Shown here: positions 1-64,000 of the stretch, in pieces
Numbering within the stretch: the first letter of the stretch is position 1
How the letters are laid out: the number at the start of each line of letters is the position of its first letter
NCBI GenBank assembly: GCA_028278125.1
Contig: JANQEY010000145.1
Coordinates: forward strand, 32,814-96,813
DNA: 64,000 nucleotides
Source of the DNA: a bacterium
Lineage (GTDB): Bacteria > Electryoneota > Electryoneia > Electryoneales > Electryoneaceae
Direction of reading: 5' to 3'
The notes under the pieces: generated by a model
Seen by the model: the letters and a program-made list of their open reading frames with translations, nothing else
Database searches by the model: none
What the model was told of the DNA's origin: nothing
Position numbers and translations under genes: made by a program

Positions 1-443
1 TCAATAAGGGTATTGAAGATACTCTTTCGCTGCTGGAACACGAACTTAAAGACATCAAGATTGTCAAGAACTACGGTGAGATAGAAGAAATATCATGTTA
101 TCCCGGGCAATTGAACCAGGTCTGGTTAAACCTGCTGGTGAACGCCAAGCAGGCAATAGAAAACACTGAGGGCGAGATTCGTATCTCCACAAAACCGATA
201 AATGGTCATATAGAAATAAACATCCGGGATAATGGATCAGGCATCAGCGAACAGGATATGACCAGGATATTCGATCCCGGCTTTACAACAAAAGGTATGG
301 GTGTTGGAACAGGGCTGGGACTGGGAATATGTTACCAGATAGTAAAAGACCACAACGGAGATATTGAAGTACATAGCAAAAAAGGTGAGGGAGCATCATT
401 TACAGTGAAAATACCCGATCACCTTAACAACCAAGTTGATTAA
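1..443 (+). CDS. Sensor histidine kinase, C-terminal ATPase domain (5' truncated)
   Basis: The reading frame is open from the window edge (codons from base 3) to a TAA at 441-443, so only the 3' end of the gene is present. It encodes a complete HATPase_c fold: N box NLLVNAKQAIEN, G1 box DNGSGI, F box FDPGFTTK and G2 box GTGLGLGI, followed by the usual final strand GEGASFTVKIP. This is the ATP-binding half of a two-component kinase. The dimerisation and sensor parts lie outside the window. A TTG at 111 is internal to the domain and is not a credible start. The gene converges on the C25 peptidase gene with a 32-base gap. The signal recognised and the partner regulator cannot be judged. Confidence 0.93.
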   Translation, partial: NKGIEDTLSLLEHELKDIKIVKNYGEIEEISCYPGQLNQVWLNLLVNAKQAIENTEGEIRISTKPINGHIEINIRDNGSGISEQDMTRIFDPGFTTKGMGVGTGLGLGICYQIVKDHNGDIEVHSKKGEGASFTVKIPDHLNNQVD

Positions 444-475
444 ACTTGTACCTCCCTCCAAACCTATTACAAAAT

Positions 476-3400
476 CTATTTGAGATATACTAACTTCCTG
501 TTAAATACATCTCCGTTACCGAGTGACATCCTGACAAAATAGATCCCTGAACTCCAACCGGTTCCATCAAGATAAAAAGAATGATGACCGGGCTGATAAA
601 ATTGCCTGCTGATATTCTCCACAACCTGTCCCAACATATTATAAACTGAAAATTTTACACCTGATCTACCTGGCAAATCAAACCTGATCAATGTGGAATT
701 ATTAAATGGATTCGGGTAAGGAGAATACAAATTAACCTTTGTGGGAAGAGCTATTCCGGAATCGCTGATATCGATAATATTATCATAGGTGTGGGTTGTA
801 AACAGGATTGACCGTCCGTCTGCTATTTCAGCAGCACCGGGCTGAGGATCATTCCAGTACGAGATCATTATCCCGTCGGTCTGGTTACCATTTTCTATAC
901 CTGTCGTCCAGTACTGGTTTCCCTCAGAATGCCCTATTGAATGATTCATTTCGAGATACTGGAAGAGTAATTCATTGTCATTGGTGACAGTTTCATGTCC
1001 TTCCACCTGGTCATAAATGATCAATTCGAAGGTACAGGGATTCTGGTTATAAAAATCGGTCAACTGGTACCATTCGATAATAAACCTACCGTTAATCTCA
1101 TCATAGTAGGTATATACTCCACCTCCCGCAGCGGTCCTGCGATCATCCCAGTAAGGTGCAATCATATAATTCGGGCCCAGGGGCGAGGGAATAGTCCAGT
1201 TTCTGTAGGTGGGTAGATGGTCCTGCCTTCCCATTGCAACGTATCCGTTTGGGGTAATAGTTATCTCTTCAAAATTTTCCCCGTAATATTTAACGGTAAA
1301 AGGAAGATCCATCACCAGCGCATCGTCAGCTTCCTCTGAAGTGTCCTCGAGCGCAAGCCGGGTACCTGCAAACAGGTGATTAACCTCATCAGGATTAATT
1401 TCAATCCATTCAAAAGCCGGAGCTTCGATATAGTCAGAATCGATGTTGTCGAAGGCATAGTAACCATATCCATCAGGTCCAACCGGATCTGATTCATCAC
1501 GATTCCCCAGCGTAATTAAAATATTCCTGATTGTATCGACCTGCCCGGATTCAGTAGTAATTATGGCAGTTAACGATGCCTGGTGCCCTGGATATGTGTT
1601 GGGATCACAAAGAAGTGAAAATTCACCGGTTGTTGAGATCCCGCCAATTTCCGTTCCCGGGATTTCCGCTTCATTTTGTGTTATATCAAGGAATATATCT
1701 TCGGTTGTTAAAGTCACTGTTGCCTGTGTGGAAATACTACCACCAATATTCTCCAGTGAAAATTCAACAGTAGCTGTTTCACCGGGATCCAGGTCACCCG
1801 TAACCAGGATCTGCTGCAGACCGAAATCGGGAGCAGAAATATTTAAAGGAACATGGTCGGTATAAATATCCAGTGATCCCACTATTTCCACAAAAAGCCT
1901 GATCAAGGATTGATCCTGTGCTTCAGGGAAGATCCTGACTATTATCTCATCTTCAATAAATACCGTTTCCCCGGGATTTACCGTACCGTACTCCCCTGCG
2001 CTATCCACTATATCTATCCATGGATGATCTGAATTAATATTTACTATAACATTTTCCTGGAGATTTTGACCAGAATTAGCCATTGAAAAACGCAGGGCTA
2101 CGGTCTCTCCTGCTTCTATTACTCCGTTTCCATTCCCGATGATTACATCATTTTCTACATCATCAATTTCAATCCCTGCAATACTGAGCCGTTCCTCCGG
2201 CTGGATAATATCTATTATTTCCTGGCAGGGTGCGTATCCCGGTTTGGTAACTGTCAGCATTGCTTCACCAGGATCCATAAACTCGAGGAAAAATTCAGCT
2301 TCACCATCCTGATCGGTCAGTTTATGGTAGACGGTATCATAATTCTCATCCGTTCTAGTAATTGTAACCCATGCCCCATCAACAGGATCACCAAATTGAC
2401 TCACATCAACAACACAATTCCATTCACCGACATCAAGCTGCCCTGGGTATTCGACATCCAGTTCAGCGGGTTCATTCGGCCAGTACCAGAGGAGTGGATC
2501 ACCCATCAAATTCGCCCAGACCATAAAACTGTCAAGAGTCGCATCTTCATAACCGTGAAAATTAGCCCACATGTTCAGCTTACCAGCAGTCAGCAAATCA
2601 CCCAGGGCAGGGGTTTCCAGGACAAACTGGCTGAATACTGCCCCACCAACCAGTGCGTTATTATAACGGGTTAAAGTGTTAGCAGTGGCAGTCCCGATCG
2701 CGCCAATTCCACCCCTGCTCTGGTTTGGTGTTTCTGAGCCTCGCATCCAAGCTTCATTTATACCCAACCCATCAGCCCAGTCACCTGTATTGCAAGTAAT
2801 ATCATATACAACCGGCAGCATCCCATCGTTCTCTAGTGTATAGATATCCTGCACTTGCATCCCCAGGCCAACTAAACCCCTGTATAGATACGTGTTAACG
2901 CCATTATTTATTGCAGTAATACATCTATCACGTACATCACCAAGACCATCATTATACCAGGCTGTATCCACCTGTGTATATCCATTTTCAAGCATCAATT
3001 CACGTGTATACCGTCCCTGGTAAATCGTAGTGATACCTGAATCTTCCGATCCTGCTGCCACCATTCCCCTGTTGTACCATCCATTATTTTCCGGATCAGG
3101 ATTTTTTTCATAGTTCAATACCTTATTGACATAGGAAGCGGCCTGCTGGATGGTCTCAACACTGATCCTGCCGATATGGACATCCGGTAACTGGTCATTA
3201 CCATTCAATGTTGAGTAACCGAAATCTCCGGCTCCATAGTTTCCCAACATACCGATTGATCCAGATGGTACGGAAAATGGACCTGTGGCATCTCCAATTA
3301 CCACTACATAATCGAATTTCGGGTCAGCCTCTTCATAACGCGAAATAAGTTCATTCCTTATGTTAGAACGTGTCCAGGCCGGTACATCGTCCTCGGTCAG

Positions 3401-4213
3401 CAATGTTAAATTCCAACCCTTTTGCCGTTTCCACTCAAACCATGGTTCAAACTGATCTAAAAGGATTTCATCATTCCTGACAATAACCTGGACATTTCCA
3501 TGATATAGTTCATAATCATCCAGTTCATTTTCGTCCCAATCTAGAAATGTTTGATACAACGGCAGGAATGATCTACTGATTCTGCCTGGATAACCTGGTA
3601 AACCATCAGTATTGTTTGACCCGGAAAACTGCAGGTCGAGTTCCAGGCTTTCGATAATTCGGACTTCACCTGTATTTCGATTTACCTGGACTGGAAACAG
3701 TTGGAGTGACGCTACTTGAAAATCATGAAAGTGCGCAGGTTCAGATATTTTAACAGGATCATGTGGAAACCAGGAATTATCCGGGATTTCTTCATCCAGT
3801 TCTGTTCCCCCTGATCCAACGTGTTTGTAATCGGGAGCGTATTCCAATCTCACCTGGCTGTCTTCAATCGTATATTCTACGTCAACGGCATTACTCATCC
3901 TGAACAGGTAGCCGGCAAATGGAACAACGGGATTTCCGGGACTTTCATAAAATGATCCGTTTCCAATGGATAAAAACCGTCCTGTTTCCCCTTCTGCATT
4001 ATCATCAGATTCCCATACGAAATTATTAAACTCGAACCTTATACGTATCCCATCCTCATTTTTATCAATTACTTGATAATTTGTACGGCGATATATTTCT
4101 GCATCGAGAATATTCGATGAGGCAAAAATCACCGGTATATTAAGAGAGAAATAGAGAGCAGTTGAGACAATAAACTTAAAGTAGTTATTTAACCGGTTTG
4201 AGTTAACAAACAT
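476..4213 (-). CDS. Gingipain-like C25 family peptidase homologue with T9SS sorting domain
   Basis: About 1245 residues from ATG 4213, preceded by AAGGATTGAG; an in-frame TTG at 4219 is less likely. Order of parts: N-terminal hydrophobic segment (residues 12-32), a gingipain propeptide-like region (about 40-230), a C25 caspase-like domain (about 245-570) with the Cys motif ITCNTGDW (Cys474), Ig-like and CARDB-like beta domains (about 580-910), a beta module beginning GPDGYGYYAF (about 920-1150) and a C-terminal T9SS domain with YPNPFNNST and the end RKLVYLK. Expected role: exported cell-surface or secreted protein. At the place of the gingipain catalytic GHG the sequence reads YRGLVG (Leu447), so proteolytic activity is uncertain. 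The GPDxYGY module recurs in the two secreted proteins at 7.4 and 11.4 kb, suggesting a shared surface-protein toolkit. Fold assignment is firm, activity is not. Confidence 0.88.
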   Translation of the reverse strand: MFVNSNRLNNYFKFIVSTALYFSLNIPVIFASSNILDAEIYRRTNYQVIDKNEDGIRIRFEFNNFVWESDDNAEGETGRFLSIGNGSFYESPGNPVVPFAGYLFRMSNAVDVEYTIEDSQVRLEYAPDYKHVGSGGTELDEEIPDNSWFPHDPVKISEPAHFHDFQVASLQLFPVQVNRNTGEVRIIESLELDLQFSGSNNTDGLPGYPGRISRSFLPLYQTFLDWDENELDDYELYHGNVQVIVRNDEILLDQFEPWFEWKRQKGWNLTLLTEDDVPAWTRSNIRNELISRYEEADPKFDYVVVIGDATGPFSVPSGSIGMLGNYGAGDFGYSTLNGNDQLPDVHIGRISVETIQQAASYVNKVLNYEKNPDPENNGWYNRGMVAAGSEDSGITTIYQGRYTRELMLENGYTQVDTAWYNDGLGDVRDRCITAINNGVNTYLYRGLVGLGMQVQDIYTLENDGMLPVVYDITCNTGDWADGLGINEAWMRGSETPNQSRGGIGAIGTATANTLTRYNNALVGGAVFSQFVLETPALGDLLTAGKLNMWANFHGYEDATLDSFMVWANLMGDPLLWYWPNEPAELDVEYPGQLDVGEWNCVVDVSQFGDPVDGAWVTITRTDENYDTVYHKLTDQDGEAEFFLEFMDPGEAMLTVTKPGYAPCQEIIDIIQPEERLSIAGIEIDDVENDVIIGNGNGVIEAGETVALRFSMANSGQNLQENVIVNINSDHPWIDIVDSAGEYGTVNPGETVFIEDEIIVRIFPEAQDQSLIRLFVEIVGSLDIYTDHVPLNISAPDFGLQQILVTGDLDPGETATVEFSLENIGGSISTQATVTLTTEDIFLDITQNEAEIPGTEIGGISTTGEFSLLCDPNTYPGHQASLTAIITTESGQVDTIRNILITLGNRDESDPVGPDGYGYYAFDNIDSDYIEAPAFEWIEINPDEVNHLFAGTRLALEDTSEEADDALVMDLPFTVKYYGENFEEITITPNGYVAMGRQDHLPTYRNWTIPSPLGPNYMIAPYWDDRRTAAGGGVYTYYDEINGRFIIEWYQLTDFYNQNPCTFELIIYDQVEGHETVTNDNELLFQYLEMNHSIGHSEGNQYWTTGIENGNQTDGIMISYWNDPQPGAAEIADGRSILFTTHTYDNIIDISDSGIALPTKVNLYSPYPNPFNNSTLIRFDLPGRSGVKFSVYNMLGQVVENISRQFYQPGHHSFYLDGTGWSSGIYFVRMSLGNGDVFNRKLVYLK

Positions 4214-4415
4214 TCTCAATCCTTGTTGAAGTATATAGTGTTTAAAAGAAGACTAAATATAATATCCGGATTTAAAAGGCAATTATTAAGCCAGTATTTC
4301 AGATTATTTAAAGAAATGTCGTAAATATTTGAAATTTTATAAGTAATAGACAACACAATAGAAATAACTTTCAAATCAAAATTGTTTACTGAGAATAATG
4401 ATGCAAACATTGCGT

Positions 4416-4447
4416 AAAAAATCCGATCAGCACAATGCTGATCGGAT
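4416..4447 (-). terminator. Rho-independent terminator of the malic enzyme gene
   Basis: A perfect 12-bp inverted repeat (4421-4432 with 4436-4447) with a 3-base loop, followed on the minus strand by five T (4420-4416). It lies 28 bases beyond the maeB stop and upstream of the C25 gene, so it should separate the two transcription units. Confidence 0.9.
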
Positions 4448-4475
4448 CAAATTTGTGATCAAATTAATGGTAATT

Positions 4476-6749
4476 TCACTTTTTAACAGCCTGCGCCTGT
4501 ACAGCTCCGATAGCCGCAATATTGACAATATCGTCGACATCACTTCCACGTTGAATAATATGCATCGGAAGATCAAAACCGGTTAACATCGGTCCGACGG
4601 CTGTCGCTTTGCCAAGACGTGTCAGGAGCCGGAATGTTGCATTTGAAGACTCGAGGTTCGGGAAAATCAGGCAATTGGCATCGCCCTGGATTTTCGCGAA
4701 GGGGTAATCCTCAGCCATCATCTCCGGGTTTACAGCGAGGTCAGCCTGCATCTCACCATCAACTGGCCAGTCAGGATGTTTTTCCCATAAAATTTCTACA
4801 GCTTTTCGCATTTTTTCGCTGGATGCACTCCGGACACTACCAAAGTTACTGTATGAAAGAAGTGCGATTTTCGGGGATACACCCAGGCTGGTCACCAGGT
4901 TATGCACGTTTTCGGCGATTTCGACAATCTGGTCAACTGTCGGATCCAGTGTCACCGCTGTATCAGCCAGGAAGTAGGGACGGTGGTCAATAATCAACAT
5001 ATGCACCGAACAAAGTATCTTTCCCGCGACTCGATCCGCCATTACCTTGCGCATTGGCCGGAAAACCAGCGGATAGTATCGAGTTCGCCCGGAAACAAAT
5101 ACATCGGCATCGCCTTCATGCACCATCATCGATCCGAAAAAGACACCCTGCCGCATATCACGAATAGCTTCTTCCTTGTTGACACCATAACGGCAACGAT
5201 AGCTGTAGTATTTTTCGACATAATCGTTGAAATGTTCTGATTCCAGCGGTTCGACTATTTCCGCCGCATCCAGGTGTAAGCCAAGTTCATTAATCTTTTC
5301 TTCCAGACCGGCTTTATTACCCACCAGGATCGGTGTTCCGATTTTTTCATCAACAATTATCTGTGCAGCGCGAAGAACCTTCTCGTCCATTCCCTCACCA
5401 AAGACAATCTTCCTTGGATTAGCCTGGGCCTGGTGAATCAATCCCCTGATAATTTCACGTTCAGCACCAAGAAGTTGTTCTAACTGGTCATGGTAAGCGT
5501 CCCAATCGGTAATTTCCTTACGTGCCACACCCGTTTCCACTGCTGCCTTGGCAACAGAAAGGGCTTCACGTGTCAGAACCCGTGGATCGAATGGTTTTGG
5601 GATCAGGTATTCTTTACCGAACTGAATTTTATCAACATTATATGCCCTGAGAACCGAATCATGGACATCTTCCTTGGCCAGTTCCGCGAGCGCTTTCGCT
5701 GCAGCGACTTTCATCTCTTCGTTTATCGCCTTTGCGCGAACGTCCAGTGCTCCACGGAAGATAAACGGGAAACCGAGAACATTATTTACCTGGTTCGGGT
5801 AGTCGCTGCGACCGGTTGCCATGATAACATCGTCCCTGGCATCGAGTGCGTCTTCATAAGTGATCTCGGGATCGGGATTGGCCATGGCAAAAATGATCGG
5901 ATCTTTTGCCATCGATTTTACCATGTCCTTGGTAACAACATTTGCTACCGAAACACCGGCAAAAACATCAGCATCCACCAGTGCATCGGCCAAAGACCTT
6001 CTTTCAGTATCCACGGCAAAGTATGCCTTATACTTATTGTATCGTGGATGGTCCTCTTCCAGGTCTTCCCTGCCGTTGTAAAGAACTCCCTTGCTGTCGC
6101 ACATGATCACATTTTCATGTATGACACCCAATTCTTCATAGAACTTGGCGCAGGCAATTCCTGCTGCTCCCGCGCCGTTCATGACTACTTTGACCTTTTC
6201 AATGTCTTTGTCGATAAGCTCGAGTGCATTGATCAAAGCCGCGCCTGATATTATAGCAGTACCGTGCTGGTCATCGTGAAAAACAGGTATTTCAAGCCGC
6301 TCTTTCAGCTCTTCTTCGATATAAAAACATTCGGGTGCTTTTATATCTTCCAGGTTTATTCCACCGAAAGTTGGTTCCAGGAGTTCGCAAGCCTTGATGA
6401 TTTCATCTGCGTCCTGTGTATTCAACTCGATATCAAAAACATCAACAGATGCGAATCTTTTAAAGAGAACACCCTTCCCTTCCATCACAGGTTTACCCGC
6501 GACAGCACCAATATTGCCAAGTCCAAGAACAGCTGTTCCATTTGAAACGACTGCAACGAGGTTTCCTTTTGACGTATATTTGTACGCCTTCTCCGCATCC
6601 TTTTCGATTTCGAGGCACGGAACAGCAACGCCTGGGGTATAAGCCAGTGAAAGATCACGTTGAGTAAGGCAGGGTTTTGTTGATCCCACCTCAATTTTAC
6701 CCGGACGGGGTAATGAGTGATACTCCAGCGCTGCTTTGTCATATGACAT
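4476..6749 (-). CDS. maeB: Malic enzyme-phosphotransacetylase fusion (NADP-dependent type)
   Basis: 757 residues, the normal length of MaeB-type enzymes, which convert malate to pyruvate and CO2 with reduction of NAD(P). The N-terminal half has YTPGVAVPC, the catalytic-Lys region [10 protein letters not shown], the metal-site region DDQHGTAI and the nucleotide-binding stretch [14 protein letters not shown]. The C-terminal half (about 430-757) is a phosphotransacetylase-like domain starting near [20 protein letters not shown]; in this family it is regulatory and binds acetyl-CoA or acetyl-phosphate. The ATG at 6749 has AAGGG eight bases upstream. It appears monocistronic, with its own terminator, and is divergent from the secreted protein at 7413. 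Role: cytoplasmic anaplerosis and NADPH supply. No anomaly seen. Confidence 0.96.
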
Positions 6750-7412
6750 GATTCTAACCCTTATTTTTACCTTGCTATACTAGCAAAGTTGATTAAAAAT
6801 TGATATAAATGACTAAGTGCCGTTAGATTAAACGTTAGTTTTTATTAATCTAACAACACTTTTAAAGTATATTTCCTGTCTGACGAAACTTACTAGTGTA
6901 AAAATTCACAAACAAGGATTTTCGAGAGTGTAATAGTTACAGGGGAGCAATTTAAACATATGGTTTAATAAGCGATCATGTTTGAGTGAAGAAATTGTTC
7001 ACCCGAACAGACTAAAACTTTTCATTGGAGACCTTGACACAGAACTCTCCCTTATAGTAGTATAATATATAGTTGTATTTTATTGTTGAGAAGTTTGACT
7101 TTGTGTGGTTGATGAACAAGCCATAGTAATCGGAAAATATTGCTGGCATACTTATTATCTATTGATTATCAATAGCTTAGGGGATGCCAGTGTTTAATTC
7201 TATCATATAATAATACCATGTCTATTGTATAGGAGACTAAACCTTTTAAATAGAAAACCAGACTTCCTGGCTTGTTAGGAACAAACAAGAAGTGGTTAAT
7301 TTGGAAATAATTTTTAACACAGGAGCTGGGTGGATATTCAGTTGATTAATAAGAATATCCAAGTACGATATTTATAGTATTGTTATGCTACCCACAATCT
7401 AAGGAGATTCGC
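6750..7412. promoter_or_regulatory. Divergent AT-rich intergenic region between maeB and the T9SS gene
   Basis: 663 bases without a supported gene. It holds an inverted repeat GTTAGATTA...TAATCTAAC (6822-6830 with 6846-6854) in the maeB upstream region. It also holds a nested palindrome, with outer arms CTGGCAT/ATGCCAG (7143-7149, 7184-7190) and inner arms CTATTGA/TCAATAG (7159-7165, 7169-7175), in the leader side of the downstream gene. Both divergent promoters must lie here, but I cannot place them reliably because promoter consensus differs in this part of the tree. I do not recognise a known riboswitch. Confidence 0.5.
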
Positions 7413-10400
7413 ATGAAGAGAGTTACATGGTTTTTAGTTTTAGGGTTGATGCTGATCTTTGCTGTATCAAGCATGGCCTTTGATATGAAGGCATATCAAA
7501 CGGCAAAACAGAAAGAAATGAGCGGTCAGCAGCTTACAACCCAGGAAAAGGCTTTAATCGAAGAGGCAGAGAGATTAAAAGCAGAGCGTCGTCAGAATGA
7601 TGAGCTGGATGAACTGGGTGGACCGGATGATTACGGTTATTCATTTATCGACAGCCAGGAAGAAGGCGGTCCTGTCTATAGCTGGATCGATATCACCGAA
7701 ACAGGTACGGAAATTGACAACATGGGGGACGACTCCTTCCAGGGACCATTTGATCTGCCGTTTATATTCAACTATTACGGTACCGATTATGATGAAATTT
7801 ATATCTGTTCGAACGGTTACCTGATGTTTGGTGGAGGCAGTTCAGACCTTAGTAATGATCCTATCCCAAGTACATTTACACCTAATAATATCATCTGTTT
7901 CTTCTGGGATGACCTGAATCCAAACGATGCTACCAGCGGTAACATATTCTATGGTGAAGATGAAGACGGAAACTGGATCTGCACCTTTGATGATGTGGAG
8001 GAATATGGTGGGAACGATGGACATATAACCTGCCAGACTATTCTTTATCCGAACGGTGAAATCCTGATGCAGTACATGGCACTTGATGATGACATTGACA
8101 TCAATGGAGAATCAATCGGCATCGAAAATGATGATGGTACTATTGGTCTCCAGGTTGCCAATAATGTTGCTCCAGCCGACTACCCATTTAATGAACTGGC
8201 AATTTTGTTCTATCTCCCGGCTGCAGGAGCATCGGTGACAGGTACAGTTACAGACGTAGATACAGGTGATCCGATAGCAGGAGCGTTAGTTTCGGTAGGG
8301 GGAGGTAATGACACCACCGATGATATGGGTGTATACCTGATTGAAGAAGCATTGGTTGGTGACTTTATTCTCACTGCAACTGCTGATTTATATTATCCTT
8401 ACACCGAAGATGTCACTTTAGTGGAAGGTGAAAATACCATAGACTTCGCAATGGCTCCTGCTCCCAATTGGGATGAAGTCACGTGGAGTGATTATATGTA
8501 TGACTGGGTGGATATCGCGGAACCTGTCAACGACCTGCTGTCAGGTGACGACCAGGGATTTGAATTAATCTTTGATGATTATGATCTCGGTACCTTTGAC
8601 TGGTATGGCGAAGTTTATAACAGTGTTTATGCTGTTTCCAATGGATTCCTTTCATTTACATCCTCAGTCACCTTTATTTATGGCGATGAAGTACCGGATC
8701 CAGCGGATCCAAATGCTACTCTTGCCGGGCTTTTTTCAGACCATAACCCATCAGCGGGTGGAGCCATCTACGCGGCAAGCGATGACAATAGGCTTGTAGT
8801 AAGTTGGGAAGAAACTCCATACTATGGCACAGAGAACCTGAATACTTTCCAGATTATTCTTGACTTTGACGACAACAGTGTAATTTATAATTACTCAAGT
8901 GTATCTGATGACGCTGGTTTCAATATCATCTCCATCGGTTACGAAGACCAGGACGGCGTTAATGGTGAACAAATTCATCTTGATGAAGTTCCTCCAGATG
9001 AGACATCTTACAGGATATTTATCCCAGCAGGTGGTGGAACACTTACCGGTACGGTTACTGATGCCGATGGTGGCGCAGCAATTGAAAACGCCTTCGTCTA
9101 TGTCATGGATGCCGATGATGAGGTAGTTCTCTGGACACAAACCGGTGCAGATGGCACCTATGAATTCGGATTTGTTGAACCGGGAACATACAACATCAGC
9201 TTCATGGCGATATCATATCAAGGACATTATGTGGCCGATTTTGAAGTCGTTGATGGTGAAAATATCCTTGACGCTTCTCTGACGATGACAGGTGAATATT
9301 CAATTGAGCAGATCCAAACTGAGCTTGAGCTCGATACATGGGTAACAACCACGGGTATCGTAACTCAGCCGACCAATTCAACAACCACCGGTTGGACATC
9401 ATTCTATATCCAGGATGATACTGGATACGGAGTCCAGGTATACAGCCCGGAAGCAACCGATGAAGAAGACAATATTGATCGGGGTATGCAGGTACTTGTC
9501 ACAGGTATTATTGATGAATACAACGGCGTAACAGAAATCGTTGACTTTGTTTATGAGATTATTGATGAAGGAAACGATCTTCCCGCTCCATACGTACTGC
9601 CGACTGGTGATATGGCTGCTGCCAACGATATGGAAGGTACCTGGGTACGTGTCAGTGGTGAACTGATGACAGAGCCCGGTGAAGGAAGTTACAATATTGA
9701 GATCGATGATGGCTCAGGTCCAGTAACTGCTCGTATCTGGGAAGCCACCGGTATTGATCTCACCGGACTTACCGCTGGAGATATTATTAATGTTCGCGGT
9801 ATAATCGGTCTTTTCCAGGATAATGTCCAGATTATTCCTGCGCTTCAGAACGACATATATGTAGTTGAACCATATGCACCAACAGGACTGATGGCAGACC
9901 TTGATGCCGAAACCGGTCAGGTTACACTTTCATGGATGCACGAACCTCCAATGGGTGAACTTGAAGAGATCATCTATGATGATGGTACAGCTGAAAATGG
10001 ATTATACTACAACGCCAATGGTACACCCGGTTCAGTGATGGGTGTCCGTTTTACCGCTCCAGGACCTTGCACGATTTATGACGTATCTGTCTATGCGTAC
10101 TCCGACGGAGGCGCAGTAACCATGAACGATTATGAATTGATGATCTGGGATGGTAATGATGAGAATTCACCTGGTGATCTACTTTTCGAAGGTGATCCCT
10201 TCACACCTGAAGATGATGACTGGACACTTGTAGATGTATCAGCTGAAGGTATTATGGTTGAAGAAGACTTCTGGGCAATGATGGCATTTACGGTTTGTGC
10301 CAATCCTCCCGCTGGTGGTCCATTCATTGGAATGGATGAATCAGGACCCCAGGATCACAGATCATTTATTGCTTCTGCTCCAAATTACACTGACTGGACA

Positions 10401-11075
10401 GGTCTTTCCGGCATATTCCCATCAAGCGAATTTATGGTCAGGGCAACAGTCGAGCTCGAGGGTGGCGTGATGATGACTCTGAGCTATTCCGATGGTGATG
10501 TCCAGGTTGAACAGGCTGATGTTACTACAAATCCCGAACTGGTAAATATGGTTAGCCTGGCTGGTGTTCCAGCAAATCATTCAGTAGAAAACGAACTGGA
10601 TGAGTTTGTTGAATTCGCCGTATACCGTGACGATGTAGAAGTAGGTCGTACATCCGAGATGACTTATGTTGACCAGCTTCCCCAGGAGAGCGGAACATAT
10701 ACATACACCGTACAGGCAGTATTCGATGAGGGTACATCTGACCTTTCCGATCCAGTCGACGTGGTTTACGATTACGACTATGTCTCTGAAGAAATGACCG
10801 GTGTACCATCAGTCTGGTCAATCGCCAGGACTTATCCGAATCCATTCAATCCAACAGTAAACATAGTTCTCGCGGTACCTCGTACTGCACAGGTTGAAGC
10901 GACGATAGTCAACGTGCTCGGTCAGCAGGTGGCGACTCTGCATAATGATCAGTTGAAAGCAGGGTATCATACCTTGAACTGGAGCGCACATAATCATCCT
11001 TCAGGATTGTACTTCGTGCAGGTTAATTCGGCAGATGGTTTTACCGGTGTGAAAAAACTGATGTTTATAAAATAG
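7413..11075 (+). CDS. Secreted multidomain protein with nidogen-like, OB-fold and FN3 modules and T9SS domain
   Basis: 1220 residues from ATG 7413, which has AAGGAG six bases before it; an in-frame start 33 bases upstream lacks this and would precede the signal peptide. Layout by position: signal peptide (MKRVTWFLVLGLMLIFAVSS), nidogen-like beta module starting GGPDDYGYSF (about 68-267), carboxypeptidase-regulatory-like fold TGTVTDVDTGDP (272-346), a second nidogen-like module (351-535), a second regulatory-like fold (540-624), two OB-fold-like domains (628-815), an FN3-like domain split by an insertion (about 820-1115) and a T9SS sorting domain with YPNPFNPTVNI ending KKLMFIK. Expected to be exported through the outer membrane. 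It has a shorter paralogue immediately downstream. The function is unknown; the modules suggest adhesion or surface structure. Confidence 0.9.
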   Translation: MKRVTWFLVLGLMLIFAVSSMAFDMKAYQTAKQKEMSGQQLTTQEKALIEEAERLKAERRQNDELDELGGPDDYGYSFIDSQEEGGPVYSWIDITETGTEIDNMGDDSFQGPFDLPFIFNYYGTDYDEIYICSNGYLMFGGGSSDLSNDPIPSTFTPNNIICFFWDDLNPNDATSGNIFYGEDEDGNWICTFDDVEEYGGNDGHITCQTILYPNGEILMQYMALDDDIDINGESIGIENDDGTIGLQVANNVAPADYPFNELAILFYLPAAGASVTGTVTDVDTGDPIAGALVSVGGGNDTTDDMGVYLIEEALVGDFILTATADLYYPYTEDVTLVEGENTIDFAMAPAPNWDEVTWSDYMYDWVDIAEPVNDLLSGDDQGFELIFDDYDLGTFDWYGEVYNSVYAVSNGFLSFTSSVTFIYGDEVPDPADPNATLAGLFSDHNPSAGGAIYAASDDNRLVVSWEETPYYGTENLNTFQIILDFDDNSVIYNYSSVSDDAGFNIISIGYEDQDGVNGEQIHLDEVPPDETSYRIFIPAGGGTLTGTVTDADGGAAIENAFVYVMDADDEVVLWTQTGADGTYEFGFVEPGTYNISFMAISYQGHYVADFEVVDGENILDASLTMTGEYSIEQIQTELELDTWVTTTGIVTQPTNSTTTGWTSFYIQDDTGYGVQVYSPEATDEEDNIDRGMQVLVTGIIDEYNGVTEIVDFVYEIIDEGNDLPAPYVLPTGDMAAANDMEGTWVRVSGELMTEPGEGSYNIEIDDGSGPVTARIWEATGIDLTGLTAGDIINVRGIIGLFQDNVQIIPALQNDIYVVEPYAPTGLMADLDAETGQVTLSWMHEPPMGELEEIIYDDGTAENGLYYNANGTPGSVMGVRFTAPGPCTIYDVSVYAYSDGGAVTMNDYELMIWDGNDENSPGDLLFEGDPFTPEDDDWTLVDVSAEGIMVEEDFWAMMAFTVCANPPAGGPFIGMDESGPQDHRSFIASAPNYTDWTGLSGIFPSSEFMVRATVELEGGVMMTLSYSDGDVQVEQADVTTNPELVNMVSLAGVPANHSVENELDEFVEFAVYRDDVEVGRTSEMTYVDQLPQESGTYTYTVQAVFDEGTSDLSDPVDVVYDYDYVSEEMTGVPSVWSIARTYPNPFNPTVNIVLAVPRTAQVEATIVNVLGQQVATLHNDQLKAGYHTLNWSAHNHPSGLYFVQVNSADGFTGVKKLMFIK

Positions 11076-11112
11076 TGTGACTTCATAGAATTCCCGGGAT
11101 ATCCGGGAGATT

Positions 11113-11143
11113 AAAGCGCCGGTTTTTATCGGCGCTTTTTTTA
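11113..11143 (+). terminator. Rho-independent terminator after the first T9SS paralogue
   Basis: Nine-base arms AAAGCGCCG and CGGCGCTTT (11113-11121, 11130-11138) with an 8-base loop, running into a T-rich tract. It lies 38 bases after the stop codon, so the downstream paralogue should have its own promoter in 11144-11362. Confidence 0.9.
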
Positions 11144-11362
11144 TTTCTAAAACCGGAAATATCTGCATGGATGATTTAACCGCCAGCATTGTTTTTTCCC
11201 TTAGTAGCATGTTAGTTTATATGCCGGCATACAAATCAGGATTTGATCCAAGACACGTTCTTACTTAAATACCCTTTATATATTTCTAGAATTGGGAATT
11301 TTGATATAATCAACTTTCCAGGATTCATATATAACTACATCCGGGAACTGAAGGAGAGCTGA

Positions 11363-13576
11363 ATGAGAAAGGTTAAGTATTTATTAGTATTGGGATTGTT
11401 ACTGATTTTTTCTCTAACCAGTCTGGCCGATAATGACAAATTAAATAAAACAGACAAAATAAAAAGCGATCCGAAAGAACGGGTAAACAAAACCTGCCAC
11501 AAGACGCTGGATTTTTTACCCGGCTCAGTTCAAATGGAATATTATCGGGATGAACTAGATGAATCAGGTGGACCCGATGAATTCGGATACTCATTCATAG
11601 ACAGTGATGAAGACGAAGGGCCTGTTTATAACTGGATTGACATTTCGGAAACGGGAACAGTTATAGACGACTTTGAAGATGATGATTTCCATGGGCCTGT
11701 TGAATTGCCCTTCACTTTCAACTTCTACGGTAATGATTTTACAGAGATTTATTTCAGTTCAAATGGGTACCTCAAATTTGGTGATGATGGTGATTACACC
11801 GATTACTCGAACGATCCAATTCCCACCGATCTTAATCCCAACAACATTATCTGCCCATTTTGGGATGATTTTGATCCAACGACAAGCGGTACTCTCTATT
11901 ATGGCGAAGATGAGGAAGGAAATTTCGTCATAACCTATGAGAATTTCGCTCCATTTAATGGCGATGGAACAACAACTTTCCAGGTTGTTTTATTCCCTGA
12001 TTATAGCATTTTATTCCAGTACAGCGACATTGAGACCTACGATTTAACCGGGGAAACCGTAGGTATCGAAAACGAGGACGGATCAATAGGACTCCAGGTA
12101 TCATACAATGGTGATCCCCTGGATTATCCCTATGATGGGCTCGCTATTTCCTGCAGCCTTCCTCCCAATGTCGGATCACTGTCGGGAACCGTGACTGACG
12201 CGGAAACAGAGGAACCTGTACAAGGAGCCATGGTCTACATCTACAATACTGAAGGCTTACAGATTGGTGTTGAGAGCACCGATCCGGCAGGATATTACAC
12301 GTTCAACATCTTAACACCGGGTTTTTACGATATAACGATCAGGGCACTTAATTACCAGGCTGACTATACTGAGGATTTTGAGGTAATAAACGATGAAAAC
12401 ATCCATGATGTCTTCCTCTCTCCAGCGGAAGAATATTCTATTGATCAATTACAGACTGTTATTGAGACCGGGACATGGATTACAACTTCGGGTATAGTAA
12501 CACAACCGTCAAATTCTACAACTACCGGATGGACATCATTTTATATCCAGGACGAATCCGGTTATGGAATTCATATTTACAGCCCTGAACCGAGACCTGT
12601 AGAGCAAAACATTGACCGTGGAATGGAAATCACGGTAACAGGTCTTCTAAGTGAGACTGATGGTATTACTGAAATTGCTGAGTTTGTCCTGGTAATTAAT
12701 AATGTTGGAAATGATCTTCCTGCTCCCTATACACTTCCAACGGGTGAAATGGCAGAAGCCCATCAGATGGAAGGAACCTGGGCACTAATCAGTGGTTATC
12801 TTGAAAACGATCCGGGCGTAGGAAATTATAATATCGGGATTGATGATGGTTCTGGTCCTGTAACAGTCCGAATTTGGGAAGAAACCGGGATTGATCTATC
12901 CGACTATTCAACAGGCGACCCTATCAATGTTTTGGGGGTCTTAAGCCTTGACCAGGATAATGTCCGGATAGTCCCATCTCTCCAGGCTGATATATACCTG
13001 GTAGTTCCATATCCTCCGACAGATTTAACCGCTGACCTTAATGATACGACCGCCCAGGTTACACTGAATTGGCTGTACGACTTCAATCCACCTGAACTGG
13101 ATGAATTTTTAGAATTCTCCGTAGTTCGTGATGATGTTGAATTAGGTCGCACAACTGATCTGACTTATGTTGATCAATTGCCGGACTCAAGTGCGACATA
13201 TGTGTATATGGTGCGGGCTGTGTTCCACGAAGGTAATTCTGACTTCTCCGATTCAGCAGAAGTGATTTACGATTACAATTTTGTCCTGGAAGAACTGAAC
13301 GGTATTCCTTCGACCTGGACGATCGAAAGGGCTTATCCGAATCCTTTTAATCCAACGGTTAACATTGTACTTGCGATACCACAGGTTGTCCATGTTGAAG
13401 CGACAATTTCCAATGTCCTTGGGCAACAGGTGGCAATCCTTCTCGATGATCAAATGGAAGCCGGGTATCATACCCTCAGCTGGAGCGCTCAGAATTTCCC
13501 ATCGGGGCTTTACTTCCTGCGGGTAAATTCAGCCGATGGTTTCACAGACGTTAGAAGATTGATATTTGTTAAGTAG
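11363..13576 (+). CDS. Secreted nidogen-like/OB-fold protein with T9SS domain (paralogue)
   Basis: 737 residues, ATG 11363 preceded by AAGGAGAGCTGA. It is collinear with the protein at 7413: signal peptide, nidogen-like module beginning GGPDEFGYSF (about 67-265), carboxypeptidase-regulatory-like fold LSGTVTDAETEEP (269-345), two OB-fold-like domains (355-545), an uninterrupted FN3-like domain (549-637) and a T9SS domain (650-737) with YPNPFNPTVNI and the end RRLIFVK. It lacks the second nidogen-like/regulatory pair and the FN3 insertion of its neighbour. The pair arose by duplication followed by domain gain or loss (inference). Exported; function unknown. Confidence 0.9.
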   Translation: MRKVKYLLVLGLLLIFSLTSLADNDKLNKTDKIKSDPKERVNKTCHKTLDFLPGSVQMEYYRDELDESGGPDEFGYSFIDSDEDEGPVYNWIDISETGTVIDDFEDDDFHGPVELPFTFNFYGNDFTEIYFSSNGYLKFGDDGDYTDYSNDPIPTDLNPNNIICPFWDDFDPTTSGTLYYGEDEEGNFVITYENFAPFNGDGTTTFQVVLFPDYSILFQYSDIETYDLTGETVGIENEDGSIGLQVSYNGDPLDYPYDGLAISCSLPPNVGSLSGTVTDAETEEPVQGAMVYIYNTEGLQIGVESTDPAGYYTFNILTPGFYDITIRALNYQADYTEDFEVINDENIHDVFLSPAEEYSIDQLQTVIETGTWITTSGIVTQPSNSTTTGWTSFYIQDESGYGIHIYSPEPRPVEQNIDRGMEITVTGLLSETDGITEIAEFVLVINNVGNDLPAPYTLPTGEMAEAHQMEGTWALISGYLENDPGVGNYNIGIDDGSGPVTVRIWEETGIDLSDYSTGDPINVLGVLSLDQDNVRIVPSLQADIYLVVPYPPTDLTADLNDTTAQVTLNWLYDFNPPELDEFLEFSVVRDDVELGRTTDLTYVDQLPDSSATYVYMVRAVFHEGNSDFSDSAEVIYDYNFVLEELNGIPSTWTIERAYPNPFNPTVNIVLAIPQVVHVEATISNVLGQQVAILLDDQMEAGYHTLSWSAQNFPSGLYFLRVNSADGFTDVRRLIFVK

Positions 13577-13615
13577 CATATCTTATTGATATTCCTGGAT
13601 AGACTGTAAATAATA

Positions 13616-13638
13616 AGCGCCGGTTTTCCGCCGGCGTT
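13616..13638 (+). terminator. Probable terminator hairpin of the second T9SS paralogue
   Basis: Arms AAGCGCCGG and CCGGCGTT pair over about eight bases, including one wobble, with a 7-base loop, 39 bases after the stop. The following TTAATTATT tract is only moderately T-rich, so termination may be weak. The next gene converges on it. Confidence 0.6.
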
Positions 13639-13673
13639 AATTATTGCTCGAAATTATTCGTTCTTGATGAATT

Positions 13674-14870
13674 TCAGGCGGTAACCTCTTTCCCGGAACC
13701 ACCATTGAGTAATGCAAGATCAAGCAGTAATTGAGAATCATACTGGTTGTGCCGAATTTCTTCAGCCAGGGCAACTAACCTCCTGAAGGCAAAAGTATCC
13801 AGGCTGTGAATGGGATATGTAGCGGATTTCAGCTTTGTAGCTGCGCGAACAGCCTGAACCGGAAGATCGACTTCGAACCTGTACCATTTTGATTTTCTTC
13901 CCACCGGCCAGTCACCTGAAAAATCGTTTCTAACCGCATCACCTTCGATTCTTGCCCAGCCAAAAAATTTCACCGGGATCGATTGGGTGGATGTCCATCC
14001 TTCCATTGCCGCAACACGATCACCTTTAATAACATCCTTGAGAAAATGGCGGATTGTCGCAAAAGCACGATCCAGGCTTTTCTGGTCGGGATAATGACGT
14101 TTAAATTCCCGTTTAAACGCTGTTTTTGAGGGCATATTCGGTAAGTTCAGGGAATCACAGATTAACGGCCATCCCAAAGATAATACTTCCTGTTCCACCC
14201 ATGAAAACCAGTGATTACCCTTCGATGAACCGCCATACTTACCTGATTCACTTTCCGAAATACCGTAGGCGCTTTCGTTTGGTTTTACAAGCCAGCAGGA
14301 TCTTTTAGGAAGGCTTTTAAGTGATTTTTTTACTGCTTTGGCCAGTTTGTCCTGGCCCCGGTTGATAGCAGCCAGGGCTGTCCGGGTAACTTTTTTATGT
14401 GGGACGTGCTCAAGCCAGTCCAGCCAGCTTTCCGGATCAATTCCCCAGATTCCTCCAGAGGTTTGGCTATCGAAAAGCCGTCTTAGGTTTGAAGTCTCTT
14501 CCAGGTCTTCAGTGAGTCTCGCATATACAACTTCATCCAGATTCCGTGGATTGGCTACGGTCAGTAATGCCCAGGTATCATCGACGATAAACAGGCTGAA
14601 AGGAAGTGTATCAGCAGCAACCCAGCTGACTTCGTGCCCATTAAGTTCCAGGTTGTTGAGACTTTGTACTGCCTGGAGGACATTGTTTTTTTTCTGGGGA
14701 TTTGAATCGATCAGGACTGTAATTGTTAAACCACGTTGTTTGATACGTGCCAGTTCCACCATCCGTATCCAGAACTCGGAATCCCGGCAAGGCGGAAGTG
14801 TCAACCTGACATTGCGAGTAGCACTTTGAAATCTTTCAAAGGCTTGTGACATCCAATCGGAGGGATGCAC
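13674..14870 (-). CDS. Degenerate PLD-like domain fused to a PUA/EVE-like domain
   Basis: 398 residues from a GTG at 14870 with GGGAGG four bases upstream; the ATG at 14852 has no ribosome site. The N-terminal part (about 10-135) resembles a phospholipase-D-superfamily half-domain. Where the HxKx4D motif belongs, the sequence is P90-F-S92-x4-D97 (LPFSLFIVDDTWALLTVANP), so His and Lys are lost and only the Asp stays. The C-terminal part (about 190-335) resembles PUA/EVE-type modified-nucleotide readers found on restriction and defence proteins: CWLVKPNESAY, a Gly-Trp pair, the loop IKGDRVAAMEGW and the strand VKFFGWARIEG. No enzymatic site is visible. It stands alone between convergent and divergent neighbours. 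A nucleic-acid sensor or a defence-linked role is inference; the domain calls are by pattern only. Confidence 0.65.
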   Translation of the reverse strand: MHPSDWMSQAFERFQSATRNVRLTLPPCRDSEFWIRMVELARIKQRGLTITVLIDSNPQKKNNVLQAVQSLNNLELNGHEVSWVAADTLPFSLFIVDDTWALLTVANPRNLDEVVYARLTEDLEETSNLRRLFDSQTSGGIWGIDPESWLDWLEHVPHKKVTRTALAAINRGQDKLAKAVKKSLKSLPKRSCWLVKPNESAYGISESESGKYGGSSKGNHWFSWVEQEVLSLGWPLICDSLNLPNMPSKTAFKREFKRHYPDQKSLDRAFATIRHFLKDVIKGDRVAAMEGWTSTQSIPVKFFGWARIEGDAVRNDFSGDWPVGRKSKWYRFEVDLPVQAVRAATKLKSATYPIHSLDTFAFRRLVALAEEIRHNQYDSQLLLDLALLNGGSGKEVTA

Positions 14871-15389
14871 TCATCCTCCCGTAATTACTCAAACGTAATT
14901 TCGATAATCCTGCTCAACTATCTCACATAACAGCCAGAATATACAATACTAATCATAATCTGACCAGTATTTTCCTCGTAGTGAATAATATATGCGGAAT
15001 TAAATGATTAACGCTGATTGTATGGCAAACAATACTCTTCATCATTATATTTCGCTCAATAAGTTGCCAGGACTTAAATAGAAGTTCTGAAAAAGAAAGT
15101 AATTACTTGTTTTGTTAAAGTCGAAGATATTTCGAATCTTCAATATTATTATTTCAGAGCATGTTTTCAGCATTAACGTTATCTAAATTATTAAATATAT
15201 TAATATTCCGAAATCACACAAAATATATGACCCAGAGCACTCATTACCATAAAAGGTAATCATATGTTTCTATTATATTGATAATAAGACAGATTGGTCT
15301 TATTATAGATACTAGTGCAGGTCAGGTGCTTTTGAAAAGGGGCAGGAATACTGTCATCTAATGGTTGGCAAATCCAAGAGGGGAAAGCT
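14871..15389. promoter_or_regulatory. Divergent intergenic region upstream of the HisKA sensor gene
   Basis: 519 AT-rich bases without a supported gene. It contains a perfect 10-bp inverted repeat with a 6-base loop (ATAATAAGAC/GTCTTATTAT, 15281-15290 with 15297-15306), 84 bases before the sensor start, plus shorter ones ATTACC/GGTAAT (15243-15260) and GAAGAT/ATCTTC (15123-15141). The first may be an operator. It is not followed by a T run, which argues against a terminator. Confidence 0.5.
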
Positions 15390-17057
15390 ATGACAGGCCG
15401 CCTATCAGGCAAAATGATTTTCTTGTACTGGCTACTGGCACTTTTTACCGGAACCATTTCTTTTGCAGAATCCGCCAATTCGTTGAAGATTGCCGGATAC
15501 TCAGATTCTCCTCCTTTCTCTTTCGTCGGCGATAAGGGGAAAGCAGATGGTATACTTGTAGATTTCTGGAATTCCTATGGAAACGCCGAAAAAATTAAAA
15601 TCGATTTTAAACTTACTGATCCTAATAATGCATTAAATATGGTAGTATCCGGGGAAGCTGATCTTCTGCTGGGTGATTACTTTTCCGCGGAACTGGATCA
15701 ACAACTCGATTTTACAACCCCATTCATGAACATACCCATCTGTATTTTCGTAAAAGAATCGATGTCTGGTATTACTTTTAAAGAACTCAGTAACTCAAAG
15801 ATTGGCCTCGTAGATCACAAACAGCGGATTGCATTTTTACAGGAAAACTATCCAGGAATCAAGCTGGAACTATTCACCAGCGAGAACCAGCTTTACCAGG
15901 CACTAAAAAAAGGCAGGATTCAGGTCTTTATCGATGATCAGCTTTCCGCCGCCTGGCAATTGGGAAAAATGGAAGCCTGGGATGATTATGCGGTATATGA
16001 ACATCTTTACGACCGCCATCTAAGAGCCGCGGTTAAAGATGGAAACTCCACTCTTCTTAAATCACTGGAAACCGGGTTGGCCGGACCCGGTTTGTCCAAA
16101 TATGATGACCTGTTCGCTAAATGGGCTGCAACTCCTCCACCAAGCGGCGGTCCCAGCCCGGCAAACGTGATAATCATCGCTGTTCTCCTGGTTGTCATAA
16201 TTGCCATGTCTGCATTGGTTTTTTCTCAATCGAACAAACTTAAAGCTGGCGCTGCACAGCTTCATGAAACTAAAAACCAGGTAAAGTTCAAGGAAGAGGC
16301 TGTAAAACGTGAGGTGGAAGAACGTCGTCTGACTGAAAACGCCTTACGCGATGCTCGTGAAAGATACCGTGTACTGGCTGAAGCTGCACAGGATGTTATA
16401 CTGACCTGTAATCTCGACGGTCGGATAACTTTCCTCAATCATGCGGGATACCAACTGAGTGGTGTAACTGAAGGCGCGATAACTAATCTGAAGTTGTCGG
16501 ATTTATTGCCTGAAAAACACTGTACCCTGATCCTGGAACGATTCGCAAAAGATCCACGTACCCAGGAAGACATCCCCTACCTTGAAGCAGCATTAAACAC
16601 CGATAAAGGTGTCATCCAGGTCGAGATGCATGTATCTCCCATTCGGGCGGGTAAAACTGTTACCGGAATGTTAGTGATAGCTCGTGATATAACCCTTCGG
16701 AAATCGATGGAGGGTGAAAAAATTGCCAAGGCCAACTTGAAAGCTGTCCAGAACCTGGCAAGAGCAGTTGCCCACGAATTCCGTCAACCAATGACTACTC
16801 TGCATCTTATCGCCCAGCTGGTTGATCAGGGGGGGGTCGATTCGGATACAGTCCGTCGTATCCCAAAACTGGTCGACCGTCTCGATAACCTTGTCAAACG
16901 CCTACTGAAAATTAATGAAGTAACTACAAAATCATATATGGGTGAGTTTGATATCCTTGATATAGATGCCTCTTCCGAACCGGAATTTCCGCTTAATGAA
17001 TCATTGCCCTTCGAGACTGAAAAGGGCGATGAAGAAAAGACTCAATCTTCCGAGTAA
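15390..17057 (+). CDS. Periplasmic-binding/PAS/HisKA sensor lacking an ATPase domain
   Basis: 555 residues; ATG 15390 follows GAGGGGAAAGCT. A signal segment (about 9-26) precedes a family-3 solute-binding domain (about 29-245, LKIAGYSDSPPFSFVGDKGKAD), then a transmembrane helix (about 254-276), a charged coiled coil (280-330), a PAS domain (about 333-445, ILTCNLDGRITFLNHAGYQLSG) and a HisKA helix pair with His462 in VAHEFRQP. After about residue 515 there is only an acidic tail ending EEKTQSSE; no N, G1 or G2 box follows and no ATPase gene is adjacent. In the family, the periplasmic domain binds an amino acid or similar ligand and signals inward. Here the His could only be phosphorylated by another kinase, or the protein works by other means (inference). 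Confidence 0.85.
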   Translation: MTGRLSGKMIFLYWLLALFTGTISFAESANSLKIAGYSDSPPFSFVGDKGKADGILVDFWNSYGNAEKIKIDFKLTDPNNALNMVVSGEADLLLGDYFSAELDQQLDFTTPFMNIPICIFVKESMSGITFKELSNSKIGLVDHKQRIAFLQENYPGIKLELFTSENQLYQALKKGRIQVFIDDQLSAAWQLGKMEAWDDYAVYEHLYDRHLRAAVKDGNSTLLKSLETGLAGPGLSKYDDLFAKWAATPPPSGGPSPANVIIIAVLLVVIIAMSALVFSQSNKLKAGAAQLHETKNQVKFKEEAVKREVEERRLTENALRDARERYRVLAEAAQDVILTCNLDGRITFLNHAGYQLSGVTEGAITNLKLSDLLPEKHCTLILERFAKDPRTQEDIPYLEAALNTDKGVIQVEMHVSPIRAGKTVTGMLVIARDITLRKSMEGEKIAKANLKAVQNLARAVAHEFRQPMTTLHLIAQLVDQGGVDSDTVRRIPKLVDRLDNLVKRLLKINEVTTKSYMGEFDILDIDASSEPEFPLNESLPFETEKGDEEKTQSSE

Positions 17058-17119
17058 ATGAGTGCTAAATCTAATATGGCAGGACCAAATAAAAGCAATA
17101 GATAAAAGACATCTTCTCG

Positions 17120-17692
17120 CTAGTAAAAATCTACTACTTTTGAAATCCCTTCAGGATAATCAATCCCTTCAATCAGTCTCAGATCATCCAAAACATTTTT
17201 AACTTCAACAGAATCCGGGAACCTGATAAAATAAAACCGGGACATATCATTCGGCACTTTCAATGTATCAGCAGGATCAAAACCGGGAACCAGCCTTCCA
17301 AGTTTATAAACCTTCCATTTGACCAGTAATAGCTCTAATTCTCTGTTGTTAATGATTAGTTTTTCATTGGGATTTTTACCGGGGATGGCAGTTCTTCTGG
17401 CATTGTACCACTTATCTACGACATATTCTCCAGCACCCAGATTTAAATTTTTGAACTCATCAATTGTGGCATTTTTAAAATTAAGTTCAACTCCAGAAGA
17501 ATTATCTGGTAAATAAATAACATTATGTTTGATTCTGAAACTTGCTCTCCCCTTTTCCCAGGAAGAATCATCAATATCCTCACCGGAATTGTTCCCCACT
17601 TCTTGCGCAATTAAAACAACCGGAAACAGCAGCAATAGCAGGATAACGTTTCTAAATATTGTGATCATTTTGCTGGATACGATCTCAAGCAT
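17120..17692 (-). CDS. Small secreted protein with a subtilase-prodomain-like C-terminus
   Basis: About 190 residues from ATG 17692; an ATG at 17668 (MITIFRNVILLLLLFPVV) would give a neater signal peptide, and neither has a strong ribosome site. After the signal segment come KHNVIYLPDNSSGVELNF and, near the C-terminus, FYFIRFPDSVEVKNVLDDL then IEGIDYPE. This resembles the I9-like prodomains that precede secreted S8 peptidases. No peptidase domain follows: the stop is at 17120 and the next gene ends 62 bases further on. It starts five bases after the stop of the barrel gene, so the two are probably co-transcribed. It may be a stand-alone inhibitor or a remnant; function unknown. Confidence 0.7.
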   Translation of the reverse strand: MLEIVSSKMITIFRNVILLLLLFPVVLIAQEVGNNSGEDIDDSSWEKGRASFRIKHNVIYLPDNSSGVELNFKNATIDEFKNLNLGAGEYVVDKWYNARRTAIPGKNPNEKLIINNRELELLLVKWKVYKLGRLVPGFDPADTLKVPNDMSRFYFIRFPDSVEVKNVLDDLRLIEGIDYPEGISKVVDFY

Positions 17693-17697
17693 TAGTT

Positions 17698-18342
17698 TCA
17701 ACCGTTTTTGGACATTCCTCCAAGTCTGACACCGATATGCAACCCAATACCTGACATATTCAGTTCTGTACGTACTGGAAGTCCGAAGCTCGTATCTTCA
17801 CTATGAGAAGGATTGGAGATAAAATAGAATAATTCGACAATCAATGACGAGTTGGATCCGATGGGATATAAAGTTCCAACTCCCAACCTGTAGCAGAATC
17901 CCCTGTATAGATTAGTTTCTTCGTCGCCAGATTCATAGTTATTATACTTATTTATCAACAGGTTGTAGCCAAGTCCTGCTGTACCATAGGGTAAAAATGG
18001 AGATTCCATCGGGAACCTGACAGTAAGATTTACCATCAATGGGAGCATGGTAATTGACGATTCAAAATTTGTGACCACTGTGTCGATTGTAGTTCCCGAG
18101 TCCTCGTCTTTCCAGCTGATTGTCTCTTCATCATCACGTCTTTTTGAGAGAAAGTCGAGTGAGATTCCCAGGTCTACCCTGTCGTCAAACTCACGGGAAC
18201 TGCCAAAACTGATTGTAAAACCGGTATCTGTAGCTTTTGGATTAAGCATACCCACTTTAATGTTATAAACGCTGGATTGAGCAAATCCATCCGCAGATAA
18301 AATGAATCCCAACAATACTGGCAATAACAGCAGCTTCCTCAT
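17698..18342 (-). CDS. Outer-membrane beta-barrel protein, porin-like
   Basis: 214 residues with a signal peptide (MRKLLLLPVLLGFILSADGFAQS) and alternating amphipathic strands: VYNIKVGMLNP, TGFTISFGSS, VDLGISLDFLSK, LMVNLTVRFPM, YGTAGLGYNLL, YRLGVGTLYP, LIVELFYFI, GLHIGVRLGG. Eight or so strands fit the small OmpW/OmpA-barrel type. The protein should sit in the outer membrane. It is first in a two-gene unit with the small secreted protein and divergent from lolC. No ligand can be inferred. Confidence 0.8.
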   Translation of the reverse strand: MRKLLLLPVLLGFILSADGFAQSSVYNIKVGMLNPKATDTGFTISFGSSREFDDRVDLGISLDFLSKRRDDEETISWKDEDSGTTIDTVVTNFESSITMLPLMVNLTVRFPMESPFLPYGTAGLGYNLLINKYNNYESGDEETNLYRGFCYRLGVGTLYPIGSNSSLIVELFYFISNPSHSEDTSFGLPVRTELNMSGIGLHIGVRLGGMSKNG

Positions 18343-18515
18343 TATCTTCCTCCCGACAAATATCTCGAAGAGTTATCTAAAAATACGGACTCCCGGAACA
18401 CCCGGAAAATAAATAACGTTTAAGATACACCGGATTTCTTGTGCAGGTAAAGCAAAACCGGAGCATTCATCAATCCACCTGCTGAGCTGGGAAATAGTAG
18501 AAAATCGGATAGCAT

Positions 18516-19748
18516 GTGAATTATACACTATTTATCGCTAATCGTTACCTGCGCTCAAAACGCCGCACAGGGTTCATCTCCCTGATAACCTACCTGTCCG
18601 CTGCCGGAGTGGCTGTAGGAGCAGCAACACTGGTTATCGTTTTATCAATAGCAAATGGTTTCGAAAGCGAAGTCCGCCGCAGGATTATCGGTGCTGACGC
18701 GTACCTGAGGGTGTCTACATTCCATGACCAGGGCTCAAATGAGTGGAAAGAGGTGATGGATGAAATTTCCGGGTATGATAAAGTAGAAGCGGTTACGCCG
18801 TACATCCTGGACAAGGGAATGGTTCGGCACAAACGCCATTCGGAAGGATGTGTGATCCGTGGAATCGATCCTGAAACTGTCGGTGCAGTAAACGAGATTC
18901 CGAAAATGCTGGTGGATGGAAGTATAGATAGTTTATCAGCCCCTGCAGATTCTGAAGATATCCTGCCGGGAATAATCATTGGCCGCTATTTATCTGATAT
19001 ACTCTACGTGATTCCAGGTGATACTGTATTTCTTCTAACTCCAACCGGTGTGGGTCCATTCGCGCAACCGAGAGTCGGAAAATACAGGGTAACGGGAATA
19101 TTCGAATCGGGATTAGCTGAATTTGACCAGGTTTTTGTTTACATCGGGATAGAGGAAGCCCAGCAACTGTTTAACATGGGTGAAAAGGTATCCGGGCTTG
19201 ATGTTCGCACCACTAAATTAAAAGACGCTGAAAGTGTCAGCGAGGTTATCAGCGACAAGATTGGTTATCCCTGGTATCCAAGGACCTGGTTCGAGATGCG
19301 GAAGACTTTGTATAGCTGGATGCATCTTGAAAAATGGGCGTTTTTTATCATCCTCAGCCTGATCATTCTTGTGGCAGCGTTTAATATTATCTCAACCCTG
19401 GTAATGGTCACAATGGAGAAACGCAAAGAGATCGGTATCCTGGTGGCGATGGGTGCTACAAAGAGCGAGATATCGAGGATATTTATCTACCAGGGACTGG
19501 TTGTAGGGCTTTCCGGTACTTTTATCGGGCTGGCAAGTGGCTGGTTGCTGCTGGCTGCACAACAGAAATACCAGTTTATCTCTCTTCCGCCAGATGTTTA
19601 TATGCTGGCAACTTTCCCTGTCCTGATTCAACCATTGGATTTTATTGCCGTTGGTGTACTGGGCGTACTTCTTTGCCTCCTTGCGGCTGTTTACCCGGCC
19701 AGGAGAGCAGCGGCGCTGGACCCGGTGGAGGCGATTAGATATGAATAA
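18516..19748 (+). CDS. lolC: Lipoprotein-releasing ABC transporter permease (LolC/LolE family)
   Basis: 410 residues from a GTG at 18516 (MNYTLFIANRYLRSKRRTGFISLITYLS). It has the family layout: one N-terminal transmembrane helix (about 24-48), a large periplasmic domain (about 50-265) and three C-terminal helices within an FtsX domain (KWAFFIILSLIILVAAFNIISTLVMVTMEKRKEIGIL, then GLVVGLSGTFIGLASGW and LDFIAVGVLGVLLCLLAAVYPARRAAALDPVEAIRYE). It extracts mature lipoproteins from the inner membrane for transfer to the outer membrane. The last eight bases overlap the LolD start, which supports a functional pair. Only one permease gene is present, so a homodimer is likely; the alternative is a MacB-like exporter with another substrate. 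Confidence 0.88.
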   Translation: MNYTLFIANRYLRSKRRTGFISLITYLSAAGVAVGAATLVIVLSIANGFESEVRRRIIGADAYLRVSTFHDQGSNEWKEVMDEISGYDKVEAVTPYILDKGMVRHKRHSEGCVIRGIDPETVGAVNEIPKMLVDGSIDSLSAPADSEDILPGIIIGRYLSDILYVIPGDTVFLLTPTGVGPFAQPRVGKYRVTGIFESGLAEFDQVFVYIGIEEAQQLFNMGEKVSGLDVRTTKLKDAESVSEVISDKIGYPWYPRTWFEMRKTLYSWMHLEKWAFFIILSLIILVAAFNIISTLVMVTMEKRKEIGILVAMGATKSEISRIFIYQGLVVGLSGTFIGLASGWLLLAAQQKYQFISLPPDVYMLATFPVLIQPLDFIAVGVLGVLLCLLAAVYPARRAAALDPVEAIRYE

Positions 19749-20430
19749 CGAATCCGGGAAGAACGTGCTGCTGAAATGTGAGTCTGTGACTAAAACTTTT
19801 AAACTGGATAACCGTGAAATCCATGTTTTACGAGGCATTGACCTCGAAATTAAACGAGGGGAATTTATTTCGGTGGTGGGTCCTTCAGGTGCAGGGAAAA
19901 GTACCCTGCTTCATATCCTTGGTACCCTTGAAAAACCAACTGGCGGCAAAATCTGGATTAATAATTTTGAAACCAGCAGTATCGATGATAACAAGAGGGC
20001 TGAACTGAGAAGGAAACATGTCGGATTTGTTTTCCAGTTCCACCACCTCCTCCCTGCTTTTACTGCTCTCGAAAATGTTATCATCCCCTCATTGATCCTT
20101 GGCCAGGATCGTGACCAAAGCGAAAAACAGGCAGAGGAAATCCTTGGCTCAATGGGGCTGGGAGAACGGCTTAAGAATAAACCAGCGGAACTTTCCGGTG
20201 GTGAACAGCAACGGGTAGCAGTAGCCCGCGCATTGATAAACAGTCCTGACCTGGTACTGGCTGATGAACCAAGCGGAAATCTGGACAGGAGAACCGGTCA
20301 TGCCCTGGAAGAGGACCTGGTGAAGTTTGCCCGTGAACGTGGCGCGGCTGTTCTTGTTGTGACTCATAACGAAGAATGGGCTAACCGTGCGGACAGAGTC
20401 CTCAATCTTGTAGATGGATCAATAAATTAA
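19741..20430 (+). CDS. lolD: Lipoprotein-releasing ABC transporter ATP-binding protein
   Basis: 229 residues starting at the ATG overlapping the end of lolC; the longer open frame upstream is only lolC read in another frame. Walker A GPSGAGKST, Q-loop FQFHHLLPAFTALENV, signature LSGGEQQRVAVARAL, Walker B LVLADEPSGNLD and switch His in VTHNEEW are all intact. The FQFHHLLP stretch and the small size are typical of the LolD/MacB subfamily. It energises the adjacent FtsX-type permease at the inner membrane. Confidence 0.93.
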   Translation: MNNESGKNVLLKCESVTKTFKLDNREIHVLRGIDLEIKRGEFISVVGPSGAGKSTLLHILGTLEKPTGGKIWINNFETSSIDDNKRAELRRKHVGFVFQFHHLLPAFTALENVIIPSLILGQDRDQSEKQAEEILGSMGLGERLKNKPAELSGGEQQRVAVARALINSPDLVLADEPSGNLDRRTGHALEEDLVKFARERGAAVLVVTHNEEWANRADRVLNLVDGSIN

Positions 20431-20704
20431 TTCATTGATACTTATTGATTAACACAGTTAATTTTCAAATTAAAGTTGCTTATTTATAAATCTCCGAACC
20501 TGCTAGCACGAGGCTCAGCCTACGAAACCGAACAGGTTTTCAAGAAGTATACCTGTTAAACATTTTTCAGTTTTAAACCAGTGATTAATGCTCTTGTTTG
20601 AGTGCGATTGATTCCCTTATGTCTCGCTCATCACTTGCTTGACCACTATATTTAATCTTAGCATTATTTATAACCGTTATTGAAAAGAGACAGGAAAGAC
20701 ATCA

Positions 20705-23173
20705 ATGACAAACAAGTTTTCTTTTCACGTTCAGCAAGCCATCCAGTACGCTCGTGAAGAAGCCCTCAGGCTGGGACATGACAGTATCGGTACAGAACAT
20801 CTCCTGCTTGGGTTGATTCATCTCGGCGAGGGAAAAGCTGTAAAATTGTTACGCGGACTTAATGTTGACCTCGACGAGGTTCGTGAAACAATTGAAGAAG
20901 CTATAGAATCCCCCTCCACAACGATGAAGATGGGAAATATCCCGTTTACGAAGCGTGCGGAGAAGGTGCTGAAAGTATCATATATCGAGGGTAAAAATCT
21001 CTCATCCGATAATATTGGCACTGAACATCTGCTGTTAGCCCTGGTGAAGGACGAAGAAGGTTTGGCCGCCCAGGTTCTGACCAGTTATGATGTTACCTAT
21101 GATGCCATAAAAGCTGAGATGGAAAATATGGGTGAAGAAGAAGCAGAAGGCCAGGAGTCTACTCCTGTTGTCCCAAAATCCGGATCAAAGAGCAAAACGC
21201 CTGTCCTCGACCATTATGGACGAGATCTGACCAAGCTTGCCAAGGACAATGACCTGGATCCGATTATCGGACGTGAAAAGGAAATCGAGCGTGTCGCGCA
21301 GATTCTTTCACGGCGTAAAAAGAACAATCCTGTCCTGATCGGTGAACCCGGTGTCGGAAAAACAGCGATTGTTGAAGGACTTGCTCTGAGGATTATCCAG
21401 CAGAAGGTAAGCCCGGCGTTGTTCAATAAACGTGTTATCGCTTTGGACCTGGGTGCGATGGTCGCCGGAACAAAATATCGTGGTCAATTCGAAGAACGTG
21501 TGAAAGCTGTCCTGGCAGAACTTGAGAAGAATAAAAACGTTATCATATTTATCGACGAGCTGCATACGATAGTCGGTGCGGGAAGCGCGTCTGGAAGTCT
21601 TGATGCTTCCAACATGTTCAAGCCTGCGCTTGCCCGTGGCGAATTGCAATGTATCGGCGCTACAACACTCAATGAATACCGTGAAAATATTGAAAAAGAC
21701 GGCGCTCTTGAACGTCGGTTCCAGAAGCTGATGGTTGATCCACCGAGTGTGGAAGAAACACTGGATATTCTCAAGGGACTGAAACTTCGTTATGAAGAAC
21801 ATCACGGTGTTCAGTACAGCGACGCCAGCCTGCACAACGCGGTTGTTCTCGCTGATCGTTATATCTCAGACCGTTTCCTGCCGGACAAGGCAATTGATGT
21901 TCTCGACGAAACCGGCAGTAGGCTTCGCCTGATGAACCTGGTTGTCCCGGAATCTGTAATTGAACTTGAACACAAGATCGAAGATTTGCAGACACAGAAA
22001 GACGACCTGGTTAAAAATCAGGAATACGAACAGGCAGCGGAACTTCGCGACAAAAAACGTCAGTTGGAAAAACAGCTCACAGACGCCCGTCGTGACTGGG
22101 AGAACAATGAAAATGCTACTCCCATCGAGGTTTCTGAGGACGATGTAGCCGAAGTGGTCAGTATGATGACCGGCATTCCCGTCAGCCGTGTTGCTGTAAG
22201 TGAATCACAACGTCTGCTTGAGATGAAAGACGCCCTTAAGAAACACATTGTCGGGCAGGATGAAGCGATCAACGAGCTGGTGAAAGCAATCCGCAGAAGT
22301 CGTACCGGGCTGAAAAATCCAAACAGGCCAATCGGTAGTTTTATCTTCCTCGGCCCTACAGGCGTTGGAAAAACAGAGCTGGCGAATGTGCTTGCGGAAT
22401 ACCTTTTCGAGGACAGGAACGCTCTGATCCGAGTCGACATGTCCGAATACATGGAGAAGTTTAACGTCAGTCGTCTTATCGGCGCCCCTCCGGGGTATGT
22501 AGGATATGATGAAGGCGGACAACTTTCCGAAAAGGTCAGACGTAAACCATACAGTGTCGTTCTTCTCGACGAAGTTGAAAAGGCTCACCCGGATGTATTC
22601 AACGTAATGCTCCAGGTGCTTGATGCCGGTGAACTTACTGACGGCTCGGGAAGACGTGTTGATTTCCGAAATACAGTGATCATCATGACCTCAAACCTGG
22701 GAACACGTGAAGCCAAGAAGGGTTCGATTGGTTTCGGCGATGAACAGATTGATGGCGATTACGTGAATATGAAGACCAAGATGCTGAAGCAGGCTGAAGA
22801 GATGTTCCGCCCGGAATTCCTCAATCGTCTTGATGAAATCATAGTTTTCAGGATGCTTGGCAAGGAACATATCCTGATGATCGAGGAAATTTATCTTGCC
22901 GATATCAATGATCGCCTGGATGATCGTGGAATTCTCCTCGACCTGACCCAGAATGCCAAGGAGTTTATCGCGGATAAGGGCTATACACAACAGACCGGGG
23001 CCAGACCATTGCGTCGAGCGGTAGAGAGGTATCTTGAAGATCCATTGGCGGAAGAGATGCTGAAGGGTAATGTCAAGGACGGAGATATGGTTAAGGTTCG
23101 TGTTAAAGAAGATAAGCTGGTCTTCATCTCTGAACAGCGTCCGGAAAAGGCTGAGGAAACTAAAGAAGCATAA
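20705..23173 (+). CDS. clpC: ATP-dependent Clp protease ATP-binding subunit ClpC
   Basis: 822 residues, the usual size for ClpC. Two N-terminal Clp repeats (about 1-145; [18 protein letters not shown] and [18 protein letters not shown]), first AAA domain with Walker [10 protein letters not shown] and Walker [10 protein letters not shown], a UVR-like middle helix pair (about 420-455, [20 protein letters not shown] region), second AAA domain with GPTGVGKTE and [12 protein letters not shown], and a C-terminal ClpB-D2-small domain. It unfolds proteins and feeds ClpP. No clpP, mcsA, mcsB or ctsR is next to it here. ATG 20705 follows GACAGGAAAGACATCA. It is preceded by 274 bases that presumably carry its promoter. 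Confidence 0.96.
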
Positions 23174-23197
23174 ATCTATACTGAATCTATAATATGG

Positions 23198-23220
23198 CCC
23201 TGTTAGCTTGTCTAACAGGG
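23198..23220 (+). terminator. Palindrome after clpC, probable terminator and repeat copy
   Basis: Nine-base arms CCCTGTTAG and CTAACAGGG with a 5-base loop, 24 bases after the clpC stop, followed by TATATTTGTT. The same palindrome recurs at about 23330, 23549 and 44890, so it is also a member of a dispersed repeat family. Confidence 0.6.
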
Positions 23221-23277
23221 TATATTTGTTCAGTTGAGTAAATAGTTTGGATTGACAGGTTTCATTGATTTTATAGA

Positions 23278-23633
23278 GTGTGTAGCCTGGGTTGTCTTGC
23301 AACCCAGGTTTATTATTTAAGATTTATGCCCCTGTTAGCTCGTCTAACAGGGTTTATTTGTTCATAAATGAATCTTTTAAAGACACTGGATCCCGAATCA
23401 AGTCCGGGATGACATCTTTTGGTGGCAATATATGCCCCTGCTAGCTCGTCTACATGGATTGCCAGCCTTTGGTGGGTTTATTTATTTTGGGTAGTGTGTG
23501 TAGCCTGGGTTGTCTCGCAACCCAGGTTTATTATTTAAGATTTATGCCCCTGTTAGCTCGTCTAACAGGATTTATTTGTTCATAAATGAATAATTTAAAG
23601 ACACTGGATCCCCGATCAAGTCTGGGACGACAC
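23278..23633. repeat. Two direct copies of a ~138-bp palindrome-bearing unit, period 218 bp
   Basis: Copy 1 (23278-23415) and copy 2 (23496-23633) align without gaps at a constant offset of 218. Each carries a palindrome AGCCTGGGTT...AACCCAGG, a TTATTATTTAAGATTTATG spacer, a second palindrome CCTGTTAG...CTAACAGG, TTTATTTGTTCATAAATGAA and AAAGACACTGGATCC...CAAGT. A partial, more diverged copy of the second palindrome (CCCCTGCTAGCTCGTC) lies between them at 23435. No open frame or transposase accompanies them. Confidence 0.9.
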
Positions 23634-23654
23634 CCTTGTTAATTTTATCAAAAT

Positions 23655-23681
23655 AAAAAACCCGGGAAAATCCCGGGTTTT
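23655..23681. terminator. Bidirectional terminator between the clpC region and the small lipoprotein
   Basis: Seven-base perfect arms CCCGGGA/TCCCGGG with an AAA loop (23661-23677), preceded by AAAAAA and followed by TTTTCT. It can therefore terminate in either direction, including the minus-strand lipoprotein gene that stops at 23709. Confidence 0.85.
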
Positions 23682-23708
23682 CTGTCTCGTAGCTATAGTA
23701 ATTGGGCT

Positions 23709-24005
23709 TTAGTGCTCAGCTTTTTTCTTCACCTTGTCCATCTTCTTTTCGGTCTTTTCAGCTGCTTCTTCTACTGCTTCACCAGCTTCTTCGACTGCCT
23801 CACCGGCTTCTTCAACAGCCTCTTTCACTTCTTCGGCAGCCTCTTCAACAGCTTCGCCGGCTTCTTCTACAGCCTCTTCAGCCTTTTCCATGGCTTCGCC
23901 AGCCTTCTTGGTGGCATCTTCAACTTTTTGTGCGCACCCTGTATAAGCAACCAGAAAAACTACGGAAACAGCTAAAAGTAAAACTAACTTACAAAAAACC
24001 TTCAT
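23709..24005 (-). CDS. Small Ala/Glu-rich helical lipoprotein
   Basis: 98 residues from ATG 24005, with GGGGAGGG nine bases upstream; a TTG at 24023 is less likely. A signal peptide ends in a lipobox (AYTGCAQ, Cys24). The rest is a highly regular amphipathic helix built from repeats of the type EEAGEAVEEA, ending KKMDKVKKKAEH. The DNA repeats accordingly, and antisense frames are open only because of this. Probably a periplasm-facing helical lipoprotein attached to the inner or outer membrane. Function unknown; many bacteria carry similar low-complexity lipoproteins. Confidence 0.8.
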   Translation of the reverse strand: MKVFCKLVLLLAVSVVFLVAYTGCAQKVEDATKKAGEAMEKAEEAVEEAGEAVEEAAEEVKEAVEEAGEAVEEAGEAVEEAAEKTEKKMDKVKKKAEH

Positions 24006-24163
24006 GTTCTTTACCCTCCCCAATTTTGTACAAGGAACCCAGCTGGAATTTCAAGAGAAACGTAGTGTTATTTAAACAAGAAATCAATCAATAATTGAAA
24101 ATGTAAACATTTTCCATAAAATTTATCATTTTTGGTAGTTTATCTCTTGTCAATTCCAAAATT

Positions 24164-25114
24164 TCATAAAATTTTCACTGCTTCAGTGTATTCGTTGACC
24201 ATTCTATCCATTAATTCAGCGACAGATGGTATATCTTTCACCAATCCTGCTCCCTGTCCCGCTTCCATCATTCCCTCTACTTCGTCACCGTTAAAAATAC
24301 CCAGACGTTCACGTTTTACACCCAGTAATTCTTTCAGTTCATCGGCTTCAGCTCCCCTGTTTTCGGCTTCAAGGACTCGATTTGACCATTCGTTTTTAAT
24401 TACTCGCGCTGGACCGATCTTCAACAGTCTGAGTGTTGTTGATGTGTCTACCGCATTTAAAACGGCCTGTTTATAATTATCATGAGCACTCGATTCGATC
24501 GTCGCCGCGAACCTGGTCCCTACCTGGACACCTGACGCACCCAGCGCCAGTGCAGCGAGGATCCCACGGCCATCGGCTATCCCACCAGCTGCGATAACAG
24601 GGATATCTACAGCATCCACCACCTGCGGAACCAAAGAGATAGTAGTCACCATATCCAAACCATTATGGCCTCCGGCTTCAAAGCCTTCGGCGACAACGGC
24701 ATCACATCCGGCATCCTGTACCTTCAGTGCAAGTTTGACACTTGGCACAACATGGACAACTTTGCAGCCGTTTTCCCGCAATACGGATGTAAATCGTTTC
24801 GGACTGCCGGCAGATGTGAAAACTATTTTGATACCTTCATTAATCACTACCTGTATCAGTTCTTCTACATCTCCCCGGTAAGTGGGAACATTAACACCGA
24901 ATGGTTTGGTGGTCAGTGATTTCGCCTTGCTGATGTGTTCTTTTAACAGTTCCGGTTTCATTGATCCAGAGCCTATCAATCCCAGTCCACCTGCTTCGGA
25001 TACTGCCGCGGCAAGCTTCGCACCCGAAGCCCAGATCATCCCTCCTTGGACAATTGGGTATTTAATTCCGAACAATTCTGTGATAGTAGAATTTTTGAAT
25101 AATTCGCTGCCCAT
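24164..25114 (-). CDS. FMN-dependent enoyl-ACP reductase (FabK-like) or nitronate monooxygenase
   Basis: 316 residues with the FMN TIM-barrel signatures of the 2-nitropropane dioxygenase/FabK family: N-terminal YPIVQGGMIWAS, AGGLGLIGSG, FTSAGSP, the AEGFEAGGHNG active-site segment, PVIAAGGIADGRG and GASGVQVGTRF. The family reduces enoyl-ACP in type II fatty-acid synthesis or oxidises nitronates. Sequence motifs alone do not decide between these, although the length and AEGxEAGGH are common to FabK. Cytoplasmic. It lies 24 bases downstream of the DUF3108/TPR gene on the same strand, so it may be the last gene of the TRAP unit. Confidence 0.85.
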   Translation of the reverse strand: MGSELFKNSTITELFGIKYPIVQGGMIWASGAKLAAAVSEAGGLGLIGSGSMKPELLKEHISKAKSLTTKPFGVNVPTYRGDVEELIQVVINEGIKIVFTSAGSPKRFTSVLRENGCKVVHVVPSVKLALKVQDAGCDAVVAEGFEAGGHNGLDMVTTISLVPQVVDAVDIPVIAAGGIADGRGILAALALGASGVQVGTRFAATIESSAHDNYKQAVLNAVDTSTTLRLLKIGPARVIKNEWSNRVLEAENRGAEADELKELLGVKRERLGIFNGDEVEGMMEAGQGAGLVKDIPSVAELMDRMVNEYTEAVKIL

Positions 25115-25138
25115 TAATTTTCCGAAATATCTATGTTG

Positions 25139-26641
25139 TTACTGAATATCTTCCATTTTCCAAAGGTATAATTTCACATGACCGAGAAATATTTTAAACT
25201 TTGCCAGTAGCGGCCATCCCATATCGTCCGCACTGAACCAGCCGATATAGTCACCTGTCAAACCAACTATCCCCGAATATCTCAGGATACCGTCAATTTT
25301 TATCGTATTCCATCTTTTGCCGGCAAGTTTCAGTTCCTTGTCAGGCCCGACCAGGTTGATATGAGTTTTTTCATACCCACCACCTATCGAGGTAAAAACT
25401 GTCCCACTTTGCCTCGACAAAACCAACTGTTGTGCGTACCAGATCATTGAAAATGGATCAAAGGCGTTTGATGGCAAGGCTAACCTGGTCAGTTTATAGT
25501 ACCTGTCAGCATCCATCTCACGAATTTCCAGGAAACCATTCTGATGATCGAAATAATGAACTTCACGACCGCTATAGTCCTTTTCATAATAGTTCATTTC
25601 GATCCAGATGCTGCCGCTGATATCCCTTGCCATATGGACTTTGAATGTATCATTGATGGTAACAAATGGGACACCTTTTGCAGACCTGGCAACGTATTGA
25701 ATCATCCAGGTCGGCTGCCCATGCCAGTCACCTTCATGAACATCAATTTCAAGTGTCCCCAGTTTGATAAAACTGTATTTTACCTTGTAATAAAACCGTT
25801 TCCCCACCCAGAGTACTTCCGCGGGATCAACCAGGGCAAGATTTTCGTTATAAACTGAATCCTGGAAATTATTATTCTCAACCGGATCTTCGTAACTGAG
25901 TGAATCCACCATGGACTGGATAATTTCCCTGTGAAAACCATTACGATACAGCTTTAAGTATTCGTGTCCCAGGATGGCAGAGGAGTCAGAACTATCCATT
26001 TTATAATGGTGGATCAGCTCCGGGTAAATTTCTTCATAGGGAAATCTTTGATAGCTTTTCAGGAGTATCTCTTTTGCCTGGGCGGTATCACCTTGCGCTA
26101 TTTTCAAACGAGCGAACTCAATAACCGTTTCCGGTTTATTTGATCCGTGAACCAGAGCGTCTCGGAGGTATTTTTCAGCTTGTTCAAGCTTACCTTGCTC
26201 CAGCAGGTTTTTACCAAGTTCGTACTCAGCCTCGTAATATTTTTTGCCTTGCTTTACTGAATTTATCAGATACTCTGCACCTTCTTCAAGTTGACCTGAT
26301 TCAGATAACAGCTTGCCCATCCAGTAATTAATTTCAGCTTTATCCGGATTAATCAACAGTGATCGTTCCAGGTGTTCAGATCCATCATTGCCTTGAGCCT
26401 GTTCAAGCAGTCCAAGGTTAAAGTAGAGGACAGCACTATCGGGACTAATGCTGATATTTTCGCTGATTACCTCCGCAGCTTTTTTATAATCACCAGCCAG
26501 GAAAAGCGAATCTGCCTGCGAAAGTAACAGTTTGCCACCTTTCCCCTTCACCTTCCTCTCAAAAGCCTGCCCTGTGATAAATAGAGCGACCGTTATGAAT
26601 AATAAAACCAGTAGCGTTTTCTTGTGGAAGCCCCGTTGCAC
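25139..26641 (-). CDS. TPR protein with C-terminal DUF3108-like domain
   Basis: 500 residues from a GTG that shares one base with the dctM stop (TAGTG), so translation is coupled. An N-terminal hydrophobic segment (about 7-25) suggests export. Residues about 35-215 hold TPR-like repeats (AVLYFNLGLLEQAQGNDG, AEINYWMGKLLSESGQLEEG, YYEAEYELGKNLLEQGKLEQA). Residues about 285-500 resemble the DUF3108 beta fold (FYYKVKYSFIKLGTLEIDVHEG ... DPFSMIWYAQQL). Such proteins are periplasmic; their role is not established. Its place directly after the TRAP permease suggests a linked role, but this is only context. Confidence 0.8.
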   Translation of the reverse strand: MQRGFHKKTLLVLLFITVALFITGQAFERKVKGKGGKLLLSQADSLFLAGDYKKAAEVISENISISPDSAVLYFNLGLLEQAQGNDGSEHLERSLLINPDKAEINYWMGKLLSESGQLEEGAEYLINSVKQGKKYYEAEYELGKNLLEQGKLEQAEKYLRDALVHGSNKPETVIEFARLKIAQGDTAQAKEILLKSYQRFPYEEIYPELIHHYKMDSSDSSAILGHEYLKLYRNGFHREIIQSMVDSLSYEDPVENNNFQDSVYNENLALVDPAEVLWVGKRFYYKVKYSFIKLGTLEIDVHEGDWHGQPTWMIQYVARSAKGVPFVTINDTFKVHMARDISGSIWIEMNYYEKDYSGREVHYFDHQNGFLEIREMDADRYYKLTRLALPSNAFDPFSMIWYAQQLVLSRQSGTVFTSIGGGYEKTHINLVGPDKELKLAGKRWNTIKIDGILRYSGIVGLTGDYIGWFSADDMGWPLLAKFKIFLGHVKLYLWKMEDIQ

Positions 26642-27921
26642 TATTGTACCCCAAATACCAGTCTAACGAGAAATAGCGATAATGATTCCCAGTAAGTGAT
26701 CATTAGTAACGCCAACAGCATCAAGCCGATAAACGGTAATGCCGCCCTGTAAAGATCGAGTATCGGACGTTTGAATCTGAAACTGGATATAAAGAGGTTT
26801 AATCCCACCGGTGGAGTTGAGTAACCGATTTCGAGGTTTGTCAGGAAGATAATTCCCAGGTGAACGGGATGAATTCCAAACTGCTGCGCTACAGGGAGGA
26901 TTAGGGGAACAACTACGACAATTGCGCTGAAAATATCCATCAACGCACCGACGATCAGTAGGAAAATGTTGAGAATGATCAGGAATGTCCACTTGGATGT
27001 AATTGTCCCACTGATTGCTTCAAATATCGCCTGCGGGACTTCAGCGTCAATCAGGTAGTTTGTCAAACCGAGCGCTGAACCGAGTATTAGAAGGATTCCG
27101 CCGACAAGAACCGTAGATTCTTTTGTTATCCTGGGAAGATCGCGTACCGGATGAATATCCTTTGTAATCAGAATTTCAACAAACAACAGGTAAGCTGATG
27201 TAATCGAAGCCGCCTCGATTGCGGTAAAAAATCCTCCGTAAATTCCGGCGAGAATGACAATTGGCAACGGTAATTCCCATCCTGCTTCTTTCACTGCTGA
27301 GAGTGCCTCTTTCCATTCAAACTTTTGAGTTGGAATTTTATTTCGCTTCGCTATCCGTACACTGTACACAGACAAGACAAATATCAACAGCATTCCCGGT
27401 AGAGCACCGGCTACAAAAAGCTGGTCAACTGAAATCGACGCAATCATGGCAAAGAGAATAATCGGCAGGCTTGGCGGGAATAGAAGTCCCAGGCTACCGG
27501 AAGATGTCAACAATCCCAGGTTAAACCTTTCAGGATATCCCTCCCTGATAAGGACAGGGAATAATAATCCACCAAGAGCCACTATAGTTACACCTGATGC
27601 ACCGGTAAATGCGGTAAAGAAGGAACAGATCACCAGAGCGACAATCGCCAGTCCGCCCGGCATCCATCCGAAAAGGGCATTACTGACACGCACAAGACGT
27701 TGTGGAGCACCGGACTCTGCCAGCAGGTAACCGGCAAAGGTGAAAAGAGGTATCGCGATTAGGGTTGGTTGCGATGCCATTCGGTACATCTCAACGATCA
27801 CTGCAACCGGTGGGATATCACTAGCTGAGAATGAAGAGAGCGCGATCGCCGCGAGAACAGTAAACAGAGGAGCACCGGCGATAGCTAGAAGAAGGCTGCC
27901 AATAAGAATCAGTGTGCTCAC
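26641..27921 (-). CDS. dctM: TRAP transporter large permease
   Basis: 426 residues from a GTG that overlaps the dctQ stop by four bases. About twelve hydrophobic helices span the whole length. Family features include PLFTFAGYLLAESGAPQRLV, FFTAFTGASGVTIVALGGLLFPVL, LGLLFPPSLPIILFAMIA and the C-terminal LGIIFLTNLEIGYSTPPVGLNLFISS. It forms the ion-coupled (usually Na+) translocation pathway with DctQ at the inner membrane. It belongs to the dctP-dctQ-dctM set. Substrate cannot be told from the permease. Confidence 0.95.
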   Translation of the reverse strand: MSTLILIGSLLLAIAGAPLFTVLAAIALSSFSASDIPPVAVIVEMYRMASQPTLIAIPLFTFAGYLLAESGAPQRLVRVSNALFGWMPGGLAIVALVICSFFTAFTGASGVTIVALGGLLFPVLIREGYPERFNLGLLTSSGSLGLLFPPSLPIILFAMIASISVDQLFVAGALPGMLLIFVLSVYSVRIAKRNKIPTQKFEWKEALSAVKEAGWELPLPIVILAGIYGGFFTAIEAASITSAYLLFVEILITKDIHPVRDLPRITKESTVLVGGILLILGSALGLTNYLIDAEVPQAIFEAISGTITSKWTFLIILNIFLLIVGALMDIFSAIVVVVPLILPVAQQFGIHPVHLGIIFLTNLEIGYSTPPVGLNLFISSFRFKRPILDLYRAALPFIGLMLLALLMITYWESLSLFLVRLVFGVQ

Positions 27922-28610
27922 CGGTCGTTCCTTTCTTCGTTTTCATTATCGCCTGTTTCCTCGTCCTCTTCTGTTTCGGGTTCCTCCTCTTCTACCTCCC
28001 CTGGTACTTCATCTTCTTCGTCTGATGAATCTTCTTCGGTATTTAAATCAGTTTCTTCTTCAACCACGTTTTCTTGTATTTCTAATCTGTTGGTACGTCC
28101 AAGCGCAATGTTGAGAACTACCTGTAAGGCGATAAGCAAAAAACCGGCAGGAATTATAATCTGCGCATACCATGCGGGGATGATACCGTATAATTTTGAG
28201 CCAAATTCCCGTTCTCCCATGACAAATTCAGAAGAGGCACGCATCAAAAAGAACAGGACTGCCAGGGTGAACAGACTCCCTACCCAATAGAGAACCGTTT
28301 TTACTTTATCGCCACTGATCCTAGTGAGGATATCAATACTGATCTGCCTTCCCTGGCGTGTTGCCAGAACTCCTCCGAGCATACAGATCCAAAGTACCAT
28401 ATGCCTCAAAATCACATCAGCCCAGGGAATTCCGCTGTCGAATATATTTCTCAGTACCACCTGGGAGAAAGACAATCCCACCATTGAAACCAGGACTATC
28501 GAAACCAGGACTGATACGATCAAGGTTAGTATTTTATCAAAAGCGGCAATTACTCGTCTCAACCTATCCTCAGTGTTCAAACAACGTTCTAAAAGAAGAA
28601 GCGACCGCAT
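27918..28610 (-). CDS. dctQ: TRAP transporter small permease with acidic C-terminal tail
   Basis: 230 residues from ATG 28610. Four transmembrane helices (about 30-55, 70-90, 110-130, 150-172) carry the DctQ features: VLRNIFDSGIPWADVILRHMVLWICMLGGVLATRQGRQISIDIL. Unusually, about 55 residues follow the last helix. They are almost wholly Glu/Asp with few basic residues (EEDSSDEEDEVPGEV and similar). DctQ proteins normally end shortly after helix four. The tail should be cytoplasmic, but its purpose is unknown. The gene overlaps dctM by four bases (GTGA). Confidence 0.92.
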   Translation of the reverse strand: MRSLLLLERCLNTEDRLRRVIAAFDKILTLIVSVLVSIVLVSMVGLSFSQVVLRNIFDSGIPWADVILRHMVLWICMLGGVLATRQGRQISIDILTRISGDKVKTVLYWVGSLFTLAVLFFLMRASSEFVMGEREFGSKLYGIIPAWYAQIIIPAGFLLIALQVVLNIALGRTNRLEIQENVVEEETDLNTEEDSSDEEDEVPGEVEEEEPETEEDEETGDNENEERNDR

Positions 28611-28661
28611 CAATTACAGCCGCAATCTTGATACACCGGTAATGTAAAATCAAGTGGGAAT

Positions 28662-29675
28662 TTATTTTTTGTTACGGAATTCCGTAAGTTCGTTTTTTAT
28701 TTTTCCCAGCAGTTCCTCGCTGTACAACTCGCCGCTAAGCTGTTGTTGAATATCTTCTCCCAGCTTTCGTGATTTTGCCATATCCTCGTCTGAAAAGAGT
28801 TGCGTTAATTCGATCCCCGCTTTTTCCATCTCCTTGATTGAAGCCTGGTTGTCAATTCGTGAAAGTTCTGTCAACTCCCTTAATCTTTCGCGACAAATTT
28901 CCAGTACTACGTTTTGAGTCTCTTCCGGGATAGCATCGAATTTTTTCTTCGAAACCAGGACTGCGCCTGTGGAATTAGTGATCGGCTGAAGGCTCATGTA
29001 ATTTACACGTGAAAACCATTGAAGACTGATAGCTGCCAATGGAGAACAGTAGACCGCGTCAAGCATACCGGTTTGCAGTCCTGTCAAAACCTCCGGCAGG
29101 GATAAGGGCAATGGTTTAACACCGATATTCTCAAAGAGTGATTTAGCCAGGGGATCACCTTCCCAGCTCCATACTTTCATACCTTTGAGGTCGTCAGTTC
29201 TACTGACAGGTTTTTTACTGAAGATGTAAACATATCCGACTTCTGTAAAACCGAGGAGCACATATCCCTGTTCCCGGAATGAACTGTCGAACCTGTCATA
29301 GAATGTATCGGTGATATGATCGACTTCATCTTTTGAATTGAACAGGAATGGTAATTCCAGCACCCTGATTTCCGGGAGAATTTCTCCCAGGCCAGCCCCT
29401 GTAAATCCGGCTGAATGCAATTGGCCGTAGCGGATCTTTCTGATAACATCTATTTCATCACCCTGAACACCACCAGGATAAATTTTAAAGCCTACCAGCC
29501 CTTCTGTTTTTTCACGAATCTCTTTGTCGAGAGCCCTCATTATTTTCATCCAGGTTGATCCGTCCGGGGCAACGGATGCAAACTTGATCTCATATTTTGG
29601 TTTTTCTGCCGATAAAAATTGTGGTGACAGGAGAAAACAACAAATCAAAAGTACTGTAACTACAGGTTTTTTCAT
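28662..29675 (-). CDS. dctP: TRAP transporter substrate-binding protein
   Basis: 337 residues with a cleavable signal peptide (MKKPVVTVLLICCFLLSPQFLSAEK). Family motifs: IKFASVAPDGSTWMKIMRALDKEI, YPGGVQGDEIDVIRKIRYGQLHSAG, the RTDDLKGMKVWSWEGDP region, and GMLDAVYCSPLAAISLQW. It is the periplasmic ligand-binding partner of DctQM. The usual ligand-contact Arg region of carboxylate binders is not identifiable with confidence by eye, so the substrate is left open. The partner TatT-like lipoprotein gene precedes it, which points to the TRAP-T subclass. Confidence 0.94.
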   Translation of the reverse strand: MKKPVVTVLLICCFLLSPQFLSAEKPKYEIKFASVAPDGSTWMKIMRALDKEIREKTEGLVGFKIYPGGVQGDEIDVIRKIRYGQLHSAGFTGAGLGEILPEIRVLELPFLFNSKDEVDHITDTFYDRFDSSFREQGYVLLGFTEVGYVYIFSKKPVSRTDDLKGMKVWSWEGDPLAKSLFENIGVKPLPLSLPEVLTGLQTGMLDAVYCSPLAAISLQWFSRVNYMSLQPITNSTGAVLVSKKKFDAIPEETQNVVLEICRERLRELTELSRIDNQASIKEMEKAGIELTQLFSDEDMAKSRKLGEDIQQQLSGELYSEELLGKIKNELTEFRNKK

Positions 29676-29835
29676 TTCCGGTTCCGGGTATTAATGGGTA
29701 AATGTTAGCCTGATATTTTCTGTATTAAACTGATTAACTGAATTTCTGTTCCAATTCTGAGTTCGATTCTGTATCATGTGATTCGGACGAAAGGACAAGT
29801 AATATTTTAATATTATTATAATTAAATAAGGAAGC

Positions 29836-30717
29836 TCACAAATACTCATCAAGATTTTTAAGGAGAACTTCGGCTTTTTTCTGTGCGATCCTGTTCACCA
29901 GCCGTATCTCTGGTGCCAGTTCAAGATCATACCGGAGAATTTTTTCCAATCCCTCACGGGCGGAATCTTCATCAAATGCCGGCAGATCCACGTATTTAAC
30001 CTTGAAAAGTTCACCTATCAAAAAATTCTTTCCACCGAGTTCCTGCTGGCGTTGAATGTGATATGATGCTTTCTCCGGATCACCACCAAGCATTCTCGGC
30101 CGACCTCCATAATATGCGCAAAAGAAAAGATGAGCTCCAGCATAGTAATAACTTTCATTATTCTCCAGCACAAACTTCATCATTGTTTCCGTCCGGACGA
30201 GATCCGCTACCGCGCTGACATCATCCAGGCTGAGGAGGATCGAGGAAGCCCAGGCGTTACCCATCCAGAAAACACCAGGAACAGCTTTGCCGGGCAGCCC
30301 GTTTACTGCACTGTTAAACTCATCAAGGTCATTCATTTCCAGCAAGTTTATTCCATATGATTTTTCCAGCCATTTTGAGCCGTAATCCCGTCCCCTCAAA
30401 TAAAGTTTTTCTGCACGTTCAGGATTTTCATCCTCAACAAACGCAAGCGCATAACTGGTAAATCCCTGGGCAGCCAGTAACAGTAGTTTTTTATTTTCCG
30501 GATCAGCTCGAAGCAGTCCTTCCAATAGTTTCAGGTCGGACTCTATCGCGGTTTTTGCCAGTACAAGGTCATCCTCGCTCATAAGGGACTCAAAACCTGC
30601 GTCGAGGATAGTACCTGTGGAACGTACAGCGATGGTTGTCAAGCTGCATCCATTTATAAGCACGAGACTCATTAATGCAAAAATTATAGTGGTTTTGTTC
30701 AAAAGATGATTTTTCAT
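29836..30717 (-). CDS. TRAP-T component lipoprotein (TatT-like)
   Basis: About 293 residues from ATG 30717, placed just after the ThyX stop; longer in-frame starts run into thyX and would disrupt the signal peptide. The signal peptide ends in a lipobox (LINGCS). The mature protein is all-helical with TPR-like pairs and the family segments DLKLLEGLLRADPENKKLLLLAAQGFTSYAL, WLEKSYGINLLE and the FFCAYYGGRPRMLGGDPEKA motif. In Treponema this trimeric TPR lipoprotein binds the DctP partner. Located at the periplasmic side of a membrane, next to dctP with a 160-base gap. Long ThyX-linked transcripts may include it. Confidence 0.88.
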   Translation of the reverse strand: MKNHLLNKTTIIFALMSLVLINGCSLTTIAVRSTGTILDAGFESLMSEDDLVLAKTAIESDLKLLEGLLRADPENKKLLLLAAQGFTSYALAFVEDENPERAEKLYLRGRDYGSKWLEKSYGINLLEMNDLDEFNSAVNGLPGKAVPGVFWMGNAWASSILLSLDDVSAVADLVRTETMMKFVLENNESYYYAGAHLFFCAYYGGRPRMLGGDPEKASYHIQRQQELGGKNFLIGELFKVKYVDLPAFDEDSAREGLEKILRYDLELAPEIRLVNRIAQKKAEVLLKNLDEYL

Positions 30718-30718
30718 A

Positions 30719-32224
30719 TTAAGCCTGGTCGGTATCTTCACCATCACCGTATATCTCTTGATGGACTTTTTTAAAATCATGTTTACCACAAGACAGGAGC
30801 ATCAAGACTGGCGCTTTTTCTTTTGCCAGCTTAACAATTTTGTCAGCCAATTGACGGATGTCCCATTGTGCATGTATATCCTGCCTTAGACGTGAGAAAT
30901 GTTGTAATTCACGAGCATTCGCCGAAAATAGAACTCTTCTCCGGTGAGCATTTGTCAGGGCATAGGCAGCAGCTTGAGGTGAAACTTCAGCAATTTTCCC
31001 TGCAACTTTATCACTTAGTGACATAATTTTTTTAAACTCTTTTTCCTTCCCAACCTGACTGATAGAATCGGGGATTGTCCATCCAAGGGCTGGGTTATAG
31101 GGGCCAGAGATTATCGAAGCCATTCGGTGCCGTTTCAGCTGCGCAAAAGCTGTTGATGACAGGCACAGCTCAAAGGTGAAAGTCGATAGTTCAAATTCCC
31201 TTGTAGCCGGATCCCAGGCAGCATTACTGGACAGGGTATCACATACAAGCTTGAGTTTATCTTCCGATGACATTTTACCGGTTGTCTCAACTGCTTCCGA
31301 GTAGCTGCCACCATTCATCCTGAAATGGAGTGCCGAAAGAACTCTCTCTTCGTTTTTTTCATCAAAGTGCACCAGCCTGACATCTTCAAATTCCGATGTT
31401 TCGGTTTGTTGCACAATTCCCGGCCAATAGGCTGTAGATTCAGCAATCTTCCGTTCATATTCGGTTGTGAGAACATATTTTACCAGTGATGGCGCGATTC
31501 CTTCCACGGCTCTCCTGAGCAGATCCCCGAATCGAATTACTTCCTGGTTTTTATGGGCAAGGCAGGCCCTCGACATTATTTCAAGTGTCCGGGCATTTAT
31601 TGTCATACCGAACTGTGTTTGAGTTGCCAGCGAAACTACATACCGTGCGTCTTCTGAGGCTCTCGATTCCGCAGGTCCTTTTTCCAGTTCCTCGTTGCTT
31701 TCTTCAACGATATCCTTGAAGTACTCCAGGAGATCAGGGTAGAGAAGTTTGTAGGCGTCATTCTGATTTTTAATCAGTTCATGAAATTCATTTTCAAGCG
31801 GACTTGATTGCAATTCTGGCGGAATAACATAGTCCCCATCAAGCTTGATATATCGTTGCGATTTTTCTGTAAATGAGGCTAACCTGTGGTGTTCTACAGC
31901 TTCAACCGCCAGCCTGCTGATCCCGGTAACGTCGAAGTTAAATACCGCATGTTCCGCAACACTTGCATGACCCAACCCGAAGATAATCCGCCTGTTTGAA
32001 CGCCTGGCCTTTTCTACATCTTTCCGAGCGAGACTCCTGATCTCAGGTACTGATGCCGGATTCCTGCTGATCCTTGCGTAAGCAGCGGATATTGTTTCGG
32101 GAGTGATACATTCTTCGGGTGGAGGAGGATCGGTACCATAAGCCGACTCGACCAGTTCTGTTAAAGTGTCACGATCGATATTAAAACCTGCCAGGTTTAC
32201 TTTCATCGGGAGTGTATCATTCAT
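30719..32224 (-). CDS. thyX: Tandem FAD-dependent thymidylate synthase (ThyX) homologue
   Basis: 501 residues, about twice a single ThyX. The first half carries a near-canonical ThyX motif, EHHRLASFTEKSQRY (His112 in place of the first Arg, then Arg114, Ser117, Ser122, Arg124), and SLATQTQFGMTINARTLEIMSR. The second half carries RHR at 365-367 (LKRHRMASIISGPYNP) but lacks the following Ser-x-Arg. It also has ARELQHFSRLRQDIHAQWDIRQLA, which matches the C-terminal ThyX helix. ThyX makes dTMP from dUMP using methylene-tetrahydrofolate and FAD. Which half forms the active site is unclear. It overlaps the preceding receiver/PilZ-like gene by eight bases. Confidence 0.8.
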   Translation of the reverse strand: MNDTLPMKVNLAGFNIDRDTLTELVESAYGTDPPPPEECITPETISAAYARISRNPASVPEIRSLARKDVEKARRSNRRIIFGLGHASVAEHAVFNFDVTGISRLAVEAVEHHRLASFTEKSQRYIKLDGDYVIPPELQSSPLENEFHELIKNQNDAYKLLYPDLLEYFKDIVEESNEELEKGPAESRASEDARYVVSLATQTQFGMTINARTLEIMSRACLAHKNQEVIRFGDLLRRAVEGIAPSLVKYVLTTEYERKIAESTAYWPGIVQQTETSEFEDVRLVHFDEKNEERVLSALHFRMNGGSYSEAVETTGKMSSEDKLKLVCDTLSSNAAWDPATREFELSTFTFELCLSSTAFAQLKRHRMASIISGPYNPALGWTIPDSISQVGKEKEFKKIMSLSDKVAGKIAEVSPQAAAYALTNAHRRRVLFSANARELQHFSRLRQDIHAQWDIRQLADKIVKLAKEKAPVLMLLSCGKHDFKKVHQEIYGDGEDTDQA

Positions 32225-33782
32225 TTACAGCACTCCTGGCAAATTCAACCGCTCTACTTGCAGCATTTCTGAGTGAAGCATCCATTACAACAATATCTTT
32301 GATACCCATATTTGCCCATTTAACGATATCGTCTTTATTCGCTGAACGTAAAAGGATCATCAGCTTCCCTTTTCCCCCCTCGCAAAAATTTAGAAGTGAC
32401 TCTATCAGTTGCTGTGAGTTGAAGAGCTTGGAGCTCAAATCGATAATCGCCCGCGATAGATTCATTTTTTCAAGATAAGGAATTAACCCGTGAAAATCGG
32501 AGGCAGAGACCACCTCGATTCCCTTTTCAATCAATCCTGCTCCAATTCGATACCTTATCCGGGGATTGTCTGTTAACAAAATAAGAGTTGTTTTCAGGAG
32601 TGGTGCAGACGGGACAAAATCATTTTCCGGCCTTTTTAATGCCCATTCTATTTTTGACTTTGCCGGTTTATTCCAGGTAGTCCTGTTCAGCATCTCAAAT
32701 GCGCCATAATCAACAAGGTCATTTTCGGAAACATTTTCAGACGATTTAAGTTCCATTATCCAGAACCGGGGAATATCTTTGATTTTTTTTAGATCCCTTA
32801 GTTTTCGTTCTGTTGATATTGTTTTTAATCCAAAATAATCAGCATCTGCAACGATCAAATCACACCTTTTCCCGGTCAATTCATCAATAATTTCTGAATG
32901 ATCAGTTGTTGCCAAAGTTTTTACAATTCCGAATTCTGTCAACCATTCCGGCCAGATAGAATCATTGCCGATGAATAATATATGTTCTCTTAATGAATCA
33001 GCCAGGATATCATGCTCACGTGAACGAAATCCTACTCTTTCCCTGTACTGATCACGACGTTGTGATAGTCCCGATTCAATATTCCAGATTTCTTCAATGA
33101 TTTCACATAATCTCAGATGTTCTTTGCTCTCTATTTTTTCTATTTTTGCCTCAAATTCCGGTTTTATCCGTCGGAATAAAAGAAGAGAAAGCAGTGCTTC
33201 TGGTTCCCCCGGAGTAAGTGTCAGAAGCGATTTTGGAAAAAACAACCCGTCAGGTGTGATGTCCAACTCGAGATCAGCATCAAAGAATATCCGGGACACA
33301 CTTATTCTTTCAGGGTATACTTCATTCCATCTCTCTTCGAAAAACAGTGCCAGCACCATTGGATGAATATCGGTTATATCGGCGATATATTCGTTTGATT
33401 CCAGCCTCAGGTCTTTAATATCCTCAAGGACGAGGGCTTCAAATCCTTTGAATTCAGTTTTTTCTCCCACTTTCGCTCTAAACGAGTAGGTAACCTCAAA
33501 ACCCATATCCATGTAAACGATTTTACCGTGAAGGAGAACAATTTCATCATCTGATTTAATTTTTAGCTGGGGAAGAAGCGTGTCAACGGTGAAAACCAGT
33601 TCTTTGTTGCGATTTAGCTTTGCCTCCAGTAGACTGCTTATATAAACCTCTTCCCCGGCACGACTGAGGGTAAGGCGACTTTGCTTTTTTATCGGGGTTT
33701 TCAAGATTTTCACCCATTCCCGGGGAGAGAAATCTTTTAATTTGTCGGGTAAGATTGCTTGTGACTTTGTCGTTTTATTCAC
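32217..33782 (-). CDS. PilZ-N-like and two receiver-like (degenerate) domain protein
   Basis: 521 residues from a GTG at 33782. The N-terminal part (about 30-130; LSRAGEEVYISSLLEAKL, DDEIVLLHGKIVYMDMGFEVTYSFRAKV) resembles the beta-barrel preceding PilZ domains in YcgR-like proteins. The middle (about 265-400) and the end (about 400-521) each look like a CheY fold without an obvious phospho-acceptor set: HILFIGNDSIWPEWLTEFG ... CDLIVADADYFGLK, and TLILLTDNPRIRYRIGAGLIEKGIEVVSASDF ... RAIIDLSSKLF ... GIKDIVVMDASL. Possibly a nucleotide-second-messenger or protein-interaction hub. It opens the thyX-TRAP run. The domain calls are by pattern and uncertain. Confidence 0.6.
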   Translation of the reverse strand: MNKTTKSQAILPDKLKDFSPREWVKILKTPIKKQSRLTLSRAGEEVYISSLLEAKLNRNKELVFTVDTLLPQLKIKSDDEIVLLHGKIVYMDMGFEVTYSFRAKVGEKTEFKGFEALVLEDIKDLRLESNEYIADITDIHPMVLALFFEERWNEVYPERISVSRIFFDADLELDITPDGLFFPKSLLTLTPGEPEALLSLLLFRRIKPEFEAKIEKIESKEHLRLCEIIEEIWNIESGLSQRRDQYRERVGFRSREHDILADSLREHILFIGNDSIWPEWLTEFGIVKTLATTDHSEIIDELTGKRCDLIVADADYFGLKTISTERKLRDLKKIKDIPRFWIMELKSSENVSENDLVDYGAFEMLNRTTWNKPAKSKIEWALKRPENDFVPSAPLLKTTLILLTDNPRIRYRIGAGLIEKGIEVVSASDFHGLIPYLEKMNLSRAIIDLSSKLFNSQQLIESLLNFCEGGKGKLMILLRSANKDDIVKWANMGIKDIVVMDASLRNAASRAVEFARSAVNE

Positions 33783-33913
33783 TTTAGCCGGCTACTTTTG
33801 TTCAAGAGATAGAGGCAGGAATAATCAGTTTATTTCTCGAATCCTGATTTACTTATTGTAACAGCAGGTCGTAGATATACTTGTCAATTATTGAAATCAG
33901 AAAAGTTGTGATT

Positions 33914-34099
33914 TCAAGCTGTTACGTCAATGATTGAAGGACCATCCGGGGAAGGAGGGCTTTTCCTCGGAGTTTCCTCTTCCTCATTATTTTCTTCTTT
34001 TCCCTTTTCATCGCCTTTTTTATAGCGACGCTGCCTGTTCGGGTTCTGATACGGATTTTCCCGACGGGTTACAGGGGGAATAATGGGTGTATCGTCCAT
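33914..34099 (-). CDS. Short charged hypothetical protein
   Basis: 61 residues, Pro/Glu/Lys/Arg-rich without hydrophobic core (MDDTPIIPPVTRRENPYQNP, later RQRRYKKGDEKGKEENNEEE). ATG 34099 has AAAGAGG about six bases upstream, and it sits between two same-strand genes. This supports it as real, but the composition implies disorder. Function unknown. Confidence 0.5.
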   Translation of the reverse strand: MDDTPIIPPVTRRENPYQNPNRQRRYKKGDEKGKEENNEEEETPRKSPPSPDGPSIIDVTA

Positions 34100-34248
34100 A
34101 CCAGCCTCTTTCGAAGACGTTACCCCAATTTATTGCATCGAATACGTTTATCTAATTGAATTTAGGCCAAATATTACTGGATTTCAATGTCTGGCAGGAT
34201 TTTCTGAATAATGAATTGAATCGCACAAATTTTCCGGAGAAAACAATT

Positions 34249-35046
34249 TTACACTTCTTCACATGAATTGGCGGGTAACCAGCCCTGGCGACCGTCAACC
34301 AGTTGTATCTCCCTGAATCCCTCCAGCTCTTTTATGATGGTAACACTTGTACCCTCATGAAGGTGAAATACTTCCTTGGATGACAAATCAGGTGCGCTGT
34401 AAACAATAACTTTGTCCTGCATAATTATCGCTGACGGTGGTGCATTATCTTCGACAATCCGCAATATAAACAGCCCAAGCAAAAACAGGAAAACGGAAGA
34501 AGAAACCAGGGAACTGATTTTCATAATTTTACTTAATCGCCAGTTATTAATAAAAAGCGATATTCCGAAGATGATTGCAGCCAACATGGCAATCATCCAC
34601 GATCCCCACGCGAGAATTCCTGGTGCAATTGTATCACGTAGTGAATCAAGCCAATCCCACAACGGCAACCTTGGCGGGTACTCAATCCTGTCAACCGTAT
34701 GGGAGCGTGCAAGCTTCAGGTTATAACGGACATCCTTGCTTTGCGGCATCACATTTAAAGCCCGTTCATAGTAAAGAATCGATTCCCCCAGCCTTCCTGC
34801 CTTAAAACAGGCATTTCCAAGATTGAACAGGATATTTCCGCTTGAATATCCGCTGTTGAGGATCTGTTGATAAATAGTAATACTCTTTTCGAAATCACCA
34901 TCCCGGTAAGCATTATCAGCCTGAACAGCGAGGTCTTCTATCGTTCCGGCATTAACTCCAGATGGATTTATTGACAGAAAAAACAGGCCAACTATTATTA
35001 AAACAATCTTGTAATTCGAACAAATCTTTAAGTTTAGTTTCAGCAT
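34249..35046 (-). CDS. batE: Aerotolerance operon protein BatE (TPR and SH3-like)
   Basis: 265 residues: N-terminal signal/anchor (about 12-32), TPR pair (YRDGDFEKSITIYQQILNSGYSSGNILFNLGNACFKAGRLGESILYYERAL), two transmembrane helices (about 135-160 and 170-195) and a bacterial SH3-like C-terminus (IVYSAPDLSSKEVFHLHEGTSVTIIKELEGFREIQLVDGRQGWLPANSCEEV). This is the BatE layout of Bacteroidota. It is the last gene of the Bat series, separated from batD by 257 bases, so it may have its own promoter. Role in oxidative stress or envelope maintenance is by family association only. Confidence 0.85.
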   Translation of the reverse strand: MLKLNLKICSNYKIVLIIVGLFFLSINPSGVNAGTIEDLAVQADNAYRDGDFEKSITIYQQILNSGYSSGNILFNLGNACFKAGRLGESILYYERALNVMPQSKDVRYNLKLARSHTVDRIEYPPRLPLWDWLDSLRDTIAPGILAWGSWMIAMLAAIIFGISLFINNWRLSKIMKISSLVSSSVFLFLLGLFILRIVEDNAPPSAIIMQDKVIVYSAPDLSSKEVFHLHEGTSVTIIKELEGFREIQLVDGRQGWLPANSCEEV

Positions 35047-35104
35047 TAGATGAATTAAATCTCTCTTCTTAAAATGCCACCCAAATACTACGATTCTTAA
35101 CTAG

Positions 35105-35233
35105 TTATCCCCAACCGATACCAAAACACGAAAAATAAGTATTTACGTTTTACCTGAATATTATCAGGCATTTAATACCTAACAATACCCTAACAATCAC
35201 TACCTGACACGAGTTATCCACATCTTATTCACA
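35105..35233 (+). other. Cluster of DnaA-box-like 9-mers in an AT-rich gap
   Basis: The 257-base gap between batE and batD holds TTATCCCCA (35105-35113), the consensus TTATCCACA (35214-35222) and TTATTCACA (35225-35233), all on the same strand, amid very AT-rich sequence with two CCTAACAAT repeats (about 35178-35200). No dnaA, dnaN or gidA is adjacent. It could be a replication-linked site or chance. Confidence 0.35.
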
Positions 35234-35303
35234 TTTTTCATTTTCTGCTGAAATATTGTTTCGTTTTAGTACATATGTCAGGTTAATTCTGACTTAAAAA
35301 TAT

Positions 35304-37238
35304 TTATGTCTTTTGTGCTGTTTTCTGTTTTCCCGAAAGTTGATAATCTGCGGTATGTATCCAATTCCGGGATTTAGAAATCAACGTATTCAATGTTTCA
35401 GCATCCAGACCATCGGGAGTGAATCTTGCCGTATTACATTTTTCCAGGATCATTTTGAATTCTGTTTTCAGTTCCTCTGAAATATTCCTGTATGACAGGA
35501 TAGTCATAATGTTGTCAAGATCAAGATTTGTAGTATTATTGTGCGTTCTATCAGCCAGGTAACTGATTAATCCCCTGGCAAGAGCGGTATACCCTTCAAG
35601 GATTTTATTCTCTTTATGTAAGGTTGTAGCTTCTTTCAATGCCGCAGCCACATGCTTCCGTGCCTGCCTGCTTTTTCGACCCGCTACATCACCGGCAAGC
35701 TTCTCCTTTCGCTGGCGGAGCCATAACGCAAGGAGGGCGATAGTAGCCGGGAAAAGGTACGAAACAGGGTACAGGGAAGAGTGATACAAAGATTTATTTG
35801 TTCTACGCAGCCCCTTAACTGACTCATGAATCCAGCGAATATCGGTCGTAAGTGATCTTACCTCTTCAGGACTTCCCCCTGGTGCTGAATTACCCGCCGC
35901 TGCCCAGCCGGTAGCCGGGGCGACATAGAGATTTAATTCCCTGGTTTGATCTGTTACATATTTATTCTTAACAGGATCAAAGTAACTGAAACTGACCGGG
36001 GCAATCTTTTGTTTACCGGCACGTCGCGGGATCAGCAAGTAAGTAAAATTCTTCTTCCCCCTCATTTTACCGCCGGAATGTTGCGAGTTTTCACTTATTT
36101 CGGGATCATACTTTTCGATATCGGGTGGAATTATTACCAGTGGCTCAGGGACAAAACCGATATTGCCGCTGCCGGATATTGTGACTTTTAAAGTAACCGA
36201 TTCATTGGTTACCACAGTATCACGATCGAGTTTGGCATTGATATTATATCTTCCAACCAATCCATCAAAGTTTTCCGGCCTTCCGAAAGCAGGGAGCTGT
36301 TTTACTTTCACCTTTACAGGTTCTGAAGAGATGTTCTTCTGAACTCTTTCATAACCGTCGAAGAATGAATCAAACAGGCTTCCCGGTCTCCGTCGGTTTT
36401 GACGCTTTTGCACCTCGCAAACAATATCCATCGGGCCTATTGATAATTCGCCTGACCTGGTGGGGTACAACAACAATTTATGGATAATCGCCGTATTATA
36501 TGTTTTACCGTCAATCACTTTCTGTCGTACAGAAGGTGGATTGGGTACTTCTATAGCTTCTGACCAGAAACCGTCGGTACTGGAGACACTCCTGACATCA
36601 AATGTTCGCACGTTTTCCCTGTACCATAACGTATAAGTAACTGCTACCGGTTGCTGGAGGTAAACTTCCTGCGGATCAACCCTGATATCGAGGAAAATAC
36701 TCTCGGCCTCCGGCTGACCCTGGATGCGAATTTTATTCGTAGGTTTTGCTTTTGAACTGCTACCTGTACCTTGTTTAGAACTACCTCCCTGCTGAGAACG
36801 GGCGTTTGTTCCCATTTTTACCTTGATTGTAACCTTCGGTCCCTGGTAAGTTTTTCGTTTCACCTTAACCTTGGGCCCATTGATCATGAAGGTACCCGGC
36901 TTTTCGGCGACTAATATCCAGTTTACAGACCGTGATGATTCCATCCTGGCATTTATAACTTGCAGGTTTGTTGAGGTATTTGGACCGGAGATAACTCTAA
37001 ACGACGATGGAAAATGTACATCAGGGCTTGGAAGAGTCATCTTGTTGCCGAGAATTTCCACATCATAGCTGAAACTTTCGCCGACCATGATTGTTGTTGG
37101 TTCGGCAGTCGCTTTGATAACAATATCTGCGAACAACACTCGTGGGTACAAAAGAATGGAGATTGTTATAAACAGGAGGATATTTATCAGCCTGAGATTA
37201 GGTAACCTGTTAATTTTATGGTTCATTCCTGCAATCAT
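35304..37238 (-). CDS. batD: Oxygen-tolerance protein BatD
   Basis: 644 residues; start ATG 37238 overlaps the batB/C stop (TAATG). Signal/anchor at about 16-38, several Ig-like beta domains (IVIKATAEPTTIMVGESFSYDVEILG, KIRIQGQPEAESIFLDIRVDPQEVYLQQPVAVTYTLWY, VGRYNINAKLDRDTVVTNESVTLKVTISGSGNI), one transmembrane helix near 495-515 and a cytoplasmic helical tail. The Ig-like domains face the periplasm. It is part of the Bat membrane complex with the VWA proteins (family knowledge). Confidence 0.9.
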   Translation of the reverse strand: MIAGMNHKINRLPNLRLINILLFITISILLYPRVLFADIVIKATAEPTTIMVGESFSYDVEILGNKMTLPSPDVHFPSSFRVISGPNTSTNLQVINARMESSRSVNWILVAEKPGTFMINGPKVKVKRKTYQGPKVTIKVKMGTNARSQQGGSSKQGTGSSSKAKPTNKIRIQGQPEAESIFLDIRVDPQEVYLQQPVAVTYTLWYRENVRTFDVRSVSSTDGFWSEAIEVPNPPSVRQKVIDGKTYNTAIIHKLLLYPTRSGELSIGPMDIVCEVQKRQNRRRPGSLFDSFFDGYERVQKNISSEPVKVKVKQLPAFGRPENFDGLVGRYNINAKLDRDTVVTNESVTLKVTISGSGNIGFVPEPLVIIPPDIEKYDPEISENSQHSGGKMRGKKNFTYLLIPRRAGKQKIAPVSFSYFDPVKNKYVTDQTRELNLYVAPATGWAAAGNSAPGGSPEEVRSLTTDIRWIHESVKGLRRTNKSLYHSSLYPVSYLFPATIALLALWLRQRKEKLAGDVAGRKSRQARKHVAAALKEATTLHKENKILEGYTALARGLISYLADRTHNNTTNLDLDNIMTILSYRNISEELKTEFKMILEKCNTARFTPDGLDAETLNTLISKSRNWIHTADYQLSGKQKTAQKT

Positions 37239-38995
37239 TACCAGTCTTTTTTCACCTTCTTTTTCTTCGCTGGAATCTGTTGACGAACTACCTCTTTCAG
37301 TAGATCTTTTTCATCCCGTTCAAGTTTATCCAGGAATCTTTCAGCAAGTTCTTTGTCCATTCTTTCCTGCTCAGACTGTTGCTGTTGTTGCTGTTGCTCG
37401 TCCTGTTGCTCCTGCTGATCCTGTTGCTGCTGGTTCTGTTGATCCTGTTGTTGTTCCTGGTTTTGCTGCTGCTGTTGTTGTTGCTGCTGTTCTTTATCCT
37501 GGTTATCCTGGTCCTGTTGATCCTGGTTCTGCTGTTGCTGTTGTTGTTGCTGCTGAAGTTTTCTTAAGGCCATCTCCAGGTTGATCTTGGAATCCATATC
37601 GTGCGGGTCAAGTTGTAATGATTGAATAAAAGATTTAACGGCCTGGTCGTATTGTTCAGCATCGGCCAGTGTTTTCCCACGGTTATATGCGGCTCTAGCC
37701 AATAACTCAGGCGAAGCCTCCGGCGGAAGTGACCTGAAAAGGGTGTCTGCTCTTCCCGAATTACCTTTGCGGGCATATACACCGCCGAGGTTATATAAAA
37801 TTTCCGGCAGGGTTGTATCCATCTCTGCCCTGGCTTCCAGATACTTTACCATCGCGGAATCCAACTGACCCTCAACTACTTGCTTGTTACCCTTTTTAAC
37901 CAGGTTATGAGGACTCTTTGCAAAGGCTGATTTACCGGGAACAAGTATAAAAAGTGAGATCATCAATGTCAGGGTTATCCCCTTTGCCAGCCTGGTTTTT
38001 GTTCCCAAAGGAATAAGCATTTCAATCACCAGTAATAAGAGAGCCAGACCAAGGAAAAGTTGAAAACGATCTTCATAACCGGTTACCTGGCGTTCACTCA
38101 TTTCCTTCCTGTCCAGTTTAAACAGTTTCCGATAGGCAGATTTAAATGCATCGCCACCCTGGGTTGTCCGGAAATAATATCCACCGCTCGTTGATGCAAT
38201 TTCACGAAGCATCTGTTCGTTCAGTCGGCTGGTAACTATATGTCCCTCATCGTCTGTTTTCCAGCCTGACGGCTGACCTTCCTTTGAATATTCCGGGATC
38301 GGATCACCCTTCTCCAAGGCCATTCCAATGGTAAAAATGGGGATACCGCGTTTTGCTGCTTCCTTTGCGGCGTCTATTGCACCACCTTCATGATCTTCAC
38401 CGTCAGACACAAGCACAATAGCCTGTCCACGTCCTTCTTCATCGGGGAATGACTCCAGCGCAGAAGTTATCGCTTCTTTGAGAGCGGTCCCTGGGGTTGG
38501 GATCAGGTCAGTTTCCAGGAGATCGATAAACATACCTGCAGCAGCGTAATCCAGTGTCAGGGGACATAACGTATATGCAGTTCCCGCGAAAGGAATTACC
38601 CCTACCCTGTCACCCATCAAACCATCGAGGAATCGTTTCAGCTCATATCGAGTTTTCGCTACCCTGCTTGGACGGATATCCTGCGTGTCCATTGACCTGC
38701 TGACATCAACCAGGATATATAAATCGATACCCTCTCTTTTTACATCCTCATAACGGGTGCCGACTTGTGGATTTGCCAGTCCAATCACCAGCATCGTCAG
38801 GGCAATCCAGACAAGAATTCGCTTGGCACGACGGAGGCTGTTACTTCTGCCAACTGCAATCTGCGGCCATAATGACAATGACGCGAATTTTTCTCGTTCT
38901 TTCCGCCTGGGTTTATGACCCAGGAGGTCAAAAAGCAATAAAGCTAGTGGAATTATTAATCCAAACAACCAAAGTGGTTCTGCCCAACGAATCAT
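37238..38995 (-). CDS. batB: VWA/TPR fusion protein BatB-BatC with Gln-rich tract
   Basis: 585 residues. Two N-terminal helices (about 7-25, 60-78), a VWA domain with MIDAS motif DVSRSM and TLCPLTLDYAA (about 88-310), a helix near 315-335, then a second helix and TPRs (about 365-475; LPEILYNLGGVYARKGNSGRADTLF and AAYNRGKTLADAEQYDQAVKSFIQSL). In Bacteroidota these parts are usually two genes, batB and batC; here they are one. Residues about 479-541 are almost entirely Gln with Asp, Glu and Asn, followed by a basic end (AKKKKVKKDW). The Gln tract creates an artefactual Leu-rich antisense frame. Confidence 0.9.
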   Translation of the reverse strand: MIRWAEPLWLFGLIIPLALLLFDLLGHKPRRKEREKFASLSLWPQIAVGRSNSLRRAKRILVWIALTMLVIGLANPQVGTRYEDVKREGIDLYILVDVSRSMDTQDIRPSRVAKTRYELKRFLDGLMGDRVGVIPFAGTAYTLCPLTLDYAAAGMFIDLLETDLIPTPGTALKEAITSALESFPDEEGRGQAIVLVSDGEDHEGGAIDAAKEAAKRGIPIFTIGMALEKGDPIPEYSKEGQPSGWKTDDEGHIVTSRLNEQMLREIASTSGGYYFRTTQGGDAFKSAYRKLFKLDRKEMSERQVTGYEDRFQLFLGLALLLLVIEMLIPLGTKTRLAKGITLTLMISLFILVPGKSAFAKSPHNLVKKGNKQVVEGQLDSAMVKYLEARAEMDTTLPEILYNLGGVYARKGNSGRADTLFRSLPPEASPELLARAAYNRGKTLADAEQYDQAVKSFIQSLQLDPHDMDSKINLEMALRKLQQQQQQQQQNQDQQDQDNQDKEQQQQQQQQQNQEQQQDQQNQQQQDQQEQQDEQQQQQQQSEQERMDKELAERFLDKLERDEKDLLKEVVRQQIPAKKKKVKKDW

Positions 38996-39017
38996 CTTAA
39001 ATCAAGTTAGTTAGAGT

Positions 39018-40214
39018 TTATTTTTTCATCACCAGGATTTTATGCCCGGTAAAAGGTTTGATCCTGTTTATCGTAATTTTTCCCTGGTCATCAATTTTGT
39101 CAAACGTATAGTCTTCGCCAGCCTTAAGCCTTGTGCCCTGTTCAGAGAAAATTGACACCTTGCTTGTCTGCCCGGTATAGATTACACGGGTGTCACGGGT
39201 ATCGATGTACGAGTCAAATTCGTAATGCCTGAAGGCTTCCGGCTTTAATCCGGCACCTCCGAAGAACAGGAATCCACCGCCATACAATCCCTTTTTCTTC
39301 AATTCCCGTTGTGAAACGACAGCGTAAGAGATTGAATTGTGTATTTTATCTAGTGAATCACGTTCAGCCTGGGTTTTTGCCTTCTGCTTCAGAATTTCCA
39401 GATTTGATTTTGTCAGGGAATCAATCAACCCGGCTTTAAAAGCTATATCGATGTCGAGTTCAGCAATATGTCCTGAAAGTGAATCGTTGATACCTTCCTT
39501 TTCCAGTACAACCCTCTGGAGGGAATCAGATACCAGCTTGAACTTTGCCTGTCTTCTCTGGTCGAGTTTCTTCTTGAATTTCATCGGTGAAATGGATGCT
39601 TCACCCTGGTGCACGGAAGTATGGAGCCGTTTACTGTCAAAATAGAAATAGATCAGGAATCCGACTTCAAGTTCATCCCATAAACCTGCCGGGAGAATAA
39701 AATCACCCGCTTCTTCCTGAGGTACACCTTTAACCGATACCATGTAATCCATGGCCAGCTGGAAATGGGTGTCTCCATCCTTTACCTGGTACGGTTGATC
39801 AAATGATTCGCTGAAATCACTGATCTGTTTATCAAGTCCGACAATTTCGTCATTGAGGCTGATTATTTCATCCAGCATCGGGATGACCCCGATATTCTGT
39901 TCGTTTTTTAACCTCATACTTGTCCAGAACGCCAGCCGGTCAAAGGGTTCCATCTCTTCTTGTTCTTCGAGGATCACAGTCTCACCGGAGATGCCACCCT
40001 CCTCTTCATACATTTCGTTCCACTTCTGGGCAAGCTTCATCAACTCTTTTTCAGCCTTGGCGATTTTCGCCTTGGTTTTGTCAACCTGGGCGGTATATTC
40101 AGCCCATTTCCTCATGGCAGGATCTTTAGTTGTTGCATCCTTTTCACCACACCCAACAACCATCAGAACAACCAGAACCAGCATCCATGCGATATACTTT
40201 GTACCGGCTTTCAT
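39018..40214 (-). CDS. Coiled-coil lipoprotein within the Bat operon
   Basis: 398 residues; ATG 40214 has AGGGGAAGAG upstream. Lipobox VVGCGEK (Cys22). A helical segment (about 35-75) and a long coiled coil (about 210-290), around a LysM-like part (YQVKDGDTHFQLAMDYMV ... WDELEVGFLIYFYF). The C-terminal domain (about 300-398) has SISYAVVSQRELKKKGLY, FFGGAGLKPEAF and TSKVSIFSEQGTRLKAGEDY, resembling conserved coiled-coil lipoproteins of Bacteroidota of unknown role. Its place between batA and batB/C is not part of the usual gene set, so it may be a lineage-specific Bat partner (inference). Confidence 0.75.
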   Translation of the reverse strand: MKAGTKYIAWMLVLVVLMVVGCGEKDATTKDPAMRKWAEYTAQVDKTKAKIAKAEKELMKLAQKWNEMYEEEGGISGETVILEEQEEMEPFDRLAFWTSMRLKNEQNIGVIPMLDEIISLNDEIVGLDKQISDFSESFDQPYQVKDGDTHFQLAMDYMVSVKGVPQEEAGDFILPAGLWDELEVGFLIYFYFDSKRLHTSVHQGEASISPMKFKKKLDQRRQAKFKLVSDSLQRVVLEKEGINDSLSGHIAELDIDIAFKAGLIDSLTKSNLEILKQKAKTQAERDSLDKIHNSISYAVVSQRELKKKGLYGGGFLFFGGAGLKPEAFRHYEFDSYIDTRDTRVIYTGQTSKVSIFSEQGTRLKAGEDYTFDKIDDQGKITINRIKPFTGHKILVMKK

Positions 40215-40335
40215 GCTCTTCCCCTCTTATGATATACAGACAATAAGAATATCCTTTCAGGGGCATAAGGTACAATTAAATTCTTGCCGGATAAACACTT
40301 CCAAGAGTTTTTCAGATTTATCTTGTTTTCATTGA

Positions 40336-41328
40336 TCATGCCGCGAGGTTCCTTAGTCTTGTATTAACAAGGACACGCTCGATCACTAGTAACGTTAATG
40401 CGAGGGCAGCCCAAAAGTAGAACTTCTCTTCCCATGTTCGGAAATGTTCAACTTCTATTTTAGTTTTTTCCATCTCATCAATCCGGGTATATATTTCACG
40501 CAATGCCTCGGTTGAGGTTGCCCTGAAATATCTTCCCCCGGTTACATCAGCGATTTTCCTTAAAAGTTCTTCATCAATTTCAACTTGCACCTGGCGGTAT
40601 TGAACCCCGTAAGGCGTCTGAACCGGTGCCCTGGCCCTGCCCTTGGTGCCAACACCGATAGTATAGACTTTTACGTTGACCTCCGACGCTGCCCGTGCTG
40701 CTGTCAGGGGATCAGGCTGGTCGACATTATTTACACCGTCGGTCAGCAGTATCAATACCTTGCTTTTAGAGTCACTTCTTCGTAAACGATTTGTTCCAGT
40801 AGCAAGTGCTTTCCCGATAGCAGTTCCGTCAACAACCGATCCTGCTTCAACTTTACCCATCAGTTGCGCCAGGACATCATAATCGAGGGTAAGGGGACAC
40901 CATGTATATGATTCTCCGGCGAACATTACCAGACCCATCCGATCATTCTGGCGACCGGCGATAAACTCGTTGGCGACCTTTTTTGCCGCCGTAATACGGT
41001 TAGTCGGTTTCAGATCCTCAGCCAGCATACTTGTGGAAATATCAAGGGCTATAACCAGGTCGATGCCTTCGGTGTTAACTGTTTCTTCGTCGAGAGCCTC
41101 ACGTGGACGCGCAAAAGCAAGTACCAGTAAAACGATCGCGGCTATCCGTAGAATAAAAGGCAGATGGCGAAGCATTCGCCGTATTTTACCCATCAACGGT
41201 TTGACAAGTGCTGCTGTTGGGAGAACTATCGTGGGTGACTGGTGTTTTATTTCCCGCCATATGTAATACGTTATGAGAACCGGGACAATAAGTAAAATCA
41301 GGAGAAATTGAGGATTAGCCCAGGTCAT
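40336..41328 (-). CDS. batA: VWA-domain membrane protein BatA
   Basis: 330 residues with N-terminal helices (about 6-24 and 56-74), a VWA domain with an intact MIDAS (ALDISTSMLAEDL, then DGTAIG and LLTDGVNN) and a C-terminal helix (about 305-322). The Cys-Pro segment WCPLTLDYDV is shared with BatB. It overlaps the upstream batD-like gene by four bases (ATGA). Periplasm-facing metal-dependent protein-interaction module; the wider function in aerotolerance is by family association. Confidence 0.92.
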   Translation of the reverse strand: MTWANPQFLLILLIVPVLITYYIWREIKHQSPTIVLPTAALVKPLMGKIRRMLRHLPFILRIAAIVLLVLAFARPREALDEETVNTEGIDLVIALDISTSMLAEDLKPTNRITAAKKVANEFIAGRQNDRMGLVMFAGESYTWCPLTLDYDVLAQLMGKVEAGSVVDGTAIGKALATGTNRLRRSDSKSKVLILLTDGVNNVDQPDPLTAARAASEVNVKVYTIGVGTKGRARAPVQTPYGVQYRQVQVEIDEELLRKIADVTGGRYFRATSTEALREIYTRIDEMEKTKIEVEHFRTWEEKFYFWAALALTLLVIERVLVNTRLRNLAA

Positions 41329-42404
41329 GACTTACCTCCCTCTCCCGAGCCAATCTCTTCTGCTGGATTCGTTTCGCTTTCAATTTCCGAAATCACCGGT
41401 TCCGTAGAATTTTTTTCCTGCTTCGGCTCGATTACAACCGGTTTATAGTTAGAAACGATAATCTCAGCATCCCTGAACATCTCGTCGCATCTTGATTTAT
41501 CAATATTTCCCTTGGCGAATTTTACCATATCAGCGTCTGTCAACATCGCCAGGAAGACTTCTTTTTTCGCTTTAACCTGGTTTGATGTCAGCCAGCGGCG
41601 GATTTCCCAGGTTGTCATTTCCAGTACGGGTGCTTCATGTACTCTCTCAAATAAACGTTTCAGTATCTCCGATAATACGCTGACATAACCTTTGAGGTCA
41701 CCTTTAGCCAGGGGATTATCCCTCTGCAGTCGCCTTAAAGCGCCAATTGCTTCGTCATATGGTGGTACAGGTGGTTCTTCATATTTTCCGTCGATTCCGA
41801 CCTTTTTCCTCTGTTTTAGTTTTCTGACCAGGAACCATGCCAAAACAATTAAAAGTATTCCCACAGCCCACGGCCAGGCAAGTTTGAGGAAATCCATGAA
41901 GGTGAAAGGCAGTTCAGCTTGTGCCTTCAGCGGACGCATTTCTTCACCCGTTGAATCGGCAAGAACGGTTGAGATAAATACCTCTCCACCATTAATCGCC
42001 TTTATATCACCAGAGATTGAAAGCTCCAGGTCACCGGTCGAGAACTTGCCTGTATCATACGCGGCAACTGTCCAGGTGATTGCGGCACCGCCAAGTGATT
42101 TAACCTCTTTCTTCGAGGCAGTGTCAGCACCCAGGATATGGAAATCGCCAAGTTTATCGCCTAATGGTGGCCAGGTTACGGAATCGGGGGACACACCCGG
42201 AACTACCAGTCTGACAGTAATCGGATCACCTATTTTTGCCTCCAGGGGATCTATGGTAAGTTCGGGGACTGATGCGAATGATAAAGTTTTCGTGAATGAG
42301 AAGATCGCCAGAAGTAATAACGTGGAAATTATTACCCTGGTAGATCCCCGGTAAAACTGGCAGTTGAATTTCGTGTTTCTTTTACTGAATCTATTAAAAG
42401 TCAT
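41325..42404 (-). CDS. BatD-like membrane protein, second copy in the operon
   Basis: About 359 residues from ATG 42404; a TTG nine bases upstream is less likely. Signal segment, an N-terminal Ig-like region (VPELTIDPLEAKIGDPITVRLVVPGVSPDSVTWPPLGDKLGDFHILG), one transmembrane helix (about 180-200, FLKLAWPWAVGILLIVLAWFLV), then a basic stretch and a helical cytoplasmic domain (LKGYVSVLSEILKRLFERVHEAPVLEMTTWEI) also seen at the end of BatD-type proteins. Placed between the DUF58 gene and batA, as in other MoxR-Bat loci. No catalytic site seen. Confidence 0.8.
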   Translation of the reverse strand: MTFNRFSKRNTKFNCQFYRGSTRVIISTLLLLAIFSFTKTLSFASVPELTIDPLEAKIGDPITVRLVVPGVSPDSVTWPPLGDKLGDFHILGADTASKKEVKSLGGAAITWTVAAYDTGKFSTGDLELSISGDIKAINGGEVFISTVLADSTGEEMRPLKAQAELPFTFMDFLKLAWPWAVGILLIVLAWFLVRKLKQRKKVGIDGKYEEPPVPPYDEAIGALRRLQRDNPLAKGDLKGYVSVLSEILKRLFERVHEAPVLEMTTWEIRRWLTSNQVKAKKEVFLAMLTDADMVKFAKGNIDKSRCDEMFRDAEIIVSNYKPVVIEPKQEKNSTEPVISEIESETNPAEEIGSGEGGKS

Positions 42405-42456
42405 ATTAATCAAAATATTAACAAGTAATTGTCTTGTTTACCTCAATAAAATCTGT

Positions 42457-43344
42457 CTATCTTTTCCGTTCCCGGTCGGCAAAAAACCTGACCAGTGGAC
42501 GTAAATACGGTTGATCCGGTTCCGACAGATCAACTTCCACCCTGTCTATGTTGTTCCGCTTGCAGAACATATCGAGAGAGATCAGATCCTGCTGCCTTCC
42601 ACGATGATAAGCATCCCTGAGAACAGAATCCTGCGAATCTACCCAGACAACGTTTCCCGTTTCGGGATCTTCTGCTGCAAACCATCCTACATTCGGCAAT
42701 TCCCTTTCCCGGGGATCTACAATGTGGAGGTTAACCAGGTCATGTTTCTGCGCGACTATTTTCGCTGAATCGTTCCAACTGCTATCCGATATAAAATCAC
42801 TCACCAGGAAAACAATTGATCTTTTGGGCTGAACCTGGAGCAGGAAATCGAGACTTGAAGAGATATCCGTCCCTTTTCCCTCAGGCTCAAAGGCGAGCAT
42901 ATCACGAATCATCCGCAAGGCGTGAGAAGTACCTTTTTTCGGTGGTACATACAGTTCAACTTTATCACTGAAAAGGATGAGTCCGACCTTATCCTGGTTA
43001 CGCATGGCGCTGAAGGCGAGAACAGCCGCCAGCTCAGCCATAAGTTCGCGCTTCAATGCCTGGACACTACCAAATTCACCTGAGGCTGATACATCAACCA
43101 GAAGCATTACCACCAGTTCACGTTCTTCCTCGAACAGTTTTACAAATGGACGTCCTTCACGTGCTGTCACATTCCAGTCAATGGTGCGAACGTCATCACC
43201 GGGAACATATTCACGAACTTCGGAGAACTCGATACCACGTCCTTTGAACGCGGAGTGGTATTCTCCACTGAACAGTTCACTCACCGCTCCACGGGTTTTT
43301 ATCTCAATAGTTCTGACTTTTTTAACAAGTTCTTTTGTAGTCAT
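42457..43344 (-). CDS. DUF58/VWA-like protein of the MoxR operon
   Basis: 295 residues with the DUF58 core (FKGRGIEFSEVREYVPGDDVRTIDWNVTAREGRPFVKLFEEERELVV) and a VWA-like fold with LLVDVSASGEFG and ILFSDKVELYVPPKKGTSHALR. It lies between moxR and the batD-like gene, the standard order. Cytoplasmic; thought to work with MoxR ATPase in metal- or complex-assembly tasks (family knowledge, not shown here). Confidence 0.92.
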   Translation of the reverse strand: MTTKELVKKVRTIEIKTRGAVSELFSGEYHSAFKGRGIEFSEVREYVPGDDVRTIDWNVTAREGRPFVKLFEEERELVVMLLVDVSASGEFGSVQALKRELMAELAAVLAFSAMRNQDKVGLILFSDKVELYVPPKKGTSHALRMIRDMLAFEPEGKGTDISSSLDFLLQVQPKRSIVFLVSDFISDSSWNDSAKIVAQKHDLVNLHIVDPRERELPNVGWFAAEDPETGNVVWVDSQDSVLRDAYHRGRQQDLISLDMFCKRNNIDRVEVDLSEPDQPYLRPLVRFFADRERKR

Positions 43345-43391
43345 TTTCGTAAATGATGTTTACGATCCAGGAAAACTTCACCGAGCCCTGT

Positions 43392-44381
43392 TTACGGAAC
43401 TTCGATTCCATGAAGGATTTCACTCACCAGGTCATCGCTGGTCATCTCTTCCGCTTCAGCTTCAAATGACGGGATAATCCTGTGACGAAGAATATCATGA
43501 CCAATCGCCCGGATGTCTTCGGGAATTACAAATGCTCTTCCCTGCAGGAATGCCCAGGCTCGTGCTGCTTTCACCAGGTAAAGAGTAGCGCGTGGGCTTG
43601 ATCCATAACTGATCAACGGTTTTAATTTTTCGATTCCGTATTCACCCGGTTCACGTGTCGCGAAGACAATATCCAGGATATAATTCTCGATTTTTTCATC
43701 GACGTAAACTTTATCAACTACTTTACGTGAATCGAGGATCATCTTCGGTTTGACCACTGCTTTAATTTTTGGAATATCCGCAACACCGTGGAGCCTGAGA
43801 ATCCGCCTTTCTTCCTCACGAGCCGGGTATTCGATTTTCAGCTTTAGCATAAAACGGTCGACTTGGGCTTCAGGAAGCGGATATGTACCCTGTTGTTCGA
43901 TGGGATTCTGTGTCGCGAGTACCAGGAATGGTTCCGGAAGCGGATGGGTTTCACCACCGAGGGTAACCTGCCGTTCCTGCATAGATTCCAGCAGGGCGCT
44001 CTGCACTTTCGCCGGGGCCCGGTTAATTTCATCAGCCAGGATAAAGTTGGCGAAAATAGGTCCCTTTTTCGTCTCGAATGAACCGTCTTTCTGGTTATAA
44101 ATCAGGGTTCCAACCAGGTCGGCGGGAAGGAGATCAGGCGTAAACTGGATTCGATGGAAACTGACATCTATCGAGGACGCCAGGCTGTTTACCGTCAGGG
44201 TTTTCGCCAGTCCGGGGACACCCTCAAGCAGAACATGACCGTCAGCAAGAAGGCCAACCAGCAGTCGTTCCACCATGTAACTCTGACCGACAAGCACCTT
44301 ACCGATTTCATCAGTCAGTTTTCTTATCGGCGCGCTGAATTTCTGTACTTCTTCAGTGATTACACTGATATCCTGGTTCAT
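43392..44381 (-). CDS. moxR: MoxR-family AAA+ ATPase
   Basis: 329 residues. Walker A EGVPGLAKT, Walker B ILADEINRAPAKVQSALLESMQERQVT, sensor 1 LATQNPIEQQGTYPLPEAQVDRF, and the lid domain with SYGSSPRATLYLVKAARAWAFLQGR. This is the MoxR proper subfamily. First gene of the eight-gene Bat operon on the minus strand; the operon promoter must lie in 44382-44570, before the repeat block. Confidence 0.95.
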   Translation of the reverse strand: MNQDISVITEEVQKFSAPIRKLTDEIGKVLVGQSYMVERLLVGLLADGHVLLEGVPGLAKTLTVNSLASSIDVSFHRIQFTPDLLPADLVGTLIYNQKDGSFETKKGPIFANFILADEINRAPAKVQSALLESMQERQVTLGGETHPLPEPFLVLATQNPIEQQGTYPLPEAQVDRFMLKLKIEYPAREEERRILRLHGVADIPKIKAVVKPKMILDSRKVVDKVYVDEKIENYILDIVFATREPGEYGIEKLKPLISYGSSPRATLYLVKAARAWAFLQGRAFVIPEDIRAIGHDILRHRIIPSFEAEAEEMTSDDLVSEILHGIEVP

Positions 44382-44579
44382 CGTTGAATTACTCCTATAC
44401 TCAATCTATTATCTAAAAATCTCAAGCTACCGTTACCACTCATGAGAAAAATAAAAAGTTCCGCACTCTGCTCTTTTTCTCTTTGTATACATGAAAGGTG
44501 GAAGATACAAACTGGAAAGGATTTACGAAACAAAAAATTTGACTAACATTAACTCCGGGTGTTGATTTCATGTGATGCC

Positions 44580-44912
44580 AATAGTGTCGTTGCGAGCTTC
44601 CCCGGTTTGGTGGGGAAGCGAAGCAATCTCAGAGGTAGCCCGGGACCACCGTGTCCCAGGGATTTATTATGAAACCCGACAATCCCGAAGTATCGGGAAT
44701 GTCGGGCCACACATCACATATATTTATAGTAATAGCCCTGGTTGACTTTCATCTGCCGTGGTAGACACAACCCGGGTTTCCCACACACAAAGTCGAACAT
44801 GGGATTACTTTGTTAGTGGGCAAAAAACATCCACCGAGCTACACTGCGTTCCGTTTCATCGCTTCGTTTTACACCATCGATTTGAAATGCCCTTGTTAGC
44901 TTGTCTAACAGG
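44580..44912. repeat. Cluster of dispersed palindromic repeats upstream of the Bat operon
   Basis: 641 bases (44382-45022) separate moxR from the radical-SAM gene, and much of this is repeat-like. TCGTTGCGAGC...GAAGCAATCTC (about 44585-44632) is followed by GAGGTAGCCCGGGACCACC, ACCCGACAATCCCG/CGGGAATGTCGGG, GTGGGCAAAAAACATCCACC-GAGCTACACTGCG and a copy of the CTTGTTAG...CTAACAGG palindrome (44890-44912). The same pieces recur near 23.3, 49.9 and 63.8 kb. No gene is supported. Confidence 0.8.
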
Positions 44913-45022
44913 ATTTAATTGTTTAATAAATATCCGCGAGATATTGATACCTTTGCTTGCAGTGTCTCTAATGTTTAGATCGTATAGAGCTTTTTATAAC
45001 CATCTTATAGTATCTTGAATCC

Positions 45023-46045
45023 ATGAAAATTCAATCCCCACCAAAACTGATCAGTTTCAAACAGGGACTAAACGCCCTCTCCTCTGGACTGGGAATGATT
45101 TTATCTCGTGTCACCAGGCGACCAATCCCCCTGGGAATGCCGGTGATGCTAATGGTGGAGCCCGGCACCGCCTGCCAGTTAAAATGCCCTCATTGTCCAA
45201 CAGGAAGGGGTGACCTCAGCAGACCAGCGGGAAATCTAAAACTTGAAAATTTCCGCAAGATCTGGGATTCGATCAAACCCGCACCAATCCGTCTTCAATT
45301 GTGGAACCAGGGTGAACCGCTAACCAACGTAGATATTGATGGGATAATCCGTCATGCTGCAGCCAGTGGTTCATACGTTGTGCTGGCAACAAACGTCGAA
45401 TTGTTGGCTGATAAAAAAATGGCCGAAAGGATTGTAGCCAGCGGATTATTTGAACTGATTCTATCCCTTGACGGCGCTACCCCTGGATCACACGTGGCAT
45501 ACCGTGAAGGTGGTGATTTCAGCAAGGTCGAACAGGGTATTAAAAATGTAGTTGAGTTAAAACAATCTCTAGGACTTAAAAAACCGATCCTGACCTGGCA
45601 GTTTATCCTCTTTCGGCATAACCTCAAGGAAGTAAGCACGGCAAAAAGACTTGCAAAAGAATGGGGAGTTAACAGGATCGCTTTCAAAACTGCCCAGCTC
45701 GAAGACCTGTCCCGTGAAGAGGGCTTACGCTGGTTGCCGGAAAATCCGAACCTGCGAAGGTATGACCTGGTAAACGATCAATGGGTCTTAAAACGGAGAA
45801 AATATTTCTTCTGTGACCGTCTATATGCCAGCGCTGTAGTCCTTTGGGACGGCACAGTTGTCCCCTGCTGTTTCGACAAGGACGGTATCCATCCTCTTGG
45901 CAACTCCATCGATAAACCCTTCCCCGAAGTATGGCACAGTGAAGAATTCCAGGCTTTCCGAAAAAACTGGATTAAAGGCAAACGACCAGAGATGTGCAGT
46001 AATTGTACAGAAGGGCTTAAAAAGCTTTACAGTAGGATCCAATAG
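45023..46045 (+). CDS. Radical SAM/SPASM domain protein
   Basis: 340 residues. Radical-SAM cluster motif CQLKCPHC (CxxxCxxC) near residue 52, GxGE-equivalent NQGEPL, and a C-terminal SPASM-type set: CDRLYASAVVLWDGTVVPCCFDKDG and MCSNC. Such proteins perform radical SAM chemistry on peptides, anaerobic sulfatase-type residues or cofactors. No precursor peptide with a recognisable leader is adjacent, although a small secreted protein lies 256 bases downstream. Substrate unknown. ATG 45023 lacks a strong ribosome site. Confidence 0.88.
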   Translation: MKIQSPPKLISFKQGLNALSSGLGMILSRVTRRPIPLGMPVMLMVEPGTACQLKCPHCPTGRGDLSRPAGNLKLENFRKIWDSIKPAPIRLQLWNQGEPLTNVDIDGIIRHAAASGSYVVLATNVELLADKKMAERIVASGLFELILSLDGATPGSHVAYREGGDFSKVEQGIKNVVELKQSLGLKKPILTWQFILFRHNLKEVSTAKRLAKEWGVNRIAFKTAQLEDLSREEGLRWLPENPNLRRYDLVNDQWVLKRRKYFFCDRLYASAVVLWDGTVVPCCFDKDGIHPLGNSIDKPFPEVWHSEEFQAFRKNWIKGKRPEMCSNCTEGLKKLYSRIQ

Positions 46046-46301
46046 GCGGTCAAGCAACAATTATTTGTGTATATTTTATGAAGGTAAAAAGAAGCACTTT
46101 TAGTAAAATATTCTTTATCTGCTCTCAATCCTCTAGACTACTAGAAATATTGTCAATACTATAAAATAAAGCAAATCTTTAATAAATTTAAGATGTTAAT
46201 ACAAATTCAAGTATTAACTTCTAATTGTATTTCGATCCCCTTCAGCTTTTCAGGATAAATTCACCTATTAACCATTTGTGTATTTGGAAAGGAGATTTAA
46301 A

Positions 46302-46703
46302 ATGAAAAGATTTTCCCATATCTTAGTACTTTGCCTAACTGTTGTTATATTAGTTTCATTAAATGTAATTGCCGTAGATATCGATTGGGAAGAAAGCATT
46401 GCTCCAGGCAATTCTGAATCGAAATATATACATGCTGGTATCCCAACTGGCAGCCCAGCATATGCATCAATAGATACTCGAGACATAAACGGCCCAGCAG
46501 CACAAATATTAGCAGATGTGCAAATCCATATTGATGGCACGATATGGGATTATATTCAAGTTGATGGCGCAAAAGTTTTTAAATATAATACTTGGAGTTC
46601 AGTTCCTTGGTCAGAAGAACCAGATACTGATGAAATCATCTTTCATATTACAGGCGGTGAGAATATAACTGGCTTTGCTCATTTTGATTTTGAAACGCCA
46701 TAA
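46302..46703 (+). CDS. Small secreted protein, unknown function
   Basis: 133 residues from ATG 46302, which has AAAGGAG seven bases upstream; an earlier in-frame start lies before the ribosome site. Signal peptide MKRFSHILVLCLTVVILVSLNVIAV, then a soluble, probably beta-rich chain (DIDWEESIAPGNSESKYIHA, IHIDGTIWDYIQVDGAKVF, EIIFHITGGENITGFAHFDFETP). The third codon positions look more AT-rich than in neighbouring housekeeping genes. It precedes the beta-helix protein by 21 bases, so they may be co-expressed. I do not recognise a family. Confidence 0.75.
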   Translation: MKRFSHILVLCLTVVILVSLNVIAVDIDWEESIAPGNSESKYIHAGIPTGSPAYASIDTRDINGPAAQILADVQIHIDGTIWDYIQVDGAKVFKYNTWSSVPWSEEPDTDEIIFHITGGENITGFAHFDFETP

Positions 46704-46724
46704 CCACAAATATAGTGTTAGTAA

Positions 46725-49010
46725 ATGATTACAAGCCGTCAAATATTTAGCTATATCTTTAATAATGCGATTATTATTGCATTTTTTATACTTATCACAG
46801 AATCCAGAGCATCGATACTCCATATTCCGAGTGAATTTCCTTTAATTTCAGCCGCAATCGGTCAATCTGAAAGAGGTGATACAATCCTTATAGCTGAAGG
46901 GGATTATGAACAACCAGTATTTATCAACACCCACGGATTAACACTTGCAGGTGAATACTTATTTACAAGCGATACACTTTCAATCGCGGCAACAAAAATT
47001 TTTGGGTCATTCAATAACCGTCCCTTGACCATAATATTAGCAGAAGATGACACTGTTTCCGTAATTGGAATTACATTTCTTAATGGCTCTGGAGTGGGTG
47101 AGGGAGGTGGTGTTTATATTGAAGGTGCAACTATAAATATAAATCATAATGTGATTCGTGATAATTCTGCTGATGCTACAGGCGGAGCGCAATTTTACAA
47201 TTGTTACGGAGTGATTAACTGTAATATAGTTAAAAATAATCAGGGTTTAGTGTGGGGAACTGGTGGATTATGTACTGATGGAGGAAATTATTTCATAAGT
47301 GGTAATCTATTTCAAGATAATTCTTCAGTAGGAGTCGCGGGAGGTTTAAATTTCTATAATGCGGGCGGTGTTCTTGAGAACAATATTTTTAATGATAATA
47401 ATGCACAACTTGTTGGAGGTGGAGCTAAAGTAAGTGGTAACGGTCGACGTGATATTTCTGATAACATTTTTATAAATAATACAAGTTATAAAGGCGGAGG
47501 ATTGTATTTAAGTACAATTGCTGACAGCATTATTATCAGGAACAACCTGTTTTATGGCAACCGAGCTGAAGTCGATGAAGTCAGCCAAGGGGGTGGGATA
47601 GGAATTGGGCAAGATTTTAGCAATAAATTAATTTATAATAATATGTTCAGGTATAATTCTGCCAACCATGATGGTGGAGCCATTCATACGGTCCAGAGCT
47701 TAACACTGTTCATGAATATTTTTAACGGAAACCAATCACAACGCGTTAGTGCTGTTGCAGTCCAAACCGGTAATGGTTCAGAACCAGTTGTTGAAGCTTA
47801 TCAGAATATATTCCAGAAAAACTTTCAGATGGTACTTCCTGATCCTGATCAATTCTACGTTGGAGCTGTTACATCATTTCAAAATACCCATCTAGAGCTA
47901 TATGAGAACGATTTTATTGAAAATCAATCTCCTGCAGCAGGATATTGTGATCATGCCTGGAACGAAGGTGATCTTGTTGTAGAAAACAACTACTGGGGAG
48001 ATCCTTCAGGTCCTTGCCATGAGGACCAGAATCCTGATGGATTGGGTGATACTGTTGATGTCAGGCTGGATATTTTACCATTTTCCGAAGAATTATTTAC
48101 AAATTTCCAGCCACCGGATTCATTCGAATTGATCGAACCTCTAGATGGTGCCACGAACTGGCAACTTCCGGTGCTGTTTACCTGGCAATCCACAACTGAT
48201 CCAAATCCTGAAGATGAAATCGAGTATACGCTGGAGCTGTCAACAGATGTCAATTTTGAAGAGATATTCTATTATTTTTGCGGTATTGATACGTTTAGAG
48301 AAGTTTGGGTTTCGAATTTTGAGAGTACGTACTGGTGGCGAGTCTGGGCACATGATGATAGATGGGGTGAACGAAAAACAGAACCAAGAGAAATATTTAT
48401 AACGAGTAACGACCTTATCCCCAGGCCATTCAACCTTGGACAACCGGAAAATGAATCAATTGTAGATCAAACTCCGGTATTATTCTCGTGGTATCCATCT
48501 ATAGACTATTCTTATCGCGATGAACTAACATATACTCTCGAATTCGAAAATGTGGATAATTTCAATGATCCGATTCATTTATCAGCAGGATCTGATACAT
48601 TTTTGATAATTGACGATATCGACTGGGAAAATAATTACCGCTGGCATGTTTTTGTTGAGGATCTCGCTGGACATCGTACATATTCAAACGAAATCAGGGA
48701 CTTTCACTTGACATCAATACCTGAGCATGATTCATCATCAATACCGTCAACATGGGAACTTAAAGAACCATACCCGAATCCCTTCAATCCTGTTGTCAGC
48801 ATTGTGGCAGGGGTACCATTTGCTTCAGAAATATCAGCGGAGATATACGATCTTTTAGGCAGAAAAGTTGAGGTTCTCTATTCTGGTAAAATCAACCCCG
48901 GTTACCACAGGTTACAATGGTGGGCGGACAACGCCTCCGGCATCTACTTGCTGCAAGTCAGATCAAATTCAGGATGGCACTCAACAAAAAAACTGCTATT
49001 GGTTAAATAA
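46725..49010 (+). CDS. Right-handed beta-helix secreted protein with T9SS domain
   Basis: 761 residues. Signal region (about 8-27), then IPSEFPLISAAIGQSERGDTILIAEGDY, the typical opening of parallel beta-helix (pectin-lyase-like) repeats. Coils continue to about 450 with Asn-rich turns (IRDNSADATGGAQFYNC, NVIRDNSA, FQDNSSVGVAGGLNFYNAGG, FNDNNAQLVGGGAKVSGN). Two FN3/Ig-like domains (about 465-660; LFTWQSTTDPNPEDEIEYTLEL and LFSWYPSIDYSYRDELTYTLEF) and a C-terminal T9SS domain with YPNPFNPVVSI, ending KKLLLVK. Exported and possibly carbohydrate-binding or -degrading, but no catalytic site is evident. Its AT-rich codon use matches the small gene before it. Confidence 0.9.
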   Translation: MITSRQIFSYIFNNAIIIAFFILITESRASILHIPSEFPLISAAIGQSERGDTILIAEGDYEQPVFINTHGLTLAGEYLFTSDTLSIAATKIFGSFNNRPLTIILAEDDTVSVIGITFLNGSGVGEGGGVYIEGATININHNVIRDNSADATGGAQFYNCYGVINCNIVKNNQGLVWGTGGLCTDGGNYFISGNLFQDNSSVGVAGGLNFYNAGGVLENNIFNDNNAQLVGGGAKVSGNGRRDISDNIFINNTSYKGGGLYLSTIADSIIIRNNLFYGNRAEVDEVSQGGGIGIGQDFSNKLIYNNMFRYNSANHDGGAIHTVQSLTLFMNIFNGNQSQRVSAVAVQTGNGSEPVVEAYQNIFQKNFQMVLPDPDQFYVGAVTSFQNTHLELYENDFIENQSPAAGYCDHAWNEGDLVVENNYWGDPSGPCHEDQNPDGLGDTVDVRLDILPFSEELFTNFQPPDSFELIEPLDGATNWQLPVLFTWQSTTDPNPEDEIEYTLELSTDVNFEEIFYYFCGIDTFREVWVSNFESTYWWRVWAHDDRWGERKTEPREIFITSNDLIPRPFNLGQPENESIVDQTPVLFSWYPSIDYSYRDELTYTLEFENVDNFNDPIHLSAGSDTFLIIDDIDWENNYRWHVFVEDLAGHRTYSNEIRDFHLTSIPEHDSSSIPSTWELKEPYPNPFNPVVSIVAGVPFASEISAEIYDLLGRKVEVLYSGKINPGYHRLQWWADNASGIYLLQVRSNSGWHSTKKLLLVK

Positions 49011-49030
49011 AAACTAGATCCAGCCAAATA

Positions 49031-49735
49031 CTATTTCAATAGCTTTCCAATTCTCCCCAATCGCAATCGACTGAGTAGCGGAACATTTTCGCTTTTATCC
49101 CATGACATTGATACGATCCGAGCGGTGCCTATGACATTCGTTTCTGGAACAGGCCCGAAAAAGCGACTATCAGCGGACATATCACGGTTATCACCCATCA
49201 GGAAAATATATCCTTCCGGTACTTCATAAGGTCCCCAGTTATCACGATTTCCAAGGGAGGGATGAATTCCCATTGTTCTTGATCTTGGTGAATAGGTAAA
49301 CTGATCGACATGCTGTTCAAATACAGAAGAGGGGAATAAGTCACCATCTACATACAGCTTTTTGTTTTTGATGAGAACTGTCTGTCCTCCAACAGCTACC
49401 ACCCTTTTGACGTAGGGAACATGTTCGTCCATCGGTGTTCTGACAACTACGATATCGTTCTTTTTTACATCGCGGATACCCGGGAGTTTTACCGCAGGAA
49501 TTGGAAAACCGATATTTGTCCAGGGAATACCAATCCAGTCCGGGGTACGTGGGCCGGTGGTTAATTTATCAGCAAAAAGGAAATCACCGGCTAGAATTGT
49601 TCCTTCCATGGAGCCTGTGGGTACATGATAGGCCTGTACCAGTCCCACCTGGATTACCAGCACCATCCCGACAATTATTGCCAGCTCTTTGGAAAAAGCG
49701 AGGATTTTTTTAATGAATTTTTTCTGTTTAGTCAT
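49031..49735 (-). CDS. lepB: Signal peptidase I
   Basis: About 234 residues from ATG 49735; 18 extra in-frame residues upstream lack a plausible start context. One transmembrane helix (ELAIIVGMVLVIQVGLVQAY) is followed by the catalytic Ser in VPTGSMEGTI and the catalytic Lys in YVKRVVAVGG, then PEGYIFLMGDNRDMSADSRFFGPV. This is the standard serine-lysine dyad type I enzyme that cleaves Sec signal peptides at the outer face of the inner membrane. It converges with the beta-helix gene 20 bases away. Confidence 0.95.
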   Translation of the reverse strand: MTKQKKFIKKILAFSKELAIIVGMVLVIQVGLVQAYHVPTGSMEGTILAGDFLFADKLTTGPRTPDWIGIPWTNIGFPIPAVKLPGIRDVKKNDIVVVRTPMDEHVPYVKRVVAVGGQTVLIKNKKLYVDGDLFPSSVFEQHVDQFTYSPRSRTMGIHPSLGNRDNWGPYEVPEGYIFLMGDNRDMSADSRFFGPVPETNVIGTARIVSMSWDKSENVPLLSRLRLGRIGKLLK

Positions 49736-49824
49736 TTTGCATCCAAACCAGTTCTGGGCTCCTGTACTTATTATTGGATACGAAGACAATTTCTTATAGT
49801 TCCCGTTGTAAAAAACGAAGCTAC

Positions 49825-50052
49825 TCAGAAAGTGTTAGCCGTGTCGTTGCTAGGAAGCGAAGCGACGAACCGGAACGCATTGTAGCTTGGTGGGTGTAGT
49901 TGCCCACCGACAGTGCAAAATTGCCTTTTTACGTCATTGCGAGCGTAGCGAGGCAATCTCAATCCTCTTCAAGGTTAAAATCTGAGATTGCTTCGTCGCT
50001 TCGCTTCCTCGCAACGACATAATGAGAAACCCGGGTTGCGCGCCAACCCGGG
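49825..50052. repeat. Dispersed repeat cluster between lepB and the redoxin gene
   Basis: Within the 357-base gap are GTGTCGTTGC...AAGCGAAGCGACGAA, GTAGCTTGGTGGGTGTAG-TTGCCCACC, TCATTGCGAGCGTAGCGAGG-CAATCTC (about 49933-49960), its inverted form GAGATTGCTTCGTCGCTTC-GCTTCCTCGC (about 49984-50012) and a 9-bp stem hairpin CCCGGGTTG/CAACCCGGG (50030-50038, 50044-50052). The last may also terminate the redoxin transcript, which stops at 50093. The inverted pair could fold into a long hairpin. Confidence 0.8.
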
Positions 50053-50092
50053 CCATAAAAACCTTCAATTTAAATTTGGCGCTAAATCTTAT

Positions 50093-50764
50093 TTAAATCG
50101 GCGGACGGAAAACGATGTCGCATCCAGTTACATCCGTTTCCGGGACAGGTATCTCTGTACCTGCCAGCAAAGCATCTACCGCATTGCGCAGGTAAGCTCC
50201 TTTTCCGTTACCATTTTTTCTCACATCATCGCTGACCGAACCATGATAAACAAGCTGTAAGTTTTGATCAAAAAGAAACACTTCCGGTGTTTTAACTGCC
50301 AGGAAGTTGCGGGCGATATCCGAGCTGGCATCAACGAGATAGGGGAATTTTATATCAAGCTCGATTGCCTGGATCTTCATGTTGTCGAAACTGTTAAGTG
50401 GATTTATCCCAGGATCGTTAGAGTTTAGAAAAACTACACCACCACCCTGCTCATTGAAATAATTACCCAGGTTTGCCAATTCCCTGTTCCAGTCCGTGGA
50501 TAACGAGCATGAATTGGAGGTAAAAACCACCAGAGTTCCTTTTTTACCCCTCACATCGTTTATCGAAAGCCATGAACCGTCAACATTCTTCATTTTAACA
50601 TCGGGCAACGGGGGCCTGTCACCGATTATCATCTTCGGCTGGACAATTTCCCGGAATTTAGGCTTATCCTTAGTCCCTGTTGACGAGCCTTCCCGCCGGC
50701 ACGATGTAAACAGTAACATCAGAGATACAACAATCATAAGTGATACCAGTTGCCTGTATTTCAT
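50093..50764 (-). CDS. Thioredoxin-fold (redoxin) lipoprotein
   Basis: 223 residues; signal peptide with lipobox LFTSCRR (Cys22). The fold matches redoxin/AhpC-TSA-like domains: PPLPDVKMKNVDGSWLSINDVRGKKGTLVVFTSNSCSLSTDW, then FLNSNDPGIN, LVDASSDIARNFLAVKTPEVFLFDQNLQLVYHG. The active-site region reads SNSCSLS, with one Cys. A second Cys near the C-terminus (VTGCDIVFR) is common in related periplasmic proteins. Likely a membrane-attached periplasmic thiol protein. It follows pyrC by 46 bases, so it may be read through from the pyr operon. Confidence 0.85.
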   Translation of the reverse strand: MKYRQLVSLMIVVSLMLLFTSCRREGSSTGTKDKPKFREIVQPKMIIGDRPPLPDVKMKNVDGSWLSINDVRGKKGTLVVFTSNSCSLSTDWNRELANLGNYFNEQGGGVVFLNSNDPGINPLNSFDNMKIQAIELDIKFPYLVDASSDIARNFLAVKTPEVFLFDQNLQLVYHGSVSDDVRKNGNGKGAYLRNAVDALLAGTEIPVPETDVTGCDIVFRPPI

Positions 50765-50810
50765 GAAAAACCTCTTTCGGTATCGATCATAGAATCACCC
50801 GGGAGATTAT

Positions 50811-52178
50811 TTACTCTTTCCATGCCTTTTTAGCTTCCGGGGAAACAATTATCCATCCACGATTGAGAATTCCGATCGGTTTTGCAGTCAATTCTTCCCC
50901 GGCAAACGATGTATTTTTCCCCTTGCTGAAGAAATTAGTCGGTTCAACAGTCCATTTACAGACAGGATCAATCATTGTCAAGTCAGCTACGCTTCCCTCC
51001 TGTATTGTTGCCGGTGGATGCCGCATTATGTTGCGCGGATTTACAGCCATCTTTTCCACCAGCTGAGGCCAGTCCATGATACCTGTATTGATCAGTTCCC
51101 TGACCACAACACCGACCGCGGTTTCCAACCCAACCACTCCAAAAGGCGCCCTGTTAAATTCTACCAGCTTATCTTCATGGGTATGCGGTGCATGATCTGT
51201 TGCTATACAGTCGATTGTTCCGTCTTTTAAACCTTCTATAACAGCCAACCGGTCCTGTTCTGTTCCCAGTGGAGGATTCATTTTGAAATTGGCATCGTAA
51301 CTGGTACACGCTTCATCATTCAGGGCAATATGGTGTGGTGTTGCTTCGCAGGTAACATTAACACCCTTCGCCTTCGCGTACCGGACATGCCTGACCGATT
51401 CTTCGCTGGAAATATGGCCAACATGAACTCGTCCACCTGTGAACTCAGCAAGAAGAATATCCCTTGCGACAATAATTGATTCCGCCAGTGACGGCCAGGG
51501 TGCCAGACCCAGCTGGGTACTGATTTCACCCTCACGCATTACTCCTTCACTGGATATTTCTTTGTCTTCAGAGTGTGTAGAAATTACCAGGTCATGCATT
51601 GAGGAGTATTCCAGTGCACGTCGCATAACTTCCGAACTAGTGACAGAATCCCCATCGTTGGATATCATTCTCACACCGGCGTGGTACAGGTCACTGATCT
51701 CGGACAGTTCACCGCCCTTGCGTCCCTTGGTAACAGCACCCACAGGATGGACACCCACCAGCGATCCCACTGCCATATCATATACCCAGCGGATAACACC
51801 AACGTTATCCAGTGGTGGGTCAGTATTCGGCATACATGCGACACCTGTAAATCCACCAGCTGCGGCCGCGGTTGTTCCGGTAAGGATAGTCTCTTTATCC
51901 TCTCTGCCGGGTTCCCTGAGATGGACATGCATGTCAAAAAATCCGGGCGCGATAATTTTGCCTTTCAAATCCAGGGTTTTATAATCACTCAAGGATGATT
52001 TATCGATTTTTCCGACCTGTTTAATTACTCCTCTTTCAACAAGGATATCCGTCTTTTCATCCATATTGAGAGCAGGATCTATAACTCGTGCATTCGTCAA
52101 TAGAACCAGGGATGTTTTAGTAACCAGCCAGCCCCTGTTTACCATCAGGTCAGCTGCTTCTTCAGATTTCCAACTCAT
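50811..52178 (-). CDS. pyrC: Dihydroorotase
   Basis: About 455 residues from ATG 52178, preceded by CAGGGGGTGAAA; a GTG six bases upstream lies inside that site. Zn ligands HVHLREPGREDKETI, the Lys-equivalent TATGR-type loops, and DHAPHTHEDK mark a class I dihydroorotase of the amidohydrolase superfamily. It closes carbamoyl-aspartate to dihydroorotate in pyrimidine synthesis. It overlaps the 3' end of pyrB by 17 bases, so translation is coupled. Regulated with the operon by the PyrR leader upstream. Confidence 0.94.
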   Translation of the reverse strand: MSWKSEEAADLMVNRGWLVTKTSLVLLTNARVIDPALNMDEKTDILVERGVIKQVGKIDKSSLSDYKTLDLKGKIIAPGFFDMHVHLREPGREDKETILTGTTAAAAGGFTGVACMPNTDPPLDNVGVIRWVYDMAVGSLVGVHPVGAVTKGRKGGELSEISDLYHAGVRMISNDGDSVTSSEVMRRALEYSSMHDLVISTHSEDKEISSEGVMREGEISTQLGLAPWPSLAESIIVARDILLAEFTGGRVHVGHISSEESVRHVRYAKAKGVNVTCEATPHHIALNDEACTSYDANFKMNPPLGTEQDRLAVIEGLKDGTIDCIATDHAPHTHEDKLVEFNRAPFGVVGLETAVGVVVRELINTGIMDWPQLVEKMAVNPRNIMRHPPATIQEGSVADLTMIDPVCKWTVEPTNFFSKGKNTSFAGEELTAKPIGILNRGWIIVSPEAKKAWKE

Positions 52179-53097
52179 TTTCACCCCCTGCTATTAAAAA
52201 TAGAACTGCCATTCGTACCGCCACTCCATTTGTTACCTGTTGCAGAATTACGCTCTGTTTTCCGTCCGCAACGTCCGAGTCAATTTCCACTCCCCGGTTC
52301 ATAGGACCAGGATGCATAATCACCAGGTCTTTTGGCGCTTTGTCCAGCCGTTCACGTGTTATTCCATATTCAGCGTGGTATTCACGAATTGACGGGAAAA
52401 GCCCGGCTTGTTGCCGTTCAAGCTGAATTCGCAGAATGTTAAGGCAATCCGAGTTTGCGACAGCTTCAGACAGGTCATGATATACCTTAACGCCCAGTTT
52501 TCCTAAATGTCGCGGGATCAGGGTAGGAGGTCCACAAACCGCTACCTGTGCACCCATTGCCGATAATCCATAGATATTTGATAGAGCTACACGACTATGC
52601 GCAATATCGCCAACCAGGGTAACCCTGAGGTCTTCAAAGGAACCGAAAACCTCCCGGATAGTCATCATGTCCAGCAGGGCCTGAGTTGGATGTTCATGCG
52701 CGCCATCTCCGGCGTTAATAACTTTCGAGGAACAATGATTTGCCAGTAATGTGGGTGCGCCCGGGAATGGATGGCGCATCACGACCATGTCGATTTTCAT
52801 CGCTTCGATATTTTTTACCGTATCAATCAGGGTTTCACCCTTTTTCACGGACGAGGTTGACGCTGAGAAGTTGACTACGTCAGCCGACAACCGTTTCTGC
52901 GCCAACTCAAAACTGATCCTGGTACGTGTAGAATTTTCGAAAAAGAGGTTCACCACGGTCACATGACGAAGCGTTGGAACCTTGGGAATCGGCCGTTCGA
53001 GAATTTCTTTAAAGGAAACAGCCGCATCGAGGATTGTCTGAATATCCTCCTTGCTGACTCCCTCAAGGCCTAGTAGGTGACGAGAAGCTATACCCAT
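52162..53097 (-). CDS. pyrB: Aspartate carbamoyltransferase catalytic chain
   Basis: 311 residues from ATG 53097, which has GAGGAGG upstream; longer in-frame extensions lie in pyrR. Carbamoyl-phosphate motif FFENSTRTRISFE, SASTSSVKKGETLIDT, HPTQALLD, and MHPGPMNRGVEID. Forms carbamoyl-aspartate. No pyrI regulatory chain is adjacent, consistent with the PyrR-regulated type. The start lies immediately after the pyrR stop. Confidence 0.96.
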   Translation of the reverse strand: MGIASRHLLGLEGVSKEDIQTILDAAVSFKEILERPIPKVPTLRHVTVVNLFFENSTRTRISFELAQKRLSADVVNFSASTSSVKKGETLIDTVKNIEAMKIDMVVMRHPFPGAPTLLANHCSSKVINAGDGAHEHPTQALLDMMTIREVFGSFEDLRVTLVGDIAHSRVALSNIYGLSAMGAQVAVCGPPTLIPRHLGKLGVKVYHDLSEAVANSDCLNILRIQLERQQAGLFPSIREYHAEYGITRERLDKAPKDLVIMHPGPMNRGVEIDSDVADGKQSVILQQVTNGVAVRMAVLFLIAGGENELEI

Positions 53098-53098
53098 T

Positions 53099-53662
<564 letters not shown>

Positions 53663-53694
53663 CTATAGATAGTTCTTTGTTTCCTGAAACGTAT

Positions 53695-53730
53695 AAAAAA
53701 ACGCGCTCAACTGATTTAAGTGAGCGCGTT
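53695..53730 (-). terminator. Attenuator (intrinsic terminator) in the pyr leader
   Basis: On the minus strand AACGCGCTCA (53730-53721) pairs perfectly with TGAGCGCGTT (53709-53700) around an 11-base loop, then seven T (53701-53695). It lies 42 bases before the pyrR start, downstream of any promoter for the operon, so it must act as an attenuator, not an ordinary terminator. Confidence 0.92.
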
Positions 53731-53841
53731 CTCGTTTATAACAGAGTATATAAAAACAACAAAATCAAGATCTCCAGGTGCTTTTTTACCCTGGTAATCC
53801 TGATCCAAAATTGTCTGTACCGTATTTTCTAATTTAAACAT
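53716..53841 (-). CDS. 41-residue pyr operon leader peptide
   Basis: Unlisted short ORF: ATG 53841-53839 through TAA 53718-53716 (41 residues; begins MFKLENTVQTILDQDYQ, ends INENALT). AGGGAG lies six bases before the ATG. The first AAAGGG of this site is the 3' arm of the PyrR hairpin. The stop codon sits in the loop of the attenuator, and codons 38-40 form its 5' arm. It should therefore be regulatory: a ribosome reaching the stop would cover the terminator arm. The peptide itself shows no recognised family. Confidence is for a translated control ORF, inferred from this spacing. Confidence 0.75.
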   Translation of the reverse strand: MFKLENTVQTILDQDYQGKKAPGDLDFVVFIYSVINENALT

Positions 53842-53849
53842 TCTCCACT

Positions 53850-53883
53850 CCCTTTCCCGCCTCTCCGGACAGGATTTAAAGGG
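53850..53883 (-). promoter_or_regulatory. PyrR-binding RNA hairpin in the pyr leader
   Basis: Minus-strand RNA: lower stem CCCUUU (53883-53878) with AAAGGG (53855-53850), internal AAAU bulge, upper stem CCUG with CGGG (one wobble) and loop UCCGGAGAGG. This fits the PyrR consensus core (UCCNGNGAGG in a loop, G before and C after) closely. Binding by PyrR with UMP would hold the AAAGGG part of the leader ORF ribosome site. Confidence 0.88.
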
Positions 53884-54031
53884 TTTCGTCGAAGATAAAG
53901 TATCTGGGTATATGAGGCAAGTACGATTTTAAATTGATTGTTCTGAGAACTCTCATTCGATAATTGGAGCCGGGATTTCTTGAAAAAGGGAAGAGTATTG
54001 TAGCGGTAATATTAACAGGTCTATTTGAATA

Positions 54032-54685
54032 TCAACCTTTATGTTGAAACATCAAATTCCAGGCGGAATTTGCATTTGCCCTGAGGTCGTCGATGGAACC
54101 GTCATTCTTAATTACTATATCTGATCGTTGAGCCTTTTCTTTGGGATCGATCTGGTTATTCCAGCGATCATTCATCTCTTCAACAGTTAATCCGGTTCGT
54201 TCAGCCGCGCGTTTAACCGCGGTATCTCTGTCAGATAAAACCGTAATTATCAGATCATAACGTTCACTGTCGTTCCATTCGAAGATCAAAGCCGCGTCTA
54301 CTACAGCAACCTTGTTATTATCGATAACTTCTCTTATGGAATTTTTCAGTTTTTCTTTGATAAATGGCCAGATTGCCTGGTCAAGGTCTTCCCTGCTTTT
54401 TACGTCACTGAATACGATCCGGCCCAGTTCTGCCCTGTTGAGGATTCCATCTCTAAAAATTCTGCTGCCATAGCGACTTTCTAACCAGGAACGGAACTGC
54501 TCAGATTCATCTACTACCTGTTTACCGAGTATATCACCTTCGATAATTTTTGCGCCCCTGTCTGCAAAGACTTTGGCAACGGTTGATTTCCCTGAACCAA
54601 TCCCCCCGGTTAGTGCAACTAAGGATGGTATTGATGTCCAATCGATTATTGGCACCCTGAATTGTGTCAGGATACTATTCTTCAT
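54032..54685 (-). CDS. coaE: Dephospho-CoA kinase
   Basis: 217 residues. P-loop LTGGIGSGKSTVAKVFADRGA, then EGDILGKQVVDES, and VDAALIFEWNDSERYDLIITV with the lid/CoA segments RTGLTVEEMNDRWNNQIDPKEKAQRSDIVIKNDG. Last step of coenzyme A synthesis. About 20 residues before the usual start (MKNSILTQFRVPIIDWTSIPS) are extra. It overlaps the TPR gene upstream by 11 bases. Downstream lies the pyr leader, so its transcript should end before or within 53884-54031; I see no strong terminator there. Confidence 0.94.
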   Translation of the reverse strand: MKNSILTQFRVPIIDWTSIPSLVALTGGIGSGKSTVAKVFADRGAKIIEGDILGKQVVDESEQFRSWLESRYGSRIFRDGILNRAELGRIVFSDVKSREDLDQAIWPFIKEKLKNSIREVIDNNKVAVVDAALIFEWNDSERYDLIITVLSDRDTAVKRAAERTGLTVEEMNDRWNNQIDPKEKAQRSDIVIKNDGSIDDLRANANSAWNLMFQHKG

Positions 54686-57485
54686 TCTCTTGTTCTGCTA
54701 TCTGCTTTTCAGCTTCATTCAAGATTGCGATAACTTCAGGATCGTTCGGGTTTTTATCCAGGAGTTTTTCACAGACTTTTTTCGCCAGGCCGGCCTGTCC
54801 CTGCTGCAGTAGTACATTGGCAAATGTTTTGGTAACGGGTCCCCTGATCTCTTCAGCGTCTTCATCAGTTATCTGGGCGGAATCAATGACAGATTCGGTG
54901 TCTGCAACTGTCTCGAATTCAGGCGTCTCTTGGGTTACAGAATCTTCAATGGAAGCTAAATCGCTAAGCTCGGCCTGTAGATTATTAATATCATCCTGGT
55001 CCAGTCCCTTGCCTGCTTTCCTGGCAGGTTCAGGTTTATCCACAGGTTTGGATTCCTCAACATCCTTTTCCAATGCTTCCGCTTTTAATGCCTCTATATC
55101 AGTTTGAGACAACGAACCGCCTGGTTCCTCGGTTACAGGCTTATCTTCGACAGGTTCTTCCCGCGATTTTGCAGATGTTTCAGCTTTTAAAGCTTCTATA
55201 TCTGCCTGGCTAAGCGAACCACCTGTCTCCTCAGCTGGGAGTACAGATTCTTTAACTTCCTCCGTTACCGTTCCGGATGTTTCAGCTTTTAATGCTTCTA
55301 TATCTGCCTGGCTAAGCGAACCACCTGTCTCCTCAGCTGGGGGTACAGGTTCTTTAACTTCCTCCGTTACCGTTCCGGCTGATTCAGCTTTTAATGCTTC
55401 TATATCTGACTGGCTGAGCGTTCCACCTGTCTCCTCAGCTGGAGGTGCGGGTTCTTTTACTTCTTCCTCTACCGTTCCGGCTGGTTCAGCTTTTAATGCC
55501 TCAATATCTGCCTGGCTGAGAGCACCACCTTCAGTAGTATCCGGTTCTGGTTCTACCGACTCAACCTCTATTTCCTGAGAAACTGTTTCTTCTTCCACAG
55601 ATTCAACGGTAGTCGATCTGTATTGAGCCTTCAAACTTTCAATTGCACCTTGTACATTTCCATTATCTTCTTGTGTAATGTCACCGGATGGTTCATCTGC
55701 AGCAAATATTTGTTTAAGTTCTTCCTTATCATTATCATTCAGTTCATAATCGACTTCCCCCCCATCAGTTTCAGCCTCTTCTTCGACTTCATCCTCGTCA
55801 GGAATTACCGGTTGCGGGACAAGTAAAAAAGCATCGCCTTTCAGTTTATCGAGAATTTCGGGAGCATCGATCAGCTCTTCCGTTTCCACATCGAGATTGG
55901 CTAATATTTCAGATAATGAAATTTCCTCTACCGATTCAGAAGTCTCCACCTGTTCAGAATCCGCGTCAACTTCTTCATTTTTTGCTATTTCAGCTGATTC
56001 CTTTTTCTTCTGTTTCGCCTCTTCTTCCTCAACAAATTTATCGACAAGCTCTTCTGCGCTCGAGAAACCAGATTCTTCATTGATAATTTCAGAAAGTGCT
56101 TTTTCTATATCCATAACTTCTTTTTGCAGGGGTGGTATTTCTTCTTCAGAGTCTGCACCTTCAACGGCAACCTTCGCTGCTTCATCTTGCACCTGGTCAC
56201 TGGTCTCTTCAGAAATTCCGCTACCTTCCCCTTGCTCCAATGATTCATCTATTGCTGCTTCTGTTTCATTCTCCTCATCTTGATCATCAATCAGGGTTGA
56301 AAGGAAATCGCTTTCATCCGCTTCACCCTCAGCCTCATCAGCAACGGATTCAACCCCAGGTTCCGCTTCTACCGGTTCGGTTTGAACATTATCCGTGACG
56401 GGTTCGTCTTCTTCGATAGGTTCTATTTCAGCCGTCTCGGGCACTTCTTCCACTGGAGAATCAGTGTTAGTTGTTTCTTGTTCAACTTCAGGTTCAAGTG
56501 ATTCAAGGATATCGAGGGATTCAAGTTCTCCTGTAATGTCATCGTCATCTGTATCTTCTGGAGTCTGTGTAATTTCTTCAGTGATCTCTCCCGGATCATC
56601 TACCTCTTCCACCTGGTCATCGAGCGAGACACTACTTACATGAACGGTTTCAGAATCATCTTCACTATCACCATTAAAGATTGTCGCCAGTCCTGATTCA
56701 TCATACTCCAGTTCTTCCGGCGTTGATGACTCAGGAAAAGCAGAACTTTTCTCCTCTTCAGTTTTTTCAATAGTTTCCGGTTCTCTGACTACTGCTTCTG
56801 CATCAGCTTCTTTTATTTCTTGTTCAACAGCTTCAGTAGCAACTGTAATGTTTTCATCTGGTTCCGGAGGTTCTGTCTCCATCGCAACCTGTTTAACAAT
56901 TTCGTTTACCGCGGTGAGATCCAGTTTCGGACTAAAACCTTCAGGCAATGGCTGCCTGGATTTGGTAAGTCCTAAATCATTGGCAACTCGTTGCGAAAAC
57001 GCTCCCGCGTAGGTAAAATCGGCTGGATGCCAGTCAGCAGGCCAGGCACTAATCTCAGGATTTTCCTTTTTTACACGTGTTAATAACTGGCGATGAAGGC
57101 GGCGTTGATTTTCCTCGTTGAGTGGATCAATTCTGTATAGATCAAACAATGCTCGTCTTAAAGCTTCCGGGTTTTCAGCGACCGCAAGCTCAGAAATGTA
57201 ACCAGCGAGCGCTTTTTGATTCATCGGTTCTTTTTCATGGGCGATCTTCCATTGACGTAGAGCCTCATCACTTTTACTCAATGCCGATAAACATTCTGCA
57301 AGTAGGATTCGAGCTGTTGTATAGTCCGGGTTTTGATCAAGTCCCTGTTCAAGCCGTTTTTTCGCGGCTTTATATTGCCCCTGTTCCATTTCCAGGCTGG
57401 CAATATGCGCAAAAAGAAATGAATGTTCTTTTTCAAGTTTTTTTAATTCTTTCTGTTTGCGCTTTATTTGACCCTTGTCACCCAT
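54675..57485 (-). CDS. Long acidic TPR protein with tandem LSQxDIEAL motifs
   Basis: About 936 residues from ATG 57485, four bases after GGAGGT; ATG 57488 is also possible, and longer frames are unsupported. The N-terminal part (about 1-150) is TPR-like (LFAHIASLEMEQGQYKAAKKRLEQGLDQNPDYTTARILLAECLSAL). The middle is long, Glu-rich and probably disordered. Residues about 650-850 contain five copies of LSQ(A/S/T)DIEALKAE plus a degenerate GLDQDDINNLQAE, roughly 35 residues apart. The end has one further TPR-like helix pair (TFANVLLQQGQAGLAKKVCEKLLDKNPNDPEVIAIL). No signal peptide, so cytoplasmic. The motif resembles the N-terminal FliM/CheY-docking peptide. Function unknown. Confidence 0.82.
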   Translation of the reverse strand: MGDKGQIKRKQKELKKLEKEHSFLFAHIASLEMEQGQYKAAKKRLEQGLDQNPDYTTARILLAECLSALSKSDEALRQWKIAHEKEPMNQKALAGYISELAVAENPEALRRALFDLYRIDPLNEENQRRLHRQLLTRVKKENPEISAWPADWHPADFTYAGAFSQRVANDLGLTKSRQPLPEGFSPKLDLTAVNEIVKQVAMETEPPEPDENITVATEAVEQEIKEADAEAVVREPETIEKTEEEKSSAFPESSTPEELEYDESGLATIFNGDSEDDSETVHVSSVSLDDQVEEVDDPGEITEEITQTPEDTDDDDITGELESLDILESLEPEVEQETTNTDSPVEEVPETAEIEPIEEDEPVTDNVQTEPVEAEPGVESVADEAEGEADESDFLSTLIDDQDEENETEAAIDESLEQGEGSGISEETSDQVQDEAAKVAVEGADSEEEIPPLQKEVMDIEKALSEIINEESGFSSAEELVDKFVEEEEAKQKKKESAEIAKNEEVDADSEQVETSESVEEISLSEILANLDVETEELIDAPEILDKLKGDAFLLVPQPVIPDEDEVEEEAETDGGEVDYELNDNDKEELKQIFAADEPSGDITQEDNGNVQGAIESLKAQYRSTTVESVEEETVSQEIEVESVEPEPDTTEGGALSQADIEALKAEPAGTVEEEVKEPAPPAEETGGTLSQSDIEALKAESAGTVTEEVKEPVPPAEETGGSLSQADIEALKAETSGTVTEEVKESVLPAEETGGSLSQADIEALKAETSAKSREEPVEDKPVTEEPGGSLSQTDIEALKAEALEKDVEESKPVDKPEPARKAGKGLDQDDINNLQAELSDLASIEDSVTQETPEFETVADTESVIDSAQITDEDAEEIRGPVTKTFANVLLQQGQAGLAKKVCEKLLDKNPNDPEVIAILNEAEKQIAEQENEE
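54976..55530 (-). repeat. Tandem coding repeats of ~105 bp in the acidic TPR gene
   Basis: The LSQxDIEAL units are encoded by DNA repeats of about 105 bases; the copies spanning about 55186-55395 are close to identical over CTTCTATATCTGCCTGGCT, GCGAACCACCTGTCTCC and TAACTTCCTCCGTTACCG. The outer copies are more diverged. This fits expansion by recent tandem duplication. Confidence 0.85.
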
Positions 57486-57625
57486 CATACCTCCGAAGGA
57501 TCTATAATAAATTGAATATAACCAAATATAAGGAAAATTAGTCGAAAACAATCTTTCAGGATTATAAAAGTGCTAATAGTTGAGCATTCACAAAGAAAAA
57601 TGGTGTGATACTAATATTTCCCCTC

Positions 57626-59176
57626 TTACCTGGTAATTATTTCTTCACCAGGCAATTGAATATTATCAATTATAGCGTCACCAACAACAAGTTTATAATT
57701 CGCTACTGCCAGGTTCTGGTCAACTATCGCCCTGAAAGCATTAATGCGGTTACGTTTTAATGATAACTGAGCTTCAATCCATTCCCTGGCGTTAACCTGG
57801 CCGTTCTCGAAACGGTCTCGAGTCATTTCATATGAAGTTTGCGCCAGTTCGAGCGACTTTACGTTAGTCTGGTACCTGAGTTTTGTCTCCTCAAGATTTC
57901 TTACTGCTTCACGTACCTCGAGGATTATTGCCTTCTGAAGCTCGTCTTTTTCAAATTCACTGTTCCTGATAGCAATTTTTGCCTTTTGAACAGCGATGGA
58001 ACGTCTTCCTGATGTCCATATCGGCATTTCAAAGGAAAGTGTTAATCCCCGATCGGCATTAAATTCATTTAAACTTCGATTAAACACATCTTCCCAGGTT
58101 TCGTCGAGGTTATCAATTCCATAAAACGCATAGATTGAACCTGTGGGATTGTAAGGTCGTTTTGCGTCTTTTAGACCGGTCTTTGCCAGGTTCAGGTCCA
58201 GTTCTGCCTGTTTTAAATCCCTTCGACTGTTCAGAGCTTTTTCAGTTGCTTCATCGAGGTCAACTTTCAGTTCCTGGAAATCCGGTTCTCCAATAAGTTT
58301 TATTGGAATTTCCAGTTCCAGTCCCAATAGTGTTCGGAATTGATCCAACTGCGCTTCAAGATTGGAAATACTTTGATTCAGTTCGGCGTCTTTTTGAAGA
58401 ACCTCAACTTCCAGTTGTAATGCTTCAACTTCTGGAATTAATCCCGATCCAAACTTGCGCCTGGCCAGGTCTGCCGTTTCGCTGCTTGCTTCTAAATCGT
58501 CCCTGGAAATTTCCAGTTGCCTGATTGACATCAGGAGAGTGTAATATGAAGAGAGAATCCTGTAAGTAAGCTGCCTGTTGGAATGAATGATTCCCAGGCT
58601 GGTTCTCTCGTAAGATAACCTGGACTTGTATTCCGAAAGTTTCGCAAGGTTATAATTGAGAAAATCCTGGCTTAGTTGAACATAGTATGCCTGGCTGACT
58701 TCATCGACATTATACGTCTGGTTGAATTCACCGGTAGAACCAAATTGATTTTCACTGCGGTACAGCCTTTGATAGAACGACGAAAATATATCTATGCTAC
58801 CACCGGTGGGAAGAGGTTGACTGACATCTACTGATCCCAGCCAGCGTTCGCTCTTTGTTTTAAATCTTCCGGAAATGTCTTCCTGTCTTGTCTCCGAGTA
58901 TGTTGGCACCTGCAACGATAGATCCAACTGTGGATAATACCTCTCAACAAACGAAGCCCTCCAACCTAGGTAAGCTGTTTCTTCATTCCATTTATTCTGA
59001 ATTATTTCAGGAGCGCTTTCACCGGCAATTTTCAGAGCGGTATAAAGGTCAATCTCGAGCGTATCCATGTCACCGGCATATGAAGTGGCTGCAAATGTGA
59101 ATACCACCGAAAATACCAGGACCAAACTTTTCCAGGTTGACCGGTTCATTTGTTTGTAGTTTTGTAAGTAGATCAT
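57626..59176 (-). CDS. TolC-family outer-membrane efflux protein
   Basis: 516 residues; ATG 59176 or 59149 (MNRSTWKSLVLVFSVVFTFA, the more typical signal-peptide start). Two repeats of the outer-membrane-factor type with long helices (ETADLARRKFGSGLIPEVEALQLEVEVLQKDAELNQ and TNVKSLELAQTSYEMTRDRFENGQVNAREWIEAQLSL). It forms the periplasm-spanning channel. It is last in a set with the MacB-like permease and MacA-like adaptor, which together should export a compound or peptide. Confidence 0.9.
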   Translation of the reverse strand: MIYLQNYKQMNRSTWKSLVLVFSVVFTFAATSYAGDMDTLEIDLYTALKIAGESAPEIIQNKWNEETAYLGWRASFVERYYPQLDLSLQVPTYSETRQEDISGRFKTKSERWLGSVDVSQPLPTGGSIDIFSSFYQRLYRSENQFGSTGEFNQTYNVDEVSQAYYVQLSQDFLNYNLAKLSEYKSRLSYERTSLGIIHSNRQLTYRILSSYYTLLMSIRQLEISRDDLEASSETADLARRKFGSGLIPEVEALQLEVEVLQKDAELNQSISNLEAQLDQFRTLLGLELEIPIKLIGEPDFQELKVDLDEATEKALNSRRDLKQAELDLNLAKTGLKDAKRPYNPTGSIYAFYGIDNLDETWEDVFNRSLNEFNADRGLTLSFEMPIWTSGRRSIAVQKAKIAIRNSEFEKDELQKAIILEVREAVRNLEETKLRYQTNVKSLELAQTSYEMTRDRFENGQVNAREWIEAQLSLKRNRINAFRAIVDQNLAVANYKLVVGDAIIDNIQLPGEEIITR

Positions 59177-59179
59177 TGA

Positions 59180-60409
59180 CTATTCATACCTGAGAGCATT
59201 AATCACATCCATTTCAGCAGCTTTTTGCGCCGGCCACCAGCCGAACAATACGCCAACACCCGCTGAAACTCCAAATGCCAGTGAAACTGCCCATACCCCG
59301 ACAACAGTAGTCCATCCCGCATATAGCGTAATCAGCCATGCCATCACGGCACCGAAGATAATGCCCACTACACCCCCGATTATACTCAAAAGAGTCGCCT
59401 CAATCAGGAATTGAGTAACAACATCATTCCGTGTCGCCCCAACTGCCCTGCGTACACCAATTTCACGAGTCCTTTCCAGGACACTGGATAACATGATATT
59501 CATAATTCCAATGCCACCCACTAAGAGCGATATTGATGCAATTGCGCCCATGACAATATTAAAAATTCTCTGGGTCTGCTGGCTCTGCTTCAGCAACTCG
59601 ATAGGCACAATAACTTTAAAATCGTTCGCGTTACGGTGACGTCTGCTCATAATCCGTTCTGCTGCCGCGGCGATGGAACGTACCATTTCTTCCCTTTCGA
59701 CCTGCAGAACAATTTCCTGGAGTGGACTTTTTGAAGTTGACAGCGGATATCTAGCCTGCATCGCGTCCAGGGGGATATATACATCCCGCTGCATATCCCT
59801 GACTTCAACACCACTTGTGCTGGAGCTTCCCTCTGGAGGATTTATAACCCCGATAACTGTGTACCAGGATTGTCCGATTTTAATTTGTTGATTTACAGCA
59901 TTTTCAAGCGGGAAAAGTTCGCGTTTCAAACGGTGTGTTATCACTGCCACAGGGGATTTATCGTGAATATCTGCTATCTTAAGAAAACGTCCCTCGCTGA
60001 ATGTCAGGGTAAGAAGGTTTTGATATTGGGGCGTTGTTCCGATCAGGTTGATCTTTGTTTCGGCAGGCATCCTGATGTAAGTCTCTTCACGCCTTACAGG
60101 TACTACATTTTTCAGACCTGGCAAAATTGATCTTAAGGCCTGTTCATCACCGGCATGAAGCATCCTCGGATTGGTTGTCACCGCTTCATCCAGTTCGTCA
60201 TCTTCCAATTCAAGTGAACTGACAATAACGTTGTTTACACCAAGCAACCTGATCGCGTCTATCAATTCCCTTCGTGCACCCGCACCGATAGACTGCATCG
60301 CGACAACCGCCGCTACTCCAAAAATAATACCCAGCATTGTTAAGAAGCTGCGAAGCTTTTGCGAATGAAGTGCGTTAAATCCGATGCGAACGTTTTCCTG
60401 AAGGGTCAT
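59180..60409 (-). CDS. MacB-type ABC permease (FtsX domain), without ATPase
   Basis: 409 residues. N-terminal helix (LRSFLTMLGIIFGVAAVVAMQSIG), large periplasmic MacB core, then FtsX helices (GAIASISLLVGGIGIMNIMLSSVLERTREIGVRRAVGATRNDVVTQFLIEATLLSIIGGVVGIIFG). The C-terminus ends LGWWPAQKAAEMDVINALRYE-like as in MacB permease halves. In MacB proper the ATPase is fused at the N-terminus or encoded next door; here neither exists. It is in a run with the adaptor upstream and TolC-like channel three bases downstream. Confidence 0.9.
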   Translation of the reverse strand: MTLQENVRIGFNALHSQKLRSFLTMLGIIFGVAAVVAMQSIGAGARRELIDAIRLLGVNNVIVSSLELEDDELDEAVTTNPRMLHAGDEQALRSILPGLKNVVPVRREETYIRMPAETKINLIGTTPQYQNLLTLTFSEGRFLKIADIHDKSPVAVITHRLKRELFPLENAVNQQIKIGQSWYTVIGVINPPEGSSSTSGVEVRDMQRDVYIPLDAMQARYPLSTSKSPLQEIVLQVEREEMVRSIAAAAERIMSRRHRNANDFKVIVPIELLKQSQQTQRIFNIVMGAIASISLLVGGIGIMNIMLSSVLERTREIGVRRAVGATRNDVVTQFLIEATLLSIIGGVVGIIFGAVMAWLITLYAGWTTVVGVWAVSLAFGVSAGVGVLFGWWPAQKAAEMDVINALRYE

Positions 60410-60459
60410 ATTATATTGTTATATCCAAGGGTGGATTAAGAATCTTGAATTCCAGGTTA

Positions 60460-61809
60460 TCAATGGCTACGGACAACCACTCTTCTCTGCTTTGATTTGC
60501 CGGAACCGGTTGAGCTTAAGCTACCATTATCTTTCTGCTTGTTATCCTCCAACCCACCACCTGGTGAGGCAGAATCAAAGGGTTTAGTGGGATCGACCAG
60601 GCAGACGTAATCGCCTTCTTCTAATCCGTTTAGAATAACGACATAATTATCATTCCGGACACCCAGCTCTACGCCTGTCGGTTTAAATCCGCTTTTACCC
60701 TTATAAACTATTTTTTCGTCCTGAACATTGAAAATCGCGTCTATTGGGACATAGACAACATCCGGTACAGTCTCTATAATAATCATTGATGAAACTGTCA
60801 TCCCGGGTTTTAAGACCGGATCATCCTCCTGAACCTTGATAATCACATCAAAGACTTTAACTTCACCGACTGATTCTTCTTCTATCCTGGCAAGGTTTGA
60901 GACTTCGGTAACTTCACCATAAAATTCTCGATCGGGAAATGCATCGAGTACAATTGTAGCTTTCTGACCAGCAAGAATCCGTGAAACATCTACTTCGTTA
61001 ACTGCGGTTTCTACTTCCATCTGGGAAAGGTCCGGAAGTTCTATCAAAGCCTGCCCTCGCCATGGTGTGTCACCGATTTTAATCTCGGCAAAATCACCAC
61101 CTTTCCAGATTTTTTTATAAACGACAAGTCCGGGCTGAGGCGCCAGGATGGTGAGTCGGTCGAAATCGCGGTTGGTCATTTCCAGTTCAGCTTCAGCCTG
61201 CCGTACTTTCAGCTCCAGCGTTTTTAAATCAGCGGCATTGATTGTTTTCTGTTGTTCAATATTGTCTTTGGCTTTATCAAGGTTGATTTTTGATTGAAGC
61301 AGTGACAGTTCCTGCTCTTCCTTTTTGATATCCGCCTCGAATTTCATCTGTTCGAGACGTAACTCTGCCAGGCTGTAACTTGCCTGCGCCGATTCAAGGT
61401 TCGCTTGCAACTGAGACATATTTGATGCCATTGAAGCTTCACTTTTATCAAGGTTTGCTTTCGCGATTTCCAGCTGGGATTCAGAGTCCTCAATTTTTTT
61501 CTGCCACTCAGTCCCATCAAAAACAATTAACGTATCTCCCTCTTCAACTTCCTCACCCTTCTCAGCGAGGTAAACAATCTGGAGCGATCCGCGAACAGGC
61601 GGAGAGGTAATAACCACAGAGTTTGTAGCTCTCAGTTCGCCAGTCTCTGTTAAAGAAACAACAAACTCACCCCTTTCGGCCTGGTACACTGGAAAGTCAG
61701 GACTGCTGCTGCCTGTGATCGCGATAATTATCAGGAAAACAACGATAACTAAGGTTGAAATACTGATAATTCCCAGTTTTTTGTTGTCCTTGAAACTTTC
61801 CAGGTTCAT
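60460..61809 (-). CDS. MacA/HlyD-type periplasmic adaptor
   Basis: 449 residues: anchor helix (LGIISISTLVIVVFLIIIAI), a biotinyl-lipoyl-like half (ELRATNSVVITSPPVRGSLQIVYLAEKGEEVEEGDTLIVFDG), a long coiled-coil hairpin (about 115-215) and beta-barrel parts (PDLSQMEVETAVNEVDVSRILAGQKATIVLDAFPDREFYGEV). It bridges the MacB-like permease and TolC-like channel. First gene of the three-gene unit. Confidence 0.92.
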   Translation of the reverse strand: MNLESFKDNKKLGIISISTLVIVVFLIIIAITGSSSPDFPVYQAERGEFVVSLTETGELRATNSVVITSPPVRGSLQIVYLAEKGEEVEEGDTLIVFDGTEWQKKIEDSESQLEIAKANLDKSEASMASNMSQLQANLESAQASYSLAELRLEQMKFEADIKKEEQELSLLQSKINLDKAKDNIEQQKTINAADLKTLELKVRQAEAELEMTNRDFDRLTILAPQPGLVVYKKIWKGGDFAEIKIGDTPWRGQALIELPDLSQMEVETAVNEVDVSRILAGQKATIVLDAFPDREFYGEVTEVSNLARIEEESVGEVKVFDVIIKVQEDDPVLKPGMTVSSMIIIETVPDVVYVPIDAIFNVQDEKIVYKGKSGFKPTGVELGVRNDNYVVILNGLEEGDYVCLVDPTKPFDSASPGGGLEDNKQKDNGSLSSTGSGKSKQRRVVVRSH

Positions 61810-62003
61810 CTCAATTCCCGGTACGTTAACAGTAGTTGGCCGTATAGTTTTGACACATTTTAGAAAATATGGTTACTGTGACACCTTTTCGCAATATTTT
61901 TCAATAAATACTATATAAATAAAACGAAATAAATATCCGTTGGTTTCAAACCCTGTTTTACAATAGATTATATTAGTAAACTACAGGAAGCCAGGAACCA
62001 GGA

Positions 62004-63779
62004 ATGAAACGCTTTCTCATCATAATAACCTCCCTATTGATAGTTACTCCCATTCAAGCTCAACCGGAGTTTACCTGGCATACAATTTCTACAGATGTTA
62101 GCTATCCTATTTCCCAGGACGCTGCTGACCTTGATGGTGATGGTGACCTGGATGTGATATGTACCGGCTGGGGTACTCCGATATCATGGTGGAAAAACCT
62201 TGGAGGGTATCCACCAGAGTTCGAAGTACAAACACTACTTGATAGCATGGAATATGGATTGTATGTCAAAATAGCTGATCTTGATGATGACGAAGATATG
62301 GATATAGTGGCTACGGGATCACATGATGGATTGATTGGTAATTGTGTAAAATGGTGGGAAAATGATGGTGAAAATCCAGTGTCGTTTACATCACATGATC
62401 TTTTGCCAGATCAAAGAATAAGTGAACCAATTGGCATCGGAGATCTAGATGATGATGGTGATTTAGAAATTGTTTTAGCTGGTCTCTGGACTGAATATAA
62501 TCCATATTTAAGGAAAATTATTATATTTGAAAATAGTGGCGATGGACAATTTGATTCACTAACTGTCGAACATATCATTTTATATGTAAATGATTTAAGT
62601 TTGTTCGACATTGATGGTGATTTTGATTTTGATATCGTATTTTCAAATCCTAGTACCGGCTTCTGGTGGATGGAAAACCTTGGTGATGTGTCATTTTCTG
62701 ATAGAATTCAAATTGGTACTAACCAAAATGGACAATCATTTGATGTTCTCGACTTAGATAATGATGAAGATTTTGATTTAGTTTTTACAAATGGACCCGC
62801 TCATGACAACTTGAATTGGTTCGAAAATGATGGTGAGGATAATCCGGGTTTTACAGAGCACTTTATTTCATTTTATAGTGAGCCAGTCGCTGTCAAAGCG
62901 GCTGATTTTGATCTCGATGAAGATATGGATTTTATTGTAGCGTCAGGTGATATAGAGGGGATTTGGGGAGAAATTACGTTATGGTTGAATGACGGTGAAC
63001 AGAATTTCGAGGAAAACTTCGTGGCGGGAGGTTTTTACGGTCCTTACGGACCAAACTGCATGACAATTGTCGATTTTGATTTTGATGGAGATCCCGATAT
63101 TGTTGCTTCCGCCGGCGACTACCCGGCAATTATCTGGCTGGAAAACCATTTGATTGATGCTGAGATAGAAGCATTTCGCCTTGAATTACCTGAACCGGGA
63201 TTCGCAACACCAGATACTCAGGTTGTCCTTGTTTGGAACCAGGCAATCCCGAATTTCGAGACGGAGATCACTTATCATATTAAATGCCTCGACGATCCGG
63301 ACAATGATGAAATTATCGCTGAAACTTCAGACACAACCTTTGTATTCACGGGAGTACCGGGCACACAATACTTCTGGGATATTAAAGCTGTAGCGCATAA
63401 TGGGCTTGAACAATGGGCTGAAGAACAATTCTGGCATTTTACCATTGTGGATACTACAAACTCAGTGGATGATCCGTCTATATCCAGTTTCCCCACTGAG
63501 TATGCTATACAATCTGTTTATCCCAACCCTTTTAACGCTTCAACGACAATCACTGTTACCCTGCCACAACCTTCCTACCTTACCATGCGGGTCTTCAATA
63601 CCACTGGGCAGTTGGTTTCCTCACTGGCTAGAGGGCAATACAGCCAGGGATACCATGACATTGTTTTAAATGGATCAGGTCTCTCCAGTGGGATTTATTT
63701 TATTCGGTTAGAGGTAGCCCGGGAACAGCGTTTCCCGGGGAATTCAGGATTGATTCAGAAAATTCTGTTGATTAAGTAG
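62004..63779 (+). CDS. FG-GAP/VCBS-repeat secreted protein with T9SS domain
   Basis: 591 residues; ATG 62004 follows CAGGAACCAGGA. Signal peptide MKRFLIIITSLLIVTPIQAQ, then about seven Asp-rich repeats of the D-x-D-x-D-G/D type (DLDGDGDLDVICTGW, DLDDDEDMDIVATGS, DLDDDGDLEIVLAGL, DIDGDFDFDIVFSN, DLDNDEDFDLVFTN, DFDLDEDMDFIVASG, DFDFDGDPDIVASAG), a fold typical of Ca-binding beta-propellers. FN3-like domain (about 395-480), then T9SS domain with YPNPFNASTTI. Near its end, between SSGIYFIRLEV and LIQKILLIK, a short extra stretch REQRFPGNSG is encoded by a dispersed repeat. Exported. Confidence 0.88.
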   Translation: MKRFLIIITSLLIVTPIQAQPEFTWHTISTDVSYPISQDAADLDGDGDLDVICTGWGTPISWWKNLGGYPPEFEVQTLLDSMEYGLYVKIADLDDDEDMDIVATGSHDGLIGNCVKWWENDGENPVSFTSHDLLPDQRISEPIGIGDLDDDGDLEIVLAGLWTEYNPYLRKIIIFENSGDGQFDSLTVEHIILYVNDLSLFDIDGDFDFDIVFSNPSTGFWWMENLGDVSFSDRIQIGTNQNGQSFDVLDLDNDEDFDLVFTNGPAHDNLNWFENDGEDNPGFTEHFISFYSEPVAVKAADFDLDEDMDFIVASGDIEGIWGEITLWLNDGEQNFEENFVAGGFYGPYGPNCMTIVDFDFDGDPDIVASAGDYPAIIWLENHLIDAEIEAFRLELPEPGFATPDTQVVLVWNQAIPNFETEITYHIKCLDDPDNDEIIAETSDTTFVFTGVPGTQYFWDIKAVAHNGLEQWAEEQFWHFTIVDTTNSVDDPSISSFPTEYAIQSVYPNPFNASTTITVTLPQPSYLTMRVFNTTGQLVSSLARGQYSQGYHDIVLNGSGLSSGIYFIRLEVAREQRFPGNSGLIQKILLIK

Positions 63780-64000
63780 CCAGGGAAGAGATTACTTTGG
63801 TGGTGGGCAACTACACCCACCGAGCTACACTGACGTTTCGGTTCGCTGCACTGCGTTCCGCTCGCAATGACGTGACTGGTATTTATTTTAATTCAGGCAT
63901 TAATAAACCCTGTTGTCGGAGCCAACAGGGCCACCCAAATGGGACAATTGAATCAGTTCCGGAAAATTTTGCTGATTAAATAAAAAATGGAGATTGCTTC
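63711..64000. repeat. Dispersed repeat block overlapping and following the FG-GAP gene
   Basis: GAGGTAGCCCGGGAACAGCG-TTTCCCGGGG (63712-63740) matches GAGGTAGCCCGGGACCACC near 44633. Beyond the stop are GGTGGGCAACTACACCC-ACCGAGCTACACTG, GTTCGCTGCACTGCGTTCCG-CTCGCAATGACGTG, a CCCTGTTG...CAACAGGG palindrome (63908-63930) and GAGATTGCTTC at the window end. All pieces recur in the blocks near 23, 44 and 50 kb. A second C-terminus-like coding tail (RKILLIK then stop, 63960-63983) lies in the same frame as the gene. Confidence 0.8.

Follow-up and report, generated by a model that had tools for sequence, protein, structure and literature searches.

Organization of the pyr locus

The window (the whole stretch of 64,000 nucleotides analysed here) carries on its minus strand the gene series pyrR-pyrB-pyrC, with the pyrR start at 53653, preceded by a leader that comprises a putative PyrR binding loop, a short leader ORF with its own Shine-Dalgarno-like (SD) site and two hairpins, T1 and T2 (Table 1). 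The PyrR protein could be aligned over its full length with solved PyrR structures. All sequence features on which the initial annotation of this leader had been built (PyrR loop, SD, 41-codon ORF, stop codon within the loop of a terminator, the terminator and pyrR itself) were found again in the same places. The leader as a whole (53890-53654) folds about 4.3 standard deviations better than its shuffled versions (z -4.28), and pyrR possesses an SD-like sequence of its own, AGGGAGAAAGG, located 3' of T2. A promoter scan of 52000-55000 reported 6 sites with 5.4 expected, and a simple terminator scan of the same region picked up neither T1 nor T2, probably because of its loop and stem limits, as both hairpins are clear in the folds.

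Table 1. Features of the pyrR leader and of the downstream pyr genes, in window positions
Feature	Position	Strand	Remarks
Putative PyrR binding loop	53850..53883	-	lower stem CCCUUU/AAAGGG; upper stem capped by UCCGGAGAGG region
SD-like AAAGGGAG of leader ORF	53848..53855	-	overlaps 3' arm of PyrR loop
Leader ORF, 41 codons, MFKLENTVQTILDQDYQGKKAPGDLDFVVFIYSVINENALT	53716..53841	-	ATG 53841, TAA 53718-53716
T1 5' arm	53787..53808	-	complementary to PyrR loop 5' strand, about 53884-53865
T1 hairpin inside ORF	53763..53805	-	about -20 kcal/mol; followed by U-rich UUGUUGUUUUUAUAU
T2, strong intrinsic terminator	53695..53730	-	stem AACGCGCTCA/TGAGCGCGTT and U tract
pyrR (184 aa)	53099..53653	-	NF003549 238.7 bits, cut-off 138
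pyrB, aspartate carbamoyltransferase	52162..53097	-	downstream of pyrR
pyrC, dihydroorotase	50811..52184	-	start codon uncertain; overlaps pyrB

The binding loop, the leader ORF and the two hairpins

The Rfam family RF00515 matched the PyrR loop with 51.3 bits (E-value 3.5e-6 in a search of 551 bases; gathering score 54), and at the gathering threshold it returned no match in the whole window. Although the score lies below gathering, the stem, the bulge and the loop motif of the family are all present. Atop a bulged stem that folds, UGUCCGGAGAGGCG (53871-53858) agrees at 11 of 14 positions with ARUCCAGAGAGGYU, the conserved core of the PyrR binding site according to an excerpt of PMC7430163. 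The overlap of the SD with the 3' arm of the hairpin is likewise present, and AAAGGGAG falls within the best SD match of the leader ORF.

The leader ORF extends over T1 and into T2, where it takes in the 5' arm and a portion of the loop, including the site of its TAA; the ATG and the stop position claimed for it are both confirmed. The stop lies 62 nt ahead of pyrR, so the two do not form an ATGA overlap. In a scoring based on codon usage in 3976 codons from nine ORFs of the window, the leader ORF reached +9.5 in frame, compared with -7.4 and -5.5 in the other frames, and none of 500 shuffles scored as high. Its exact 41-aa product is listed on one contig in the protein collection, i.e. the ORF has already been predicted as a gene. 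A search for peptide homologues that required shared 5-residue words found only the window's own copy, and a comparison with plasmids gave zero matches at E 1.

Could such an ORF have arisen by chance, in a leader controlled by some other regulation, or by none that acts through translation? An ATG at the right place followed by a frame open through T1 occurred in 16 of 300 shuffles of the window leader, and five of the seven nearest relatives do not have the ORF (see below). Since the layout alone can arise in this way, it is the comparative evidence that carries most weight: such ORFs are in excess in each of two independent leader collections (see below), and together with the codon usage this makes a chance origin highly improbable in our view.

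The T2 stem-loop (53730-53700) is preceded by a U-rich stretch and followed by 7 U residues, two of them able to pair; folding confirmed it as the strong terminator proposed to lie before pyrR. On the d'Aubenton-Carafa terminator scale T2 scored 9 to 18 and T1 -7 to 1, according to the position at which the stem was cut. The gap of 120 bases reported between the PyrR hairpin and the terminator exists, but it is not empty, as it contains T1 with its U-rich tail. T1 is a candidate for a weak terminator, a pause hairpin or a part of an alternative fold.

Comparative survey of pyrR leaders

PyrR relatives were collected by a contig search, from which 80 loci out of a larger number were used, and from several samples of genomes whose group names follow the titles of the anchor records. 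In the phylum of G001, the best match of the contig search, 38 of 39 genomes had a PyrR match, and the window was assigned to this phylum for grouping by the identity of its PyrR (80%) alone. Seven further PyrR proteins (P0002-P0008) show 78-83% identity. Matches were also found in 85 of 149 genomes of the Ignavibacteriales class, 144 of 148 of the Nitrospirae phylum and 129 of 145 of the Omnitrophota phylum. Each of the three large samples contributed its best 30 loci (plus single loci) to the discovery set and 20 to 33 further loci to the test set. Among 211 oriented discovery regions (window included) 189 were distinct; 149 of these exhibited a PyrR loop (40 of 189 had none by the fixed pattern) and 141 a loop and a terminator (8 of 149 had no terminator). 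By chance, the loop pattern would be expected in 1.2 of the 189 regions (mononucleotide shuffling). From the test set of 80 newly fetched regions, 16 without a loop, 2 duplicates and 6 without a terminator were removed, leaving 56. The criterion, an ATG at +3..+13 after the loop and an ORF running through the terminator, was fixed after the ATG density of the discovery leaders had been plotted out and before the fresh set was fetched, and expected counts were derived from dinucleotide shuffles of the spacer. In the window and in L081 the terminator finder picks T1, not T2; the window ORF was scored through T1.

The density of ATG after the loop is 0.048 per base at +0..+5, 0.079 at +6..+11 and 0.008 to 0.027 at +12..+35. 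In the discovery set, 82 of 141 leaders had an ATG at +3..+13 (37.8 expected) and 57 an ORF through the terminator (18.1 expected); in the test set the corresponding numbers were 44 of 56 (15.5) and 33 (6.6), and for neither set did any of 300 shuffled sets reach the observed totals. The excess was found in the own-phylum leaders of the discovery set without the window (n=24; ATG: 12, expected: 3.8; through: 9, expected: 2.2), in the Nitrospirae sample (discovery: n=25; ATG: 24, expected: 5.8; through: 16, expected: 2.9; test: n=30; ATG: 25, expected: 7.0; through: 18, expected: 3.9) and in the Omnitrophota sample (discovery: n=23; ATG: 21, expected: 7.5; through: 14, expected: 2.6; test: n=17; ATG: 13, expected: 5.9; through: 11, expected: 2.0). 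For the Ignavibacteria sample the discovery counts were 10 with ATG among 25 (7.0 expected; 32 of 300 shuffled sets reached 10 or more) and 8 through (2.8), and the test counts 6 among 9 (2.6) and 4 through (0.7). The remaining 'other' leaders of the discovery set (n=43) displayed no excess (ATG: 14, expected: 13.6; through: 9, expected: 7.7). The frame control was clearest in the test set, with 33 of 44 leaders open through the terminator in frame vs 11 and 19 in the other frames, and weaker in the discovery set (57 of 82 vs 42 and 40). As related leaders are not independent, all 197 were clustered at 70% identity, which reduces kinship without removing it; the resulting 137 representatives retained the pattern (ATG: 86, expected: 34.6; through: 58, expected: 16.5; other frames: 38 and 36). 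By these comparisons, a PyrR-gated leader ORF seems to be widespread in the Nitrospirae and Omnitrophota samples and in that of the window phylum, and less clearly so in Ignavibacteria.

In 123 of 126 ATG leaders an SD match starting inside the loop reached at least -4 kcal/mol; since the loop pattern itself has AAGG at its end, this figure is to some extent predetermined. In some leaders (L271, L270, L262, L240) GTG or TTG replaces ATG after the loop, so that the ATG counts may underestimate the pattern; an ORF with such a start at +3..+18 runs through the terminator in 15 of 51 ATG-less representatives (raw count).

The commonest stop position, found in 28 of 126 ATG leaders, is an ATGA overlap in which the ORF stop lies at the pyrR start +1. 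The ORFs in question span 25 to 94 codons, and 18 of the 28 belong to the Nitrospirae sample, where they make up 18 of 49 ATG leaders (e.g. L157, L159, L163, L164, L167, L169, L175, L226 and L228); moreover, the distance from the leader ATG to pyrR falls into the residue class of 3 of the ATGA overlap in 67 of 126 leaders. This arrangement suggests that in those lineages the leader ribosome may also pass on to pyrR. The stop within the terminator loop, for which a conserved position had been anticipated, is not a general trait: 90 of 126 ATG-bearing ORFs run past the scored terminator.

The leader peptides are not conserved in general, which is what one would predict if translation as such, and not its product, is what counts. 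Five close leaders of the Nitrospirae sample revealed no purifying selection (synonymous changes in 5 of 28 single-change codons, 0.179 vs 0.246 expected), and neither did four leader pairs as a whole (2/4, 1/10, 3/8 and 5/7). Many peptides of the Nitrospirae sample have VFLC in common, at the point where their coding sequence crosses the terminator's end.

All seven own-phylum regions of the test set were devoid of a PyrR loop by the pattern; the identity of their PyrR proteins is 49-54%, the lowest of the phylum list except for weak second matches, and this tier is accompanied by some discovery-set loci at 54-58%. A loop was likewise not detected by the pattern in 14 Acidobacteria-type loci (L015, L017-L020, L022, L029, L032, L033, L042, L056, L061, L075 and L080), which may have either a different loop or a different control.

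Nearest relatives of the window leader

A leader could be read in seven nearest relatives, and of these L081 and L092 alone have the ORF. In L091 the frame begins 26 nt beyond the loop and comprises just 8 codons, and L093, L094, L095 and L082 have no leader ORF with an ATG at the corresponding place. The initial annotation expected the ORF start to be kept in relatives and regarded relatives without the ORF as evidence against its model: the start is indeed kept in L081 and L092, and the other five of the seven are relatives of the latter kind. The PyrR tree unites L081 with L092 (84/91, outside the two starred branches) and does not fix the place of the window beside this pair. Like the window, L081 has two such structures beneath its ORF, a hairpin with a U6 tail and, after it, another terminator. 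Complementarity between loop and terminator was detected in L091 (p 0.034) and L093 (p 0.020) by one test and did not attain that level in two others; the test positive for these two found none in L092, L094 and L095, and L095 reached p 0.033 in another. The clade of the window may therefore mix two designs, judging from the sequences of its leaders. L082 has its PyrR loop at a distance of 525 bases from pyrR; a short repeat containing GACATTCRTG occurs there five times, about 80-350 bases upstream of pyrR, in the interval that separates the apparent pyr terminator from the gene.

Pairing between the binding loop and the hairpins

The duplex between the 5' strand of the loop and the 5' arm of T1 was calculated at -22.1 kcal/mol, with 1 of 1000 shuffles of that arm as good (p 0.001); with other cuts 0 of 500 shuffles and p 0.007 were obtained. 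As soon as the T1 5' arm has emerged, this alternative helix is the predicted minimum-energy structure. Its margin over the loop fold is no more than -2.7 kcal/mol, which is not above shuffles (p 0.87), and when scored over the whole spacer the pairing has p 0.098. An antiterminator formed by the loop and the 5' arm of T2 is absent in two tests (p 0.79 and p 0.25). The claim that there is no classical antiterminator can thus be upheld for T2, whereas for T1 the evidence is mixed, and we treat the pairing of the loop with T1 as a possible antiterminator.

If the leader were a classical PyrR attenuator acting at T1, the loop 5' strand and the T1 5' arm would form the antiterminator, and PyrR would hold the loop and let T1 terminate. 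The ORF would then have no role in the control, and T2 would act constitutively as a partial terminator. The duplex energy and the lowest-energy fold speak for such a scheme, the small gain and the whole-spacer result against it, and as the stronger terminator T2 has no such pairing, it is left unexplained. Neither the codon usage of the ORF nor the cross-group pattern is accounted for, and we consider a classical attenuator at T1 unlikely.

In B. subtilis, the scheme described in an excerpt of PMC7430163 has A-B as the loop (the anti-antiterminator) and B-C as the antiterminator. The window pairing employs the 5' strand (A), i.e. the strand opposite to that of the B-C antiterminator in this excerpt (PMC7430163), so that the SD would stay free, which would suit a translation switch. 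A combined scheme can be envisaged, in which pairing of the T1 5' arm opens the SD, leader translation then overrides both T1 and T2, and PyrR blocks both steps. In agreement with it, the predicted mean unpaired probability of the SD rises from 0.26 with the loop formed to 0.84 with only the T1 5' arm out, but with T1 completed it drops again, to 0.21. A weak hint noticed after the fact comes from the 197 leaders, in which 5'-strand pairing at p<0.05 was found in 11 of 126 with an ATG and 0 of 71 without; these 11 are, however, near the 6 expected. L081 exhibits no pairing of the loop with the 5' arm of its first hairpin, and the p-values for the window pairing are mixed (0.87 and 0.098 included). 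On balance, we find the combined scheme rather improbable.

Three kinds of test disclosed no general antiterminator in ORF-bearing leaders. Values of p<0.05 were obtained for 9 of 59 leaders without an ORF vs 6 of 59 with an ORF through the terminator in the first test, and for 3 of 59 vs 0 of 59 in the second, and 3'-strand pairing at p<0.05 occurred in 6 of 126 leaders with an ATG and 7 of 71 without. Because few antiterminators were detected in leaders without an ORF either, the power of these tests is low, and ORF-bearing leaders are not thereby shown to be antiterminator-free.

A probable PyrR-gated, translation-coupled attenuator

The leader of this uncultured bacterium probably functions as a PyrR-gated, translation-coupled transcription attenuator. 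The gating of a terminator-overlapping leader ORF by PyrR, as originally suggested, finds good support in the cross-group comparison and the codon usage; the five of seven near relatives without the ORF count against it. We infer all steps from PyrR binding to read-through as follows. In the presence of the pyrimidine nucleotide, PyrR would lock the loop and close the SD, no ribosome would follow behind the RNA polymerase, T2 (and perhaps T1 too) would form and transcription would stop. Without PyrR-UMP, the SD would open and a ribosome would translate the leader as far as the stop codon in the T2 loop, where its presence would prevent T2 from forming, and pyrR-pyrB-pyrC would be transcribed. 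T1 probably aids the timing, as a pause or as a weak early terminator, and its 5' arm may additionally pair with the loop 5' strand and thereby free the SD.

Relationship to known pyr leaders

In Thermus, a leader ORF of the pyr operon reportedly has its ribosome site within reach of the PyrR loop, with which it overlaps, and itself overlaps the terminator; there is reportedly no antiterminator, and expression depends on leader translation and PyrR-UMP. The window shares with this system the SD of a leader ORF placed in the PyrR loop and an ORF reaching into the terminator, here with the stop in the T2 loop. It would differ in the presence of T1 with a U-rich tail inside the ORF and in lineage. 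RF00515 had a match in a control genome of Thermus composti. By analogy, the window leader is best read as a two-hairpin variant of Thermus-like coupled attenuation. In Mycobacterium smegmatis, the PyrR loop is said to close the SD of the first gene; closure of an SD by the PyrR loop would thus be common to both, but the window has an intervening leader ORF and terminator, and its loop does not lie over the SD of the first structural gene, as it ends 197 nt before pyrR.

The pyrL leader of E. coli pyrBI, whose sequence was compared, resembles the window in having an ORF of similar length (44 codons) over an attenuator, a U-rich stretch just 5' of the attenuator stem and the attenuator under the end of the ORF. 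The E. coli pyrBI leader senses UTP via polymerase pausing. The gate in the window is a PyrR-type hairpin at the SD, whereas pyrL operates without PyrR.

PyrR has been described as an antitermination regulator in Bacillus subtilis, according to an excerpt of PMC7430163. The pyr attenuators outlined there (PMC7430163) are similar to the window leader in having PyrR with its binding loop and a terminator before pyrR; in contrast to them, no loop-T2 pairing was found in the window, any T1 pairing would involve the 5' strand of the loop, and a leader ORF is present. Should translation of the leader prove to be the normal switch in the phylum of the window and in the samples of Nitrospirae and Omnitrophota, the antiterminator picture of PyrR would not be wide enough; many short leader ORFs may then have escaped annotation or been misinterpreted, and the shift between translation-gated and antiterminator control would be open to study within one phylum, because the close relatives of the window seem to differ. 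We speculate further that in several phyla beyond Firmicutes PyrR mainly gates the translation of a leader ORF, the textbook antiterminator being one branch, with an ATGA handover in many leaders of the Nitrospirae sample and with T1 of the window adding a UTP-sensitive pause, so that one leader would read both PyrR-UMP and UTP; as a whole, this extended scheme is unlikely to hold.

Another gene of the window (54675-57551, minus strand) encodes a 958-aa protein with several near-identical repeats of the EETGGSLSQADIEALKAE type, which may resemble the short N-terminal motif of FliM/FliN.
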